Source: Buchnera aphidicola (Diuraphis noxia) (GTDB lineage: Bacteria; Pseudomonadota; Gammaproteobacteria; Enterobacterales; Enterobacteriaceae). From it: 64,000 nucleotides of DNA. The stretch is taken from NCBI RefSeq assembly GCF_001700895.1, contig NZ_CP013259.1, positions 62,001 to 126,000 on the forward strand. Reading direction: 5' to 3'. The position numbers were made by a program, and so were the translations under genes. Positions within the stretch are counted from its first letter, which is position 1. Every line of letters starts with the position of its first letter. The notes beneath the pieces were generated by a model. That model was not told the origin of the DNA and searched no databases. It saw nothing but the letters and a program-made list of their open reading frames with translations. This document shows positions 1 to 64,000 of the stretch, piece after piece.

Positions 1-293
1 GGTATTGTCATGCCGTGCATTATAGATAATTCTTCAATGCTTTCTATGAAGTTTAAACGTTCATAATTTATTAAAAAATCAATAGCATTTCCATGTGCAT
101 AACATCCAAAACAATAATAAAATTGTTTTTCATAGCTAACAGTAAATGATGGAGTTTTTTCATTATGAAAAGGGCAGTGGGTTTGATAGTTTTTACCGCA
201 TTTTTTCAGGATTAATCGTGATTTAATAAGTTCTACAATATCAGTTAGAGATAATAATTCATTAATAAAATATTTAGGTATTTTCCCAGTCAT
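1..293 (-). CDS. dnaG: DNA primase DnaG (N-terminal part, runs off window)
   Basis: This is the 5' part of the primase that lays RNA primers for lagging-strand and origin synthesis at the replication fork. The ATG is at 293, and the remaining 97 codons read continuously to the left edge. The translated segment holds the CHC2-type zinc ribbon expected at the very N-terminus: a Cys shortly before CPFH (CGKNY...HCPFH) and then CFGC. The RNAP-like catalytic TOPRIM domain lies outside the window. The gene follows rpsU on the same strand, as in the E. coli rpsU-dnaG-rpoD macromolecular synthesis operon, with a hairpin between the two genes. Start and identity are secure; only the 3' end is unseen. 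Confidence 0.95.
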
Positions 294-320
294 ATATTTT
301 TAAATTATAAAAATTAGTTC

Positions 321-344
321 CCGTTCTCATAAATAGAAGAACGG
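321..344 (-). terminator. intercistronic hairpin between rpsU and dnaG
   Basis: A 7-bp perfect stem (CCGTTCT/AGAACGG) with a 10-nt loop lies between the rpsU stop and the dnaG start. On the transcribed strand it is followed by a short T-rich stretch. E. coli has a partial terminator at exactly this place that lowers dnaG expression relative to rpsU, so this is probably the conserved attenuating element. The sequence shows the hairpin; its function is inferred from position. Confidence 0.65.
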
Positions 345-385
345 TATTTTGGATTGTTTTTTGTGAATAAATATAATTAAAATAT

Positions 386-601
386 CTAATACATTCGAAT
401 ATGTCTTGCGTTTTCTCGTGTAAGTTTTTTTGCAAGACGTTTAATAGCAGACGCTTTTGCTCGTTTACGTTCAGTAGTAGGTTTTTCATAAAATTCTCTT
501 CGACGAATTTCAGATAAAATTCCGGCTTTTTCGCAAGATCGTTTGAAACGACGAAGTGCTACATCAAAAGGTTCATTTTCACGTACTTTGATTACTGGCA
601 T
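386..601 (-). CDS. rpsU: 30S ribosomal protein S21
   Basis: This is small-subunit ribosomal protein S21, 71 residues as in E. coli, where it binds near the anti-Shine-Dalgarno end of 16S rRNA. The protein begins [13 protein letters not shown] and ends in the typical Arg/Lys-rich helix with RKR and KKLTREN segments. A GAGGT ribosome-binding site sits about 10 bases before the ATG. It is the first gene of the rpsU-dnaG unit and is divergent from tsaD, which matches the enterobacterial arrangement. An antisense reading frame overlapping its end has no family resemblance and was ignored. Confidence 0.97.
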
Positions 602-842
602 TTAATATTGACCTCAATATGTTTTTATAAAATAATACAAAATATTTATAAAAATTTTTAATAATGATTGATCCTATATCAATATATATTATCTTGTAAA
701 GTATCATTTTTTTATTTTCTATCATCCAAGTAAATTTTTTGTTAATTTTTACAATAATTCAATATTTTGAGAATTACATGCACTTAAAAAAAGTGATTGA
801 TATATATTTTTATTAAAAACTTGATTAGAAGAGATAAAAAAT

Positions 843-1856
843 ATGAAAGTATTAGGTATTGAAACTTCTTGTGATGATACAGGTGTAGCTATTTATGATA
901 GTACAAAAGGAGTATTGGTAAATCAGGTATACAATCAAAATATATTAAATAATAAAAATGGTGGTATAATACCTGAATTAGCATCTCGTAAACATATGGA
1001 TTCTATAGTTTTTCTATTAAAAAAAATATTTAATATTACAAATATTAAAGATATTGATCTTATTGCGTATACTGCTGGACCTGGTTTAGTAAGTTCTTTA
1101 TTAGTCGGTGCTACTTTTGCATGTTCTTTAGGATTTTCTTTAAATATTCCAGTGGTTCCTATTAATCATATGGAAGGGCATCTTTTATCACCAATGTTAG
1201 GATATAAATCAATCAAATATCCATTCATTGGATTATTAGTATCAGGAAAACATACTCAAATTGTTGCTGTTCATGAACTAGGACAATATGAAATACTTGG
1301 AAATTGTTTAGATGATGCAGCAGGAGAGGCTTTTGATAAAGTTGCAAAACTGTTAGGTTTGAAATATCCTGGTGGTCCTGCATTATCTAAATTAGCATCT
1401 GATGGTGTTGAAAATTATTTTTATTTTCCTCGTCCTATGATACATCATTCTAATTTAAATTTTAGCTTTTCAGGATTAAAAACATGTGTAGCTAAAGTCA
1501 TTAAAAATTTTAAAACTGTACAAGATAAAGCAAATATTGCAAGATCTTTTGAGGATGCAGTCATAGATACATTATTAATTAAAACTAAAAAAGCATTAAA
1601 ATTAAAAAAATGGAAACATTTAGTTATAGCAGGTGGTGTTAGTGCAAATTCTCTCTTACGAAAACAAGCAGAACAAATGATTAAAAAAGATTTTAATGGA
1701 ACAGTTTCTTATGCAGGATTAGATCTATGTACAGATAATGCAGCGATGATTGCATATGTTGGTTTTTTACGATATAAAGAAGCAAAAAAACCTCAATTAG
1801 ATATTTTAGTAAAACCAAAATGGTCTATTATTGAACTATCTCCTATTGATAATTAA
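843..1856 (+). CDS. tsaD: tRNA N6-threonylcarbamoyladenosine synthase subunit TsaD
   Basis: TsaD (formerly YgjD/Gcp) transfers the threonylcarbamoyl group from TC-AMP to A37 of ANN-decoding tRNAs, working with TsaB, TsaE and TsaC. The product has 337 residues, the E. coli length. It starts MKVLGIETSCDDT, the ASKHA-type nucleotide-binding N-terminus, and carries the iron-binding NHMEGH motif near residues 108-113. A GGPALSKLA segment and a C-terminal DNAAMIA segment (family DNAAMIA/DNA-containing metal-binding region) are intact. It is divergent from rpsU, as in E. coli, and its stop lies only 11 bases from the convergent ribB stop. Confidence 0.97.
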   Translation: MKVLGIETSCDDTGVAIYDSTKGVLVNQVYNQNILNNKNGGIIPELASRKHMDSIVFLLKKIFNITNIKDIDLIAYTAGPGLVSSLLVGATFACSLGFSLNIPVVPINHMEGHLLSPMLGYKSIKYPFIGLLVSGKHTQIVAVHELGQYEILGNCLDDAAGEAFDKVAKLLGLKYPGGPALSKLASDGVENYFYFPRPMIHHSNLNFSFSGLKTCVAKVIKNFKTVQDKANIARSFEDAVIDTLLIKTKKALKLKKWKHLVIAGGVSANSLLRKQAEQMIKKDFNGTVSYAGLDLCTDNAAMIAYVGFLRYKEAKKPQLDILVKPKWSIIELSPIDN

Positions 1857-1867
1857 TATTATTGAAA

Positions 1868-2527
1868 TTAACTATTATTAATAACAGTTTTTTTATTGCC
1901 CATATAAACGATTAAATCTTGTATAGTTAATATTTTTATTTTTTTATTTTGAGAAAATTTCATAATTTTTGATAAACGAGCCATAGTTCCATTTTTATTC
2001 ATCAATTCACATATAACTCCTGATGGTTTAAAACCAGCTAAAGAAACTATTTCAATAGCAGCTTCTGTATGTCCTGATCTGCCTAATAGTCCATTTTTAT
2101 GACCTCTTAATGGAAAGACGTGACCTGGTCTATTTAAATCTTCAGGTTTAGAATTATCTGAAATAGCTGTTTTTATAGTAGTTAGTCTATCTTGAGCCGA
2201 TACACCAGTAGAAATTCCCTTTGCTGCTTCGATTGTTACTGTAAATCCTGTTTGATATTTACTAGTGTTATTTTTAACCATCATTGGTAAATTTAATTTT
2301 TTTCGTTTAGCTTCAGTTATACATAAACATACAATTCCACTACCGTATCTAATCGTTAAAGCCATTTGTTCAACTGTCATATTTTCAGCGGCAAATACGA
2401 GATCTCCTTCATTTTCACGTTTTTCATCATCTAATATAATAATTCCTTGACCTGATTGAAGAGCAGATATTGCATTTTCAACTCGTTCTGTGGATGTACC
2501 AAATTTAGATAAAAATTTTTGATTCAT
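1868..2527 (-). CDS. ribB: 3,4-dihydroxy-2-butanone 4-phosphate synthase
   Basis: RibB converts ribulose 5-phosphate to dihydroxybutanone phosphate plus formate, supplying the four-carbon unit of riboflavin. It has 219 residues against 217 in E. coli and is the single-domain form without a fused GTP cyclohydrolase II. The acidic active-site loop [10 protein letters not shown] is at residues 33-42, and the later RPGHVFPL and GHTEAA segments carry further catalytic residues. An AAGGA ribosome-binding site precedes the ATG. The other riboflavin gene here is ribE at 54.9 kb. The conserved FMN riboswitch that precedes ribB in E. coli is not recognisable upstream. Confidence 0.97.
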
Positions 2528-2811
2528 ATAAAAATCCTTAATAAATTGACTTGTTAAAAAATTTTATAAAATAAAAAACATATTTAATAAAATATATTAG
2601 ATTTTGATACCGTAAATAAAACTTTTTTATAAATAATGATTGTATATTGAATTAAATTGAAGAGCAATCTAGAAAATTATAAGATAAAAAATATCAATAA
2701 AATAATAAGATATTCATTTTTTATAAAATGTATATAATTTTATTATGTACATAAATTATAAAAAATTTTTTAACAAATTTCGAGGAAATTTTAACCTCAA
2801 TCTTTTTTTAA

Positions 2812-3756
2812 TTAAAGATTTAAAGCTGAATTTAGTTCATGGATAGTAATTGTTGCAGTTCCTATTTTTTGTACGACTACACCTGCGGCAACATTTGCAT
2901 AAAAACATGCTTCTTCTAAAGAGTAACCTTTGGCTAAAGAAGCTGCAATAATAGATATGACTGTATCTCCCGCACCAGTAACATCAGATACTTTTGTCGA
3001 CGTAACAGGAAAATGTATGGGTTTTTTTTTAATTTGGAATAAAGTCATACCATTTTTAGAACGAGTAACTAAAAGTGCTGATAATTTTAGATCATACAAT
3101 AATTTTGCACCTTTCTTGAATATGTCTTTTTCTTTATTGCATTTTCCAACTATTTTTTCAAATTCAGAAAGATTAGGTGTAAGTAAATTTGCACCAGAGT
3201 ACTTTTTAAAATCTATTCCTTTAGGGTCTATTAGTACAGGAATTGACATTTTTCTAGCTAAATGAATAATTTTTTTAACGTCAGTTAAAGTGCCTTTGGA
3301 ATAATCCGATAGCACTAAAATTTTAAAATATGACAATGAACAAAGGATTCTTTGATATAAAGAATCAATTTTTTTAGAAATATATTTTTTTTGAAAATCT
3401 AATCGCATTAATTGTTTTTTATCTGATAAGATACGAATCTTAGTAATTGTTTTGTTTTTTTTTATAGAAATTAAATCGCAATCGATTCTGATATGGTGTA
3501 AAAGTTTTTTTAAAATAAATCCTTCATAATCCATTCCAACAAACCCAATAATTTTAGATTGACAACCAATATCTGCAATATTTTTAGCTACATTTGCAGC
3601 ACCTCCAGGTTGTTTTTTTATTTTATCAATTAATAAAATTGGTGTAAGTTGTTCTGATAACATTTGGTGATTTTTACTATACCAATAACAGTCTAATATT
3701 AGATCACCAATAACAAGAATATTTGAGTTTTTAAAAGTAATTGTTTTTTTTTTCAT
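2812..3756 (-). CDS. hldE: HldE kinase domain only (D-beta-D-heptose 7-phosphate kinase)
   Basis: The 314 residues match the N-terminal PfkB/ribokinase-like half of HldE (RfaE), which phosphorylates heptose 7-phosphate at C1 for ADP-heptose synthesis. Visible signatures are the N-terminal [10 protein letters not shown] segment, a GGAANVA substrate-binding segment and the DVTGAGDT anion-hole/catalytic motif near residue 260. E. coli HldE is about 477 residues with a C-terminal adenylyltransferase domain carrying an HxGH-type motif; here the frame stops just after the kinase. The 284-base spacer to ribB is too short and too AT-rich to hold the missing domain. The protein may be a decaying remnant or a repurposed sugar kinase. 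Kinase identity is strong, physiological substrate uncertain. Confidence 0.85.
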
Positions 3757-3920
3757 AAGATTATTTCTTTAGATAAAAAAGATTAATTTCATAAGTAATA
3801 TATTTTTTATATATTATCTATCAGATTATTACAAGATTTAATTATTTAAAATAATAAAATTTTCTTAAAAATTATTTTTTTTATTTAAATTAGAGATGTT
3901 TTCAGTGTGAGAAAATAGTT

Positions 3921-5165
3921 ATGAAAATATATTTAGTAGGAGGCGCTGTTCGCGATTCGTTATTAAATTTACCTATTAAAGATAGAGATTGGGTTGTAGT
4001 TGGTGGTTCGGAAAAAATATTATTAGAAAATAATTTTCAACAAGTTGGAAAAGATTTTCCAGTATTTTTACATCCAATAACACATGAAGAATATGCTTTA
4101 GCAAGAAAAGAAAAAAAATCTGGTACAGGATATACTGGCTTTAATACTGATTATAATTCTAATGTCACTTTAGAGGAAGATTTGATAAGACGTGATTTAA
4201 CAATTAACGCTATTGCTCAAGATATAGAAGGTAATTATATTGATCCTTTTGGCGGGAAAAAAGATATCGAAAACCGTTTACTAAGACATGTATCACCATC
4301 TTTTTCAGAAGATCCATTACGTATTTTACGAACAGCCAGATTTTCTGCTAGTTTAATTCATTTAGGATTTAAAATTGCAAAAGAAACTATGATTTTAATG
4401 TCTATTATGGTAAAAAAAAAAGAATTATTATATTTAACCAAAAACAGAATATGGAATGAAACTGAAAAAGCTTTTAAAACTTCTAATCCTCATATATATT
4501 TTAAAATATTATATAAATGTAAAGCTTTGCATTTTTTTTTTCCAGAAATTCGTTTTTTATATGATACAAAAAATTTTTTTAATTATTATATTTTTAATAT
4601 GTTATATGATATAAAAATTATTTTAAAAGGATTAGCTAAAATCTCTTTTCTTTGTAATGATATAGATGTACGATTTGCTTATTTATGTCAATTTTTATCC
4701 ATGAATGTAATTTACATGCATTCATTTAATGAATTTTATGATAAAAGTTCGGCTGATTTAGTTAGTAATTTATGCACACGTTTTAATATTCCATCTTATA
4801 TTCGAGATATATCAGTGTTAAATACTGGTTTTTGTTTTTTTTTAAATACTATTAGTCATCAATCATCTAAAAAAATTATAACATTTTTTTATAAAATTGA
4901 TGCTTGGAGAAAACCAGATCGTGTTAAAAAATTAGCTTTTTTAAGTAAATTTAATTTTTTAAATGTATTAAAAGTTAATTATAATGATAGTAATTCTAGT
5001 CTTTTTCTAAATGAATGTTTTTTTATTGTAAATAATGTATCTACTAAATTAATTTTAAATAAAGGTTTTAAAGGAAAAAAAATTAAAAGTGAATTAATAC
5101 GTTTACGAATAAAAAAACTAGATGAATGGCGATCAAACAAAATACAAAAATTTTGCGAAAAATAA
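3921..5165 (+). CDS. cca: CCA-adding tRNA nucleotidyltransferase
   Basis: Cca adds or repairs the 3'-terminal CCA of tRNAs. It has 414 residues (412 in E. coli). The class II nucleotidyltransferase head is intact: LVGGAVRD at residues 5-12, the metal-binding DRD at 21-23 and the RRDLTINA segment at 90-97, followed by the DPLRILRTARF neck. The C-terminal region aligns with the E. coli HD domain, but the His-Asp pair is replaced by Gln-Phe at residues 257-258. The phosphohydrolase activity of the E. coli enzyme is therefore probably lost while CCA addition is kept. None of the four tRNA genes in this window encodes CCA, so the enzyme should be essential. It converges on uppP. Confidence 0.95.
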   Translation: MKIYLVGGAVRDSLLNLPIKDRDWVVVGGSEKILLENNFQQVGKDFPVFLHPITHEEYALARKEKKSGTGYTGFNTDYNSNVTLEEDLIRRDLTINAIAQDIEGNYIDPFGGKKDIENRLLRHVSPSFSEDPLRILRTARFSASLIHLGFKIAKETMILMSIMVKKKELLYLTKNRIWNETEKAFKTSNPHIYFKILYKCKALHFFFPEIRFLYDTKNFFNYYIFNMLYDIKIILKGLAKISFLCNDIDVRFAYLCQFLSMNVIYMHSFNEFYDKSSADLVSNLCTRFNIPSYIRDISVLNTGFCFFLNTISHQSSKKIITFFYKIDAWRKPDRVKKLAFLSKFNFLNVLKVNYNDSNSSLFLNECFFIVNNVSTKLILNKGFKGKKIKSELIRLRIKKLDEWRSNKIQKFCEK

Positions 5166-5194
5166 AAGAAGAAATTAATTATAAATTTTAGTTT

Positions 5195-5992
5195 TTAATG
5201 AACAAAATAAATTAATATGGCTAATATTAAACGATATATTCCAAAAAATATCATTGATGTTTCGTTAATTATTTTTAATAGTTTTTTTATAAAAAGAGTA
5301 GAAATAATAAACGAAATTATAAAACCAGAAAATAATATTAAAAGATGAGTTTCTTTGAATTTATCAATATTTTGAATGATTTCAAATAAAGCAGAACCCA
5401 TTAATAATGGAATAGATATAATAAAAGAAAATTCTATTGCAACTGTTTTTTTAATGCCTAACAATATTCCAGTTGCTATTGTAACTCCTGATCTTGAAAT
5501 ACCTGGATATAGACAGAATACTTGAAATAATCCAATAATAATCGCTTGACATAAGCTGATATTGTTCATATTTGATATTTTATTTTTTTTTGGTTTTAAT
5601 AACTCAGAAAAAATCAAAAAGAAACTACCTAATACTAATGCATACATAATGTCATTTATATTCAATAAAATCTTAATTTTTTTGTAAAAAATTAATCCTG
5701 AAAGGATTGTTGGTAAGATCGCAACAAATACATGTAAAATTTTTGTTTTTTTATTTAAAAGACAATTGTTAAAATCTAGTATATTTAAAACGTTTTTATA
5801 AAAAAAACATGCTATAGCTAACGCAGATCCAAATTGTATAAACATTGATAGTAATTGAGTGTTGTCACTGTCTATTTTTAACCAATGAGAAATTATAATA
5901 ATATGTCCTGTAGAAGAAATTGGCAAAAATTCTGTTATTCCTTCTATTGTCCCAATAATAATAACAGGAATCATTTGACATAAATCCATCAT
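5195..5992 (-). CDS. uppP: undecaprenyl-diphosphatase (UppP/BacA)
   Basis: UppP is an inner-membrane phosphatase that dephosphorylates undecaprenyl diphosphate, recycling the lipid carrier for peptidoglycan. The 265-residue product (273 in E. coli) is strongly hydrophobic, with about eight membrane segments. The BacA family motif EGITEFLPISSTGH lies near residues 17-30 and a second one, PGISRSG, near 160. Two adjacent ATG codons follow an AAGGA ribosome-binding site; the first gives the better spacing. It lies downstream of the PTS genes but is separated from them by a hairpin terminator. Retention fits a cell that still builds a wall. Confidence 0.95.
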   Translation of the reverse strand: MMDLCQMIPVIIIGTIEGITEFLPISSTGHIIIISHWLKIDSDNTQLLSMFIQFGSALAIACFFYKNVLNILDFNNCLLNKKTKILHVFVAILPTILSGLIFYKKIKILLNINDIMYALVLGSFFLIFSELLKPKKNKISNMNNISLCQAIIIGLFQVFCLYPGISRSGVTIATGILLGIKKTVAIEFSFIISIPLLMGSALFEIIQNIDKFKETHLLILFSGFIISFIISTLFIKKLLKIINETSMIFFGIYRLILAILIYFVH

Positions 5993-6023
5993 TGTTTTTC
6001 CTTCGAAATGTTTTACATTATAT

Positions 6024-6054
6024 AAAAACGGTACTAAATAATAGCACCGTTTTT
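6024..6054 (-). terminator. intrinsic terminator after crr
   Basis: A perfect 9-bp stem (AAAAACGGT/ACCGTTTTT) with a 13-base loop is followed by a T-run in the direction of crr transcription. It begins about ten bases past the crr stop and should end the ptsHI-crr transcript before uppP. The stem is A/T-symmetric, so it could also work on the other strand, but no gene needs that here. Confidence 0.8.
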
Positions 6055-6064
6055 ATTTTGAATA

Positions 6065-6568
6065 TCAGTTGTATAAGGACATAATAACTGTTTTTCCAGC
6101 AATAGTATTGCCTGAATATTTTTTTATTTTTTTAAAGTTTTCTATATTAGATATTACAATAGGCGTTATAATAGATTTAGATTTTTTCATTAAAAAATCT
6201 AAATCAACAATGATAATTTCATCTCCTATTTTTACTTTTTGATTTTTTTTTACCATTGTCTTAAAACCTTGTCCTTTTAATTTAATAGTATCAATACCAA
6301 AATGTACAAATAATTCAACATTATCTTCTGATATAATTGAAAAAGCATGCATACTTTCTACTATATTTCCAATAGTTCCATTAACAGGAGAAAGAATTTT
6401 ATTTTCTGATGGTTGTATTGCTATTCCATCTCCTACTATTTTTTGTGCAAACACAAGATCTGGTACATCTTCAATTTTTACTATATTACCAGTTAACGGT
6501 GAAAAAATGTCTATTTTTTTAGAAAAATTAGGTTTTTTACTCTGGAAAAGATCAGACAAGAAACTCAT
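6065..6568 (-). CDS. crr: PTS glucose-specific enzyme IIA component
   Basis: EIIA-Glc is a soluble phosphocarrier that takes phosphate from HPr and passes it to the membrane sugar permease. It has 167 residues (169 in E. coli). The phosphorylated histidine lies in the [11 protein letters not shown] segment (His89), and the second active-site histidine is in the ESMHAFS segment (His74). The basic N-terminal tail [13 protein letters not shown] resembles the amphipathic helix of the E. coli protein. It follows ptsI, as in the E. coli ptsHI-crr operon. With transcriptional control largely absent in this lineage, its role is likely just sugar transport. Confidence 0.96.
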
Positions 6569-6627
6569 TTTTTTCTCCTAATTACTTTTTTATAATGTTT
6601 TTGAGTACATATTGATCTCTTGAGTAT

Positions 6628-8337
6628 TTAAACGAATTTTTTTAATAAATTAAGTATTTCTTTAGTAGTAGCTAATTTTAATATCTTTTTCGTGAGTTTT
6701 TGAGCATGAGAAAAAGACGTTTTACGAATTATTTCTTTTATCTTAGGAATACTTATGGAACTCATACTAAATTCATCTAATCCCATTCCTAATAGTAATA
6801 TAGTAGCACGCTCGTCTCCTGCAAGTTCTCCACACATTCCAGTCCATTTCCCGTGCGAATGTGAAACATCAATAACATGTTTAATTAATTTTAAAATAGA
6901 TGGATTCATAGGATCATAAAGATGTGAAATTAAATCGTTCCCTCGATCAACGGCTAAAGTATATTGTGTTAAGTCATTAGTTCCAATACTAAAAAAGTCT
7001 ACTTCTTTGATTAAGTGCTCAGCGATAATAGCTGATGCAGGTGTTTCTATCATAATTCCAATACGGATATTTTCATCAAACATTATTTGATTATTGTATA
7101 ATTTTTTCTTAAGTATTTTGATTTCTAGTTTTAATATTCTAATTTCTTCTACTGAAATGATCATAGGAAATAGAATGTATATTTTTCCAAAAGCAGATGC
7201 TCTTAGAATTGCATTTAATTGTGAGTGTAGTATTTCCTTTCTATCCATTGAAATACGTATAGCACGCCATCCAAGAAAGGGATTATCTTCTTTCGGTAAA
7301 TTCATATAAGGAAGGTTTTTATCACCACCAATATCCATTGTTCTAATTATAACAGCTTTTTCCCCCATTGATTCTGTTATTTTTTTATATGCTTGAAATT
7401 GTTCTTCTTCACTAGGTAAAGAATTTCTATCCATAAATAAAAATTCTGTTCTATAAAGTCCAATACATTCAGCGCCATTTTTTTTTGCAGAATAAATATC
7501 TTGAACATTACCAATATTAGCACCAATTTTTACATTATGTCCGTCTATCGTTGTTGCAGATAAATTTTTTAAATTTGTCAACTTATTTGTTCTTAAAATA
7601 AGTTGTTCATTTTCTTTTCTCTTTTGATTAATCAATTCTTGAGATGGATTGATAAAAATTTGATTATTAACAGCATCTAGAATAATAAAATCATTATTTT
7701 TCACTAATTTCGTAATTTTATTAGTTCCTACAATAGCAGGTATTTCTAATGATCTTGCCATAATAGAAGTATGTGATGTTTCTCCACCTAAATCAGTAAT
7801 AAAACCTAAAATATATTTTAAATTAATTTGAGCTGTTTCTGAAGGAGTTAAATCTTTTGCAATTAAAATTACTTTCTTTTTTATATTGTTTAAATCAATA
7901 ATGCTTAAATTAAGAATATTTTTTAGTAAGCGATTACCAATATCTCTTACATCAATAGCTCGGTTTTTTAAATATTCGTCTTTTAATTCTTCTAAAACCT
8001 TTGCTTGTCCTTCAATCACTTGTTCTACAGCTGCTGAAGCAGATATATTTTTTTCTTTTATTAAATCAATGATTTCTTTTTCTAATTCTTCATCTTTAAG
8101 AAGCATAATATGACCTTCAAAAATACTTTCTTTTTGTTCTCCTAATTTTTTTTTAGCTGTAGTTTTTATTTCTAGTAATTGTTGTATTGATTTGTTCCTA
8201 CCGTGAAAAAATTTATTTATTTCTTTTTGTGTATTTTTAATATCGATGATTTTCCGATCAATAACGATTTCTGCTTCTCTTAATAAAAGAGCTAGTCCAA
8301 AAGCTATACCGGGTGATGCTAAAATACCTGAAATCAT
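6628..8337 (-). CDS. ptsI: PTS enzyme I (phosphoenolpyruvate-protein phosphotransferase)
   Basis: Enzyme I takes phosphate from phosphoenolpyruvate and gives it to HPr, the first step of all PTS sugar uptake. It has 569 residues (575 in E. coli). The phosphorylated histidine is His189 in [12 protein letters not shown]. The PEP-binding TIM-barrel carries [16 protein letters not shown] and the GMCGELAGD loop with the catalytic cysteine near residue 500. The gene lies between ptsH and crr. A strong imperfect hairpin sits in the 155-base gap to ptsH and may set the HPr to enzyme I ratio. Confidence 0.97.
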
Positions 8338-8423
8338 AACAATTACCTTTAATCATAAAGTTTGTCTATTCAGAAAGGAAAAAGATGGCGTGTTAGATGA
8401 ATACGTGTCCATACTAAAATAAT

Positions 8424-8453
8424 CCGGAAGTTATGATTTTTTTTAACCTCCGG
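8424..8453 (-). terminator. hairpin between ptsH and ptsI, possible attenuator
   Basis: On the transcribed strand a 9-bp stem with one mismatch (CCGGAGGTT against AACTTCCGG) encloses a 12-base A-rich loop and is followed by a T-rich stretch. It is one of the few GC-containing stems in this AT-rich window. It sits inside the ptsH-ptsI-crr unit about 40 bases past the ptsH stop, so it may be a partial terminator or an mRNA 3'-end stabiliser that keeps HPr more abundant than enzyme I. Confidence 0.6.
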
Positions 8454-8492
8454 TATTATAGAAAATATATAAATTATTTTTTAATGATAATT

Positions 8493-8750
8493 TTATTCCA
8501 GTTCTGTCATTATTGTAGATAAGTGTTCAATAGCTTGTTTTTCATCTTCACCCTCTGCAGACAATGTAATTAAACTTCCTTTCACTAAACCTAATGTTTG
8601 AATTTTAAATAAACTTTTCGCATTGACTGATTTACCATTGTGAACAATAAAAATATTTGAAATAAACTTTTTTGCTTCTTTTACAAATTGAGCAGCAGGA
8701 CGAGTATGTAATCCATGTGGAGCATTTATTGTAATTTCATTTTGAAACAT
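8493..8750 (-). CDS. ptsH: PTS phosphocarrier protein HPr
   Basis: HPr relays phosphate from enzyme I to EIIA proteins. The 85-residue product has exactly the E. coli length. The phosphorylated histidine is His15 in [10 protein letters not shown], and the conserved serine at position 46 lies in [13 protein letters not shown] run of A/G bases including AAGGA precedes the ATG. It is the first gene of the pts unit and follows cysK on the same strand, the same neighbour as in E. coli. Confidence 0.97.
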
Positions 8751-8838
8751 ATTTTTTCCTTAATAATAATTTATTAGTATAATTTTCTTAGAGTTTAAAA
8801 ATTTATTAAAAAAATACACATATTTTTTAATAAAATAA

Positions 8839-9789
8839 TTAGATCAATGTAGAAAATAATTCAGTACTTAAATAACGTTCTCCTGAAGAAGGTAACATAA
8901 CCACGATGTTTTTATTTAAAAATGTTTTTTGTTTTTGAACTTTTAAAGCTGCGCATAAAGCTGCTCCTGAAGAAATACCTGCTAATATACCTTCTTCTTT
9001 CATTAATTTTTGAGCCATGATTATTGATTCTTCACTGGAAACTGTTATAATTTGATCAATTAATGTTAAGTCTAAATTTTTTGGGATAAATCCTGCTCCA
9101 ATTCCTTGAATTTTATGTAATCCTGGTTTTAATTCTTCTCCTGATAAAAATTGTGTAATTACCGGTGATTCAGATGGTTCAACAGCAATACTAATTAAGT
9201 TTTTTTTTAATTGGGTGTTTTTTATAAATTTTGTTACTCCTGTAATGGTACCTCCAGTACCTACACCAGAAATAAAAATATCTATATTACCATTAGTATC
9301 ATTCCATATTTCTGGACCGGTAGTTTTTTCGTGAATTTCAGGATTAGCTGGATTTTCAAATTGTTTCAGTAAAAGATATTTTTTGGGATTTTTTGATACA
9401 ATTTCATTAGCTTTAGATATAGATCCTTTCATGCCATATTTACCATTTGTTAAAATTAGTTTTGCACCTAAAGCTTTTAAGATTTTTCTTCTTTCGATTG
9501 ACATTGTATTTGGCATAGTAAGAGTTAATCTATAATTTCTAGCGGCGGCAACATAGGCTAATGCAATTCCTGTGTTGCCACTAGTAGCTTCTATAAGCTC
9601 TATATTTTTATTTAAACTACTATTTTTTTCTGCATTCCATATCATATTAGCACCAATTCTACATTTAACACTAAAACTAGGATTTCTAGATTCAATTTTT
9701 CCTAAAATATTTCCATTTCCTATATTTTTTAAACGTACTAGCGGTGTGTTACCTATAGTTAAAGAATTATCTTCATATATTTTATTCAT
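8839..9789 (-). CDS. cysK: cysteine synthase A (O-acetylserine sulfhydrylase)
   Basis: CysK condenses O-acetylserine with sulfide to give cysteine, using pyridoxal phosphate. It has 316 residues (323 in E. coli). The PLP lysine is Lys42 in [11 protein letters not shown]. The substrate loop [12 protein letters not shown] and the phosphate-binding GTGGTITG loop are both present. An AAGGA ribosome-binding site precedes the ATG. In E. coli cysZ and zipA lie between cysK and ligA; here the two genes are divergent with about 245 bases between them and no trace of a zipA frame. Confidence 0.97.
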
Positions 9790-9990
9790 TTTTTTCCTTA
9801 TTTTTTTAAATTTATTTTTTCTAAATCAAAAAATTTAGTGAAAAACTGATTAAATGATTTTTTTATTATACGGATTTTAAATAATTTTAAAAAAACTGTT
9901 TTTCTATATATCAAAAATAAACAATACTTATATTATAAGGAAAAACTATATAATAAAACATACCAATATTATTAATTTATAGAATTATGA

Positions 9991-12057
<2,067 letters not shown>

Positions 12058-12083
12058 ACGTCAAAAAATAATTTTTTTATTTT

Positions 12084-12156
12084 TGGGTCGTGCAGGATTT
12101 GAACCTGCGACCAATTGATTAAAAGTCAACTGCTCTACCGACTGAGCTAACGACCC
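12084..12156 (-). tRNA. tRNA-Lys (anticodon TTT)
   Basis: The reverse strand folds as a 73-base cloverleaf with acceptor stem GGGTCGT/ACGACCC, D-loop AGCTCAGTCGGTAGAGC and T-loop GGTTCGAATCC. The anticodon loop is CTTTTAA, giving anticodon TTT for lysine AAA/AAG. The discriminator is A and CCA is not encoded. It follows tRNA-Val(TAC) by six bases and probably shares its promoter, as in the E. coli valUXY-lysV cluster next to gltX. Confidence 0.97.
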
Positions 12157-12162
12157 TTTTTA

Positions 12163-12235
12163 TGGGTGATGACGGACTTGAACCGCCGACTTCCTCCGTG
12201 TAAAGGAGGAGCTCTACCAACTGAGCTAATCACCC
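12163..12235 (-). tRNA. tRNA-Val (anticodon TAC)
   Basis: The reverse strand gives a cloverleaf starting GGGTGATTAGCTCAG and ending TCATCACCC plus discriminator A. The anticodon stem CCTCC/GGAGG encloses TTTACAC, giving anticodon TAC. CCA is not encoded. It is the leading tRNA of a two-gene unit divergent from gltX; E. coli has three valine copies here, reduced to one. Confidence 0.97.
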
Positions 12236-12260
12236 TGTAAAAAATTTACTATATTTCTTT

Positions 12261-12288
12261 ATTGTAAAGCCACTAAAAATAGAGTCAA
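12261..12288 (-). promoter_or_regulatory. sigma-70 promoter of the Val-Lys tRNA unit
   Basis: On the reverse strand TTGACT is followed after 16 bases by TACAAT, each one base from the consensus. The expected start point lies roughly 20 bases before the mature 5' end of tRNA-Val. Position and quality make this one of the clearest promoters in the window. Confidence 0.65.
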
Positions 12289-12395
12289 TCTTTTTTTTTA
12301 AAATTATATTTGTTTGTTGAAATTTTAATCATAATGATGAGATTATAGTCTATATTTTCTATTTTATATTATTTTAATTTTTTTATAAGGAATAT

Positions 12396-13811
12396 ATGAA
12401 AGTAAAAACACGTTTTGCCCCTAGCCCTACTGGAAACTTACATATTGGCAGCATTCGTACCGCTTTATACTCTTGGTTATTTGCAAAAAAACATAACGGG
12501 GAGTTTATATTGCGTATAGAAGATACTGATGTTGAACGTTCTCAAAAATATTCAATTGATTCTATTTTAAATGGATTAAAATGGTTAGGTTTGAATTGGG
12601 ATAAAGGACCATATTTTCAAACAAAACGTTTAAACAGATATAAAAAAGTTATTGCAATTATGCTTAAAAAAGGAGATGCATATAAGTGTGTGTGTTCACA
12701 TAAAAAACTAGAAAAAGAACGAGAAGAACAAATTAGAAAAGGTATAAAACCACGTTATTCTGGTACTTGTAGAAATTTAAATTTTTCCAGTGTACTGAAT
12801 CATGATTATGTAATACGATTTAAAAATCCAGTTTCGGGTAAAGTTAAGTTCAATGATCAAATTAGAGGTGAAATTGTTTTTGAAAATCGTGAACTAGATG
12901 ATCTTATTATTCAACGTTCTAACGGTATGCCTACTTATAATTTTTGTGTTGTAATAGACGATCTAGATATGAATATTACTCATGTTATTCGTGGAGAAGA
13001 TCATATTAACAATACACCTCGTCAGATTAACATTTTCAAATCTTTAGGAGCTAAAATTCCTATTTATGCCCATTTATCAATGATTTTAGATGAAGTAGGA
13101 AATAAAATTTCTAAAAGAAAAAATGCTCAAAATATTATGGAATATCAAAAAAATGGTTTTTTACCTGAAGCATTATTAAATTATATAGTAAGATTAGGAT
13201 GGTCTTATGGTAATCAAGAAATTTTTAGTATTTCAGATATGAAAAAGTTATTTGATTTAACATCAATGAGTAAATCTGCTAGTATTATAAACATAAAAAA
13301 ACTATTATGGATCAATAAATATTACATTAGTAATTTATCGTTAAAAAAAATTACTGATATTCTTAGAAACTATATGAAAGAAGAAAATGTTGACATAAAA
13401 AATAGTCCTAATTTAGAATTTTTAGTAAAATCATTAAGAAATCGTTTTTACACTATACAGGAAATGGCAACATCTTTTAGATGTTTTTATGAAGAATTTA
13501 AAATATTTTGTAATAGTGAAACAAAAAAATATCTTGTATTAAGTAACTGTTCTATTTTAGAGAAATCTTATAAGAAGATAAAAAAATTATCTATTTGGAA
13601 CAGTTCTATTATATCTAATATGATTGATCATTTATCTATTGAAACGAATATTCAAAAAATAAAAATCAATATGATTTTACGTGTTGCGGTTGTTGGTGTA
13701 GTTCATTCACCTAGTATTAGTCTAATGATATATTTATTAGGTCAAAAACAAGTTTTATTGAGGATTCAAAAAACGCTTGATTGTATTAAAAAATTAAATT
13801 TAAAAAAATAG
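12396..13811 (+). CDS. gltX: glutamyl-tRNA synthetase
   Basis: GltX charges tRNA-Glu with glutamate in an ATP-dependent reaction. The 471-residue product has the E. coli length. The class I signatures are [13 protein letters not shown] at the N-terminus and KISKRK in place of KMSKR in the middle. The zinc region has Cys-x-Cys and a downstream Cys, but the fourth ligand, a His in E. coli (CRH), reads Asn (CRN). The C-terminal anticodon-binding region is present but divergent. A TAAGGA ribosome-binding site precedes the ATG. The gene is flanked by Val/Lys and Ala tRNA genes as in E. coli. Confidence 0.97.
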
Positions 13812-13969
13812 ATATTTTTATAAAAATATATTTTAATTTTATTTATAAAAAAATTGACACATTTACTTTTTAATAAGATTATATTTAGATTTTGTATTCA
13901 AAGTGTTTTTCAATAATGTAAAAGATGTTTGATCATAAAAATTTAAGAAACTATTTTAATAAAAATAAA

Positions 13970-13998
13970 TTGACAGAATTCATGTGTTTTTATATTGT
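13970..13998 (+). promoter_or_regulatory. probable promoter of tRNA-Ala
   Basis: A perfect TTGACA box at 13970-13975 is followed after 17 bases by TATTGT, with a better-looking TATATT at 15-base spacing. The expected transcription start falls just before the mature tRNA 5' end at 14007. A second TTGACA at 13854 with GATTAT at 17-base spacing may act upstream. Confidence 0.5.
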
Positions 13999-14006
13999 AA
14001 TATTTC

Positions 14007-14079
14007 GGGGTTATAGCTCAGTTGGTAGAGTGCTTGCATGGCATGCAAGAGGTCGGTGGTTCGATTCCACTTAGCTCCA
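14007..14079 (+). tRNA. tRNA-Ala (anticodon GGC)
   Basis: A 73-base cloverleaf begins GGGGTTATAGCTCAG and ends TAGCTCC plus discriminator A. The anticodon stem CTTGC/GCAAG encloses ATGGCAT, giving anticodon GGC. It is close to E. coli alaW/alaX tRNA, which also sits beside gltX. CCA is not encoded. Confidence 0.97.
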
Positions 14080-14158
14080 TAAAATTTTATTTTAACATAC
14101 GTGAATATTTAAAAAAATCCGAATTAAATATATATAAAAGTATATATTTATTTTAGAA

Positions 14159-14179
14159 TGTGCTGAATTTTTCAGCACA
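14159..14179 (-). terminator. hairpin downstream of fliE
   Basis: A perfect 9-bp stem (TGTGCTGAA/TTCAGCACA) with a 3-base loop lies 15 bases past the fliE stop, between fliE and the convergent tRNA-Ala gene. The following bases are A/T-rich but not a clean T-run. It could serve either gene. Confidence 0.65.
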
Positions 14180-14193
14180 GACAGAATGATAAT

Positions 14194-14505
14194 CTAAATT
14201 TGTTGAGTCATTATTTCTTGGTAAGCAGCAATAATTTTATTTCTTATGTGAATTGCCATTTTCATAGAAATAGATGATTTTTCTATATTGATCATAATAT
14301 CATTTAAAGATTTTTCCGATTCATTTGATAAAAATTTCTCAGTATCAATTTTTGTATTATTTTGAATGTTGCTAATTTCTCCTAATGCTGTTTTTATACA
14401 ATCGATAAAATTATCAGATTTTGTATTTTTTTGTGTGTTTATATTTTTATCTAACAAATTAATTGTTTTATTAAAATTTTGATAGTTTATATTATCGATA
14501 AACAT
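14194..14505 (-). CDS. fliE: flagellar hook-basal body protein FliE
   Basis: FliE is the small periplasmic rod component linking the MS ring to the proximal rod, and an early export substrate. The product has 103 residues (104 in E. coli). Its C-terminal half fits FliE well, with helical segments SLNDIMINIEKSSISMKMAI, RNKIIAAYQEIM and a final short tail. It is divergent from fliF, as in enterobacteria. An AGGAAG ribosome-binding site precedes the ATG. Confidence 0.93.
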   Translation of the reverse strand: MFIDNINYQNFNKTINLLDKNINTQKNTKSDNFIDCIKTALGEISNIQNNTKIDTEKFLSNESEKSLNDIMINIEKSSISMKMAIHIRNKIIAAYQEIMTQQI

Positions 14506-14675
14506 AATCTTCCTCTAAATAATTTTTTATTATTTTAAATTTTAAAATATTTTCATTCTATAAAAAAGAATCGATATTTAAAAGCATAAATTTAATATTA
14601 TTTAAAAAAAATTAAAAATAATTTAATAGGAGATGTTTTATCTTAAATAAAATTGTTTAATATACTACTCAATTG

Positions 14676-14691
14676 TAGTTAGAACTAACTA
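14676..14691. promoter_or_regulatory. palindrome just upstream of fliF
   Basis: TAGTTAG and CTAACTA form a 7-bp inverted repeat separated by AA, ending 17 bases before the fliF ATG and abutting its ribosome-binding site (ATAGGA). The spacing is too tight for a strong RNA hairpin and resembles a dimer-binding operator or a fortuitous repeat. Function unknown. Confidence 0.35.
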
Positions 14692-14708
14692 TTAGATAGG
14701 AATATTTC

Positions 14709-16370
14709 ATGAATTTTAGTACTATAGAAGATTCGGTCTTAGAAGAGAAAAAAAAATTTAATAATTTTTTATCTCGCTTTTTAAAAAATTCTCGTGTTTT
14801 AGTTATATTATTAACAGCTGCGGTCATTACTGCTATTTCTTTTTCGATTTGGATTAAATCTCCTGATTATCAGGTTTTATATAATCATTTATCTAATGAA
14901 GATAGTAACGCTATTATTAACGAGTTAAATACAATGAGAATTCCTTATAAATTTATTGATATTTCTGGGGAAATCGCTGTACCAAAAAATAAAATTGATG
15001 ACACTCGTTTATATTTAGCAGAAAAAAATTTACCTCAAACTGGAGGAATAGGTTTTGAGTTATTAGATAAAGAAAAGTTTGGTATTAGTCAATTTAATGA
15101 ACAAATAAATTATCAACGTGCTTTAGAAGGAGAGTTGTCTCGAACAGTAAAAAAAATTAATGTTATAAAAAATGCTAGAGTACACATTGTATTACCTAAA
15201 TCATCATTATTTTTACAAGACAAAAAAAAACCATCGGCTTCTGTTATTTTAGAATTTCATGCTGGACAAACATTAAATACAGAACAAATTAATGCTATAT
15301 TACATCTTATTTCCACTAGCGTACCAAATTTATCTATAAAAAATATTAATATTGTAGATCAATCAGGCCATTTATTAAATAAAAATGCTTTAGAATATAA
15401 TCAAATTAATGATTTACAATTTAAATATTCTGACGAAATTGAATCTCGTTATAAAGATAGAATTGAAAGTATTTTAGAACCATTATTAGGATTTGGCAAT
15501 GTTCATGCTCAAGTTACTGCTCAAATAGATTTTAATTCCCAAGAAAAAACACAAGAAAAATATTCACCTAATTCTAGTGAAAAGAATCAAGCAATACGTT
15601 CTAGTCAAACTAGTGTGCATGATCAAATAGAAAAAAATAATATACATGAAAATATTCCAAGTGCATTATCTAATCATATCTTGAAAAGTTTTAAAAATAA
15701 CAACAAAAATAATATAAAAGATAATATTCAAATCAAAAACAGTAGAAATTTAAAAAATGATTATATTCCATCCAACGCTGATGTTAATCGTGAAAATATA
15801 ATAAATTATGAATTAGATCATACTGTGTCACATATGAAAATGAATATAGGAGAAATTAAACGATTATCAGCAGCTGTTGTTGTGAATTTTATTCAAGATA
15901 AAAATGGAAAATTAATTCCTTTGAGTCCAGAAAAAATAAAAAATATCAAAGATTTAATATGTGAAGCTATAGGATATTCTAAATCTAGAGGTGATAGTAT
16001 TCATGTTGTAAACGAATCTTTTGCTCAATATCCTAAAAAAGATTTAATTAAATTAAATGATCCAAATCCATTTGATGGATTATCAAATTATGCATTTACA
16101 TTAACACCATGGATTATTTCTTCCTTATTGTTTTTAATTTTATTAAAAAAATATGTTTGTCCTTTTTCAAAAAAAGATACTTCAGTAGACAAAATTATTA
16201 AAAATGAGAAAAAAGATAAAAGATATCATGATGATATTAAAGATAGTGTTTCTACAAAAAATAATCTTGAAAGCAGTATAGAGACAGATAAATTAATTAA
16301 TCAAATATCTAATCAAAATTCACGTACTATAGCATTGATTATTCGTAAATGGATGAGTGATAAAATATGA
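14709..16370 (+). CDS. fliF: flagellar MS-ring protein FliF
   Basis: FliF forms the inner-membrane MS ring on which the rod, the C ring and the export gate are built. The product has 553 residues (552 in E. coli). A first membrane segment lies near residues 30-49, followed by the periplasmic ring-building domains with VHIVLPK and ASVILEF segments. A second membrane segment is near 455-475, and the short cytoplasmic tail ends IALIIRKWMSDKI, the FliG-binding region. A middle stretch is low-complexity and Asn/Lys-rich. Its stop overlaps the fliG start (ATGA). It heads the fliFGHIJK unit. Confidence 0.96.
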   Translation: MNFSTIEDSVLEEKKKFNNFLSRFLKNSRVLVILLTAAVITAISFSIWIKSPDYQVLYNHLSNEDSNAIINELNTMRIPYKFIDISGEIAVPKNKIDDTRLYLAEKNLPQTGGIGFELLDKEKFGISQFNEQINYQRALEGELSRTVKKINVIKNARVHIVLPKSSLFLQDKKKPSASVILEFHAGQTLNTEQINAILHLISTSVPNLSIKNINIVDQSGHLLNKNALEYNQINDLQFKYSDEIESRYKDRIESILEPLLGFGNVHAQVTAQIDFNSQEKTQEKYSPNSSEKNQAIRSSQTSVHDQIEKNNIHENIPSALSNHILKSFKNNNKNNIKDNIQIKNSRNLKNDYIPSNADVNRENIINYELDHTVSHMKMNIGEIKRLSAAVVVNFIQDKNGKLIPLSPEKIKNIKDLICEAIGYSKSRGDSIHVVNESFAQYPKKDLIKLNDPNPFDGLSNYAFTLTPWIISSLLFLILLKKYVCPFSKKDTSVDKIIKNEKKDKRYHDDIKDSVSTKNNLESSIETDKLINQISNQNSRTIALIIRKWMSDKI

Positions 16371-17359
16371 TTCTAAATGGTATTGAAAAAAGTGCATTAT
16401 TATTGATGTCGATAGGAGCCGATCAAGCAGGGGAAGTATTAAAAAATTTAACTCCTCTTGAAATTCAAGAAATTCTTTCTTCTATGGTAAATATTAAAAG
16501 GGTGTCTAGAAAAAAACGGTATGAAATACTTCGTGATTGTTGTGATGTTATTAAAAACGACACTTTTAATTTAAATTTTAATGATAAATATCTTGGTGAT
16601 ATGTTATTTAAAGCCTTAGGAGAAAAAAAAGGCAATTGTCTTTTACAAGAAACATTGGAAATTCGTGATGCTAAAATATCTATTCAATTACTTAATTACA
16701 TGAAACCTGAGCAATTAGCGTTTTTATTAAATAATGAACATCTTCAAGTTATTACAACAATTTTAATTTATTTAGACAAAAATCAAGCTGCTCAAGTTCT
16801 TTCTTTTTTCAGTAATAAAAAGCGTGCTGAAATTATATCTAAAATTACAGAATTTTGTGGTATAGAAGAATCTTGTTTAGTAGAGTTAAATAGAGTAATT
16901 AATAATCTAATAAAAAATAAAAAATTAATTTTATCAGAAGAAGGAGGCATAAAAACTGCAGTAAACATTTTAAATACGATGAAATTAAAGGATGAAAAAG
17001 AAACTATAAAACAAATTAAAATAATGAATGAAAATTTAGCAAAAAGTATTCTTAAAGAAATATTTTTATTTAAAAATGTAATAAATTTAGATGATAAATA
17101 TATTAAAATGGTTATCAAAAACATAGAGAAAGAAAAATTATATATTGCACTGCAAAACACTGATTTTAGTATTAAAGAGAAATTTTTTAAAAATATGTCT
17201 GATTTAGAAGCGAATAAATTGGCTTCAAGTTTAGAAAAAAAATCTTATATCTCTGATATTTCTATAAAGAACGAACAAAAACTAATTTTGGTTATGATTA
17301 AAAATATTATAGATAATAAAAATTTTTCATTAAAAAACTTAAGAGAGTATTATGTCTAA
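16367..17359 (+). CDS. fliG: flagellar C-ring protein FliG
   Basis: FliG links FliF to FliM and normally carries the rotor charges that interact with MotA. The product has 330 residues (331 in E. coli). The N-terminal FliF-binding domain (KSALLLMSIG), the middle EHLQ segment (EHPQ in E. coli) and a GG hinge are recognisable. In the C-terminal domain an ungapped alignment to E. coli puts uncharged residues at all five torque positions: Lys264, Arg281, Asp288, Asp289 and Arg297 correspond to Gln263, Leu280, Ser287, Ser288 and Ser296. The scaffold is conserved while the motor surface is gone. It overlaps fliH by 8 bases. Confidence 0.95.
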   Translation: MILNGIEKSALLLMSIGADQAGEVLKNLTPLEIQEILSSMVNIKRVSRKKRYEILRDCCDVIKNDTFNLNFNDKYLGDMLFKALGEKKGNCLLQETLEIRDAKISIQLLNYMKPEQLAFLLNNEHLQVITTILIYLDKNQAAQVLSFFSNKKRAEIISKITEFCGIEESCLVELNRVINNLIKNKKLILSEEGGIKTAVNILNTMKLKDEKETIKQIKIMNENLAKSILKEIFLFKNVINLDDKYIKMVIKNIEKEKLYIALQNTDFSIKEKFFKNMSDLEANKLASSLEKKSYISDISIKNEQKLILVMIKNIIDNKNFSLKNLREYYV

Positions 17360-18041
17360 TGTCATATCAGAAGATGAATGGATCAAATGGTATCCAGAAG
17401 AAATATATTTAAAACACATTAAAAATAATACACAATCCTTAAATTATTTAAATAAGCTATTGAAAGAAAAAAAATTTTATGAAAGTTCAAATGACAACAA
17501 AATCAATAAAACTAAAAAAAATTGTTCCAAATTAGAAAAAATAGATTTAGAACAAATGAATTGTATAAAAAAAAAATCATATGATGATGGTTTTAAAAAA
17601 GGTTTATTAGAAGGGAAAAAAGAAAATATTTTATTAACAAATAAATTAAATAATTTTTTTTCAGAATTTGAACATAATTTTTCTATTATAGAAAAGCAAT
17701 TATATACTCGTTTAATCAACATCATACTGAAAATTTCATCTTATATTGTTGGGAAAAAAGTTAATTTTGATAAATCTATTTTATTAGATCATATCAAACA
17801 AATTATCAATGATGAAGCTATATGTTTTAACAAACTAACACTATTTCTTCATTCTAATAATAAAGCATTTATAGAAAAAAAATTTAAAGATTTTCTAAGT
17901 ATTTATCAATGGAAATTAATATATGATGATAATATGGATTTGAATGATTTTAAAATTAAATCAGAAGGTTATAATCTAGATTCTACAGTTGATGCTAGAT
18001 GGCAAGAATTATATCGTTTGATTGATTTAGAGGAATATTAA
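17352..18041 (+). CDS. fliH: flagellar export regulator FliH
   Basis: FliH is the peripheral stalk-like regulator of the FliI ATPase in the flagellar type III export apparatus. The 229-residue product is close to the E. coli length (228). Its N-terminus has the conserved WIKWYPEEI segment that binds FlhA and FliN. A helical region with the DDGFKKGLLEGKK glycine-containing repeat comes next, then a C-terminal FliI-binding domain ending VDARWQELYRLI. Divergence is high and Lys/Asn-rich, as usual for this genome. It sits between fliG and fliI with short overlaps, consistent with translational coupling. Confidence 0.92.
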   Translation: MSNVISEDEWIKWYPEEIYLKHIKNNTQSLNYLNKLLKEKKFYESSNDNKINKTKKNCSKLEKIDLEQMNCIKKKSYDDGFKKGLLEGKKENILLTNKLNNFFSEFEHNFSIIEKQLYTRLINIILKISSYIVGKKVNFDKSILLDHIKQIINDEAICFNKLTLFLHSNNKAFIEKKFKDFLSIYQWKLIYDDNMDLNDFKIKSEGYNLDSTVDARWQELYRLIDLEEY

Positions 18042-19408
18042 TGAATTTGAGATTTACTCAATTATTAAAAAAACTTTCTTCTCTTGAAAACAGGATTACT
18101 AATCTTCCTAGTATGATTAATTATGGATATCTTGTTTCTGTGAAAGGATTAATTGCAGAAGTCGTTGGATTAAAAGTTCCTATTGGAGCTCAATGTGTTA
18201 TTGAAAGAATTATAGATGGCCAAAATATTAATATTCATGCTGAAGTAGTAGGTTTTTCACAAGGAAAAAGTTTATTATTATCTTTCGAAGAAATTGATGG
18301 TGTTTTTTTAGGTTCTCGTGTTTTTTTAAAATTAGATAAACATGCTAATCATTTAGTAAAAAAAGTGCCATTATGTATGCAACTATTAGGTCGCGTATTA
18401 GACGGCAACGGATTACCATTAGATGGATTATCACCATTAGATGTGCGACATTATATTAATGTAAAAAATTATAGTAATAATATAAATCCATTAAATCGTA
18501 AGTTAATTACTGAAGTACTAGATACTGGCATAAGATCTATTAATGGTCTTTTGACAATTGGAAAAGGTCAAAGAATAGGAATTTTTTCTACTCCAGGTCT
18601 TGGTAAAACCATGTTACTGGAAATGATTACAAAATATACACAAGCTGATGTTGTTGTAATTGCACTAATTGGTGAAAGAAGTAGAGAAGTAAAACATTTT
18701 GTTAAAAACGTATTGAATAGTCAAAATTTATCACGATCTGTAGTAATTGCAGCTCCGTCAAATGTTTCTGCTTTAATACGAATCCAAGCAGCATCTTATG
18801 CAACTAGTATTGCAGAATATTTCTGTAAAAAAAGTCAAAATGTATTATTAGTAATGGATTCTTTAACTCGTTACGCTATGGCAGAACGAGAGATTTCATT
18901 AGCTTTAGGAGAATTACCAGTTTGTCAAGGTTATCCATCTTCTGTTTTTGAAAAAATCCCAAATTTATTAGAACGCGCAGGGAATACGCAAAAAAATAAC
19001 GGTTCTATTACAGCTTTTTATACAATTTTAATGGAAGACGAAACACAACAAGATCCAGTTTCATATCTTGCTCGTTCTATATTAGATGGACATATTATTT
19101 TATCTCGTCATTATGCGGATTTAGGTCATTATCCGGCAATTGATATTGAATCTTCTATTAGTCGAGTTATGCCAGATATTGTTAATGTTCAACAATATCA
19201 TCAAGCCACTTATTTTAAACAATTAATTTCTTCCTATCAAAGAAATCGAGATTTAATAAACGTAGGTGCTTATGTTTCTGGAAACGATTTGGTTTTAGAT
19301 AATGCAGTTAAACTTTGGCCGAAACTCGAAAAATTTTTACGTCAAGAATTATCTGAACAAAATAATTATTCTCTTTCTTGTCAACAGTTAAATGAAATAT
19401 TTCATTGA
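18041..19408 (+). CDS. fliI: flagellum-specific ATPase FliI
   Basis: FliI is the F1-beta-like hexameric ATPase that energises flagellar protein export. The product has 455 residues (457 in E. coli). The Walker B region LLVMDSLTRYAMAEREI, the GERSREV segment and the ALGELPV segment are all conserved. The Walker A loop reads STPGLGKT at residues 183-190; the usual Ala/Gly at its first position is Ser and the intervening residues are also changed, while the GKT core is intact. Activity is likely kept. It overlaps fliJ through a TGATG junction. Confidence 0.96.
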   Translation: MNLRFTQLLKKLSSLENRITNLPSMINYGYLVSVKGLIAEVVGLKVPIGAQCVIERIIDGQNINIHAEVVGFSQGKSLLLSFEEIDGVFLGSRVFLKLDKHANHLVKKVPLCMQLLGRVLDGNGLPLDGLSPLDVRHYINVKNYSNNINPLNRKLITEVLDTGIRSINGLLTIGKGQRIGIFSTPGLGKTMLLEMITKYTQADVVVIALIGERSREVKHFVKNVLNSQNLSRSVVIAAPSNVSALIRIQAASYATSIAEYFCKKSQNVLLVMDSLTRYAMAEREISLALGELPVCQGYPSSVFEKIPNLLERAGNTQKNNGSITAFYTILMEDETQQDPVSYLARSILDGHIILSRHYADLGHYPAIDIESSISRVMPDIVNVQQYHQATYFKQLISSYQRNRDLINVGAYVSGNDLVLDNAVKLWPKLEKFLRQELSEQNNYSLSCQQLNEIFH

Positions 19409-19890
19409 TGTTTGTATATAAAAAAGTTTTGGATGTATCAATATATATGAAATCTAAAAAAATTATATTTTCTATTTTAGAAAAAATAGAAAAAATTAAA
19501 TCAGAAAAAGAATTAATTAAAATTAAATATACAAAAGAAAAAAATAAACAAACTATTGAACAATTACAATTGTTGTATAATTATGAAAAAGAATACACAA
19601 AAACGATGTATGCAAAAGTAAAATCAGGAATTTGTGTAAATGAATGGAAAAATTATAATGTTTTTATTTCTGTTTTAAAAAAAATTATCAACAATAACGA
19701 AAATATAGTTCAGTGTAATAAAAAAATTATAGCAAACAGTTTAAAATCTTGGCATTTAAACACAAATAGAATAAAATTATGGAACAACTTAAACTTAAAA
19801 AATAAAAAAATAATGTTGAAAATAAAAAAATATCAAGAAAACAAATTCAATAACGATTATATTCAATTAAAATCTTTCAAAAAAGGATAA
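19408..19890 (+). CDS. fliJ: flagellar export chaperone FliJ
   Basis: FliJ is a small coiled-coil protein that works as the central stalk of the FliI ring and escorts export chaperones. The ATG at 19408 overlaps the fliI stop, giving 160 residues (147 in E. coli). The sequence is almost all charged helix, with long Lys/Glu-rich heptad-like stretches across residues 15-120. Sequence identity is low, so the call rests on position between fliI and fliK, size and coiled-coil character. Confidence 0.85.
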   Translation: MFVYKKVLDVSIYMKSKKIIFSILEKIEKIKSEKELIKIKYTKEKNKQTIEQLQLLYNYEKEYTKTMYAKVKSGICVNEWKNYNVFISVLKKIINNNENIVQCNKKIIANSLKSWHLNTNRIKLWNNLNLKNKKIMLKIKKYQENKFNNDYIQLKSFKKG

Positions 19891-19898
19891 TAATTTTC

Positions 19899-21098
19899 AT
19901 GTTCAAAATTATTGATACTATTTCAGTATTGAAAAACTTTTCTTCTTTTGTTGATTTACAAGATAAAAATTTTTATATTGATAATACATTAGAAACATCA
20001 GAATTGTTTTGTGAAAAACTAAATAAATCTTTAATGAATAAAACAATAAAATTTGATAATATTTTTAAAAAAGAAAAACAACATGATACAGATTGTATCT
20101 TTTCTAATTTTTTAATTAATCACTATCTGAATATTCTATCTTATAAAGATAGAACTTTAAGTTTTGACGATCTAGAGTTTTTTAAAAAAGACAAAGAAAA
20201 TCAAAACATAAACAATAATATAAAAAAAAAAACAGATAAGTATATTAATCAAAGTAAAAAAAATTATATAAAATCTATAGATGATACAGATCATAAGAAC
20301 ACATTAACAAACCAAGAAAAACCTGAACTATTAAATACAAAAATATTGCATAATAATATATATGATCATCGAAATCTATACTTACGAAACAATTATATGA
20401 AAAATGATCCAAATATATTAAATAACTTATATTTAATAAATGTTAAAAATAAATCTGATGAACATAAAAAAAATACATTTCATTTTAACAATGTTTATGT
20501 CAAAAATATTGAAGATAAAAAAAATACAGTTTTTGTTCAAGATTGTGCATATTTTCAATCTACTCAACATCATAAAAGTAATATAAATAATTCATCTATT
20601 TTCAAAAATATGAGTAAAATTGATAATTTAGTACATGAAATCAATTTTTTAAGAAAAATCGATAAACGAGAAAATATTCAATCAGATCTAAAATCGTTGT
20701 TTGTAGATGATACACACAATAGTGTGAAATGGAAAAAATTAATTAGTCAAAAAATACTGTTATCTATTGCTAATAAAAATAATCAAGAAGAAATTTATTT
20801 AAATCCAACATTTTTAGGTTCTATATTAATTAAAATTAATATGAAACAAAATAATTTGAAATTAGATTTTTTTTCTATGCATCAATCAGTGATAGATTTT
20901 TTACATGCTCATCTATCTTTTTTACGCAATTCACTAAAAAAAAATGGCATTAAATTAGAAAAAGTTAAAATTTTTAATTTATCAAAAAACGAAAGAAAAA
21001 AAAATTATAAAAATGTTTTTTATGACTATGCATTAGAAAAAGAATTTGATTTTCATAAAAAAAATATAAAAAAAAATGCAGTTGATATATATATCTAA
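19899..21098 (+). CDS. fliK: flagellar hook-length control protein FliK
   Basis: FliK is an exported ruler that measures hook length and switches export specificity through its C-terminal domain. The 399-residue product (375 in E. coli) has a low-complexity Asn/Lys-rich first two-thirds with no family similarity visible. The C-terminal region, around residues 295-350, resembles the switch domain: the LNPTFLGSILIKI and LRNSLKKNGIKL segments correspond to the conserved LxPxxLGxVxVxL and LxxxLxxxGIxL pattern. The position after fliJ supports the call. Retention together with the hook machinery suggests that hook assembly is still controlled. Confidence 0.85.
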   Translation: MFKIIDTISVLKNFSSFVDLQDKNFYIDNTLETSELFCEKLNKSLMNKTIKFDNIFKKEKQHDTDCIFSNFLINHYLNILSYKDRTLSFDDLEFFKKDKENQNINNNIKKKTDKYINQSKKNYIKSIDDTDHKNTLTNQEKPELLNTKILHNNIYDHRNLYLRNNYMKNDPNILNNLYLINVKNKSDEHKKNTFHFNNVYVKNIEDKKNTVFVQDCAYFQSTQHHKSNINNSSIFKNMSKIDNLVHEINFLRKIDKRENIQSDLKSLFVDDTHNSVKWKKLISQKILLSIANKNNQEEIYLNPTFLGSILIKINMKQNNLKLDFFSMHQSVIDFLHAHLSFLRNSLKKNGIKLEKVKIFNLSKNERKKNYKNVFYDYALEKEFDFHKKNIKKNAVDIYI

Positions 21099-21103
21099 TA
21101 TAA

Positions 21104-21124
21104 GATTTTTTGAAAAAAAAAATC
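21104..21124 (+). terminator. weak hairpin between fliK and fliM
   Basis: An A/T-only inverted repeat (GATTTTTT against AAAAAATC) lies six bases past the fliK stop. It may end the fliFGHIJK transcript, but it lacks G/C pairs beyond its closing pair and no clear T-run follows. Confidence 0.3.
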
Positions 21125-21142
21125 AATATAAATGATCATACT

Positions 21143-21171
21143 TTAAAATATTAAGTTTTTTATCTTATAAT
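21143..21171 (+). promoter_or_regulatory. possible promoter of the fliM operon
   Basis: TTAAAA is followed after 17 bases by a perfect TATAAT, ending 24 bases before the fliM ATG. The location matches the separate fliLMNOPQR transcription unit of E. coli. Such boxes are frequent by chance in AT-rich DNA, so support is moderate. Confidence 0.4.
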
Positions 21172-21195
21172 GACTTTTACCTTTGAGGTGTATAA

Positions 21196-22179
21196 ATGGG
21201 GAAAAGTAAGAATTTACATAATGAACAAAAAAAGGTTTATCAAAACGAAAAAAATTTACATAAATTTTTAAAAAAAGAAGACATTAAAATACTAGAAAAA
21301 GTTAATAATTACTTTTCTAATAAAATTGAAATATATCTTTCTGAGTTTGTTAAAAAAAATATTAAATATATTTCGTATAGTGTGCAAATAGAGTCATTTT
21401 TAAATCAAAATAAAAAAAATCTAAAAAATTTTAGTTTGTTAAATTCAATTGAAGTACTACCTTTTAAAAATCAATTCTTTTTAATTTTTTCTTCTAATTT
21501 TTTATCTATTTTCATAGATCTTCTATTTGGAGGTCGTGGGGATTTAATAGAACAAACTGATAAAAAAGATAACTTTACACTAACTGAAAAACTAATTAAT
21601 AAAAAGATAACTGATTCTATAATGAACTGTTTTTTTTATAGTTTTAAAAAATTTTTTTCTTTAGATATAAAATATATGAACATGAAACTGTTTTTAAATT
21701 TTAAAACACCTGATTTTAATTATCATGAATTTTTTTTGATCAATAATTTTAACTTTAATATATATGATATACCAGTATCTTTTAGTATTTTACTACCATT
21801 ATCTATCATAACAAAAATCAGTGAAAAAAAAATTATCTCTACTACAAGTACAAATAATGAAAATAAAAATACAATTCATCAAAATACATTGATAGAAAAA
21901 AATCTTGTGAATTATACTACTTTTAAAAATATATATAATGTGGAATTAGATATTAAATTTAGAATTCATGATATTTTTATCTCTTATAAAAAATTGAATT
22001 CTTTATTGATAGGGGATGTTTTATTAATTGATAATCCTAATACAGTTATAGGGTTTTTAGAAGATCAACCTGTATTTTCTGGAAAATATAAAAGATTTAA
22101 TGAAAAATGTATTTTCTTTATAGAGAAATTTATTGATAACTCAGAAATTAAAAAGGACAAGGAACACGTGAATGAGTAA
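21196..22179 (+). CDS. fliM: flagellar C-ring (switch) protein FliM
   Basis: FliM is the central C-ring protein between FliG and FliN. The product has 327 residues (334 in E. coli). The CheC-like middle domain is recognisable around the LLFGGRGDL segment, and the C-terminal SpoA-like domain has LLIGDVLLIDNP followed by G(F)LEDQPVFSGKYKR. The N-terminus begins MGKSKNLHNEQKK and lacks the LSQxEIDALL peptide that binds phospho-CheY. The gene that precedes it in E. coli, fliL, is missing. A GAGGTG ribosome-binding site sits ten bases before the ATG. The 3' end overlaps fliN by 8 bases. Confidence 0.93.
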   Translation: MGKSKNLHNEQKKVYQNEKNLHKFLKKEDIKILEKVNNYFSNKIEIYLSEFVKKNIKYISYSVQIESFLNQNKKNLKNFSLLNSIEVLPFKNQFFLIFSSNFLSIFIDLLFGGRGDLIEQTDKKDNFTLTEKLINKKITDSIMNCFFYSFKKFFSLDIKYMNMKLFLNFKTPDFNYHEFFLINNFNFNIYDIPVSFSILLPLSIITKISEKKIISTTSTNNENKNTIHQNTLIEKNLVNYTTFKNIYNVELDIKFRIHDIFISYKKLNSLLIGDVLLIDNPNTVIGFLEDQPVFSGKYKRFNEKCIFFIEKFIDNSEIKKDKEHVNE

Positions 22180-22579
22180 TATACAAAAAAATTCTAATCA
22201 TGATATATCAATTGATACTAAAAAAGATGAATTCCCACGAAAAAGATTTAATAAAAATAAAACACCTCAACAAGATAATAAACAAGATACATTAAAAGAC
22301 TCTCAAGAATTATTAAAAAATAAAGATATTTTATTAAACACATCTATTAAAATCACAGTGGAATTAGGAAAATCAAAAATAAAAATTAAAGATTTTCTGA
22401 ATTTATCTAAAGGAAGTATGTTGATTTTAGATAAATCAATAAAAGAACCTTTAAATATTTATTTAAATGGTAATTTAATTGCCCGCGGTGAGATTGTAGT
22501 TTTAGAAAATAAATATGGTCTGCGTATTATGAATATAAAAAATTCTTTACAAACTTTAAAGATGTCATCTGAAATTTAA
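22172..22579 (+). CDS. fliN: flagellar C-ring protein FliN
   Basis: FliN forms the base of the C ring and docks FliH-FliI for export. The product has 135 residues (137 in E. coli). The N-terminal half is low-complexity. The C-terminal SpoA domain (residues about 60-130) has IKITVELGKSKIKIKDFLNL, LSKGSMLILDKS, the LNGNLIARGEIVV segment and YGLRI, all typical of FliN. It overlaps fliM and lies 6 bases before the fused fliO-fliP frame. Confidence 0.95.
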   Translation: MSNIQKNSNHDISIDTKKDEFPRKRFNKNKTPQQDNKQDTLKDSQELLKNKDILLNTSIKITVELGKSKIKIKDFLNLSKGSMLILDKSIKEPLNIYLNGNLIARGEIVVLENKYGLRIMNIKNSLQTLKMSSEI

Positions 22580-22585
22580 AATTTT

Positions 22586-23731
22586 ATGAAAAATAATGTA
22601 TCTTCTGAATTAATATTCAGCACTTTTTCACCGATACTTAATAGTGAAAAATTTTTTCAAATAACAAGTTCATTATCACAAATAATATTACTAATATTAA
22701 TTTTTAGTTGGATCTTAAAAAAGATATCTTTTTTTAAGATTAATAATTTAATTTCATGTATGAAAATTGTGGACAGGCTATCTCTTGGACCACATGAATC
22801 TGTGGTTATAATACAGATAGAAAAATCAAAGTTAATATTAGGTGTGACGTCTAAAAATATTACTCATTTACATACTATTTCGTCTATTTTAGACATAGAT
22901 AAACTAGAAAAAAAGACAAATAATATTACTTTTTCAAAAAAAAATTTTTTTAGTAATACTTTAAAAAAATTTTCTAAAAAATTCTGGAAAAAAATAATGT
23001 TTTATCGAATTATTCCTTTTTTATTTTTTTTATTGTTTTGTCCAACTGTTCGCGCAGAAATTCCCGGGTTAACAAGTCATCTTTTGGAAAATGGAGGGCA
23101 AACATGGTCTGTTCCAGTACAAACGTTAGTTTTTTTAACATCATTAACTTTTCTTCCTGCATTTGTTTTAATGATGACTAGTTTCACAAGAATTGTTATT
23201 GTTTTTGGTTTACTACGTAACGCATTAGGCACACCATATGCACCACCAAATCAAATATTAATTGGATTGGCGCTATTTTTAACGTTTTTTATTATGTCTC
23301 CAACTTTTGATAAAGTGTATCAAGAAGCTTATATTCCATTTAGTGAAGAAAAAATAAATATGGAAGATGCCATCTTAAAAGGTTCTGAGCCTTTAAAAAA
23401 ATTTATGTTAAATCAAACACGGACACCTGATTTAGAATTATTTTCTAAATTAGCGCATATTTCTTCTTACAAAAATAAAAATGAAATCCCAATGCGTGTT
23501 TTATTACCGTCATTTATCACTAGTGAACTTAAAACAGCATTTCAAATTGGTTTTACTATTTTTATACCATTTTTAATTATTGATTTAGTTGTAGCAAGTG
23601 TATTAATGGCTCTTGGTATGATGATGGTTCCGCCTTCAACGATCTCTTTACCTTTTAAATTAATGTTGTTTGTATTAGTTGATGGATGGCAATTATTAAT
23701 TTCTTCTTTAGCACAAAGTTTTAATATATAA
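22586..23731 (+). CDS. fliP: fused FliO-FliP flagellar export gate protein
   Basis: One 381-residue frame joins two normally separate proteins. Residues 1 to about 105 match FliO: a membrane segment near 28-47 and the conserved [20 protein letters not shown] and KLILGVT pattern. Residues 138-381 are a full-length FliP (245 residues in E. coli), with a signal peptide ending PTVRA before EIPG, the SLTFLPA and [16 protein letters not shown] segments, [14 protein letters not shown], and a highly conserved C-terminus. FliP pentamers form the core of the export gate, with FliO helping their assembly. An internal ATG at 22997 with GGAAA upstream could start FliP alone. No stop separates the halves. 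Confidence 0.93.
22986..22999 (+). promoter_or_regulatory. possible internal ribosome-binding site and start of FliP
   Basis: A GGAAAA stretch lies about nine bases before the in-frame ATG at 22997. That ATG matches the start of E. coli FliP and opens directly into a signal peptide ([11 protein letters not shown]). The site could give a separate FliP product from within the fused frame. A-rich purine runs are common here, so this is only suggestive. Confidence 0.4.
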
Positions 23732-23804
23732 TGCAATTTTTGCATAAATGTGGTGTACATATTATTAAATATTTTTATATGAATTTTATTAAGTGGAGAT
23801 GTTT

Positions 23805-24074
23805 ATGACATCGGGATATGTAATGGAATTATTTCATGATGCCATGAAAATTACATTAATTCTTGCATCACCATTATTATTAGCTGCTTTAATTAGTGGT
23901 TTAATTATCAGTATTTTGCAAGCAGCTACTCAAATCAACGAGCAAACTTTATCTTTTATTCCTAAGATTATTTCTGTTTTAGGAGTCATAGCGATACTAG
24001 GACCTTGGATGTTAGGTATAATGCTAGATTATATGCATAATTTATTTAATAATATACCATTGGTTATAAAATAA
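23805..24074 (+). CDS. fliQ: flagellar export gate protein FliQ
   Basis: FliQ is a small two-helix membrane subunit of the FliP5Q4R1 export gate. From the ATG at 23805 the product has 89 residues, the E. coli length. Both membrane helices are clear (residues 15-40 and 53-75), and SGLIISILQAATQINEQTLSFIPK carries the highly conserved family core. The frame is open four codons upstream to a GTG, but a GGAG ribosome-binding site is correctly placed for the ATG chosen. It overlaps fliR by one base. Confidence 0.95.
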   Translation: MTSGYVMELFHDAMKITLILASPLLLAALISGLIISILQAATQINEQTLSFIPKIISVLGVIAILGPWMLGIMLDYMHNLFNNIPLVIK

Positions 24075-24856
24075 TGTTGACATTTAATAGTTTTCAATTA
24101 ATGACATTGATTAGTAATTTTTTTTGGCCCATGGTTCGTATTTTATCTTTTGTTTCAATAGCACCTATTTTTAATGACAAATTGTTTAATAAAAAAAATA
24201 AAATCATTTTATCTGCTATGATCAGTTTTTTAATATCTCCATTTTTACCTAAAGTTCAAACTGTATTGTTTTCAGATATTGGTTTTGTGTTACTATTTCA
24301 GCAAATATTAATTGGTGTTGTTTTAGGTTTTACTGTACAATTATTATTTGTTGCGGCTAATTTATCTGGAGAAATAATAGGTTTGCAAATAGGTTTATCA
24401 TTTGCAACTTTTTTTAATCCAAATAGTTATATTGGTACTTCTATAATATCTCGTTTATTGAATATTTTGATGTTATTGTTTTTTTTAGTTATTAATGCGC
24501 ATCTTTATTTCATTTCTATGTTGATTGATAGTTTTTATAGTATGCCTATTGATAATTATCTTTTAAACTCAAATATTTTTTTTACTTTATTAAAATTTTC
24601 TAGTCATATTTTTTTAAATAGTATTTTATTTGTTTTACCAATTATAATTATTTTTTTAACACTTAGTTTTATTATGAGTATATTAAATCGTTTATCTCCT
24701 CAGATATCTATTTTTTCAATTGGTTTTCCATTAAATTTATTAACTGGCATATTATCATTATATTTTTTAATATCTGTTACATTTCCTTATTTTAAAAAGT
24801 TATTACATGAATCAATATTTTTTATATCTCAGACATTATTAAATGTATCTGGATAA
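24074..24856 (+). CDS. fliR: flagellar export gate protein FliR
   Basis: FliR is the single large gate subunit that sits with FliP and FliQ at the centre of the MS ring. The product has 260 residues (261 in E. coli) with about six hydrophobic segments. Recognisable conserved stretches are FFWPMVRILSFVSIAPIF near the start, the QQILIGVVLGF segment, the GEIIGLQIGLSFATFFNP segment and RLSPQISIFSIGFPLNLLTG. It ends the fliMN-OP-QR unit and is followed by a strong hairpin. Confidence 0.95.
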   Translation: MLTFNSFQLMTLISNFFWPMVRILSFVSIAPIFNDKLFNKKNKIILSAMISFLISPFLPKVQTVLFSDIGFVLLFQQILIGVVLGFTVQLLFVAANLSGEIIGLQIGLSFATFFNPNSYIGTSIISRLLNILMLLFFLVINAHLYFISMLIDSFYSMPIDNYLLNSNIFFTLLKFSSHIFLNSILFVLPIIIIFLTLSFIMSILNRLSPQISIFSIGFPLNLLTGILSLYFLISVTFPYFKKLLHESIFFISQTLLNVSG

Positions 24857-24908
24857 TTTTCAATCAATGAATAATATTATCTTTTCTTTACATACATAAA
24901 AAAATATG

Positions 24909-24944
24909 ATTAAAGTATAATTTTTTTAAAAATTATACTTTAAT
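24909..24944. terminator. bidirectional terminator between fliR and rpmG
   Basis: A perfect 17-bp inverted repeat (24909-24925 and 24928-24944) with a two-base centre lies between the convergent fliR and rpmG genes. T-rich tails follow on both strands. It should end the fli transcript and the rpmB-rpmG transcript. Confidence 0.8.
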
Positions 24945-24976
24945 ATTTTTATCAGAATAATTTTTAATGAAAATTT

Positions 24977-25144
24977 TTATTTAATTTTGCCTTCATGGTA
25001 TAAAACATGTCTGCGAATGATAGGATCATATTTTTTAAATTTTAACTTATCTGGCGTGTTTCTTTTGTTTTTAGTAGTAGTATAATAGTGACCAGTTCCT
25101 GCGGATGATATCATTTTGATTTTTTCACGATTTTTTTTAGCCAT
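24977..25144 (-). CDS. rpmG: 50S ribosomal protein L33
   Basis: The reverse strand encodes a 55-residue protein starting [11 protein letters not shown], with [13 protein letters not shown] and [19 protein letters not shown]; these are the typical L33 segments and the E. coli length. It is the zinc-free form, with no Cys pairs. The ATG follows the rpmB stop directly with no spacer, and an AAGGA site lies inside the rpmB end. This rpmB-rpmG pair is the enterobacterial arrangement. Confidence 0.96.
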
Positions 25145-25369
25145 TTATTTATCCTTGATTTTTTTTATTATAGTTTCAATTCCTTTCTTATTAATATAAC
25201 GCATGCCATTAGCTGAAACACGTAGTTTAATAAATCTTTTTTCATCAGCAATCCAAAATCGGTGGTATTGAATATTAATTAAAAATTTTCTTTTTGTTGC
25301 ATTCATTGCATGTGATCGATTGTTACCAATCATTCTTTTTTTTCCAGTTATTTGACATATACGTGACAT
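25145..25369 (-). CDS. rpmB: 50S ribosomal protein L28
   Basis: L28 is a large-subunit protein. The 74-residue product (78 in E. coli) starts [27 protein letters not shown], which is the strongly conserved L28 N-terminus. It then has the RRF-like [15 protein letters not shown] stretch and the [17 protein letters not shown] segment. It is slightly shortened at the C-terminus. It is the first gene of the rpmB-rpmG pair. Confidence 0.97.
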
Positions 25370-25651
25370 ATTTTTTCTCTTAAATTAAAAAATTAATATT
25401 TTTTATCTTTATATATTAATCGATAAAAATATTTTAGCATATTATAAAAAACTATAGTAGTTGTTTAATTTTTCTGCATTTTTTTATATTACATCATATT
25501 TTTTATGTGTATTTCTTAACAAATTAAATGAATTTTTGAAAACAATAGTTTATAAGTATTAGAATATTATTTGAATATTTGAATATAAGAATACTATTAT
25601 TGGTTCTTTAATGTTTATATATAAGTGAATATTAATCAGGAAAATTTTTTT

Positions 25652-28579
25652 ATGAGTATATACCATAAATACTTATCTAGGTTTTCAATATTTTTTTCTA
25701 TTTTATTTCTTGTTTTTTTATTATTTATAGAAAGTAATATAGGATTTCAATGGATTTTTAGTTTAACTAGTCGTTTTTTTTTAGGATTAAAGGTTGAAGA
25801 AGTATCTGGAAATTGGCATGATTTTACATTAAAAAACGTTAATTATAACATGTTTAATACTTCTATGACAGCTAATCGTATACATGTAGTTTTAGATTGT
25901 AAATCTTTATTTAACATTTCTACAGTTATCAAAAATATTGAAACAGAAAAATTAATTATTTCGTTTAAAAAAAATAAAAATATTAATTTTGTTAAAAAAG
26001 AATTATCGAATAATTTTTTCGGAAAATATCAATCTATTAAACATTCTCTCTTCTTTCAGAAAATACATATAAATAATGTAATAATTAAAACATCTCAAAC
26101 GAGTATTGGTCTATCAAATGTTTTAACTAGTATACATATTTCAAATGGTAATATCATTATATTTCCTACTGATATTGATCATATTCAGATAGCATTATCA
26201 AAAAAAAAATTAAAAAAACAATTTAAAAAAAATAATTTAATTACTATAAAAAGTTTATTTAAAAATAAAAAAATTTATGATTTTCTACCTATTTTTTCTG
26301 CTCAAAAAAAAAATTTTCTTCCGATAAATTTTAATTTAATATCTTTAAAATGCAAAAAGATCAATTTTATCAATTATCGCAATATAAATGTTTTTAAGAT
26401 AAAATTATCAGCTAAATTAAAAAAAAATGTTTTAAAAATACATAAAATTAAAGTAAATTCTAGTTTTTTAAGATTACAATCTTATGGCAACATTATATTA
26501 CATGATAATCACCGTATTTCATACAGTATCCATAATAAAATATTAATACCAAGATTTCATAATAAATTTTTAAACGTTTTATTAAAAGGTGATTTAGATA
26601 AAAAACTTAAATTTAATTTACAATGTAATAATTTATATAAATTTAATATTTCTGGTATAGTTTTTTTAAATAATTTTATTCATTCATTTCACTTAAACTT
26701 AAAAATTAAACGTTTGTTTTTTTCTTTAAAAAAAAATATTATTTTAGATGTTAAAAATTTACATGCAATGTTAAAAGGAAATTCAGATCATTATGTCTTT
26801 TTATTAGAAAATATTTTTAATATGAAAGGTATACCATCAAGTTTTATTAAAATTAAAGGAAACGGTAACTTAAAAAATATATCTTTAAAAAAAATTGAAT
26901 TTTTTCCTATTAAAGGAAAAATATTACAAACAAAAGAAGATTATTTAAACAATACAATAATAGATACTCAATATTTTTTAAAATTAATAGGAAAAATGAA
27001 TTTAATAGGAGAAATTAATAATAATATACATAATATGTATTTTTCTAACATACATTTAAATGGTAATTTAATGAATAAACAGCTTTCTATATTAGGTTCT
27101 TTAAATTATAAGAATTTTAATATTCTAGATATTCCTGGGATAGAGTTTATTTTCGGCAAAAATAAATTGTACTTAGAGGGAACATTGGGAAAAACATTTA
27201 ATATTAATTCTTCTATTTATGCTGATAATTTAGATTATTTTTTGCCAAATTTGAAAGGAAAAATTAAATCTACATTTAATATCTGTGGTGATTATATATT
27301 TCCTATTATGATAAATAGCAAAACTTATGGACACAATATCAGTACGAATAATATTTTTTTAAGTTCATTAAAAATATTTACGAATATCAATATTCAAAAT
27401 CAGTATTCAGGGACAATTTTATTAAATGCAAAAAAAATGAATTTTTTTAGTTTTCAGATTAATTCTTTGTTTTTAAAAACTCACTGGTATAATAATAAGA
27501 AAACATTTTTTTTCGTATTAAAAAATCATGAATTATATATAAATTTAGTTATTGATACTTTTTACGATCATAAAGAAAAAAACTGGCACATTTTTTTTAA
27601 AAAAGCAAATATTCAAACTTTTTTAGGAAATATTTCTATCAAAGATAGCGTTTTACTTCATGTTTATCATATAAAAAACTCAAAAGATAATGATTGTCAA
27701 AATAGTTTGAAAAAAAAACATAATTTTTTTTCTTTTTTTTATAAGGCAAATAATTATTTATCTAATATATTGCGTCAATCTTGTATACAGTTTCAAACAC
27801 AACTTTCTATAAATACAAAATTAAAATGGATGTTTAGAAAAAACATTACTGATGGAAGATTGTTATTAAATGCTCATGATATAAAATTAAGAAACACTAC
27901 TTTAAACAAGAATTTTTTTAATCATATAGATGATATTAAATTATCTATTCATTTAAACAAAAATAAATTGAAAAGTCGCTGGGTATGGAACGAGTTAATA
28001 AATGCAAAGAAAAAAACAAATATTTCTGGATATTTAAACATTATAGATGTTTATAATAAAAAAAATATACAAGGAACATGTGTAATTTCTAAAATTCCTA
28101 GTTCTATTATTAATTTTTTTTCTGAAGGATTTGATATAGCAATAGGTGCATTTAAAAGTCGTATAGTGTTTTTTGGCAGTTTTTTTCGACCTAAAATATC
28201 AGCTAATATAGAGCTTCAAGATATTTTTATTAAAGGTAATAATATATTAAAATATTTCACTGTAGTTTTTCCTTATTTTTTAGAAAAAATAAATTTGATC
28301 ACAATTAATCAATCAATTTTAATAAAAAAAGCTGATATAGTATTCACTTTAAATCCAAATTTAACACAATCTAATAATACAGAATGGAATTTATCATTTA
28401 AAAGTGAAAAAATAGCAATAGCTATTTTCCCAAAAATAACATTTAAATTTTCTTCTTATTTAAATTTACATTATTTATTTTCAAAATATGATTTAACTGG
28501 ATATATAAAGCTTGCTTTTTTTTATTTTCAAATTAACGAAAAAAATTTTTTATTTGATTTTAAAAATAGTTTCAATTAA
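25652..28579 (+). CDS. tamB: translocation and assembly module protein TamB (C-terminally truncated)
   Basis: TamB is a long AsmA-like, inner-membrane-anchored protein that bridges the periplasm and has been linked to outer-membrane protein assembly and phospholipid transport. From the ATG at 25652 (AGGA upstream) the product has 975 residues, against about 1259 in E. coli. An N-terminal membrane anchor spans residues 8-30, followed by GLKVEEVSGNWHDFTLKNVNY, which matches the conserved TamB start. The rest is beta-rich, Lys/Asn/Ile-biased repeats typical of the groove. The frame ends inside what should be the C-terminal DUF490 domain, so the part that contacts TamA appears lost. No tamA gene lies upstream, unlike E. 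coli. Confidence 0.85.
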   Translation: MSIYHKYLSRFSIFFSILFLVFLLFIESNIGFQWIFSLTSRFFLGLKVEEVSGNWHDFTLKNVNYNMFNTSMTANRIHVVLDCKSLFNISTVIKNIETEKLIISFKKNKNINFVKKELSNNFFGKYQSIKHSLFFQKIHINNVIIKTSQTSIGLSNVLTSIHISNGNIIIFPTDIDHIQIALSKKKLKKQFKKNNLITIKSLFKNKKIYDFLPIFSAQKKNFLPINFNLISLKCKKINFINYRNINVFKIKLSAKLKKNVLKIHKIKVNSSFLRLQSYGNIILHDNHRISYSIHNKILIPRFHNKFLNVLLKGDLDKKLKFNLQCNNLYKFNISGIVFLNNFIHSFHLNLKIKRLFFSLKKNIILDVKNLHAMLKGNSDHYVFLLENIFNMKGIPSSFIKIKGNGNLKNISLKKIEFFPIKGKILQTKEDYLNNTIIDTQYFLKLIGKMNLIGEINNNIHNMYFSNIHLNGNLMNKQLSILGSLNYKNFNILDIPGIEFIFGKNKLYLEGTLGKTFNINSSIYADNLDYFLPNLKGKIKSTFNICGDYIFPIMINSKTYGHNISTNNIFLSSLKIFTNINIQNQYSGTILLNAKKMNFFSFQINSLFLKTHWYNNKKTFFFVLKNHELYINLVIDTFYDHKEKNWHIFFKKANIQTFLGNISIKDSVLLHVYHIKNSKDNDCQNSLKKKHNFFSFFYKANNYLSNILRQSCIQFQTQLSINTKLKWMFRKNITDGRLLLNAHDIKLRNTTLNKNFFNHIDDIKLSIHLNKNKLKSRWVWNELINAKKKTNISGYLNIIDVYNKKNIQGTCVISKIPSSIINFFSEGFDIAIGAFKSRIVFFGSFFRPKISANIELQDIFIKGNNILKYFTVVFPYFLEKINLITINQSILIKKADIVFTLNPNLTQSNNTEWNLSFKSEKIAIAIFPKITFKFSSYLNLHYLFSKYDLTGYIKLAFFYFQINEKNFLFDFKNSFN

Positions 28580-28582
28580 ATA

Positions 28583-29116
28583 TTAAACTAATTTTTGAGC
28601 ACGATTATATGAGGCAATGATTTCTGATTTTGCATCTTGACAATCTCCCCATCCTATAATTTTGACCCATTTTCTTTTTTCTAGTTTTTTGTAATGTTCA
28701 AAAAAATGAGAAATTTGATTTTTTAATAACGTTGATATATCTGATATATTGTTTATATATTCGTATTCTATACAAATTTTACTACTTGGTACTGCTATTA
28801 TTTTATCATCTGATCCTGATTCATCGCACATTTTTAATATTCCGATAGGTTTGCAATGAATAACACAGTTAGATTGTATAGGATAATAAGACGGTACTAA
28901 TACATCTAAAGGATCTCCATCTAAAGATAAAGTTTGATTAATGTATCCATAGTTACAGGGATAAAACATTGGTGTCGAGATAAATCGATCTACAAAAAGA
29001 ACTCCTGACTCTTTATCTATCTCATATTTTATTGGAGAAGAATTCAATGGAATTTCTATAATTACGTATATATCATTAGGTATGTCATTACCTGCAATCA
29101 CTTTTTTAAAATTCAT
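28583..29116 (-). CDS. ppa: inorganic pyrophosphatase
   Basis: Ppa hydrolyses pyrophosphate and so drives biosynthetic reactions. The product has 177 residues (176 in E. coli). The family I active site is intact: [15 protein letters not shown] near the start, the signature DGDPLDVLV with three Asp residues near 66-74, and the later [12 protein letters not shown] and [10 protein letters not shown] segments. It converges on tamB with only three bases between the stops. In E. coli ppa is also close to tamB, on the opposite strand. Confidence 0.97.
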
Positions 29117-29310
29117 TGTTATTCCTTAAAAAATATTATTATATATGTTATTAGTTGAGTTTTTTATATCAATAAAAATATAACTCTGTAATAAATAATA
29201 ACATTCGAAAATTATTATATCTATACTTTATCTAAAGTAATTTATTTTAATTTTAAATAAATTTTTATATAATGTTAATTACATAAAAGCATATTTTTAA
29301 GGATGTATAC

Positions 29311-30651
29311 ATGCACTCAATACAAGAAATAAAAAATGAAGAAAAATTCTTGTTAGATACAGTAAAAAACACATTGCAAATAGCTCAGAATAAAACAACT
29401 GCGATTGAAGTTTTTATAAAAAAAATAATAGGCATTAGTGTTAATGTGAGAAATAGTATTATTGAAAATGTTCAATTTAATAGTGATAATACATTATTTA
29501 TTACTGTGTATAATAAATTTTCTAAAGCTTGTGTATCTTCAAAAGATTTTAGTATCAATGGTATTAAAAATATGTTAGATACAGCTATTAATATTTCAAA
29601 ATATTCTTCTTCTGATTTTTTCTCAGGATTACCAAATTTACAGTTATTATGTTTTCGTGCATTAGATCTCGATTTATTTCATCCATCTGAATTAAGCATA
29701 AAAAATATAATTAAGCTTGTTACTTCTTCTGAACAAGAAGCTTTTAAATTTGACAAACGGATTGTTAATAGTGAAGGTAGTTTTTTTAATAGTCATATGA
29801 CAATAAATGTTTTTGGAAATAGTTTAGGTATGTTAGAAAAATACACCTCTACCCGTTATTCAACTTATAATTGTATGATTGCTCAAGATAGTAATTCCAT
29901 GCAAAGAGATTTTGATTATTCTGTTGCTAGAAAGATAAATGACTTAGAAAAACCAGAAACGCTTGGAAAAAGTACTGCTACTCGTGCCATATCTCGATTA
30001 GGATCACAAAAAATACACACTAGAAAATGTCCAATCATTTTTTCAGCGGAAATAGCTCATATTTTTTTTTCTCATCTTGCCAATGCTATTAGTGGTGATA
30101 ATGTTTATCAAAAATCTACGTTTTTAATTAATGATTTAGAAAAAAGAATTTTTCCTAAGTGGTTAAATATCGAAGAGAAACCGCATTTAAAAAAAGGTTT
30201 AGGTAGTAAACCATTTGACAATGAAGGTGTATCTACACAATATAAATATATTATTAAAAATGGAATATTAAAAACTTGGTTATTGAATACTTATAACGCT
30301 AGAAGACTTGACTTAGAAACTACAGGTAATGCCGGTGGAATTTTTAATTGGATAGTATCATACAATGATATCTCTTTCAGAGAATTACTAAAAAAAATGG
30401 ATCAAGGTTTATTAGTTACTGAGTTAATGGGACAAGGAGTTGATATCGTAAGTGGAAATTATTCACGTGGTGCAATAGGTTTTTATGTGGAAAAAGGAGA
30501 GGTTTCTTATCCTGTAAATGAAATTACAATATCTGGGAATTTAAGAGATATCTGGAATGATATCATTAATATTAGTAATGATATTGATATACGTAATAAC
30601 ATTCAGTGTGGTTCAATATTTGTATCGGAAATACAAGTTTCAGGTAATTAA
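29311..30651 (+). CDS. pmbA: metalloprotease-related protein PmbA (TldE)
   Basis: PmbA/TldE is the partner of TldD in a heterodimeric metalloprotease that in E. coli matures microcin B17 and degrades unfolded peptides. The product has 446 residues (450 in E. coli). Recognisable stretches include the N-terminal TAIEVFIKK region, a central [21 protein letters not shown] segment and the C-terminal [10 protein letters not shown] and [26 protein letters not shown] stretches. The metal-binding HExxxH of TldD is not expected in this subunit. The physiological substrate in an endosymbiont is unknown. Confidence 0.95.
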
Positions 30652-30677
30652 CAGATTTTTAATTTTATCAAATTTAT

Positions 30678-30703
30678 TAAAGGTAATAGATTTATTACCT
30701 TTA
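30678..30703. terminator. terminator between pmbA and rnpB
   Basis: A perfect 11-bp stem (TAAAGGTAATA/TATTACCTTTA) with a four-base loop is placed 26 bases past the pmbA stop and before the 3' end of the convergent rnpB gene. It may serve both transcripts. Confidence 0.75.
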
Positions 30704-30745
30704 TAAAATTTTAATTTTATTTATTAAACTAAACTAATTTTTTTA

Positions 30746-31126
30746 ATGAAGTTGACCTGTAAGCCGGGTTCTGTTTTAACAGTCATTCATCTAGGTTAAT
30801 AATCACTTATTAACTCAAGCAGCCTACCCAGGTTTATAGAGTACGAGCAATACAGAAAACGACCTATATTTGGCTTTGCTCCGGGTGGAGTTTACAATGC
30901 CATAAATTGTTACCAATTATGCGGTGTGCTCTTACCACCCCTTTTCACCCTGGCCATATTTTTTTAAAAAATATAAAACTTTTTAAAAAATAGGTGGTTT
31001 TTTTTCTGTTGCACTAGTCATAAGCTTACGCTTTCCAGATATTATCTGGCACCCTGCTCTCTGGAGCCCGGACTTTCCTCTTTTTAATTTTTCATAAAAC
31101 TAAACAGCGACTGTTTGGTCAACTTC
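30746..31126 (-). ncRNA. rnpB: RNase P RNA (M1 RNA)
   Basis: The reverse strand starts GAAGTTGACC and ends GGTCAACTTC, forming the terminal pairing of type A RNase P RNA. Conserved core segments follow in order: GAGGAAAGTCCGGGCTCC, GGGTGCCAG, GTGCAACAGA, a GGTAAGAGC segment, the TAAACTCCACCCGGAGCA segment, and near the 3' end GGTAGGCTGCTTGAG, CTAGATGAATGACTGT and ACAGAACCCGGCTTA. Length is about 381 bases, similar to E. coli (377), with some A/T-rich peripheral helices. The exact 3' end is uncertain by a few bases. It is the catalytic RNA that matures tRNA 5' ends. Confidence 0.96.
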
Positions 31127-31135
31127 AAACATAAA

Positions 31136-31164
31136 ATTTTACATGATCTAGACGAATTTGTCAC
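31136..31164 (-). promoter_or_regulatory. rnpB promoter overlapping the rsmI stop codon
   Basis: On the reverse strand GTGACA (one base off the -35 consensus) and TAAAAT (one base off the -10 consensus) are separated by 17 bases. They end nine bases before the mature 5' end of RNase P RNA. The TGA inside the -35 box is the rsmI stop codon. Confidence 0.65.
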
Positions 31165-32018
31165 TTTTCTTTTTGAATCATTTTTTGATATAAATAATTT
31201 TTACTAATTTTATATATTTGTGAAGTAATTAAAACAGCTTTTTTCAACGATAAAGATTGTCTTAGTAGTATAAATGTATTTAATATTTCATTTGATAAAT
31301 GATCAATTTTAGTTTTTTTAAAACCTTCAACAATTATTATTATTTCTCCTTTATAACGATTTTTATCTTCTTGAAGCCAATTGAGCATTAAATTTGCTTG
31401 CGTTCCATATATAGATTCCCATTTTTTTGTTATCTCTCTAGCAATTACTATATGTCTGTATTTATCTATTTGTTCTATTATATCTTTTATGGTTTCAAGG
31501 ATTCTATATTTTGATTCATAAAAAATCATTGTTCGTGTTTCTTCTTTTAAAGATAATAACAAATCGCATCGTTTTTTCTTTTTTGAAGGAAGAAATCCTT
31601 CGTAGCAAAAACGATTATTAGTGATTCCAGAGGCACTTAATGCTGTAATAGCAGAACAAGGACCTGGAAGCGGAATGATATTAATATTAAAAAAATGACA
31701 TTTTTTGATTAATAAATGACCAGGATCGTTAATCACAGGTGTACCTGCATTTGAAACTAAAGCTATGTTTTTTCCTGTTTTTAATTTTTCAATTAAATTG
31801 TTACTTTGTTTTTTTTCATTATCTTTATTCATTAATATTAGATTGTTTTTAATATTAAAATTTTGTAGTAAAATATTAGTATGTCTAATATTTTCTGCTG
31901 CAATTAAATTAACATTTTTTAATATTTCCAACGCTCTGTGAGTTATATCTAAAAGATTACCGATTGGTGTTGGTACGATATAAAGTATACCATTGTTTAT
32001 TTGATTCATTTTTTTCAT
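31161..32018 (-). CDS. rsmI: 16S rRNA 2'-O-methyltransferase RsmI
   Basis: RsmI methylates the 2'-OH of C1402 in 16S rRNA using S-adenosylmethionine, tuning the decoding centre. The product has 285 residues (286 in E. coli). The tetrapyrrole-methylase-fold signatures are clear: LYIVPTPIGNLLDIT at the start, AGTPVINDPG, LPGPCSAITALSASG and RFCYEGFLP. A C-terminal helical tail completes the family length. An ATG nine bases further in is an alternative start. Confidence 0.96.
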   Translation of the reverse strand: MKKMNQINNGILYIVPTPIGNLLDITHRALEILKNVNLIAAENIRHTNILLQNFNIKNNLILMNKDNEKKQSNNLIEKLKTGKNIALVSNAGTPVINDPGHLLIKKCHFFNINIIPLPGPCSAITALSASGITNNRFCYEGFLPSKKKKRCDLLLSLKEETRTMIFYESKYRILETIKDIIEQIDKYRHIVIAREITKKWESIYGTQANLMLNWLQEDKNRYKGEIIIIVEGFKKTKIDHLSNEILNTFILLRQSLSLKKAVLITSQIYKISKNYLYQKMIQKEK

Positions 32019-32146
32019 ATAATTTTTTTTTTAAATATTCATCATTGTAATTTTATTGAATATAAAAATTATATTTAAAATATATACAATATTTTTTTGT
32101 GTGTAAATTTAAATTATACACATATTTTTTATTTTAAGGATCGCTA

Positions 32147-33367
32147 GTGAAACGAGTAGTTATTACAGGTTTTGGTATTGTTTCAAGTATAGGTAATAAT
32201 AAAAAGGAAGTACTGACATCTTTATATAACGGTAATTCAGGTATTACTTTTTCAGATGAAATGAAAAAATTACACATGCGCAGTCAAATATGGGGTAATG
32301 TTCAATTAAAAGAGATCAAGAAAATAAATCAAAAAAGTTTACGTTTTATGAATAATGCCTCTAAATATTCTTTTTTATCTATGAAAGCAGCTATTAAAGA
32401 CGCTAAAATAAAGATTATACAATATCAAAAAAATCCCCGTGTAGGATTAATTACTGGTTCAGGATGTGGTTTTTCAAAAAATGATGCATATGATTGCACA
32501 ACTACTACGAAAAATATAGATTATTTAAATTCTATTAGTCCTTATTTTGTCTTTAAAAAAATGCCTTCTAACATGTCAGCATGTTTGTCTACTTTTTTTA
32601 AAATTTATGGGATAAGTTATTCTATTAGTTCAGCATGTTCTACTTCGGCTCATTGTATTGGTCATGCATTTGAATTAATTAGATCCGGAAAACAAGATGT
32701 TATTTTTGCAGGTGGTGGAGACAATGTTAATATAGCATTGGCTCGTGAATTTGATACAATGAAAGTTTTATCTTCTAATTTTAATAATAATCCTAAAATA
32801 GCATCGCGTGTATACGATATCCATCGTGATGGATTTGTTATTTCAGAAGGGGCAGGGATATTAGTGATTGAAGAATTAAACTTTGCTTTATCTCGTGCCG
32901 CTAATATTTATGCAGAGATTATTGCATATTCCACTACGTCTGATGGTGATAGTATGTTTGTACCCTCAGGAAGAGGAGCAGTTCGTTGTATGAATTTAGC
33001 TAAAAAAGAAAATGATATCCCTATTGATTATCTTAATGTACATGGAACTTCTACTCAAATTGGTGATTTAATAGAGTTAAAAGCAATTAAAAAAGTTTTT
33101 AATAAAGAAAAACTTCCAATGATTTCTGCAACAAAGTCAATAACTGGGCATTCATTGGGTGCATCAGGAGTACATGAAATTATTTATATACTACTAATGT
33201 TTAAGTATAATTTTATAGCACCAACAATTAACATTGAAAAATTAGAACCATATGCAAAGAACATGAATATTGTTCAAAAAACTATTGATATAGAAATTAG
33301 TACAGCAATGTCTAATAGTTTTGGTTTTGGTGGTACTAATGTTTCATTAATACTAAAAAAATATTAA
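32147..33367 (+). CDS. fabB: 3-oxoacyl-[acyl-carrier-protein] synthase I
   Basis: FabB elongates acyl-ACP by condensation with malonyl-ACP and is the enzyme needed for unsaturated fatty acids. The product has 406 residues, the E. coli length. The thiolase-fold catalytic triad is intact: Cys164 in SSACSTSAHC, one His in VHGTSTQIGD and one in TGHSLGASG. The C-terminal glycine-rich NSFGFGGTN motif is present. The start is GTG with AAGGA seven bases upstream; it aligns exactly with the E. coli start MKRAVITG. A strong terminator follows. Confidence 0.97.
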   Translation: MKRVVITGFGIVSSIGNNKKEVLTSLYNGNSGITFSDEMKKLHMRSQIWGNVQLKEIKKINQKSLRFMNNASKYSFLSMKAAIKDAKIKIIQYQKNPRVGLITGSGCGFSKNDAYDCTTTTKNIDYLNSISPYFVFKKMPSNMSACLSTFFKIYGISYSISSACSTSAHCIGHAFELIRSGKQDVIFAGGGDNVNIALAREFDTMKVLSSNFNNNPKIASRVYDIHRDGFVISEGAGILVIEELNFALSRAANIYAEIIAYSTTSDGDSMFVPSGRGAVRCMNLAKKENDIPIDYLNVHGTSTQIGDLIELKAIKKVFNKEKLPMISATKSITGHSLGASGVHEIIYILLMFKYNFIAPTINIEKLEPYAKNMNIVQKTIDIEISTAMSNSFGFGGTNVSLILKKY

Positions 33368-33475
33368 CATTGTTATATTTAATATGTTTAGTATATATAG
33401 CATTTTTTATTTTATATGTAGTATAAAAAAGATAGTTTCATAAACTAATTAAGGTTTTTTTAAATGTTTTACAAC

Positions 33476-33516
33476 AAAAAATCATTTTAATATTTACAGT
33501 ATTAAAATGATTTTTT
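33476..33516 (+). terminator. terminator after fabB
   Basis: A perfect 17-bp A/T-rich stem (33476-33492 and 33500-33516) with a seven-base loop ends in a run of six T. It lies about 110 bases past the fabB stop and before tal. Confidence 0.8.
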
Positions 33517-33615
33517 CTTATGAAAAATTAATTATTAATTATTTTTAAATAAAAAATATGTTTTTAAAATATGATTTTAATATCTTTTTATTTTACTAAG
33601 ACAGAGAACTAAACA

Positions 33616-34566
33616 ATGAATCAATTGAATGCATTAAAGCAATTTACAACTATTGTTGCAGATACTAGTGATATAAAATCTATATGTAAATATCAACCAG
33701 ATGATGCAACTACAAATCCATCTTTAATACTTCAAGCAATAAATTTAAAAAATAATCAACATTTTGTTGATCAGGCTATAAAATATGGAAAAATGAAAGG
33801 AGGATTATATAAAGATCAAATTATTAATGCTAGTGATAAAATATTAGTTGATCTTGGAGTAGAAATTTTAAAATACATTCCTGGGTATATTTCTAGTGAA
33901 GTTGATGCTCGTTTATCTTTTAGTAAAGAAAAATGTATTTTAAGAGCTAAAAAAATAATTTATTTGTATGAACAACAAGGCGTTACAAGAAATCGTGTTT
34001 TAATTAAATTAGCAGCTACATGGGAATCTATAAAGGCTGCAGAAGAATTACAAAAAGAAAATATTCTTTGTAATTTAACACTTTTATTTTCTTTTGCTCA
34101 AGCGCGTGCTTGTGCAGAAGCAAACGTATTTTTAATTTCACCATTTGTTGGACGAATTTATGATTGGTATGTTGCTCAAAATTTAATATCAAAATCTTCT
34201 ATAGAAAAAGATCCTGGTGTCATGTCAGTTTGTAAAATATACGAATATTATAAAAAACATAATTATAAAACTATAATTATGGGTGCAAGTTTTCGTAATA
34301 TACAACAAATATTGTATTTATCTGGATGTGATCGATTAACTATTTCACCAATATTATTAGACCAGTTGCAATCTAATACTCAAAAATTAGAAAGAAAACT
34401 TATTCCCCATAATACCTTTTTAACTCCGCCTCAACCACTTTCTGAGGAAGAATTTAGATGGGAACATAATCAAGATGCTATGGCTGTAGAAAAATTATCT
34501 GAAGGTATACGAAATTTTGGAAGAGATCAATTACTTTTAGAAAAAATACTTTCTAAAAAAATGTAA
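33616..34566 (+). CDS. talA: transaldolase
   Basis: Transaldolase moves a dihydroxyacetone unit between sugar phosphates in the non-oxidative pentose phosphate pathway. The product has 316 residues (TalA 316, TalB 317 in E. coli). The Schiff-base lysine is Lys131 in [11 protein letters not shown], and DATTNPSL near residue 30 and [10 protein letters not shown] near 95 are conserved. The neighbour tkt 48 bases downstream mirrors the E. coli talA-tktB pair, hence the symbol. With gnd at 49.4 kb it supplies ribose 5-phosphate and erythrose 4-phosphate for histidine and aromatic amino acids. Confidence 0.95.
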
Positions 34567-34614
34567 ATTTATTCAAAAATATTGACAATTATTTTTTATT
34601 GATAAGGAAAATAT

Positions 34615-36612
34615 ATGTGTTCACGAAGAGAATTAGCTAACGCTATTCGTATTCTTAGTATAGATGCTGTTCAAAAAGCACGATCAGGTCATCCTGGTAT
34701 GCCTATGGGTATGGCAGATATAGCTGAAGTGTTGTGGAGAGATTTTTTAAAACATAATCCAGAAAATCCCATGTGGAGTAATCGTGATCGTTTTATACTT
34801 TCTAATGGACATGGATCGATGTTATTATATAGTTTATTACATCTTACAGGATATAAATTATCTATAAAGGAATTAAAAAATTTTAGGCAACTTAATTCAA
34901 AAACTCCAGGACACCCTGAAATAAATCAAACACCGGGTATAGAAGTAACAACCGGTCCATTAGGACAAGGTTTAGCTAATGCTGTTGGGATGGCTATTGC
35001 AGAAAGAACCTTAAGTTCTTATTTCAATCGACCAAATTATGATATTGTTAATCATTATACTTGGGTTTTTGTAGGTGATGGTTGTTTGATGGAAGGTATT
35101 TCTCATGAAGTTTGTTCTTTAGCAGGAACTTTGAAACTCGGTAAATTAATTGTTTTTTATGATAAAAATGGTATTTCTATAGATGGCCATGTTTCTAATT
35201 GGTTTACGGACGATACAGCAAAACGTTTTGAATCGTATAATTGGCATGTAGTAGATCAAGTTGACGGACATGATTCAAAATCGATAAAAAAAAGTATAGA
35301 AAAAGCAAAATTAATACAAGATAAACCGTCAATTATTATTTGCAGTACAGTTATTGGATTTGGATCACCAAATAAATCAGGAACTGCAGAATCACATGGA
35401 GCTCCTTTAGGAGAAACAGAAATTCTTTTGACACGAGCAAAATTAAATTGGAAATATCCTGCTTTTGAAATACCTGAACATATTTATGAAAAATGGAACT
35501 TTATAAAACAGGGTGTAAAATTAGAAAACGAATGGAATAGAAAATTTGCTTTATACGAATCTGATTATCCAAGTTTAGCAATTGAATATTTAAGACGAAT
35601 TCATAAAAAATTACCTGATAATTGGAATGCAAAAACGAAGAATTATATTACTATTTTACAAAAAAATCCAAAAAATATTGCAAGTCGGCAAGCTTCGCAA
35701 AACACATTAGAAGAGTTTGGTAAAATGTTACCAGAACTTCTTGGCGGATCAGCAGATTTGTCACCTAGTAATTTAACTACATGGTCTTGCTCTGATTCTA
35801 TTTTAAAAAACTTATCTGGTAACTATATCCATTATGGAGTTCGTGAGTTTGGTATGACTGCTATTGCAAATGGTATATTTCATCATGGTGGCTTTATTCC
35901 ATACACTGCTACGTTTTTAATTTTTTTTGAATATGCACGTAATGCAGTTCGTATGGCCTCTTTAATGGACACACAACATATTTTTGTATATACTCATGAT
36001 TCTATTGGGTTAGGTGAAGACGGCCCTACTCATCAACCAATAGAACAACTGTCTAGTTTAAGAATGACTCCGAATTTAGATGTATGGCGCCCTAGTGATC
36101 AAGTAGAAACTGCAGTAGCTTGGAAAAATGCTATTGAGAAAAAATCAGGACCTACAGCTCTTATTTTATCAAGACAAACTTTATTTCAATCTGCAAGAAA
36201 TTCTGAACAATTAAAGAATATATCTCGTGGAGCATATATATTATATGATTCTAAACCATTACTTGACTTAATTTTAATATCGACAGGTTCAGAGATATAT
36301 ATTACTTTATTAGCTGCAGAAAAAATTGTTTCTTTGGGATATTCTGTGCGTGTAGTTTCAATGCCTTCTACTAATGTTTTTGATAAGCAAGACAATGCAT
36401 ATAAAGAATCTATATTCCCGTCTTATGTTAAAAAAAGAATTGCGATAGAAGCTAGTATTGAAGATTTTTGGTATAAATATGTAGGAAAACATGGGGTAAT
36501 CATTGGAATGAAAACTTTCGGTGAATCGGCTCCTGCAGAAGATTTATTTGAAAAATTTGGTTTTACCGTAGATAATATAGTTGAAAAAGCAATAATTTTA
36601 TTAAAAATATAA
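34615..36612 (+). CDS. tkt: transketolase
   Basis: Transketolase transfers two-carbon units between sugar phosphates using thiamine diphosphate. The product has 665 residues (663-667 for the E. coli enzymes). The ThDP motif starts at GDGCLMEG (154-161) and runs through a conserved Asn/Gly stretch; the N-terminal SGHPGMPMG and the [12 protein letters not shown] loop carry active-site residues. The pyrimidine domain has [10 protein letters not shown] and [16 protein letters not shown]. Start [12 protein letters not shown] matches E. coli. AAGGA lies upstream. It follows tal in one likely transcript. It is tktB by position; paralogue identity cannot be settled from the sequence. Confidence 0.96.
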
Positions 36613-36643
36613 TTTTTTATTTCGTGATTGTATTAATCGTTTT

Positions 36644-36664
36644 TGGGGCTTAAATATAGCCCCA
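36644..36664 (+). terminator. hairpin after tkt
   Basis: A 7-bp GC-rich stem (TGGGGCT/AGCCCCA) with a seven-base loop lies 31 bases past the tkt stop. The T-run after it is interrupted (ATATATTTG), so termination may be partial. Confidence 0.65.
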
Positions 36665-36725
36665 TATATTTGTAACATTAAAATAGAAATTTTTTAATAA
36701 ATAAAAGATTTATTTAGGAAGAATA

Positions 36726-37853
36726 ATGATTTGTCCGATAATTCAATTAGCACAGGAATTAATTCGCATTCCATCGATTAGTCCTCAAGATTTAGGTTGT
36801 CAAGAGATTATTATGAAACGCCTATGTAAAATAGGGTTTCAAATTAAAATGATTAATATTAATAAAACAAAAAATTTTTGGGCGTTTAGAGGTACTGGAA
36901 AGACTTTAACATTTGCAGGTCATACAGATGTAGTTTCTCCAGGTGAAGAAAAAAATTGGTGTACGCCTCCATTTATTCCATCCATAAAAAATGGATTTTT
37001 ATTTGGAAGAGGATCATCAGATATGAAAGGCGCATTATCTTGTATGATAATTGCTGCTGAAAAATTTATAAGTAAATTTCCTCATCATAATGGACGCTTA
37101 TCTTTTCTTATCACTTCAGATGAAGAATCTAATGCAGTTGATGGAACTGTGAAAGTAGTAGAATATTTGCAATCAAACGATGAAATGATTGATTACTGTA
37201 TAGTAGGCGAACCATCCAGTACTAATATAGTAGGTGACGTAATAAAAAACGGTAGACGTGGATCAATTACAGCAAATTTAACTATTCATGGAATACAAGG
37301 ACATATTGCTTATCCTGATTTAGCTGATGATCCTATACGTAAAGGATTACCTATTATTTTAAAAATAATATCATTAAAGTTTGATAATGGAAATGATTTT
37401 TTTGCACCAACTATTATAAATATTGCAAACATTCATGCAGGAAACGGTGCTAATAATATTATTCCAGGATCTTTTTTTGTACAGTTGAACGTACGCTTTA
37501 ATACAGAGATTTCTGATATAGAAATTAAAAATAAAATTGAAAATGTATTACATGAAAACAATATTAATTATACCATTCAATGGTTTCTTTCGGGTCAACC
37601 TTTTCTTACGAAAAAAGGCGTTTTGGTAGATACTGTAAAAAATGTTATTATTCGCTTGAATAAGACAAATCCTGTTTTATCTACTTCTGGAGGAACATCT
37701 GATGGACGATTTATTGCTCTAATGGGATCTGAAATAGTAGAATTAGGATTAACTAATAATACAATTCATAAAATTAATGAATGTGTGAAAATATCTGATT
37801 TATATCTTTTAACATGTATGTATGAAAATATTATGAAAGAGTTATTAATCTGA
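36726..37853 (+). CDS. dapE: succinyl-diaminopimelate desuccinylase
   Basis: DapE is a zinc-dependent deacylase that releases diaminopimelate from its succinyl form, serving lysine and peptidoglycan synthesis. The product has 375 residues, the E. coli length. The M20 peptidase-family motifs are intact: FAGHTDVV (metal His and Asp), GRGSSDMKG (bridging Asp), [11 protein letters not shown] (catalytic and metal Glu) and the C-terminal [11 protein letters not shown]. An AGGAAG ribosome-binding site precedes the ATG. With dapA nearby it covers two steps of the pathway. Confidence 0.97.
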
Positions 37854-37887
37854 AATGATAAAAATTTTTTAAATATTATATATAATA

Positions 37888-37916
37888 ATGCAGAATATCG
37901 CAAAGATAATCTGCAT
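37888..37916. terminator. terminator between convergent dapE and bamC
   Basis: An inverted repeat with a 7-bp outer stem (ATGCAGA/TCTGCAT), an A-A mismatch and a 4-bp inner stem (TATC/GATA) encloses the five-base loop gcaaa. It lies 34 bases past the dapE stop and 55 bases past the end of the convergent bamC remnant, so it may act both ways. Confidence 0.75.
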
Positions 37917-37970
37917 CAATTTCTATATGATTATAATTAATTTAAAAATTTGTATATAGAAATTTTTTCA

Positions 37971-38240
37971 TTATATAGGAGGTAATATGTCATGATTTTT
38001 TTTTTCTAAATCTTTATCTACATAAGGAATTTCGTATTCTTTATTTTTTTTGGGAAGAGTAATACCTTTTGGTATTATTAATTTTTTTAATTCTTTTTTA
38101 CTTTTTTCAAACAAAATATTATTATTATTTTCTACATTTTTTAATGAACAAGAAGCCATTAAAAATAAATTTAATATTTGGCATGTAATGATAATTTTGA
38201 AAAATATTTTGTTTTTTTTAATATTTTTTAATATTAGCAT
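37971..38240 (-). CDS. bamC: BamC-like lipoprotein reduced to its N-terminal segment
   Basis: A small lipoprotein lies directly after dapA, where E. coli has bamC (nlpB). From the ATG at 38240 it has 89 residues, with a basic start, a hydrophobic stretch and a lipobox-like MAS-Cys at Cys31. The mature part contains [21 protein letters not shown] and ends ILPPI. This parallels the E. coli BamC segment following its lipobox (ELHAPAGMILP...YAIPV...DIRPP), which is the unstructured strap that binds BamD. The two helix-grip domains of BamC (344 residues in E. coli) are absent. The frame overlaps dapA by 23 bases; a TTG six codons further up is an alternative start. Homology is inferred from this short match plus synteny. 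Confidence 0.75.
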
Positions 38241-39102
38241 ATTGAATAGCTTTTTCAAGTTTTAATTGTGTAGAATTTGAAGCTAAAGTCATTGGTAAAC
38301 GAAGCGTATCATACTTTATCAATCTTAATTTTCTAGCTAACCATTTTATTGGAATAGGATTAGGTTCTATAAACAGTGTTTCATGCAATAAAATCAATCT
38401 TTTATTTATAGATCTTGCTTTTATGAAGTCTCCTTTGAGCGCATATGTACAAATTTTCATCATTTCTTTTGCAGCAATATTAGCTGTTACTGATATTACA
38501 CCTTGACCTCCTAATTGCATGAAATCTAAAGCTGTTGTATCATCTCCACTAATTAATAAAAAATCGTTTTTTATTAATTCTTTAATTTTATTAATTCTTG
38601 ACAAATCACCAGTTGCTTCTTTAATCCCTATTATATTCTTAAAATTAGATAATTTTGACACTGTTTCTGGTAGTAAATCACATCCAGTCCGACTAGGTAC
38701 ATTATATAAAATTTGTGGTATTTCAGTGTTTTCTGAAATAGCTTTAAAGTGTTGATATAATCCTTCTTGTGTAGGTCTATTATAATATGGTGTCACAGTC
38801 AGACAAGCAGCAATGCCAGATTTTTCAAATCTTTTTGTTAAAGATATAGCTTCAGTAGTAGCATTCGCTCCTGTTCCTGCGATAATTGGAATACGATTAT
38901 CTGCTAATTCTAAAGTTAACATAACCACTTTTATATGTTCTTCTTGACTTAGTGTTGCAGATTCTCCTGTAGTTCCAACAGAAACAATTGCTGTAGTTTT
39001 ATTATGTATATGATAATTAATTAGTTTTTTTAAACTAGAACGACAAATTTGACCTTTTTCATCCATAGGTGTGATTAGCGCAACAATACTTCCTGTGAAC
39101 AT
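38218..39102 (-). CDS. dapA: 4-hydroxy-tetrahydrodipicolinate synthase
   Basis: DapA condenses pyruvate with aspartate semialdehyde, the first committed step to diaminopimelate and lysine. The product has 294 residues (292 in E. coli). The Schiff-base lysine is Lys161 in [10 protein letters not shown], Tyr133 lies in LYNVPSRTG, and the pyruvate-binding GTTGESATL is at 43-51. A very strong GGAGGAGG ribosome-binding site lies upstream, better than most in this window and consistent with a demand for high expression. A bamC remnant follows. Confidence 0.97.
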
Positions 39103-39817
39103 TATAGTTGTCCTCCTCCATAAAAAACACCTTACAGTCTGTTTAAAATATATCTAAAAAAGTATATAAATTTTTAAATGAATATTTTAATAATATCTTA
39201 TGAAAAATAACAGTGTTAGAGAATATGATGTATATCATAAAACTTCAGTATCTCCATAGTAGAATAAAATTAGTTTTTAAATATTATTGTTATATTTAAT
39301 ATAAGTATATTATTTAAATATTTATTTTTAATTTAAATTAGAAGCGTATTCAAAAAAACATGTCATTTTTTAATACTGTCATCTTTTTTTTCTATTACTT
39401 AATTATAATAAGGTCAATTTCTTTACTAGATATCTTAGGTATAAATTTTTTTGATTGTTTATTTTAAAATATTATTTATATTCAAAGAATGTAAAATTTA
39501 AATTCATATAATAATACCTGTAATAAAATAGAATGTTTTAAGAATTAAAATATAAAAATTTAGTTATTAGTTATAATGGTTTTAATACATTATGTTTTTA
39601 AAAAATATGAAATTTTTAATTGATTATTTTTTGATAAAATTTTTTTTAGTAAATCATTTAGTTTTTAAAAAAATTTTATAGTATTCATTGAAATAGTTGT
39701 TAAACAATTTTGTTAATATACTCGAAAATGTATGTTGTGAATTTTAATATTTTCAAAGTCGTAATATTATCATAAATTATTTCAATTAAAAAACAATTGT
39801 CATTTTTAAATAAAACA
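39103..39817. other. long non-coding spacer between dapA and aroC
   Basis: No frame with family resemblance is visible on either strand across about 715 bases, and stops are dense in all frames. The dapA-proximal part should carry the dapA promoter. An imperfect palindrome (ATGATGTATATCAT) lies near 39226-39239. The rest is very AT-rich. In E. coli gcvR and bcp lie upstream of dapA, so this may be the worn remains of lost genes; no recognisable remnant was found by eye. Confidence 0.5.
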
Positions 39818-39846
39818 AGCTACTAAAATAATATGATTTAGTAGCT
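39818..39846 (-). terminator. terminator after aroC
   Basis: A perfect 10-bp stem (AGCTACTAAA/TTTAGTAGCT) with a nine-base loop lies 38 bases past the aroC stop. In the aroC direction it is followed by a T-rich stretch. Confidence 0.8.
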
Positions 39847-39883
39847 CGATCATTGAATTAAAAATAGTTGACTGAAAAATTTC

Positions 39884-40945
39884 TTATTTACTACATTGAG
39901 CTTTAAATCTTAATACATGATCCATTAAAACAATTGCTACCATTGCTTCCGTTATTGGTACAGCTCTAATACCTACGCAGGGATCATGTCTACCTTTTAC
40001 ATTTATTTCCACAGGTTGATTGTCTTTGTTAATTGTTTTCCCTTTTTTTCTAATACTAGATGTCGGTTTAAAAGCTATTTTTAAAACAATGTTTTCACCA
40101 TTACTAATACCTCCTAAAATACCACCAGAGTGATTACTAGAAAATCCTTCATGTGTGATTTCATCACGGTGTTCACTTCCCTTTTGATTGACCACTGAGA
40201 AACCATCTCCAATTTCTATTCCTTTTGCTGCATTGATACTAATTAAGGCATGTGCTAAATCTGCATCTAAACGATCAAATACCGGTTCTCCTAGACCTAT
40301 AGGAACTTTTTCAGCTATAACTGTTATGTTTGCTCCAATAGAATCACCTGTTTTTTTTAATTTTTTAATTAAATTTTTTAGATCTGGTATTTTTTCTGAA
40401 TTAGAGCAAAAAAAATCATTTTTTTCAACTTCTTCCCAAGATTTAAATGGGCAATCTATATTACCCATAGATGATAAATATGCACGTATAGTGATACCAT
40501 ATTTTTCTTGAAGATATTTTTTTGCTATTGCTCCTGCTGCAACTCGCATAGCAGTTTCTCGTGCAGAAGATCTTCCTCCTCCACGATAATCTCTAATACC
40601 ATATTTTTTTTCATAAGTAAAATCAGCATGTCCTGGTCTAAATAAATTTTTTATATCATCATAATCTTTGGAACGTTGATCACTATTATAAATGATCAAA
40701 CCTATACTAGTGCCCGTTGTTATACCATTAAATACGCCAGACAGTATATGGATTTTGTCTAATTCAGATCGCTGAGTAGTATACCGAGAAGCCCCAGGTC
40801 TTCTACGGTTCAAATCTTTTTGTAAATCTTCGCAAGATAATTCAAGACCTGGAGGAGTTCCATCAACTATACATCCTAATGCTTCTCCGTGTGATTCTCC
40901 AAAAGTAGTCACACAAAATATTTTACCAATTGTATTTCCAGACAT
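39884..40945 (-). CDS. aroC: chorismate synthase
   Basis: AroC converts 5-enolpyruvylshikimate 3-phosphate to chorismate, using reduced FMN, as the last step of the shikimate pathway. The product has 353 residues (361 in E. coli). Family motifs are intact: [16 protein letters not shown] near residues 14-29, RRRPG(A)SRYTTQR and the [18 protein letters not shown] segment; the third signature is GISNGENI. It supplies precursors of phenylalanine and tryptophan for the aphid host. The neighbour smrB is divergent, as in E. coli. Confidence 0.97.
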
Positions 40946-41169
40946 TGTTTTTATTTTTTTTAAAATTCAATTATTTTACTATACAGAATAAATAAGAAAA
41001 AATGGTTTTTATTTTGAAAAATATGAAAAAAATATACTTTTATATAAATATTAATACATAAAAAATTACTAATGATAAACTTTTTATTTGTTGTTTTTAC
41101 AAAAACTAAATTATATAATTATTTTTAAAATACATGAAACTATATGTTAATATTTTTTGGTAAAACATT

Positions 41170-41700
41170 ATGAATAAAAACAGCCCTTATATTACTAATG
41201 AAAATATTTTATTTCGTCAATGGTTAAGTGATACTCGTGAAATTATACAAGATACTGTGTTTCATTCTCGAATTGATAAAAGAAATACAAAAAACATGTT
41301 GTCTAAACGTATGTTTTTTGAACAAGATGCTCATACTCATTATTTTTCTTGTAAAAAGCAAAAAAATTTATTTAAAGACAATCCAGTTTCTTATATTCGT
41401 AATAAAAAAGCATGTAATGTTTTAAAAAATTTAAAAAATGGAAGATATGCTCCAGATATTTTTTTAGATTTACATGGATTAACCCAATATCAAGCGCAAA
41501 AAGCACTAGCTGAATTAATTAGAACATGCCAAAAGGAAAAAATTTTTTGCGCTCATATTATGCATGGACATGGTAAGCAAATTTTAAAAAAACAAACGCC
41601 TTTTTGGTTATCTCAACATCCAGATATTATTGCCTTTCATAGAGCTCCTAAAATTTTTGGAAGCGATGCTGCAATTATAGTTATAATCGAAATTGATTAA
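41170..41700 (+). CDS. smrB: Smr-domain endonuclease SmrB
   Basis: SmrB (YfcN) in E. coli cleaves mRNA at collided ribosomes. The product has 176 residues (183 in E. coli). The C-terminal Smr domain is clear, with the DLHGLTQYQAQKAL segment, the HIMHGHGKQILK core and a final AIIVIIEID strand. The N-terminal helix region that recognises disomes is partly kept (FRQWLSDTREI). Keeping a ribosome-rescue nuclease in so small a genome suggests that collisions matter, for example on AT-rich transcripts with premature ends. Confidence 0.93.
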   Translation: MNKNSPYITNENILFRQWLSDTREIIQDTVFHSRIDKRNTKNMLSKRMFFEQDAHTHYFSCKKQKNLFKDNPVSYIRNKKACNVLKNLKNGRYAPDIFLDLHGLTQYQAQKALAELIRTCQKEKIFCAHIMHGHGKQILKKQTPFWLSQHPDIIAFHRAPKIFGSDAAIIVIIEID

Positions 41701-41845
41701 TATCAAATTTAAGTTTTTATTTTTTATAAAAAATTTTTTAGTAATTTCAATATAAAAATTCTTTAAATTTTTTCGTTTTCAAGTCTTATACTTTTCATAC
41801 AAAAAATTTTTTTATTTGTTATATAATAATTTTATTATAACATTG

Positions 41846-41875
41846 TTGATATCGTATTTGATATTTTACTATAAT
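41846..41875 (+). promoter_or_regulatory. probable his operon promoter
   Basis: TTGATA at 41846-41851 and TATAAT at 41870-41875 are separated by 18 bases. The expected start is near 41882, about 100 bases before the hisG ATG. The boxes are good matches in a region lying after the smrB stop, so this is likely the start of the his transcript. Confidence 0.5.
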
Positions 41876-41902
41876 TTTTTATAGAAAATAAAAAAATTTT
41901 TC

Positions 41903-41928
41903 AAACCCTTATATTTTTTTTTGGGTTT
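41903..41928 (+). terminator. hairpin with T-run in the his leader
   Basis: AAACCC pairs with GGGTTT across a 14-base loop and is followed by TTTATTTTTT. It lies between the likely his promoter and hisG, the place of the attenuator in E. coli. No leader peptide with a histidine-codon run precedes it. It may be a constitutive partial terminator or a relic of the attenuator. Confidence 0.45.
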
Positions 41929-41985
41929 TTTATTTTTTAACAATATAAGTTTTGTATGTTATAAAAAATTTAAGGAATTGTTAAT

Positions 41986-42885
41986 ATGTTTAATAATAAT
42001 CGTATACGTATAGCAATGCAAAAAACTGGTCGATTAAGTAGTGATTCTATAAAATTGCTAACAAGTTGCGGAATTAAAATTAATTTAAAACAACAAAAAT
42101 TGATAGCTTTTGCTGAAAATATGCCTATTGATGCGATGTTGGTTCGTGATGATGATATTCCTGGATTGGTCATGGATGGGGTAGTAGATCTTGGAATAGT
42201 CGGAGAAAACGTTCTTGAAGAAGAACGATTAAATCGAATATCTCAAAATTCTGAACATTCTTATGTTACCTTAACACGTCTCGATTTTGGAATTTGTAGA
42301 TTATCTTTAGCTGTTCCAGTTAATACTACATATACTCACATTAATTCTTTAAAAAATATTAGAATAGCAACTTCTTATCCTCATTTATTAAAAAAGTACC
42401 TGGATAAAAAAAATATTTCCTTTAAGTCATGTATGCTAAACGGATCAGTAGAAGTAGCACCTAGAGCTGGTTTGGCTGATGCTATTTGTGATTTAGTTTC
42501 AACCGGAGCAACATTAGAAGCTAACGGTTTGCGTGAAGTTCAGGTTGTTTATCGTTCTCGTGCGTGTTTGATTTCTAAAAATGGAGACATTAACAAGATA
42601 AAAAAAGAAGTGATTAATAAATTAATGACTCGAATTAAAGGTGTAATTAAAGCTCGTGAATCTAAATATATTATGTTACATGCACCTATAAATAAATTAG
42701 AAGAGGTAATATCTTTATTACATGGAGCAGAAAGACCAACTGTTTTAAAATTAGCTGGTGATGATAATCGAGTAGCTATGCATATGGTGAGTAGTGAAAC
42801 GCTATTTTGGGAAACAATGGAGAAATTAAAAGCTTTAGGTGCTAGTTCTATTTTAGTTTTACCAATCGAAAAAATGATGGAGTAA
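41986..42885 (+). CDS. hisG: ATP phosphoribosyltransferase
   Basis: HisG joins ATP and PRPP, the first and normally feedback-controlled step of histidine synthesis. The product has 299 residues, the E. coli length, so it is the long form with the C-terminal ACT-like regulatory domain. [13 protein letters not shown] at the start and the PRPP-binding [14 protein letters not shown] are conserved. The C-terminal region retains [15 protein letters not shown]. An AAGGAATTG site precedes the ATG. First gene of the complete hisGDCBHAFI operon. Confidence 0.97.
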
Positions 42886-42894
42886 AAAATTATA

Positions 42895-44211
42895 ATGAAT
42901 TATTTAAAAAATATTTTTTATTGGAGTAAATTAAATTATGATGAACAACAAAAAATATTATCAAGACCTATTCTAAATCGAAATCACACTATGAAAGACA
43001 CTGTAAAAAAAATTATAGAAAATGTTAAAAATTTTGGTGATAACGCTTTACGAAAATATTCTATTTTATTTGATAAATTTAATGTAAATGAATTTCGAAT
43101 ACCTGAAGAAAAAATTATTTCATCTTTTTTAAATATCAATGAAAACTTAAAAAGTTCAATTTTAATTGCAAAAAAAAATATTACGTCTTTTCATGAAGCT
43201 CAAATATTATCAACAATAGATATTGAAACGCAAATTGGGGTACGTTGTCAACAAGTTTATTTACCTTTAAATTCTGTTGGTATTTATATACCTAATGGAA
43301 CAACATCGTTATTTTCAAGTGTATTAATGTTAGCAATACCAGCAAAAATTGCTGGATGTAAGGAAATTATTCTTTGTTCACCTCCACCAATTAACAATAA
43401 TATTCTTTATGCATCATATGTTTGTGGTATTAAAAAAATTTTTCAGGTAGGTGGGGCGCAAGCTATAGCAGCACTTGCTTTTGGTACTGAGACCATCCCT
43501 AAGGTAGATAAAATTTTTGGTCCTGGAAATACTTACGTAACAGAAGCAAAATTGCAAGTTAGTTCTGTATTCAATGGAGCAGAAATAGATATGTTAGCAG
43601 GACCATCAGAACTATTAGTAATTGCTGATGAAACAGCTAATCCAGATTTTATTGCTGCTGATCTATTATCTCAAGCAGAACACGGTTCATCTTCTCAAGT
43701 TATACTACTAACTTCATCTGTTCAATTATCTAAAAACGTTATTTCTTCTCTTAATGAACAAGTTAAAAAACTGCCTAGATTATCAGAAATTTCAAAATCA
43801 TTAAAAAATAGTATGATCATTATCACTGATAATATGTCACAGTGTATTGAGATATCAAATATGTATGCACCTGAGCATTTAATTATTCAAACAAAACAAC
43901 CAAGAAAAATTCTTAATAATATTTCAAATGCTAGTTCTATTTTTTTAGGACAGTGGTCACCTGAATCTGTAGGTGATTATGCATCTGGAACAAATCATGT
44001 TTTACCAACATATGGAAAATCTTTAACTAATTCTGCTTTAGGATTAGCTGATTTTCAAAAACGTATATTAATTCAAGAATTAACGTCTCAAGGATTAATA
44101 GATTTATCTAATACTATTGAAATTTTATCTTCTGAAGAACAACTTGATGCTCATAAAAACGCTGTAAAAATTCGAGTAGATTTTTTAAAAAGGAAAAAAT
44201 ATGATCAATAG
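42895..44211 (+). CDS. hisD: histidinol dehydrogenase
   Basis: HisD oxidises histidinol to histidine in two NAD-dependent steps, the end of the pathway. The product has 438 residues (434 in E. coli). Conserved stretches are VGIYIPNGTTSLFSS, VGGAQAIAALAFGT, KIFGPGNTYVTEAK, DMLAGPSELLVIAD and the zinc-ligand LLSQAEHGSSSQ (Gln/His). The catalytic APEHL segment is present. It lies 9 bases after hisG and overlaps hisC by 11 bases. Confidence 0.97.
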   Translation: MNYLKNIFYWSKLNYDEQQKILSRPILNRNHTMKDTVKKIIENVKNFGDNALRKYSILFDKFNVNEFRIPEEKIISSFLNINENLKSSILIAKKNITSFHEAQILSTIDIETQIGVRCQQVYLPLNSVGIYIPNGTTSLFSSVLMLAIPAKIAGCKEIILCSPPPINNNILYASYVCGIKKIFQVGGAQAIAALAFGTETIPKVDKIFGPGNTYVTEAKLQVSSVFNGAEIDMLAGPSELLVIADETANPDFIAADLLSQAEHGSSSQVILLTSSVQLSKNVISSLNEQVKKLPRLSEISKSLKNSMIIITDNMSQCIEISNMYAPEHLIIQTKQPRKILNNISNASSIFLGQWSPESVGDYASGTNHVLPTYGKSLTNSALGLADFQKRILIQELTSQGLIDLSNTIEILSSEEQLDAHKNAVKIRVDFLKRKKYDQ

Positions 44212-45292
44212 TCTCATTAAATTGGCCAGGATTAATGTACAAAAATTACAACCTTATCAATCTGCAAGACGAATTGGAGGACAACATGGTGACGTCTGGC
44301 TAAATGCAAATGAATCGCCCGTATCTGTTGAACTTTCATTTAAAAAAAAACTATTAAATCGTTATCCAGAATGTCAACCTATTGATTTAATTTCTGCTTA
44401 CGCTGATTATGTAAGATTATCTACTAATCAGATTTTAGTGACAAGAGGAGCAGACGAAGGAATTGAGTTGTTAATAAGAGCTTTTTGTGAATCAGGAAAA
44501 GATGCAATTATTTATTGTCCACCTACTTATGATATGTATAGGGTGAATGCTGAAATATATAACATTAAATATAAAGAAGTACCTACGATTAAAAATACTT
44601 GGCAATTAGATTTGTTGAATATTAAATTAAATTTAAATTCAGTAAAATTAATATATATTTGTAATCCTAACAATCCAACCGGTAGTACGTGTTCAAAAAA
44701 AGATCTTTTTGATTTATTAGAAATGACACTAAATACATCTTTAGTTGTAGTAGATGAAGCATATATTGAATTTTTACCTAAAGAAAGTATGACATTATAT
44801 TTAAAAAAATATCCTAATTTAGTGATTTTAAGAACATTGTCTAAAGCATTCGCTTTAGCTGGAATACGATGTGGTTTTGTTTTAGCACAAAAAGAAATTA
44901 TTAACATTTTAAATAAAATAATCAGTCCTTATCCAATATCTATACCTACTGCTAGTATAGCACTTGAATCTTTGCATAAAAATTATATTAAATTAATGCA
45001 AAATAGAGTATTAGATTTAAATGCTAATCGTGTTTGGTTAATTAATAAATTAAAGAAAATTTCTTCCGTAAAAAAAATATTTCAAAGTAATACTAATTAT
45101 ATACTAGTACAATTTTTCATGTCTGAAGAAATTTTTCAAATGTTATGGGAAAAAGGTATTATTGTGAGAAATCAAGATCATAAGATAAATTTAAAGCAAT
45201 GTTTACGAATTACAGTAGGAACGCATTTAGAATGTTCGCGTTTGATTGAAGAAATTAAGTTTTTTTCTAAAAAATATCTAAAAGGGGTCTAA
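44201..45292 (+). CDS. hisC: histidinol-phosphate aminotransferase
   Basis: HisC transfers an amino group from glutamate to imidazole acetol phosphate, using PLP. The product has 363 residues (356 in E. coli). The PLP-lysine is Lys215 in RTLSKAFALAGIRCGF. NPNNPTG near 155-161 and the VVVDEAYIEF segment near 182-191 carry other cofactor contacts. The start overlaps the hisD end and the stop is directly followed by the hisB ATG. Confidence 0.97.
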   Translation: MINSLIKLARINVQKLQPYQSARRIGGQHGDVWLNANESPVSVELSFKKKLLNRYPECQPIDLISAYADYVRLSTNQILVTRGADEGIELLIRAFCESGKDAIIYCPPTYDMYRVNAEIYNIKYKEVPTIKNTWQLDLLNIKLNLNSVKLIYICNPNNPTGSTCSKKDLFDLLEMTLNTSLVVVDEAYIEFLPKESMTLYLKKYPNLVILRTLSKAFALAGIRCGFVLAQKEIINILNKIISPYPISIPTASIALESLHKNYIKLMQNRVLDLNANRVWLINKLKKISSVKKIFQSNTNYILVQFFMSEEIFQMLWEKGIIVRNQDHKINLKQCLRITVGTHLECSRLIEEIKFFSKKYLKGV

Positions 45293-46354
45293 ATGAAAGA
45301 TAAAATATTATTTATTGATCGAGATGGTACATTAATTAATGAACCCATAGATACTTTTCAAGTAGATTCAATCAATAAATTAATTTTTAAAAAATATGTG
45401 ATTTCTTCTTTACGTAAATTAATAATGTTAGATTATAAATTAATTATGGTTACTAATCAAGATAAACTTGGTAGTAAAGGTTTTACTTTAGAAAGTTTTA
45501 ATAAACCTCATTTTTTTATGTTAAACATTTTTCGTTCAGAAGATATAATATTTGATGATATATTAATTTGTTCTCATGTTGAAAGTGATAACTGTGAATG
45601 TCGTAAACCTAAAATTAAAATGTTAGAACCATGGCTAGGCAATATAGATAAAAATCGTAGCTATGTTATTGGTGATCGTGATACAGATATGATGTTAGCT
45701 AAAAATATGCAAATAACAGGTCTTCAATATGAAGAAAATGCATTTAATTGGATTCATATTGTAAATAAAATTACAAAAAATAATAGATATGCAGAAATTT
45801 GCAGAAAAACAAAAGAAACTGCAGTCCAAATACAAGTTTCTTTAGATTCAGAAGAAAATAGTCAAATTAATACTGGTATTAAGTTTTTTGATCATATGTT
45901 AGATCAATTAGCAGTACATAGTGGAATTTACATGAATATTTTTACGAAAGGTGATATTGATATTGATGATCATCATACTGTAGAAGATACAGCAATTGCA
46001 CTTGGAACAGTTTTATTTCAAGCATTAGGAAAAAAAAATGGTTTATGTAGATTTGGTTTTTATGTTCCCATGGATGAAAGCCAATCTAGTTGTATTATAG
46101 ATATATCAAATCGTCCATATTTAAAATTTCAAGCAAAATTCAATTATCAAATAGTTGGTGATTTAAACACTGATATGATTGAACATTTTTTTTATTCTCT
46201 AGCATATTCTATGAAAATTACACTTCATTTATGTGCTAAAGGTGAAAATGATCATCATTGCATTGAAAGTTTATTTAAAGCGTTTGGACGAGCATTACGT
46301 GAAGCTATTAAAATAGAAGGAAATAAATTACCAACGTCTAAAGGACTTTTATAA
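45293..46354 (+). CDS. hisB: bifunctional histidinol-phosphatase / imidazoleglycerol-phosphate dehydratase
   Basis: HisB performs two pathway steps, as in other enterobacteria. The product has 353 residues (355 in E. coli). The N-terminal HAD phosphatase starts [10 protein letters not shown] with the two catalytic Asp residues, and has the zinc-binding Cys-His-Cys-Cys group around [14 protein letters not shown]. The C-terminal dehydratase, from about residue 168, carries [28 protein letters not shown] and a second [15 protein letters not shown]. It overlaps hisH by one base. Confidence 0.97.
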
Positions 46355-46947
46355 TGGGGAAAATCATCATATTAAATACTGATTGTGCTAATTTCACTTC
46401 AATTAAATCAGCAATTGAAAAACTAGGTTATTGTTGTATGATTACTGCTGAACCTTCTATAGTAAAAAACGCTAAAAAAATTATTTTACCTGGAGTGGGT
46501 ACAGCTTTAGCTGCAATGAATTTTTTATCTCAAAAAAAATTAGTTGATATTATAAAAACATTTACGAATCCAATTTTAGGTATATGTCTTGGAATGCAAA
46601 TTTTTTGCAATTTTAGTGAAGAATCCAATGGAGTAAAAACTATTGGTGTTGTTAAAACGTCTGTATTACATTTAAAAACTAATAATTTACCTTTACCTCA
46701 TATAGGATGGAATCAAATTTCATTTAATAAATGTCATGCGTTATTTAAAGATATACCAAATAATTCAAGATTTTATTTCGTTCATAGTTATATAGTTCCT
46801 GTTAATAAATATACTTTGTCTGTAACTAATTATGGTATGAATTTTAGTTCAGTTATACAAAAAAACAATTTTTTTGGAGTGCAATTTCATCCAGAAAAAT
46901 CTGGTAAAATAGGTTCTCAATTATTAAAGAATTTTTTGGAGATGTAG
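46354..46947 (+). CDS. hisH: imidazole glycerol phosphate synthase glutaminase subunit
   Basis: HisH hydrolyses glutamine and feeds ammonia to HisF. The product has 197 residues (196 in E. coli). The class I amidotransferase triad is intact: Cys78 in [10 protein letters not shown], plus the His and Glu in [10 protein letters not shown] near residues 178-187. The conserved LPGVGT oxyanion-related segment is near 45-50. Its position before hisA and hisF is standard for enterobacteria. Confidence 0.97.
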
Positions 46948-46951
46948 TTTC

Positions 46952-47689
46952 ATGATTATTCCTGCATTTGATCTAATAAATGGTAAAGCAGTGCGTTTGT
47001 ATCAAGGTGACTATGCTTATCAAAAGAACTATGATATAAATTTATATGAATCTTTAGAGAAATATGCATCAAAAGGAGTAAAACTAGTTCACATAGTTGA
47101 TTTGGATGGAGCAAAAAATAGTAATAATAGACAATTAAAACTATTAAAAAAAATCCTTAATCACACGACTATTCCTATACAAGTTGGTGGAGGTATAAGA
47201 AATCAAAAAGATATAGATATTCTCTTTGAACTAGGAGCTAAAAGGGTAGTAATTGGTTCTGTTGCAATCACAAATAGAAAAGACGTAAAAAAATGGTTGA
47301 ATATTTATGGTTCGGATGCAATTGTTTTGGCATTAGATTTAAAGATTAACTATCTTGGTGAAAAAGAAATATGTATTAATGGATGGCAAAAACAAACTAA
47401 TTATTTATTCGAAGAGATTATTGAATATTTTTCTTTTAGTCAATTAAAACATGTGTTATGCACTGATATATCTAAAGACGGTACATTACTGGGTCCTAAT
47501 ATCAAATTATATCAAGAAATTACAACATTGTTTAAAAATATAGAATTTCAAGCCTCTGGAGGAGTGTCAGTTTTACAAGATATTGTGGATCTCAAAAAAA
47601 CAGGGATTCAACATATTATTATTGGTCGTAGTTTATTAGAAAAAAAGATCACTATAGAGGATGCTTTGAGATGTTGGCAAAAAGAATAA
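46952..47689 (+). CDS. hisA: phosphoribosylformimino-AICAR phosphate isomerase
   Basis: HisA isomerises ProFAR to PRFAR by an Amadori rearrangement. The product has 245 residues, the E. coli length. It is a (beta/alpha)8 barrel with the catalytic Asp in [14 protein letters not shown] and a second Asp in the TDISKDGTL segment. Phosphate-binding loops VGGGIRN and ASGGV are conserved. The 3' end overlaps hisF by 19 bases. Confidence 0.97.
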
Positions 47690-48447
47690 TAGCATGTCTA
47701 GATGTGAGTAATGGTGTAGTTGTGAAAGGAATACAATTTAAACATCATGAAGTGATTGGTGACATATTGCCACTTGCTGAACGTTATGCAAATGAAGGTA
47801 TAGACGAACTTGTATTTTACGATATTACTGCTGCAACAAAAAATCAATTAGTTGATAAAAGTTGGATAAAAAAAATTGCTAAAGTAATAAATATACCTTT
47901 TTGTGTTGCTGGAGGAATTAAAAGTGTAGAAGATGCAAAAAATGTTTTATCTAGTGGTGCAGATAAAATATCAATTAATTCTTCAGCTTTAACAGATCCT
48001 AATTTAATTACAAAAATTTCAAAACGTTTTGGTATCCAATGTACAGTAGTAGGAATCGATTCTTGGTATGATAAAGATAAAAAATGTTATATGGTTAAAC
48101 AATATACAGGAGATATCAAAAAAACTTATCAAACGAATTGGAAAACGTCTGACTGGGTAAAGCAAGTTCAAGATAAAGGAGCTGGTGAAATTGTTTTAAA
48201 TATGATGAATAATGATGGATTAAAAAAAGGTTATGATATTGTACAACTTTGTAAGATACGAGATATTTGTCATGTACCTTTAATCGCATCAGGCGGAGCT
48301 GGAAATATGAATCATTTTTATAATGCTTTACACGAAGCTAATGTAGATGGAGTTTTGGCAGCATCGGTTTTCCATAAAAATACAGTAAATATAAAAATTT
48401 TAAAAAATTTTTTAGTTAAAAAAGGTATAGAAATTAGAATATGTTAA
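47671..48447 (+). CDS. hisF: imidazole glycerol phosphate synthase cyclase subunit
   Basis: HisF uses ammonia from HisH to close the imidazole ring, releasing IGP and AICAR. The product has 258 residues, the E. coli length. The two catalytic Asp residues are in ACLDVSNG and VVGIDSWYD, and the conserved [16 protein letters not shown] and ASGGAGNM barrel loops are present. It starts at ATG 47671 inside the hisA end, and overlaps hisI by 7 bases, suggesting translational coupling. Confidence 0.97.
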
Positions 48448-49058
48448 ATCAACAAAATCTATTAAATCTTAATTGGATAAAAACTAATGGCATGTTGCCA
48501 GTTATAGTACAAAATTATTTTTCTCAAGAAGTTTTAATGCATGCATACATGAATAAAGAAGCGTTATTAGAAACGCAAAAAAAAAGTTTAGTAACATTTT
48601 ATTCTCGTACTAAGAATCGTTTATGGACGAAAGGAGAAAAATCAGGAAATTATTTAAAAGTAATTAAAATTATTGTAGATTGCGATTACGATGCACTTTT
48701 ATTATTAGTAGAACCTATAGGAAAAACATGTCATTTAGGGAATACAAGTTGTTTTTCTTCAAAAGAAAATGATGTAAATTTTCTAACTAAATTAGAAGAT
48801 ATTATAGAAAACAGCAAAACAACAGATATATATAATTCATATACAAACAGATTATATAAATCTGGTACAAGTCGTATAGCACAAAAAGTTGGTGAAGAAG
48901 CTGTAGAAACAATATTAGCAGCCATGAAAAAAGATAAAAATGAATTAATTAATGAATCTTCTGATCTAATTTATCATTTAATTGTGCTTTTACATGATCA
49001 AGATTTAAATTTTAATATGGTGCTCAATAACTTAAAAAAAAGAAATAAACAAAAATAA
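48441..49058 (+). CDS. hisI: bifunctional phosphoribosyl-AMP cyclohydrolase / phosphoribosyl-ATP pyrophosphatase
   Basis: HisI(E) removes pyrophosphate from PR-ATP and opens its purine ring. The product has 205 residues (203 in E. coli). The N-terminal cyclohydrolase has the metal-binding [14 protein letters not shown] and CHLGNTSCF. The C-terminal pyrophosphohydrolase helix region has [18 protein letters not shown] and the [13 protein letters not shown] segment. It is the last gene of the his operon; a weak hairpin is present in the downstream spacer. Confidence 0.97.
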
Positions 49059-49405
49059 CAGTCTTTTTTGAAAATATGTTTGGTTTATTATTCAAAATTT
49101 ATTTCATATGTTTTAATTTTCTTCTATTTAAAATTAATTTTTCATATTAGTATTAAAATTCGATCATAATAAATGCATATAATCGATATTGCACTTTTTT
49201 GCAATTTATTAAATGTGATATCAGTTGATTTCTTTTTATTTTACAATCAAAAATAATATTACATGAACATGTATTTGTATTTTAAATGAACAGAAACGTT
49301 ATTTTAATATTTTGTTTTTAATAAATGAAAAATAGTTGTAATATTATTTATAATAAAACTTGTAAATAAAAATATTTTTTAAAACTATTTGAGTTGGAGA
49401 ACAAA
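49059..49405. other. spacer between hisI and gnd
   Basis: About 347 bases with no gene-like frame. A small perfect inverted repeat (ATTGCA/TGCAAT, 49188-49205) may mark the end of the his transcript, but no T-run follows. A TATAAT lies near 49350, about 50 bases before the gnd start, and could be the gnd -10 box, with no good -35 box. A GGAGA ribosome-binding site for gnd lies at the end. Confidence 0.5.
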
Positions 49406-50821
49406 ATGTCAAAACAGCAAATTGGTGTTATAGGAATGGCTGTAATGGGGCGCAATTTAGCATTAAATATTGAGAATAAAAATTATACTGTTTCTATATA
49501 TAATAGAACACAATCAGTAACAGAAGGAATTATTAAACAAAATTCAGAAAAAAAAATTTTTCCATATTTTACTATCGAAGAATTTGTTAGCTCACTCATC
49601 AAACCTAGATGTATTTTATTAATGGTTCAATCTGGAAAAGCAACTGATGAAACTATTAAATTAATTACTCCTTATTTAGAAAAAGGAGATATATTAATTG
49701 ATGGTGGAAATACTTTTTATAAAGACACTATTCGAAGAAGCGATGAGTTATCTGATAAGGGTATTAATTTTATTGGAATGGGAGTTTCTGGAGGTGAATT
49801 AGGAGCTTTAAATGGCCCGTCAATTATGCCTGGAGGCCAAAAAAAAGCGTATAAATTAGTATCTTCTATGTTGAAAAATATATCAGCAAAATTTAAAAAT
49901 GAACCATGTGTAAGTTACATCGGACCAAACGGTGCTGGACATTATGTAAAAATGATACATAACGGTATTGAATATGGAGATATGCAACTTATTGCAGAAT
50001 CGTATTTTTTATTAAAATATTTATTAAATATGAGTAACAAAGAATTAGCAAACACTTTTTCTGAATGGAACCAAGGTGAATTAAATAGTTATTTAATTGA
50101 TATAACAAAAGATATTTTTCTTGCAAAAGATAATAATGGAAATTATTTAATAGATTGTATTTTAGACGTTGCAGAAGATAAAGGTACGGGAAAGTGGATA
50201 AGTCAAGATGCTCTAGAACTTCGTGAACCTCTTTCATTGATCACTGAATCTGTATTTTTACGCTATTTATCATCTCTTAAATCACAACGTGTTGCTGCAT
50301 CAAAGATATTAACGGGTCCTAATATAGAAAGAGGTGTCATAAAAGATAAAAAAATTTTTATTGAAGAAATTAGACGTGCTTTATATTTAGGCAAGATTAT
50401 TTCTTACGCTCAAGGGTTTTCTCAATTAAAAAAAGCTTCAGAAAAGTATAATTGGGATTTAAAATATGGTGAAATCGCAAAAATTTTCAGATCTGGATGT
50501 ATTATTAGAGCAAAATTTTTACAAAAAATAACAGAAGAATATTCCTATAATGAAAAGATTGTTAATTTATTATTAACTCCTTATTTTTCAAAAATAGCTA
50601 ATAAATATGAAACTTCATTACGGAAAATAGTGGTTGAATCAGTAAAAAATGGCATTGCTATACCTGCATTTTCTACTGCAATATCATATTATGATAGTTA
50701 TCGTACTGTTCATTCATCTGCTAATCTTATACAAGCTCAAAGAGATTATTTTGGTTCTCATACTTATCGAAGAACTGATCGATCTGGCTATTTTCACACA
50801 AATTGGTTAGAAAAAAAATAA
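49406..50821 (+). CDS. gnd: 6-phosphogluconate dehydrogenase (decarboxylating)
   Basis: Gnd oxidatively decarboxylates 6-phosphogluconate to ribulose 5-phosphate and NADPH. From the ATG at 49406 the product has 471 residues (468 in E. coli). [23 protein letters not shown] matches the E. coli start almost exactly; the upstream TTG at 49394 is rejected because GGAGA spacing fits the ATG. The cofactor fold GxAxMG, the substrate loops GGNTFYKDT and [19 protein letters not shown], and the catalytic [20 protein letters not shown] segment are intact. It sits next to his, as in E. coli. Confidence 0.97.
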
Positions 50822-50910
50822 TTTTATTTTTAATAAAATCAAAATTTTTTCAGGATTTTATATAAAAATATATTAATTATAAAATCAACGTTTTACATTT
50901 AAACATGTAA

Positions 50911-50944
50911 ATAGCAGATGATGTAAAAAAAATATCTCTGCTAT
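50911..50944 (+). terminator. terminator after gnd
   Basis: An 8-bp perfect stem (ATAGCAGA/TCTGCTAT) with an additional GAT/ATC pairing inside lies about 90 bases past the gnd stop. A moderately T-rich stretch follows. Confidence 0.7.
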
Positions 50945-51001
50945 TATATTTAATAATAACAATTTTTTATTAAATTAGATTTATTTTTAATAGGGATAAT
51001 A

Positions 51002-51583
51002 ATGCGTTTATGCGACACAGATATTCAAAAATGGTTGAATAGAAAAAAATTAATCATTGAACCTTTCCCTCAAAAACAATTAATTCATGGTATTACTGTT
51101 GATATACATCTTAGTAATAAATTTCGTTTTTTTAATGATCATGTAAGATCTTATATTGATTTGAGTAATTTAAAAGATAACACAACGGAATCCTTAAAAG
51201 AAGTTATGAGTGATGAAATAGTTTTTTCTCAAGATAAACCATTATTTCTACAACCTAATTCTTTAGTACTTTCTTCTACTTTTGAAAGTTTTACGATTCC
51301 AAATAATTTAGTAGGATGGTTAGATGGCCGTTCTTCTTTAGCCCGATTAGGTTTAATGATTCATGCTACTGCACATCGTATTGATCCAGGATGGAAGGGT
51401 AATATTGTATTAGAAATGTTTAATGCTGGAAAATTAACTTTATTATTGCGACCTAAAATGAAAATAGCAGCTATTAGCTTTGAAGTTCTTTCTAAGTCAG
51501 TATTACATCCTTATCATGCTCGATATGATGCTAAATATAAAAGTCAAGATGGAGTGATACCAAGTCGAATTAATAGAGAATAA
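51002..51583 (+). CDS. dcd: dCTP deaminase
   Basis: Dcd deaminates dCTP to dUTP, the main source of dUMP for thymidylate in enterobacteria. The product has 193 residues, the E. coli length. MRLCDTDIQKWL at the start, GITVDIHL, LDGRSSLARLGLMIHATAHRIDPGWKG with the catalytic Glu in the following IVLEMFNAGK segment, are all conserved. A TAGGGAT ribosome-binding site precedes the ATG. It lies 76 bases before metG, as in E. coli where the two are also near. Confidence 0.97.
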   Translation: MRLCDTDIQKWLNRKKLIIEPFPQKQLIHGITVDIHLSNKFRFFNDHVRSYIDLSNLKDNTTESLKEVMSDEIVFSQDKPLFLQPNSLVLSSTFESFTIPNNLVGWLDGRSSLARLGLMIHATAHRIDPGWKGNIVLEMFNAGKLTLLLRPKMKIAAISFEVLSKSVLHPYHARYDAKYKSQDGVIPSRINRE

Positions 51584-51659
51584 AAATTTTGTAAAAAAGA
51601 ATAGTTTACGATTTATTTTATTTTATATATGATACTCTTTATTTCAAAAATAAAATCTT

Positions 51660-53306
51660 ATGCCAAACATACTCAGAAAAATATTAGTAACTTGTGCTTT
51701 ACCTTATGCCAATGGCTCTATTCATATAGGTCATATGCTCGAACATATTCAAGCAGATATTTGGGTTCGCTATCATAGAATGCGTGGTCATGAAGTATGG
51801 TTTGTTTCTGCTGACGATGCACATGGTACTGCTATTATGTTAAAATCTGAAAATTTAAAAATATCTTCAAAAGATTTAATTAAAAAAATCAAAAAAGAAC
51901 ATGAAAAAGATTTTTTTAATTTTAATATTTCTTATGATAATTATCATTCTACACATAGTATAGAAAATTTATATTTATCAAGACAAATATTTAGAATATT
52001 AAATGAAAAAGGTTTAATTAAAGAGAAAAACATTTTTCAGTTGTATGATAATACAAAAAAAATATTTCTCCCCGATAGATTTATAAAAGGACAATGTCCA
52101 ATTTGCCGTTCAGATGATCAATATGGTGATAATTGTGAAATATGTAGCGCAACTTATGAATCAATAGATTTAATTCATCCTATATCTGTAATTTCTGGTA
52201 ACACTCCTATTTTAAAAAGTACTAAACACTTATATTTTAATTTACCTTTTTTTACCGATATGTTAAAAAAATGGATACATTCTGGTGTTTTAGAACGCCC
52301 AGTTATAAAAAAAACAGAAGAATGGTTTAAAACGGGTTTAAAATTATGGGGCATCTCTAGAGATGAACCGTATTTTGGATTTAAAATCCCACAATTTCCG
52401 AAAAAATATTTTTATGTTTGGTTGGATGCTCCTATTGGTTATATAAGTGCATTTAAAAACCTTTGTAATAAAAATAAAAAATTAAATTTTAATGAACTAT
52501 GGCATAAAAATTCTAATTATGAATTATATCATTTTATCGGAAAAGACATTATTTATTTTCATACTTTATTTTGGCCTGCAATATTGGAAGCCTCTTCTTT
52601 AAGAAAGCCTAATCGTATATTTGTACATGGTTATCTTACTATGAACGGATTAAAATTATCTAAATCACGTAGTATTGGATTAATTAAAGCAAAAGATTGG
52701 ATTAAAGTTTTTGATTCGGATAGCTTACGTTATTATTATGCTAGTAAATTAACAAACAATATAAATGACATTGAAATTAATTTAAAAGATTTTGTGCAAA
52801 AAATAAATAGTGATATTGTAAATAAACTAGTTAATTTACCTTCTAGAACAATTAGTTTTATAGAAAAGTATTTTAATGGATATTTATCCGATAAATTAAG
52901 TGATAATACATTATATCAGTATTTTGTAGATCAAGGAAGTATGATTAGAAAGTGTTTTGAAAATCGTGAATTTAATGTTATTACACGAGAATCTATGAGA
53001 TTAATGAGCATAGCTAATTGTTATATTAATGATAAAAAACCGTGGAATATCAAAATAACAGAACGTAATATGTACAAATTACAAGAAATTTGTACTATGG
53101 GGATTAATTTATTTAGAATAGTTATGATTTTTTTAAAACCAATATTACCAGATCTTGCAATGAAAACTGAATCTTTTTTAATGTCATATTTAACTTGGAA
53201 TAATATTAATTCTCCTTTATTATGTCATAAATTAAAGAAATTTATTCCATTATATAAAAGAATTGATTTTAAAAAAATTGATACATTAATTAATTTATAT
53301 AAATAA
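51660..53306 (+). CDS. metG: methionyl-tRNA synthetase (lacks C-terminal dimerisation domain)
   Basis: MetG charges initiator and elongator methionine tRNAs. The product has 548 residues, against 677 in E. coli. HIGH is at residues 22-25 in NGSIHIGHM, the KMSKS loop reads KLSKS around residue 335, and the zinc knuckle has the four Cys of CPIC and CEIC around 145-162. The C-terminal Trbp111-like domain that dimerises the E. coli enzyme is missing. Cutting E. coli MetRS near residue 550 is known to leave an active monomer, so this length is functional. It converges on tilS. Confidence 0.96.
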   Translation: MPNILRKILVTCALPYANGSIHIGHMLEHIQADIWVRYHRMRGHEVWFVSADDAHGTAIMLKSENLKISSKDLIKKIKKEHEKDFFNFNISYDNYHSTHSIENLYLSRQIFRILNEKGLIKEKNIFQLYDNTKKIFLPDRFIKGQCPICRSDDQYGDNCEICSATYESIDLIHPISVISGNTPILKSTKHLYFNLPFFTDMLKKWIHSGVLERPVIKKTEEWFKTGLKLWGISRDEPYFGFKIPQFPKKYFYVWLDAPIGYISAFKNLCNKNKKLNFNELWHKNSNYELYHFIGKDIIYFHTLFWPAILEASSLRKPNRIFVHGYLTMNGLKLSKSRSIGLIKAKDWIKVFDSDSLRYYYASKLTNNINDIEINLKDFVQKINSDIVNKLVNLPSRTISFIEKYFNGYLSDKLSDNTLYQYFVDQGSMIRKCFENREFNVITRESMRLMSIANCYINDKKPWNIKITERNMYKLQEICTMGINLFRIVMIFLKPILPDLAMKTESFLMSYLTWNNINSPLLCHKLKKFIPLYKRIDFKKIDTLINLYK

Positions 53307-53344
53307 AAATATTTAATGAATTTTGATCAAATAAAAAAATTTTT

Positions 53345-54661
53345 CTAGTAAAAAGAAAAGGTAGAATTATTGAATTTAAAATCGTTTTTCCAAGATATTT
53401 TCCACTTTTTTTTATTTCTATTTTTTAAATTAATAATAAATACACCTAATGCACTAATAAATGTATTATTATAAAATAACAAAGGAATTTGATTGCGTAA
53501 CCAAGGGGGAATATTGTTTTCTTGCCAAATTTTTTTAATTTTTCTTTTTTTATTTCTTCCTATAATTAAAATTTTACCTTCATATTGAAAACGAATATTA
53601 ATTAATTCATTTGTTTTAGGTTGTGGAAGACTAATCCCTCTTTCATCTTGTATTAAATTTCCTAAATTATTAGGAAGAACTAATTTAGTAGTTATGTTGT
53701 GCCAAAATAAAAAAGTATTATTTATTTTTTTTTGTATTTTTAAAAAATATATTGATTGTTTATAACGTCTGATTTCGTGTTTACATAAAATTATTTTGGG
53801 ATTTGCATCTGCACGACTGCAAACTATTTCATTATATATAGATTGAATTGTGTTATATGATGGCATTTTTATTGTTTGTAGTGCAAGCCATCGTCTAATA
53901 TATGCAGTACATGTTTTTTTTTGAATGTTTTTAAAATATTTAATGTTTAAAGAGTTATCAAAGTTTATAAAATTTTGAATTTTTTCAAGAAGAAATTGAT
54001 TTAGTAAGATTGTTTCTTCTCTACATATTTTTATCGTACGCAAACAGTTTTTTAAAAAAAATGGCCATTTTTTTTCTATTATCGGAATAATTTTATGCCT
54101 AATATAGTTACGATCGTAATGAGTTTCAAAATTACTAAAATCTTCAATCCAAGTTAAATTTTTACGTTTAGCCCATAATTGTAATTCTTTTTTTGTTTTA
54201 TTTAAAAAAGGGCGAATAATTTTTTTTTGACCAAATATAGTTTCAAAAGACATACCAGAAAGACCAGTAGGACCACTGCCCCGTTTTAAAGATAAAAAAA
54301 ATGTTTCACATTGATCGTTCATATGATGGCCGGTAAGAAGTATTTCTTCAGAAGATAAATTATGATACATAATGTTGTATCGTTTTATTCTCAATTTTTC
54401 TTCAGAATTGTTTTTATCTTGATGAAGATTTTTAATAGATAATGGTACAGAATTTTTTTTACAATGTTCTGTACAATGTTTGACCCATTTTTTAGAAGAT
54501 AAAGTCAAATTATGATTGATGTGAATCGCACGTATTTTGATATCAGAAATGATTTTTTTTATCGCAATAAGTTTATAAAGTAAAACTGTAGAATCTAATC
54601 CACCACTATAAGCTATTACGAATGATTTGTTATTTGTGAGTGTTATAATTTTTCTTATCAA
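53345..54661 (-). CDS. tilS: tRNA(Ile)-lysidine synthetase TilS
   Basis: TilS puts lysine on C34 of tRNA-Ile(CAU), letting it read AUA. That codon is very common in AT-rich genes, so the enzyme should be essential. The PP-loop AYSGGLDSTVLL sits near the N-terminus, and the substrate-binding HINHNL and GHHMNDQCETFFLSL segments follow. From a TTG start at 54661 (AGG about seven bases upstream) there are 438 residues (432 in E. coli). A longer frame starts at a GTG at 54709, but that lies inside the T-loop of the adjacent tRNA gene and adds residues with no counterpart. The true start codon is therefore uncertain by a few codons. Confidence 0.9.
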   Translation of the reverse strand: MIRKIITLTNNKSFVIAYSGGLDSTVLLYKLIAIKKIISDIKIRAIHINHNLTLSSKKWVKHCTEHCKKNSVPLSIKNLHQDKNNSEEKLRIKRYNIMYHNLSSEEILLTGHHMNDQCETFFLSLKRGSGPTGLSGMSFETIFGQKKIIRPFLNKTKKELQLWAKRKNLTWIEDFSNFETHYDRNYIRHKIIPIIEKKWPFFLKNCLRTIKICREETILLNQFLLEKIQNFINFDNSLNIKYFKNIQKKTCTAYIRRWLALQTIKMPSYNTIQSIYNEIVCSRADANPKIILCKHEIRRYKQSIYFLKIQKKINNTFLFWHNITTKLVLPNNLGNLIQDERGISLPQPKTNELINIRFQYEGKILIIGRNKKRKIKKIWQENNIPPWLRNQIPLLFYNNTFISALGVFIINLKNRNKKKWKISWKNDFKFNNSTFSFY

Positions 54662-54685
54662 AAAAAACCTATTAAAATATTTTAA

Positions 54686-54759
54686 TACGTTCGAGTGGAC
54701 TTGAACCACTAACTTCTATCATGTCATGATAGTGCTCTAACCAATTGAGCTACGAACGT
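54686..54759 (-). tRNA. tRNA-Val (anticodon GAC)
   Basis: The reverse strand gives a 74-base cloverleaf with a perfect acceptor stem ACGTTCG/CGAACGT, a D-arm AGCTCAATTGGTTAGAGC and a T-arm GTGGTTCAAGTCCAC. The anticodon stem CTATC/GATAG encloses ATGACAT, giving anticodon GAC. The closest relatives are E. coli valV/valW. CCA is not encoded. It is 24 bases upstream of the proposed tilS start on the same strand and may be cotranscribed with it. Confidence 0.96.
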
Positions 54760-54927
54760 AAGAACTTAAATTTTTATTTAATGTTTTTAATATTTCAATT
54801 ATATATTATTATTGATATAATATACAAATATTTTAATTAAAAATTGATATTTTTTTATTTATTTTCCGTTATGATATCATTAAAATTCTTAAAAAGATTA
54901 AAAGTATTATGCTGTTGAGGAAATGTT

Positions 54928-55554
54928 ATGTTTACAGGTATTGTAAATGGAATTGCTAGTATTGTTTCTATAAAAAAGAAAAAAAAAATACATGTCATCA
55001 CTGTGCAACTTCCATCTGTTTTATCTAAAAATTTAAAAATAGGTGATTCAATAGCACATAATGGATGTTGTTTAACTGTTAAGTCTATTGACTATGATTA
55101 TATAACATGCGATGTCATACAGGAAACTCTAAAAAAGACTAATTTAGGGATTCTAAATATTGGAGATAAGATAAATATTGAAAGATCAGTGAAATATGGA
55201 GATGAAATTGGTGGTCACATAATATCTGGTCATGTGATGAATACAGTTAAAGTCACTAAAATATTAAAATTTGATAAAAATTATATTTTATGGTTAAAAT
55301 TACAAGATAAAAATTTAATGAAATATATTTTTTATAAAGGATTTATTTGTATTGATGGAATTAGTTTGACTGTTGGAAATGTCTCTGAAAATGAATTTTC
55401 TATTAATCTAATACCTCAAACTTTATTGAGTACTACAATAGGTAGTAAAAAAAAAGGTAGTTTAATGAACATCGAAGTAGATTTTTATACTCGAACGATT
55501 GTAGATACTACTGAATATTTAATTAATACACAATCAATCATATTCAAAAGATAA
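54928..55554 (+). CDS. ribE: riboflavin synthase
   Basis: Riboflavin synthase (called ribC or ribE in E. coli) dismutates two lumazines to riboflavin. The product has 208 residues (213 in E. coli). The tandem lumazine-binding barrels each have their signature: [12 protein letters not shown] at the start with [11 protein letters not shown], and GGHIISGHV with [10 protein letters not shown] in the second half. A GAGGAA ribosome-binding site precedes the ATG. With ribB it shows that the cell still makes flavins, which the rsx complex and AroC need. Confidence 0.96.
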
Positions 55555-55620
55555 TAAAATATTAACATTATTTTTAAATAAAACTTATATAGAACAATAT
55601 ATGGATGATGGTTTTTATAC

Positions 55621-56202
55621 ATGAAACATTATTTTTTATTTTTTATATCTAATATATTAATTGATAATTTTATTTTAGTAAAGTTTCTTGGTTTATGTCC
55701 ATTTTTAGGTTCTTCAAATAACTTAAAAACTGCTATTGGAATGAGTTTTGCAACTACCTTTGTTGTTTGTATGTCGTCAATTTTTTTATGGTTAGTAAAT
55801 TTTTTCATTTTATTACCATTGGATATAACTTATTTAAAAATTATAGCTTATATGTTAATTATTTCATGTAGTGTTCAATTTTTAGAAATTGTATTACGTA
55901 ATACTAGTCCTATATTATATAGGACACTTGGAATTTTTCTTCCTTTAATTACAACTAATTGCACAGTCTTAGCAATTCCATTATTTAACTTATATTCTAA
56001 TTATACATTTTTAGAGTCTATATTTTATAGTATTAGTGCATCTTTGGGATTTACTTTAGTCATGATTATTTTTTCTTGTATACGTGAACGTATAGTTTTA
56101 TCTGATATTCCTTTACCGTTTCAAGGTGCTCCTATTGTTTTAATTACTGTTAGTATGATGTCTATTATTTTTATGGGCTTTAAGGGTTTGGTAAAAATTT
56201 AA
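55621..56202 (+). CDS. rsxA: electron transport complex subunit RsxA
   Basis: RsxA is an integral membrane subunit of the Rnf-type complex (RsxABCDGE), which couples electron transfer between NADH and ferredoxin-like carriers to ion movement; in E. coli it also keeps SoxR reduced. The product has 193 residues, the E. coli length. It has about six membrane segments and begins with [22 protein letters not shown], which contains the Cys that ligates the intramembrane iron-sulfur centre; the second is in [13 protein letters not shown]. It overlaps rsxB by one base. Confidence 0.96.
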
Positions 56203-56696
56203 TGATGCTAACGATTTTTATTTTTGCTATGATATCTTTTTTATTTGGAATCATATTAGGTTTTACTTCTTATAAATGTCAATTAAAAAAAGATCCCGTT
56301 ATCGAATCTGTAAATGAATTATTACCTCAAAGTCAATGTGCGCAATGCGGATATCCTGGATGTTATCCCTATGCAACTGCAATAGTGAAAAATTCTGAAA
56401 AAATTAACAAATGTCTTCCTGGAGGAAGTAATGTTATATTAGAAATTTCTAATTTATTAAATATAGAAAAACCTATTAATAATGTTGTTATTAAAGATGT
56501 AAAAATATTTCATACAGTTGCATGGATTGATGAAGAAAATTGTGTAGGATGTTCAAAATGTGTTCTTTTTTGCCCAGTAGATGCAATTATTGGTGCACCA
56601 AATTTTATACATACAGTTTTACAAAATTTTTGTACAGGTTGTAATATTTGTTTATTACATTGTCCGACTAATTGTATCAAGATAAAAACAAGATAA
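56202..56696 (+). CDS. rsxB: electron transport complex subunit RsxB
   Basis: RsxB is the iron-sulfur subunit carrying several [4Fe-4S] clusters. The product has 164 residues (192 in E. coli), truncated at the C-terminus. An N-terminal membrane anchor (residues 1-22) is followed by a 4-Cys domain around [13 protein letters not shown], then two ferredoxin motifs [12 protein letters not shown] and [12 protein letters not shown]. All cluster cysteines are retained. The stop lies two bases before the upstream start of rsxC. Confidence 0.96.
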
Positions 56697-56698
56697 TT

Positions 56699-58323
56699 AT
56701 GAATGTTATAAAATTATTATGTAACAAAAATATTTTAAAAAAAATTTTTTCAATAGCATTATGGAAAAAAACAATTTTTAGTTTTTTTAATATAAAAAAA
56801 AATATAATTTTCAAGGTGGTGTAAAATATTCATATAAAAAAAATAAACTAAATGATCATTTTTTACAAAAGTCACTTCTTCCTAAAATATTTTTTATTAT
56901 GATTAAAGGTAATTTTAGTGATAAACAAATACGTGTAAAAGTAAATCAAAAAATATTGCGTGGACAACCCTTGATTTTTGGTAATGATAATATTGTTCCT
57001 GTTCATTCACCAACATCAGGTTGGATAAAAGATATTTCTTTTAGTTCTGATTTTACTGAAAATAAGAAGAAAATTTTAAAAATTGTAGTTGTACCAGATT
57101 ATTTAGATCAATGGATCCGATTAAAACCTATTCAAAACTATAAACAATATACTTCTGAAAAATTAATTAAAAAAATTTATCAATCAGGTGTTGTGGGTCT
57201 TGGTGGTGCTGAATTTTCATCTGCAAAAAAATTAATGTTAGCTATGAATAAAGCACATACTTTGATTGTTAATGCTGTAGAAAGTGAACCATATATAACA
57301 GCAGATTATTGTCTAATAAATAATCATTTTAGTGACATCCTTATAGGATGTAAGATTATTTGTTGGATAAATTCAATTAAAATTGTTTTAATTGCAATTC
57401 AAGAAGATAAAATTGAATCTATTTTAAAAATTTCTCATTTAATTAAAAATGATTCATTATTTAAAATTTGTATCATCAAAAAAAAATATCCTGGAGGCAG
57501 TAGTAAAATTTTAGTAAAAGCCTTAACAGGTCAAGAAATACCTTATAATCAACATTCTATAGATATAGGATATCTTGTGTTCAATGTTGCGACAATATAT
57601 GCTATCAAACAATCAGTTATTGATGGTAAACCTTTAACTGAACGAATTATTACTATTTTAAGTGATCGAGATTTTTTATCAGGAAATTTTTGGACTAGAA
57701 TAGGCACTCCAATAAAACATTTTTTAAGTAATCAAGTAGATGAAAAAAATTTGGATTTAAGTGTATATTTAGGAGGTCCATTTATGGGAAAAAAAATAAA
57801 TAACTTAAATTATTCAATACTAAAAACAAATAATTTTATTTTTTTTCGATTTAATACAATACAATATAAAAATACTATTAATTATCACTGTATTCGATGT
57901 GATTACTGTTCCAATGTATGTCCAGTAAATCTACTGCCCCAACAAATTTATTTATATGCTAAAAATAACATTCATGAAAAAACGAGAAAATATAATGTTT
58001 TAGATTGTATTGAGTGCAAAGCATGTGAAAAAGTTTGTCCGAGTTATATTCCGTTAGTGAAATTTTTTACAGAAGAAAAAAATATTCTCAAAAATATAAA
58101 CATAGAAAAAAACTTTAAAAAGTCATCTTTTCTTCGTTTTAAAAAACGAGAAGAACGATTATTAGCTCAAAAAAAATTCATTAACAATAAAGATAAATAT
58201 CTTCTCAATGAGAATAAAACAAAATCTATGCATGTCAAACATCAATATATAAATATTGCTGAAAAAAATCAACGAAAAGAAATAGTTGCTGCAGCGATAG
58301 CACGTATAAAACAAAAACAATAA
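56699..58323 (+). CDS. rsxC: electron transport complex subunit RsxC, split by a one-base frameshift at a poly-A run
   Basis: RsxC binds NADH and FMN and holds two [4Fe-4S] clusters. The ATG at 56699 opens a frame (MNVIKLLCNKNIL...) that ends at 56824. The rest of RsxC, beginning YNFQGGVKYSYKKNK, which matches the E. coli FNGGIHPPE region, continues in the -1 frame to 58323. The switch falls on nine A residues at 56794-56802, phased as an A AAA AAA slippery site. One extra A in the mRNA or a -1 ribosomal slip gives about 541 residues. Later motifs are intact: VVGLGGAEFSSAKK, AVESEPYITAD, CIRCDYCSNVCP and CIECKACEKVCP. If translation begins only at ATG 56899, the N-terminal barrel-sandwich segment is lost. 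The E. coli protein (740 residues) has an extra Ala-rich tail. Confidence 0.9.
56794..56802 (+). other. A9 slippery tract at the rsxC frame junction
   Basis: Nine consecutive A residues stand exactly where the two rsxC frames meet. In the upstream frame the codons read ATA AAA AAA AAT, so the heptamer A AAA AAA is in the phase needed for -1 slippage. Poly-A tracts of this length are known in Buchnera to allow RNA polymerase slippage. Confidence 0.75.
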
Positions 58324-58356
58324 ACTTATTTATTCTTAATAGATGATATATAACCA

Positions 58357-59403
58357 ATGATGTTTCCTAAAATATATTATGTTTCTAGTGTTAGAAAAAT
58401 AATGTTTATAGTAATTGTAGCTTGTATTCCTGGCATAATTGCTAAATGTTATTTTTTTGGTAGTGCAAGTTTAATACAAATTTTTTTTTCTGTAATCGTT
58501 GCTTTATTATTAGAAACGATAGTATTAAAAATACGTCTAAAAACTATTAGAACTCATTTACAAGATAATTCTGCTATTTTGACTGGAGTTTTATTTGGAT
58601 TGAGTATTCCTATTGTTCCTTGGTGGATGATAATTATTGGAATGTTTTTTGCTATTGTTATTGGAAAACATTTGTATGGTGGAATTGGCCAAAATATATT
58701 TAATCCAGCTATGTTAGGTTATGCGGTTTTATTAATATCTTTTCCAATTGAGATGAATAATTGGAACGAACGAAATTACGCTTTGTTTTCTTTAAATGAG
58801 ATTCAACAGTCTTTAAATCTCATTTTTTTGAAATATTCTATTTTTAATATCGAAAATACTAATTTTTATTTAGTTCCTGATTTTTTTACTGAGGAAACAC
58901 CTTTAAATAATTTTAAAATACAAAATCATTTAAAACATTTTTATCAAGTAGAAAATAATACACATCTAAATATTAATATTCAAAATAGCTGGCAATATAT
59001 AAATATCAGTTTTTGTTTAGGAGGGATGTTTTTACTGTTCAAAAAAGTAATTTGTTGGCGTATTCCAATAAGTTTTTTAAGTGCTTTAGGAAGTATATCA
59101 ATTATTTCTTTTTTTTATTCGAAAGAATTGTTTTTATCTCCTTTAATACATTTTTTTTCTGGAGGAACAATGATATGTGCTTTTTTTATTGCTACAGATC
59201 CAGTTACTACTTCTTGTACTAATTTAGGAAAGATAGTTTTTGGGATAATAATTGGTGTTCTGACCTGGGTTATTCGTAATTATAGCGATTATCCAGATGC
59301 AATAGCATTTTCAGTTTTATTCGCCAATATGCTAGTTCCACTAATTGATCATTGTACTCAAACATCTGGATATGGCCATAAAAATTCATCAAAATGTACA
59401 TAA
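58357..59403 (+). CDS. rsxD: electron transport complex subunit RsxD
   Basis: RsxD is a membrane subunit with covalently bound FMN. The product has 348 residues (352 in E. coli). It has about nine membrane segments; conserved stretches are [45 protein letters not shown] and the late [21 protein letters not shown]. The ETPL segment near residues 180-183 is the likely flavinylation region (Thr187 in E. coli). The start is one of two adjacent ATG codons. It overlaps rsxG by ten bases. Confidence 0.95.
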
Positions 59404-60023
59404 AAATATTAAAAAACGCTTTTTTAATTAGTTTTTTTTCTATTTTTTCTATTATTAGTATAATTTTAATAAATAAAATAACTGAAACTAAAATAGTTGA
59501 TCAAAATCAAAAAAAAGAAGATCTTTTATTAGAAAAGCTTTTATCTCCGCAAGTGTTAAATAAATTTGAAAGAAAATTATACAAAGTAAAAAATAACTTT
59601 TTGGGAGATGATAAAACTCATAATTTATGGTTATTATTAGATAAAAAAAAGGAAGCACAAGGAGCTATTGTTGAAGCGAATGCTCCTGATGGTTATTCAG
59701 GTTCAATTCATATGTTAGTAGCGGCATATTTTGACGGTAAAATTATTGGAGTACGGATATTGTCTCATAAGGAAACTCCAGGAATCGGAGATAAAATTGA
59801 ATTATCAATTTCTAATTGGATTACTAAGTTTTCTAATATTTATGTATCTTCTGAAGAAGATACTAGTTGTTTATTAAAAAAATATGGAGGAAAAATTGAA
59901 CAATTTACAGGAGCTACAATCACTCCACAGGCAGTAAGTAATGCGGTGAAAAGAGCAGTTCTTTTTATTAAAAATATATCATCTATTTTAGATCTTGCGA
60001 ATGAACATATTTATGACATGTAA
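59394..60023 (+). CDS. rsxG: electron transport complex subunit RsxG
   Basis: RsxG is a periplasmic FMN-carrying subunit with a single N-terminal membrane anchor (residues 8-27). The product has 209 residues (206 in E. coli). The covalent flavin attaches to the Thr of the TGAT motif, seen here in [17 protein letters not shown] near residue 172. The preceding [12 protein letters not shown] and [11 protein letters not shown] segments are typical FMN-binding-domain features. Both ends overlap their neighbours. Confidence 0.95.
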
Positions 60024-60702
60024 AAATTTTTTAAAAAATAGATTATGGGAAAATAACGCATCTATTGTGCAATTATTAGGATTATGTCCAGTTTTAGCAA
60101 TGACGACAAATTGTGTTAATGCGATAGGATTAGGAATAACAACTACTTTAGTCTTAATGATAACTAATACTTTAGTTTCTTGTTTTAAGAAATTTATACC
60201 TAAAAATTTAAGAATTCCTATTTATATGATATTAATTTCGTCTATTGTTACTGCTATAGAAATGTTAATTCATGCATATCAATTTAGTTTATATCAGTCA
60301 TTAGGAGTTTTTATTCCATTAATAGTTACTAATTGTATTGTCTTAGGAAGAGCTGATATCATTGCATATAAAAGTTCTATATTGGTGTCTTTTTTTGATG
60401 GTTTTTTAATAGGTTTAGGTTCTACAATATCTATGCTTATAATTGGTATAATACGTGAAATATTAGGTAATGGAACATTATTTTTTGGTATAAATAAAAT
60501 TATTTTAAATCTAGATGATTCTTTTTTTATTAAAATATTTGATAAACATGTTTCTGTAATTTTAGCTGCTTTACCCCCGGGTGGTTTTTTTATATTAGGT
60601 TCTATAATTGCTATTAAGAACAGCATAGATTTATATAATAAAAAAAAATTAATGTCTAGTCATTTTAGGTGTGTCTGTACAAGAAAAAATAAAAATATTT
60701 AA
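60013..60702 (+). CDS. rsxE: electron transport complex subunit RsxE
   Basis: RsxE is a membrane subunit paralogous to RsxA. From the ATG at 60013 the product has 229 residues (231 in E. coli), aligning with the E. coli start; an ATG at 60001 in the same frame is the alternative. [24 protein letters not shown] and [20 protein letters not shown] carry the two conserved Cys segments, and [10 protein letters not shown] and [11 protein letters not shown] follow. It ends two bases before the nth start codon. Confidence 0.94.
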
Positions 60703-60703
60703 T

Positions 60704-61342
60704 ATGAATAAAGATAAACGTTATAAAATTTTATTACTGTTTTTAAAACATAATCCTAATCCTAAAATAGAGTTGATTTTTTGCTCAGATTTTGAATTAT
60801 TGTTATCTGTAATGCTATCAGCTAAATCTACTGATATAATTGTGAATAAAACTACTAAAATATTATTTAAAATTGCGAATACACCTGAAGGTATTTTATC
60901 ATTAGGTTTAAAACGTCTTGAAGAATATATTAAACATGTTGGTTTATATCATACTAAAGCATTAAATATTATTAAAACTTCTTATTTAATATTAACTCAA
61001 TTTAAAGGGAAAATACCCAACACTCGCGATGAGTTAGAGTTGTTTCCTGGTGTAGGTAGAAAAACAGCTAATGTAATTTTAAATGTATTGTTTAAACAAA
61101 AAACTATTGCTGTTGACACACATGTTTTTAGAGTTTCTAATCGTACTAATTTTGCTAATGGTAAAAATGTTTTAGAAGTTGAAAAAAAACTAAATAAAGT
61201 AGTTCCTAGTACTTTTAAATCACAAATTCATTATTGGTTTGTTTTACATGGGAGATATGTGTGTACTGCACGAAAATTAAAATGTAATATTTGTTTAATA
61301 CATAAATTATGTGAATTTAAAAAGAAAAACATTAATATATAG
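60704..61342 (+). CDS. nth: endonuclease III
   Basis: Nth is a bifunctional DNA glycosylase/AP lyase that removes oxidised pyrimidines. From ATG 60704, which aligns with the E. coli start MNKAKR, it has 212 residues (211 in E. coli). Catalytic Lys120 (GVGRKTANV) and Asp138 (IAVDTHVFRV) are in place, and the [4Fe-4S] ligands Cys187, 194, 197 and 203 are at the E. coli positions. The lesion-space filler Gln41 of E. coli is Lys41 here (LLSAKSTD). It is the last gene of the rsx operon, as in E. coli. Confidence 0.96.
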   Translation: MNKDKRYKILLLFLKHNPNPKIELIFCSDFELLLSVMLSAKSTDIIVNKTTKILFKIANTPEGILSLGLKRLEEYIKHVGLYHTKALNIIKTSYLILTQFKGKIPNTRDELELFPGVGRKTANVILNVLFKQKTIAVDTHVFRVSNRTNFANGKNVLEVEKKLNKVVPSTFKSQIHYWFVLHGRYVCTARKLKCNICLIHKLCEFKKKNINI

Positions 61343-61357
61343 TTTATAGGTGTACAT

Positions 61358-63541
61358 GTGATTATTGTAAACGTTGTTTTACCTTTTCCGATTCGACAAT
61401 GTTTTAAATATATTATGTCTGCTGATTTAATGCCACCTATTATTGGCGGGCGAATAGTTGTTCCTTTTCGTTCTAAATATATAGTGGGAATTATAATTTC
61501 TATTTGTAAAACTCTAGAGAGAGATCAATTAAATTTAAAGCATGTTAAAAATTTAATTGATACTAAATCATGTTATAGTGATGTTTCATTAGAGATTTTA
61601 ATATGGATTAGTAAAAATTATCACTGTCCTATTGGTAATTTGTTTTTTTCTGTTTTACCAAACATTTTACATAAAGATTATATTATAAAAGATCAGATTT
61701 TTTATCAATGGACTATTACAAATACAGGAAAAGAAAAAAATTTACTTACTTTAAAAAATAAGAAACAAGAATTTAATGCTTTATTGATTTTAAAAAAACA
61801 TAGTATTTTAAACTCTGAATTAAAAAAATATAATTTATCTAGAAGAATTTTAAAAAATTTACAGATAAAAGGTTTATGTCAATTAAATGTTCTTCATCCA
61901 GAATCTTTTATTAAAAAACCTTTTTTTCAAATGAAAAAAAAACTTTTTTTAAATAAAAAACATACAATTTTTATTAGCAAAATATTGAAGAAAAAAAAAT
62001 TTTCATGTTGGTTATATACTAAAAAAAGTTTATATGAAAAAATTAAATTTTATTTGAATTTTGTTCAATTAATATTAAATCAAAAATTGCAATTGTTAAT
62101 ATTAGTGCCGTATATTAAACATATACATGTAATTATATTTTTTTTAAAAAAATTTTTTGATGTTGGTATCGATATTATTCATTCAAATTTAACACATACT
62201 CAGTATTTCAAGAACTGGATAAAAATAAAAAATAGAGAAAGTTCTATTATTGTTGGTACGAAAAAAAGTGTTTTTTTGCCTTTTTTTAAATTAGGTGCTA
62301 TTCTTATTTTTGAAGAACATAACTTAAATTATAAGAATACAGAAAAATGTAGATATCATGTTAAAGATATAGCAATATTAAGAGCATATAAAGAAAAAAT
62401 ACCTATAATTTTAGATTCAGAAACTCCTTCATTAAAAACTTTACATAATATTTTATGTAGAAAATATTTTAATATAAATATTAAAAAATATGATTATTCA
62501 GTACAATTTCATAAAAATATTATCAATCTTAAACGAGAAAAAGTAAAACTTGGTCTTTCTCTTTCTTTGATTAATCAGATTATTCAACATTGTAAGACAG
62601 GACAGGCGTTATTAATTTTTAATAAAAAAAGTTTTTTTTTCTTTGTGTTAAAGTGCAGTCAATGTCAATGGATATTTACATGTCATAATTGTAAAACTTA
62701 TTTTGAATCTAACGAGTATAAAAATATTTTATTTTGTAAATTTTGTTTAATAAAAATTAAAAAACCATTATTTTGTTATAAATGTTATTCTTTATCTTTA
62801 ATGGTAATAAATTTAAGTATAGAAAAATTAAAAAATATGCTACAGGATATTTTTCCTGATAAAAAAATATTTTTTTTGTTAAATAAAAACCACATAAAGA
62901 AAGAAATGTTTGATAAAACTTGTTTTGATTTTTTATTTTCTACTCCTTGTGTTATTTTTTCAACAGAAGAAATTGTTCAAAATTATTATTTTCCATATGT
63001 AACGCTAATTAGTTTACTTTGTATTGATAATTATTTTTTTTCTTTTGAATTTCGGAATATGGAATATTTTTTACAATTGTACTTTAATTTGATTCAATTA
63101 ACTAAGTATAAAAAAAATTTACCTACAATTTCAGTACAAACATCATATTTAGAAAAGTCAATTTTAAATAATTTATCTGATAATAAGTATCACTTTTTTG
63201 CTAATGAAATATTATTAATAAGAAAAAAATTTCTTTTACCACCTTGGTGTTGTCAAATTATGATTTATTGTGAAAATGTAAATCCTGAAAAAAATATTAT
63301 TTTTTTACAATTAATCAAAAATATGTTAAAAAAAAAATCTAATAAATATAATATTATTTTGTGGTTTTTTGGTCCAAATCCAGTTTTTTCATTAAAAACA
63401 AAAAAAATAATTTACCAATTACTAATTCAATCTTTGTCTCGTATGCAACTTAATAAGTTATTAAACGAATGTATACAAACAATAAATTTATTTTCTATTT
63501 CTAAAACAATAAAATGGTTTGTAGATATTGAACCTAATTAA
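61358..63541 (+). CDS. priA: replication restart protein PriA, helicase motifs lost
   Basis: PriA recognises stalled forks and reloads the replisome. The product has 727 residues (732 in E. coli) from a GTG start. The N-terminal DNA-binding domain is recognisable (VVLPFPI...GGRIVVPFR). The ATPase/helicase motifs are not intact: the Walker A GSGKT site is replaced by an unrelated stretch (about 217-228), DEEH reads FEEH (318-321), SATP reads SETP (354-357), and the motif V and VI regions (about 534-585) have lost their Gly and Arg residues. All eight zinc cysteines remain (433, 436, 442, 445, 460, 463, 473, 476). The C-terminal LPPWCCQI and the KWFVDIEP end match E. coli. It likely works as a helicase-dead primosome scaffold. 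Confidence 0.93.
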   Translation: MIIVNVVLPFPIRQCFKYIMSADLMPPIIGGRIVVPFRSKYIVGIIISICKTLERDQLNLKHVKNLIDTKSCYSDVSLEILIWISKNYHCPIGNLFFSVLPNILHKDYIIKDQIFYQWTITNTGKEKNLLTLKNKKQEFNALLILKKHSILNSELKKYNLSRRILKNLQIKGLCQLNVLHPESFIKKPFFQMKKKLFLNKKHTIFISKILKKKKFSCWLYTKKSLYEKIKFYLNFVQLILNQKLQLLILVPYIKHIHVIIFFLKKFFDVGIDIIHSNLTHTQYFKNWIKIKNRESSIIVGTKKSVFLPFFKLGAILIFEEHNLNYKNTEKCRYHVKDIAILRAYKEKIPIILDSETPSLKTLHNILCRKYFNINIKKYDYSVQFHKNIINLKREKVKLGLSLSLINQIIQHCKTGQALLIFNKKSFFFFVLKCSQCQWIFTCHNCKTYFESNEYKNILFCKFCLIKIKKPLFCYKCYSLSLMVINLSIEKLKNMLQDIFPDKKIFFLLNKNHIKKEMFDKTCFDFLFSTPCVIFSTEEIVQNYYFPYVTLISLLCIDNYFFSFEFRNMEYFLQLYFNLIQLTKYKKNLPTISVQTSYLEKSILNNLSDNKYHFFANEILLIRKKFLLPPWCCQIMIYCENVNPEKNIIFLQLIKNMLKKKSNKYNIILWFFGPNPVFSLKTKKIIYQLLIQSLSRMQLNKLLNECIQTINLFSISKTIKWFVDIEPN

Positions 63542-63646
63542 CATCTTAAATTATTTTTAATAAAGAAATATTTTTAAAAATTATATTTTATCAGAATAAG
63601 TTATATGAAAAGTATTTTTGATATTAACTTAAAAAAAGGTTTTTTA

Positions 63647-64000
63647 ATGAGTCATTTTAATTTAATTAATACATTATATGATAGAGGTTTAATTTCTCAT
63701 ATTACGCATAAAGATAATTTACAAAAACTTCTTCAAAGTAATTTTATATCACTGTATTGTGGTTTTGATCCTACAGAAGAAAGTTTACATGTAGGTCATC
63801 TTTTACCTTTAATTGTACTGAAAAGATTTCAAATGTTAGGACATAAACCTATTGTATTAATAGGAGGAGCTACAAGTTTAATTGGAGATCCTAGTTTTAA
63901 ACAAAAAGAGAGAGAATTTTACTGTAGTAAGAATATTGATATTTGGACAAAAAAAATTAGTAAACAAATTTCTTGTTTTTTAGATTTTAATTGTGGTCGA
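63647..64000 (+). CDS. tyrS: tyrosyl-tRNA synthetase (N-terminal part, runs off window)
   Basis: TyrS charges tRNA-Tyr. The 118 codons visible match the E. coli N-terminus: [16 protein letters not shown], then [20 protein letters not shown], where HVGH is the class I HIGH motif near residues 45-48, and [13 protein letters not shown]. The ATG at 63647 aligns with the E. coli start and has AAGG upstream; the frame is also open 14 codons earlier to an ATG at 63605, which is less likely. The KMSKS loop and the C-terminal S4-like domain lie beyond the window. Confidence 0.94.

Follow-up and report, generated by a model that had tools for sequence, protein, structure and literature searches.

Poly(A) frameshifts in genes of Buchnera and Blochmannia are reportedly rescued by transcriptional slippage, as Tamas et al. 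described in 2008, and ancient homopolymer frameshifts kept by selection are said to have been found in Blochmannia by Wernegreen, Kauppinen and Degnan in 2010. The break in Buchnera rsxC described here resembles the cases of Tamas et al. in being a single-register break at a poly(A) run, in an AT-rich insect symbiont gene which is otherwise intact and for which a mixed mRNA is expected. There, however, transcript heterogeneity was measured. The rsxC break is read from DNA and is common to 28 of 30 genomes. With the cases of Wernegreen et al. it shares the conservation of a homopolymer frameshift between species with no decay of the gene; it differs in concerning Buchnera rsxC, in a register that changes between clades and in having two in-frame members.

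Homopolymer frameshifts that are conserved between symbiont species without decay are on record (PMC3017870), and for insect symbionts such conserved frameshifts, with slippage as the assumed means of reading through them, form an established kind (PMC3017870, PMC4389277). We file the rsxC break under this kind, as a symbiont homopolymer frameshift notable for its probable age, its breadth and its register change. Closest in organism and type of lesion are murF, murE and mraY of Buchnera, which also carry homopolymer frameshifts, yet the murF breaks are described as four independent events (PMC3164680), while the rsxC break is shared. The dnaX gene of Thermus thermophilus has in common with rsxC an A9 run, on which RNA polymerase generates heterogeneous mRNA (PMC1088944). 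Slippage in dnaX adds a product, the shorter form being half of the output; in rsxC only the shifted product is RsxC, and nothing indicated a use for the shorter one. According to the same source, a run of nine with a length conserved in all homologs is very likely to mark purposeful slippage, and measured against this yardstick the register of rsxC is constant in 17 lineages and variable in a clade of 13. The term 'rsx' is absent from the main text of PMC3164680, and a literature search that covered papers without their supplements found none on the Buchnera rsxC break, although rsxC may sit among the homopolymer frameshifts that have been counted.

rsxC is split at a poly(A) run within the rsx operon

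The analysed stretch, referred to as the window, comprises 64 kb of a 636,266-base Buchnera genome. Matches to NCBIfam profiles place rsxA, rsxB, rsxC, rsxD, rsxG and rsxE in this order within it (Table 1). An earlier reading of the window, made from the sequence only, had described an rsxC gene that starts two bases past the rsxB stop, soon ends in its own frame and continues in the -1 frame from an A9 junction at which an A_AAA_AAA heptamer lies in phase. A recheck confirmed each of these elements.

Table 1. Positions of the rsx genes and of the parts of the split rsxC in the window
Feature	Position	Strand	Description
rsxA	55621..56202	+	Intact; NCBIfam NF003481.0, 282 bits
rsxB	56202..56696	+	Intact; NCBIfam NF003475.0, 208.5 bits (cut-off 203); stop 56694-56696
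rsxC 0-frame start segment	56699..56824	+	41 codons from the ATG, then TAA 56822-56824; open in 30/30 loci
A9 tract (junction)	56794..56802	+	ATA AAA AAA AAT in the 0-frame; A run of at least nine in 29/30 genomes
RsxC frame (-1)	56791..58323	+	510 codons and stop; 51-72% identity to relatives' loci
rsxD	58357..59403	+	Intact; NCBIfam TIGR01946.1, 411 bits
rsxG	59394..60023	+	Intact; NCBIfam NF002519.0, 192.5 bits
rsxE	59995..60702	+	Intact; NCBIfam NF009070.0, 277.9 bits

The open reading frame from ATG 56899, with which the public protein listed for the contig of the window begins (P0003, 474 aa), matches the RsxC profile NF003454.1 with 413.1 bits from profile position 46. When the whole -1 frame is taken, the score rises to 431.5 bits (cut-off 345) and the match begins at position 3, so the residues directly 3′ of the A run are genuine RsxC. 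The -1 frame also matches TIGR01945.1 (364.4 bits, cut-off 245.95). Above both cut-offs and located inside rsxABCDGE, the rsxC product is the RnfC/RsxC subunit of the Rsx/Rnf complex.

The break is common to most rsxC-bearing Buchnera genomes

Comparison of the tract in related strains had been proposed as a check of the split. rsxC was searched in 36 Buchnera genomes, all of which gave some match, and 30 of them keep the gene; all 30 loci were examined. The other six match weakly: G014, G017, G020, G026 and G035 only over a ferredoxin-like stretch, which is found in the rsxC-bearing genomes as well, and G019 with a short rsxC remnant carrying stops besides its ferredoxin-like match. In each of the 30 loci the ATG that follows rsxB opens a frame without stops as far as the junction, whereas the other two frames are stopped, a pattern more regular than chance would give. 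This open upstream frame differs from the RsxC frame in 28 loci and agrees with it in two. All 28 shifted loci have an uninterrupted run of at least nine A at the break. Of the in-frame loci, L026 keeps A9, and L029 is the sole locus with an interrupted run. Downstream, 26 of the 28 shifted loci are open to normal length (484–521 codons); L031 has a second break, and L032 is interrupted by unread bases. The second break of L031, which is the rsxC of genome G001, lies near an A10 run at about codon 353–360 (L031:2559-2574).

In four outgroup loci (L033, L034, L038 and L047) one frame crosses the site from upstream, and no A run of nine is present. Their ATG lies near the rsxB stop in L033 and L038 and further upstream in L034, and none is listed for L047; L038 has stops later in rsxC. 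A further locus, L035, does not align at the junction.

The break is of the indel type and lies within an A run of at least nine, in a gene otherwise open in one frame. The sequence-only description was correct, and the phenomenon is larger than a single genome. Homopolymers are prone to sequencing and assembly error, and a true A10 in the window had been named as a way in which the split could dissolve. But 28 genomes are broken at the same run, which makes a hidden A10 very unlikely, and the registers follow the tree clade by clade, so that error in the A run as the source of the break is extremely improbable.

rsxC is under selection and is retained with its operon

Purifying selection acts on the sequence downstream of the run. 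The pooled pN/pS in the RsxC frame was 0.48 for the A9 group (11 loci) and 0.45 for the A10 group (5 loci), these 16 of the 30 loci having been picked for equal upstream length. Over codons 4–40 after the run the values were 0.63 and 0.57, respectively. These results support the earlier view of a one-base frame break in a gene whose remainder is intact and under selection, and they extend it: an out-of-frame run is kept in several species with purifying selection on rsxC.

The partner genes show the same distribution. Both rsxA and rsxD are present in the same 30 genomes as rsxC; in the other six, rsxA is gone or decayed and rsxD is absent or, in G035, a remnant. The three genes are thus retained or lost together. 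Loss of the whole rnfABCDGE set has been described for a Uroleucon symbiont (PMC3164680). As a separate observation, rsxA is itself split beside a T10–T11 run at about residues 49–66 in two distant lineages (L017:470-560 and L090:17790-17900; genomes G005 and G004).

On this evidence it is decidedly unlikely that rsxC is a decaying pseudogene in which the break is harmless erosion. Homopolymer frameshifts have often cost Buchnera genes (PMC3164680), in six of the 36 genomes rsxC, rsxA and rsxD are missing or decayed, and the rsxC of G001 is broken twice. Erosion does not, however, agree with the intact length of nearly all shifted loci, with the low pN/pS or with the co-retention of rsxA and rsxD.

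Both sides of the junction resemble one ancestral RsxC start

Free-living RsxC proteins, represented by 68 of 122 proteins chosen by motif and a length over 550, have an N-terminus that resembles MLNLLNLFRKDKIWDFxGG. When the eight residues that precede the final three Lys in the 28 shifted loci were aligned without gaps on the GG, their mean score against free-living RsxC was 4.4; shuffled upstream residues scored -3.46 (sd 1.28), and none of 200 shuffles reached 4.4. As the upstream residues match this N-terminus and the downstream residues are RsxC, the two sides look like one ancestral start, and the codons ahead of the A run (within the start segment of Table 1) are likely to be the true rsxC N-terminus. 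Compared with free-living relatives, the upstream part is extended. Constraint on it is weak, with a pN/pS of 0.81 for the 11 A9-group loci and 0.67 for the five A10-group loci, and in the latter group one wrong frame scores 0.62, below the right one. The codon-position test, a weak one on this segment, gave 0.311, 0.240 and 0.352 for 11 loci, 0.181, 0.150 and 0.200 for five, and 0.089, 0.022 and 0.089 for three.

A different possibility is that RsxC is translated from a start codon within the run, at it or beyond it, the upstream open reading frame then being a separate small frame. The starts of public Buchnera RsxC records (P0003–P0049) fall at many different points, scattered at or after the run; the window has an in-frame ATG at 56899; and in the A10 clade eight loci (L018, L020–L025 and L028) have a common ATG, in frame at codon 46 past the run, where the records P0031, P0032, P0037 and P0039 begin with MLRVKI. 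Such a start is nevertheless not available across the genus. The earliest ATG, GTG or TTG after the run ranges from codon 10 to codon 179, and in 25 of the 28 shifted loci (all except L010, L021 and L023) the interval from the last stop to the run contains no such codon. Moreover, the residues right after the run are RsxC, codons 4–40 show constraint in the five loci measured among the eight that carry the codon-46 ATG (0.57, as given above), and the residues right before the run match the ancestral N-terminus. We therefore consider internal initiation an unlikely alternative to the joining of both segments into one protein. The joined protein is already present in two public records, P0007 and P0034, whose presumed genomes, those of L006 and L030, are out of frame in the DNA, indicating that at least one depositor read through the break.

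Registers of the shifted loci point to RNA polymerase slippage as the probable bridge

The shifted loci fall into two registers. In 18 of them (16 with A9, two with A11) the RsxC frame is at offset 2, for which the correction is one A more or a -1 slip; the remaining ten, all with A10, are at offset 1 and need one A fewer or two more.

The sequence-only reading had offered two routes across the junction, an extra A in the transcript or a -1 slip on the heptamer. Either of them fits the 18 loci at offset 2. Programmed -1 ribosomal frameshifting, which would join the frames in translation, can draw on a correctly phased heptamer, present in the window as well as in the shifted loci with A9, and a single -1 slip would be enough for each of these 18. 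At the ten A10 loci, in contrast, a -1 slip leads into a wrong frame and +1 or -2 is required. Because the correction differs between the two sets, the ribosomal route cannot serve all loci and was rejected as the sole mechanism; it is improbable as the general explanation. Folding of RNA near the site (four folds from three loci, no pseudoknots included) gave z values of 0.74, -1.31, 0.78 and -0.49, none beyond shuffled sequences, and by eye no Shine-Dalgarno-like element was seen directly before the run in the window.

Slippage of RNA polymerase is favoured since a single process that gives several lengths serves all registers. On the A9–A11 run of rsxC the polymerase would slip and generate a mixed pool of messages. 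Those with a corrected number of A would yield one full-length RsxC, and the uncorrected ones would end after some 25–61 codons. As slippage would supply several registers, the run could be kept while the exact register shifts by clade (A9 vs. A10). We infer slippage as the bridge, and likewise any statement on the amount of RsxC made.

Published data on slippage point in both directions. Single-base insertions in A/T runs of Buchnera RNA climb exponentially with run length (PMC5574713). For frameshifted symbiont genes, 12–50% of transcripts are given as corrected (PMC5009743, citing an earlier study), and bacterial runs of nine can receive up to six extra bases by slippage (PMC5009743). As counter-evidence, the genome-wide survey of indels in Buchnera RNA, with 157 insertions and 70 deletions in its Buchnera set, found no transcription error restoring a frame, as stated in the cited portion of its text (PMC5574713). 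Deletions and double insertions, which the A10 loci need, are rarer in Buchnera than single insertions (PMC5574713).

The frameshift probably predates the split of Aphidini and Macrosiphini

In an RsxC tree of 30 tips, built without the tract columns, the lineages other than L017 and L030 form two clades, of 15 and 13 members. Support is weak for the order of L017 and L030 and for the branches near L029, and the outgroups sit on long branches. Every one of the 17 lineages that do not belong to the 13-clade is at offset 2, with A9 in 16 and A11 in L015. The A11 of L015 reads as a T-to-A substitution beside an A9, not as an indel. Within the 13-clade, ten loci are at offset 1 (A10), one (L024) is at offset 2, and two (L026 and L029) have no shift; one run in this clade is A11. 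A minimum of four offset changes is needed on the 30-tip tree, and the simplest history would place a single frameshift on the branch leading to all 30 and a single register change on that leading to the 13-clade, and would add two returns to the frame.

Buchnera cells are polyploid, and the genome sequences compared are consensus only, so that genome copies within a cell might vary in A number and an in-frame minority might supply RsxC. Such a mosaic at the DNA level is very unlikely, given that the register is identical in 17 of 17 lineages outside the 13-clade.

The rsxC-bearing set presumably spans Macrosiphini and Aphidini. For the split of these tribes 65 My has been fixed, with a range of 50–70 (PMC3164680). 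Overall, we consider it probable that the rsxC frameshift is ancestral in the Buchnera of Aphidinae, predates the Aphidini-Macrosiphini split and is bridged by RNA polymerase slippage in a gene that remains in use.

The A run persists across the genus

Among the 30 genomes, 17 places in rsxC carry an A/T run of nine or longer in one genome or more. The junction run is present in 29 of 30 genomes, the next most frequent in 17 of 29 and the others in at most nine. The window as a whole contains 51 such runs, 47 in conserved open reading frames, and 45 could be aligned in five relatives. Only two of these 45 tracts, the rsxC junction and the run at 54979-54988, reach nine or more in all five, compared with 61 of 225 cells overall. 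The second tract is an A run of 9–12 in the five relatives and belongs to a riboflavin-synthase-like gene (named from its protein); no frame break occurs at it in the window or in the four relatives that were read, and it is another long-lived slippery run. Frames, conservation, co-retention of the operon and persistence of the run are direct observations at rsxC.

In a close pair of genomes, G011 and G032 (93.5% identity over 60 kb), 14 of 38 coding runs have substitutions, one of them also being gapped, three have a gap only, and 21 are unchanged or longer. The rsxC run, counted as a fifth non-coding run, is unchanged, and all four other non-coding runs have changed. The four register changes of rsxC over the tree are not clearly rarer than the four gaps in 38 coding tracts, a comparison resting on one close pair and few events. 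Separately, three coding A/T runs of G011 (C1, at about 71.2, 82.8 and 88.8 kb) differ by one base from G032, which would mean a frame break in one of the two genomes. Lys codons within the tract are AAA at 89 of 89 positions; this test is weak, as AAG is likewise missing from six of the 16 conserved Lys columns elsewhere (20 AAG of 442).

A stronger reading is that slippage at the rsxC run has been maintained: RsxC would have been held at a lower supply than its partner subunits from before Aphidini and Macrosiphini separated, selection would have purged most in-frame mutations, and the run would have lengthened to match an altered correction on the branch leading to the A10 clade. We put this forward tentatively and regard it as doubtful. 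The occurrence of two in-frame lineages within the shifted group speaks against dosage control, as does the lack of a frame-restoring transcription error in the Buchnera survey, as far as its cited portion goes (PMC5574713).

Implications

Automatic annotation assigns different rsxC starts in different genomes, and counts of rsxC loss and assignments of its start sites in Buchnera consequently need care. If slippage by RNA polymerase is the true bridge, rsxC would provide a natural example, and a very broad one, of dependence of a housekeeping gene on an expression error, extending over 28 of 30 genomes and about 65 My. The gene offers a comparative test, with species that need one A more, one fewer or none.
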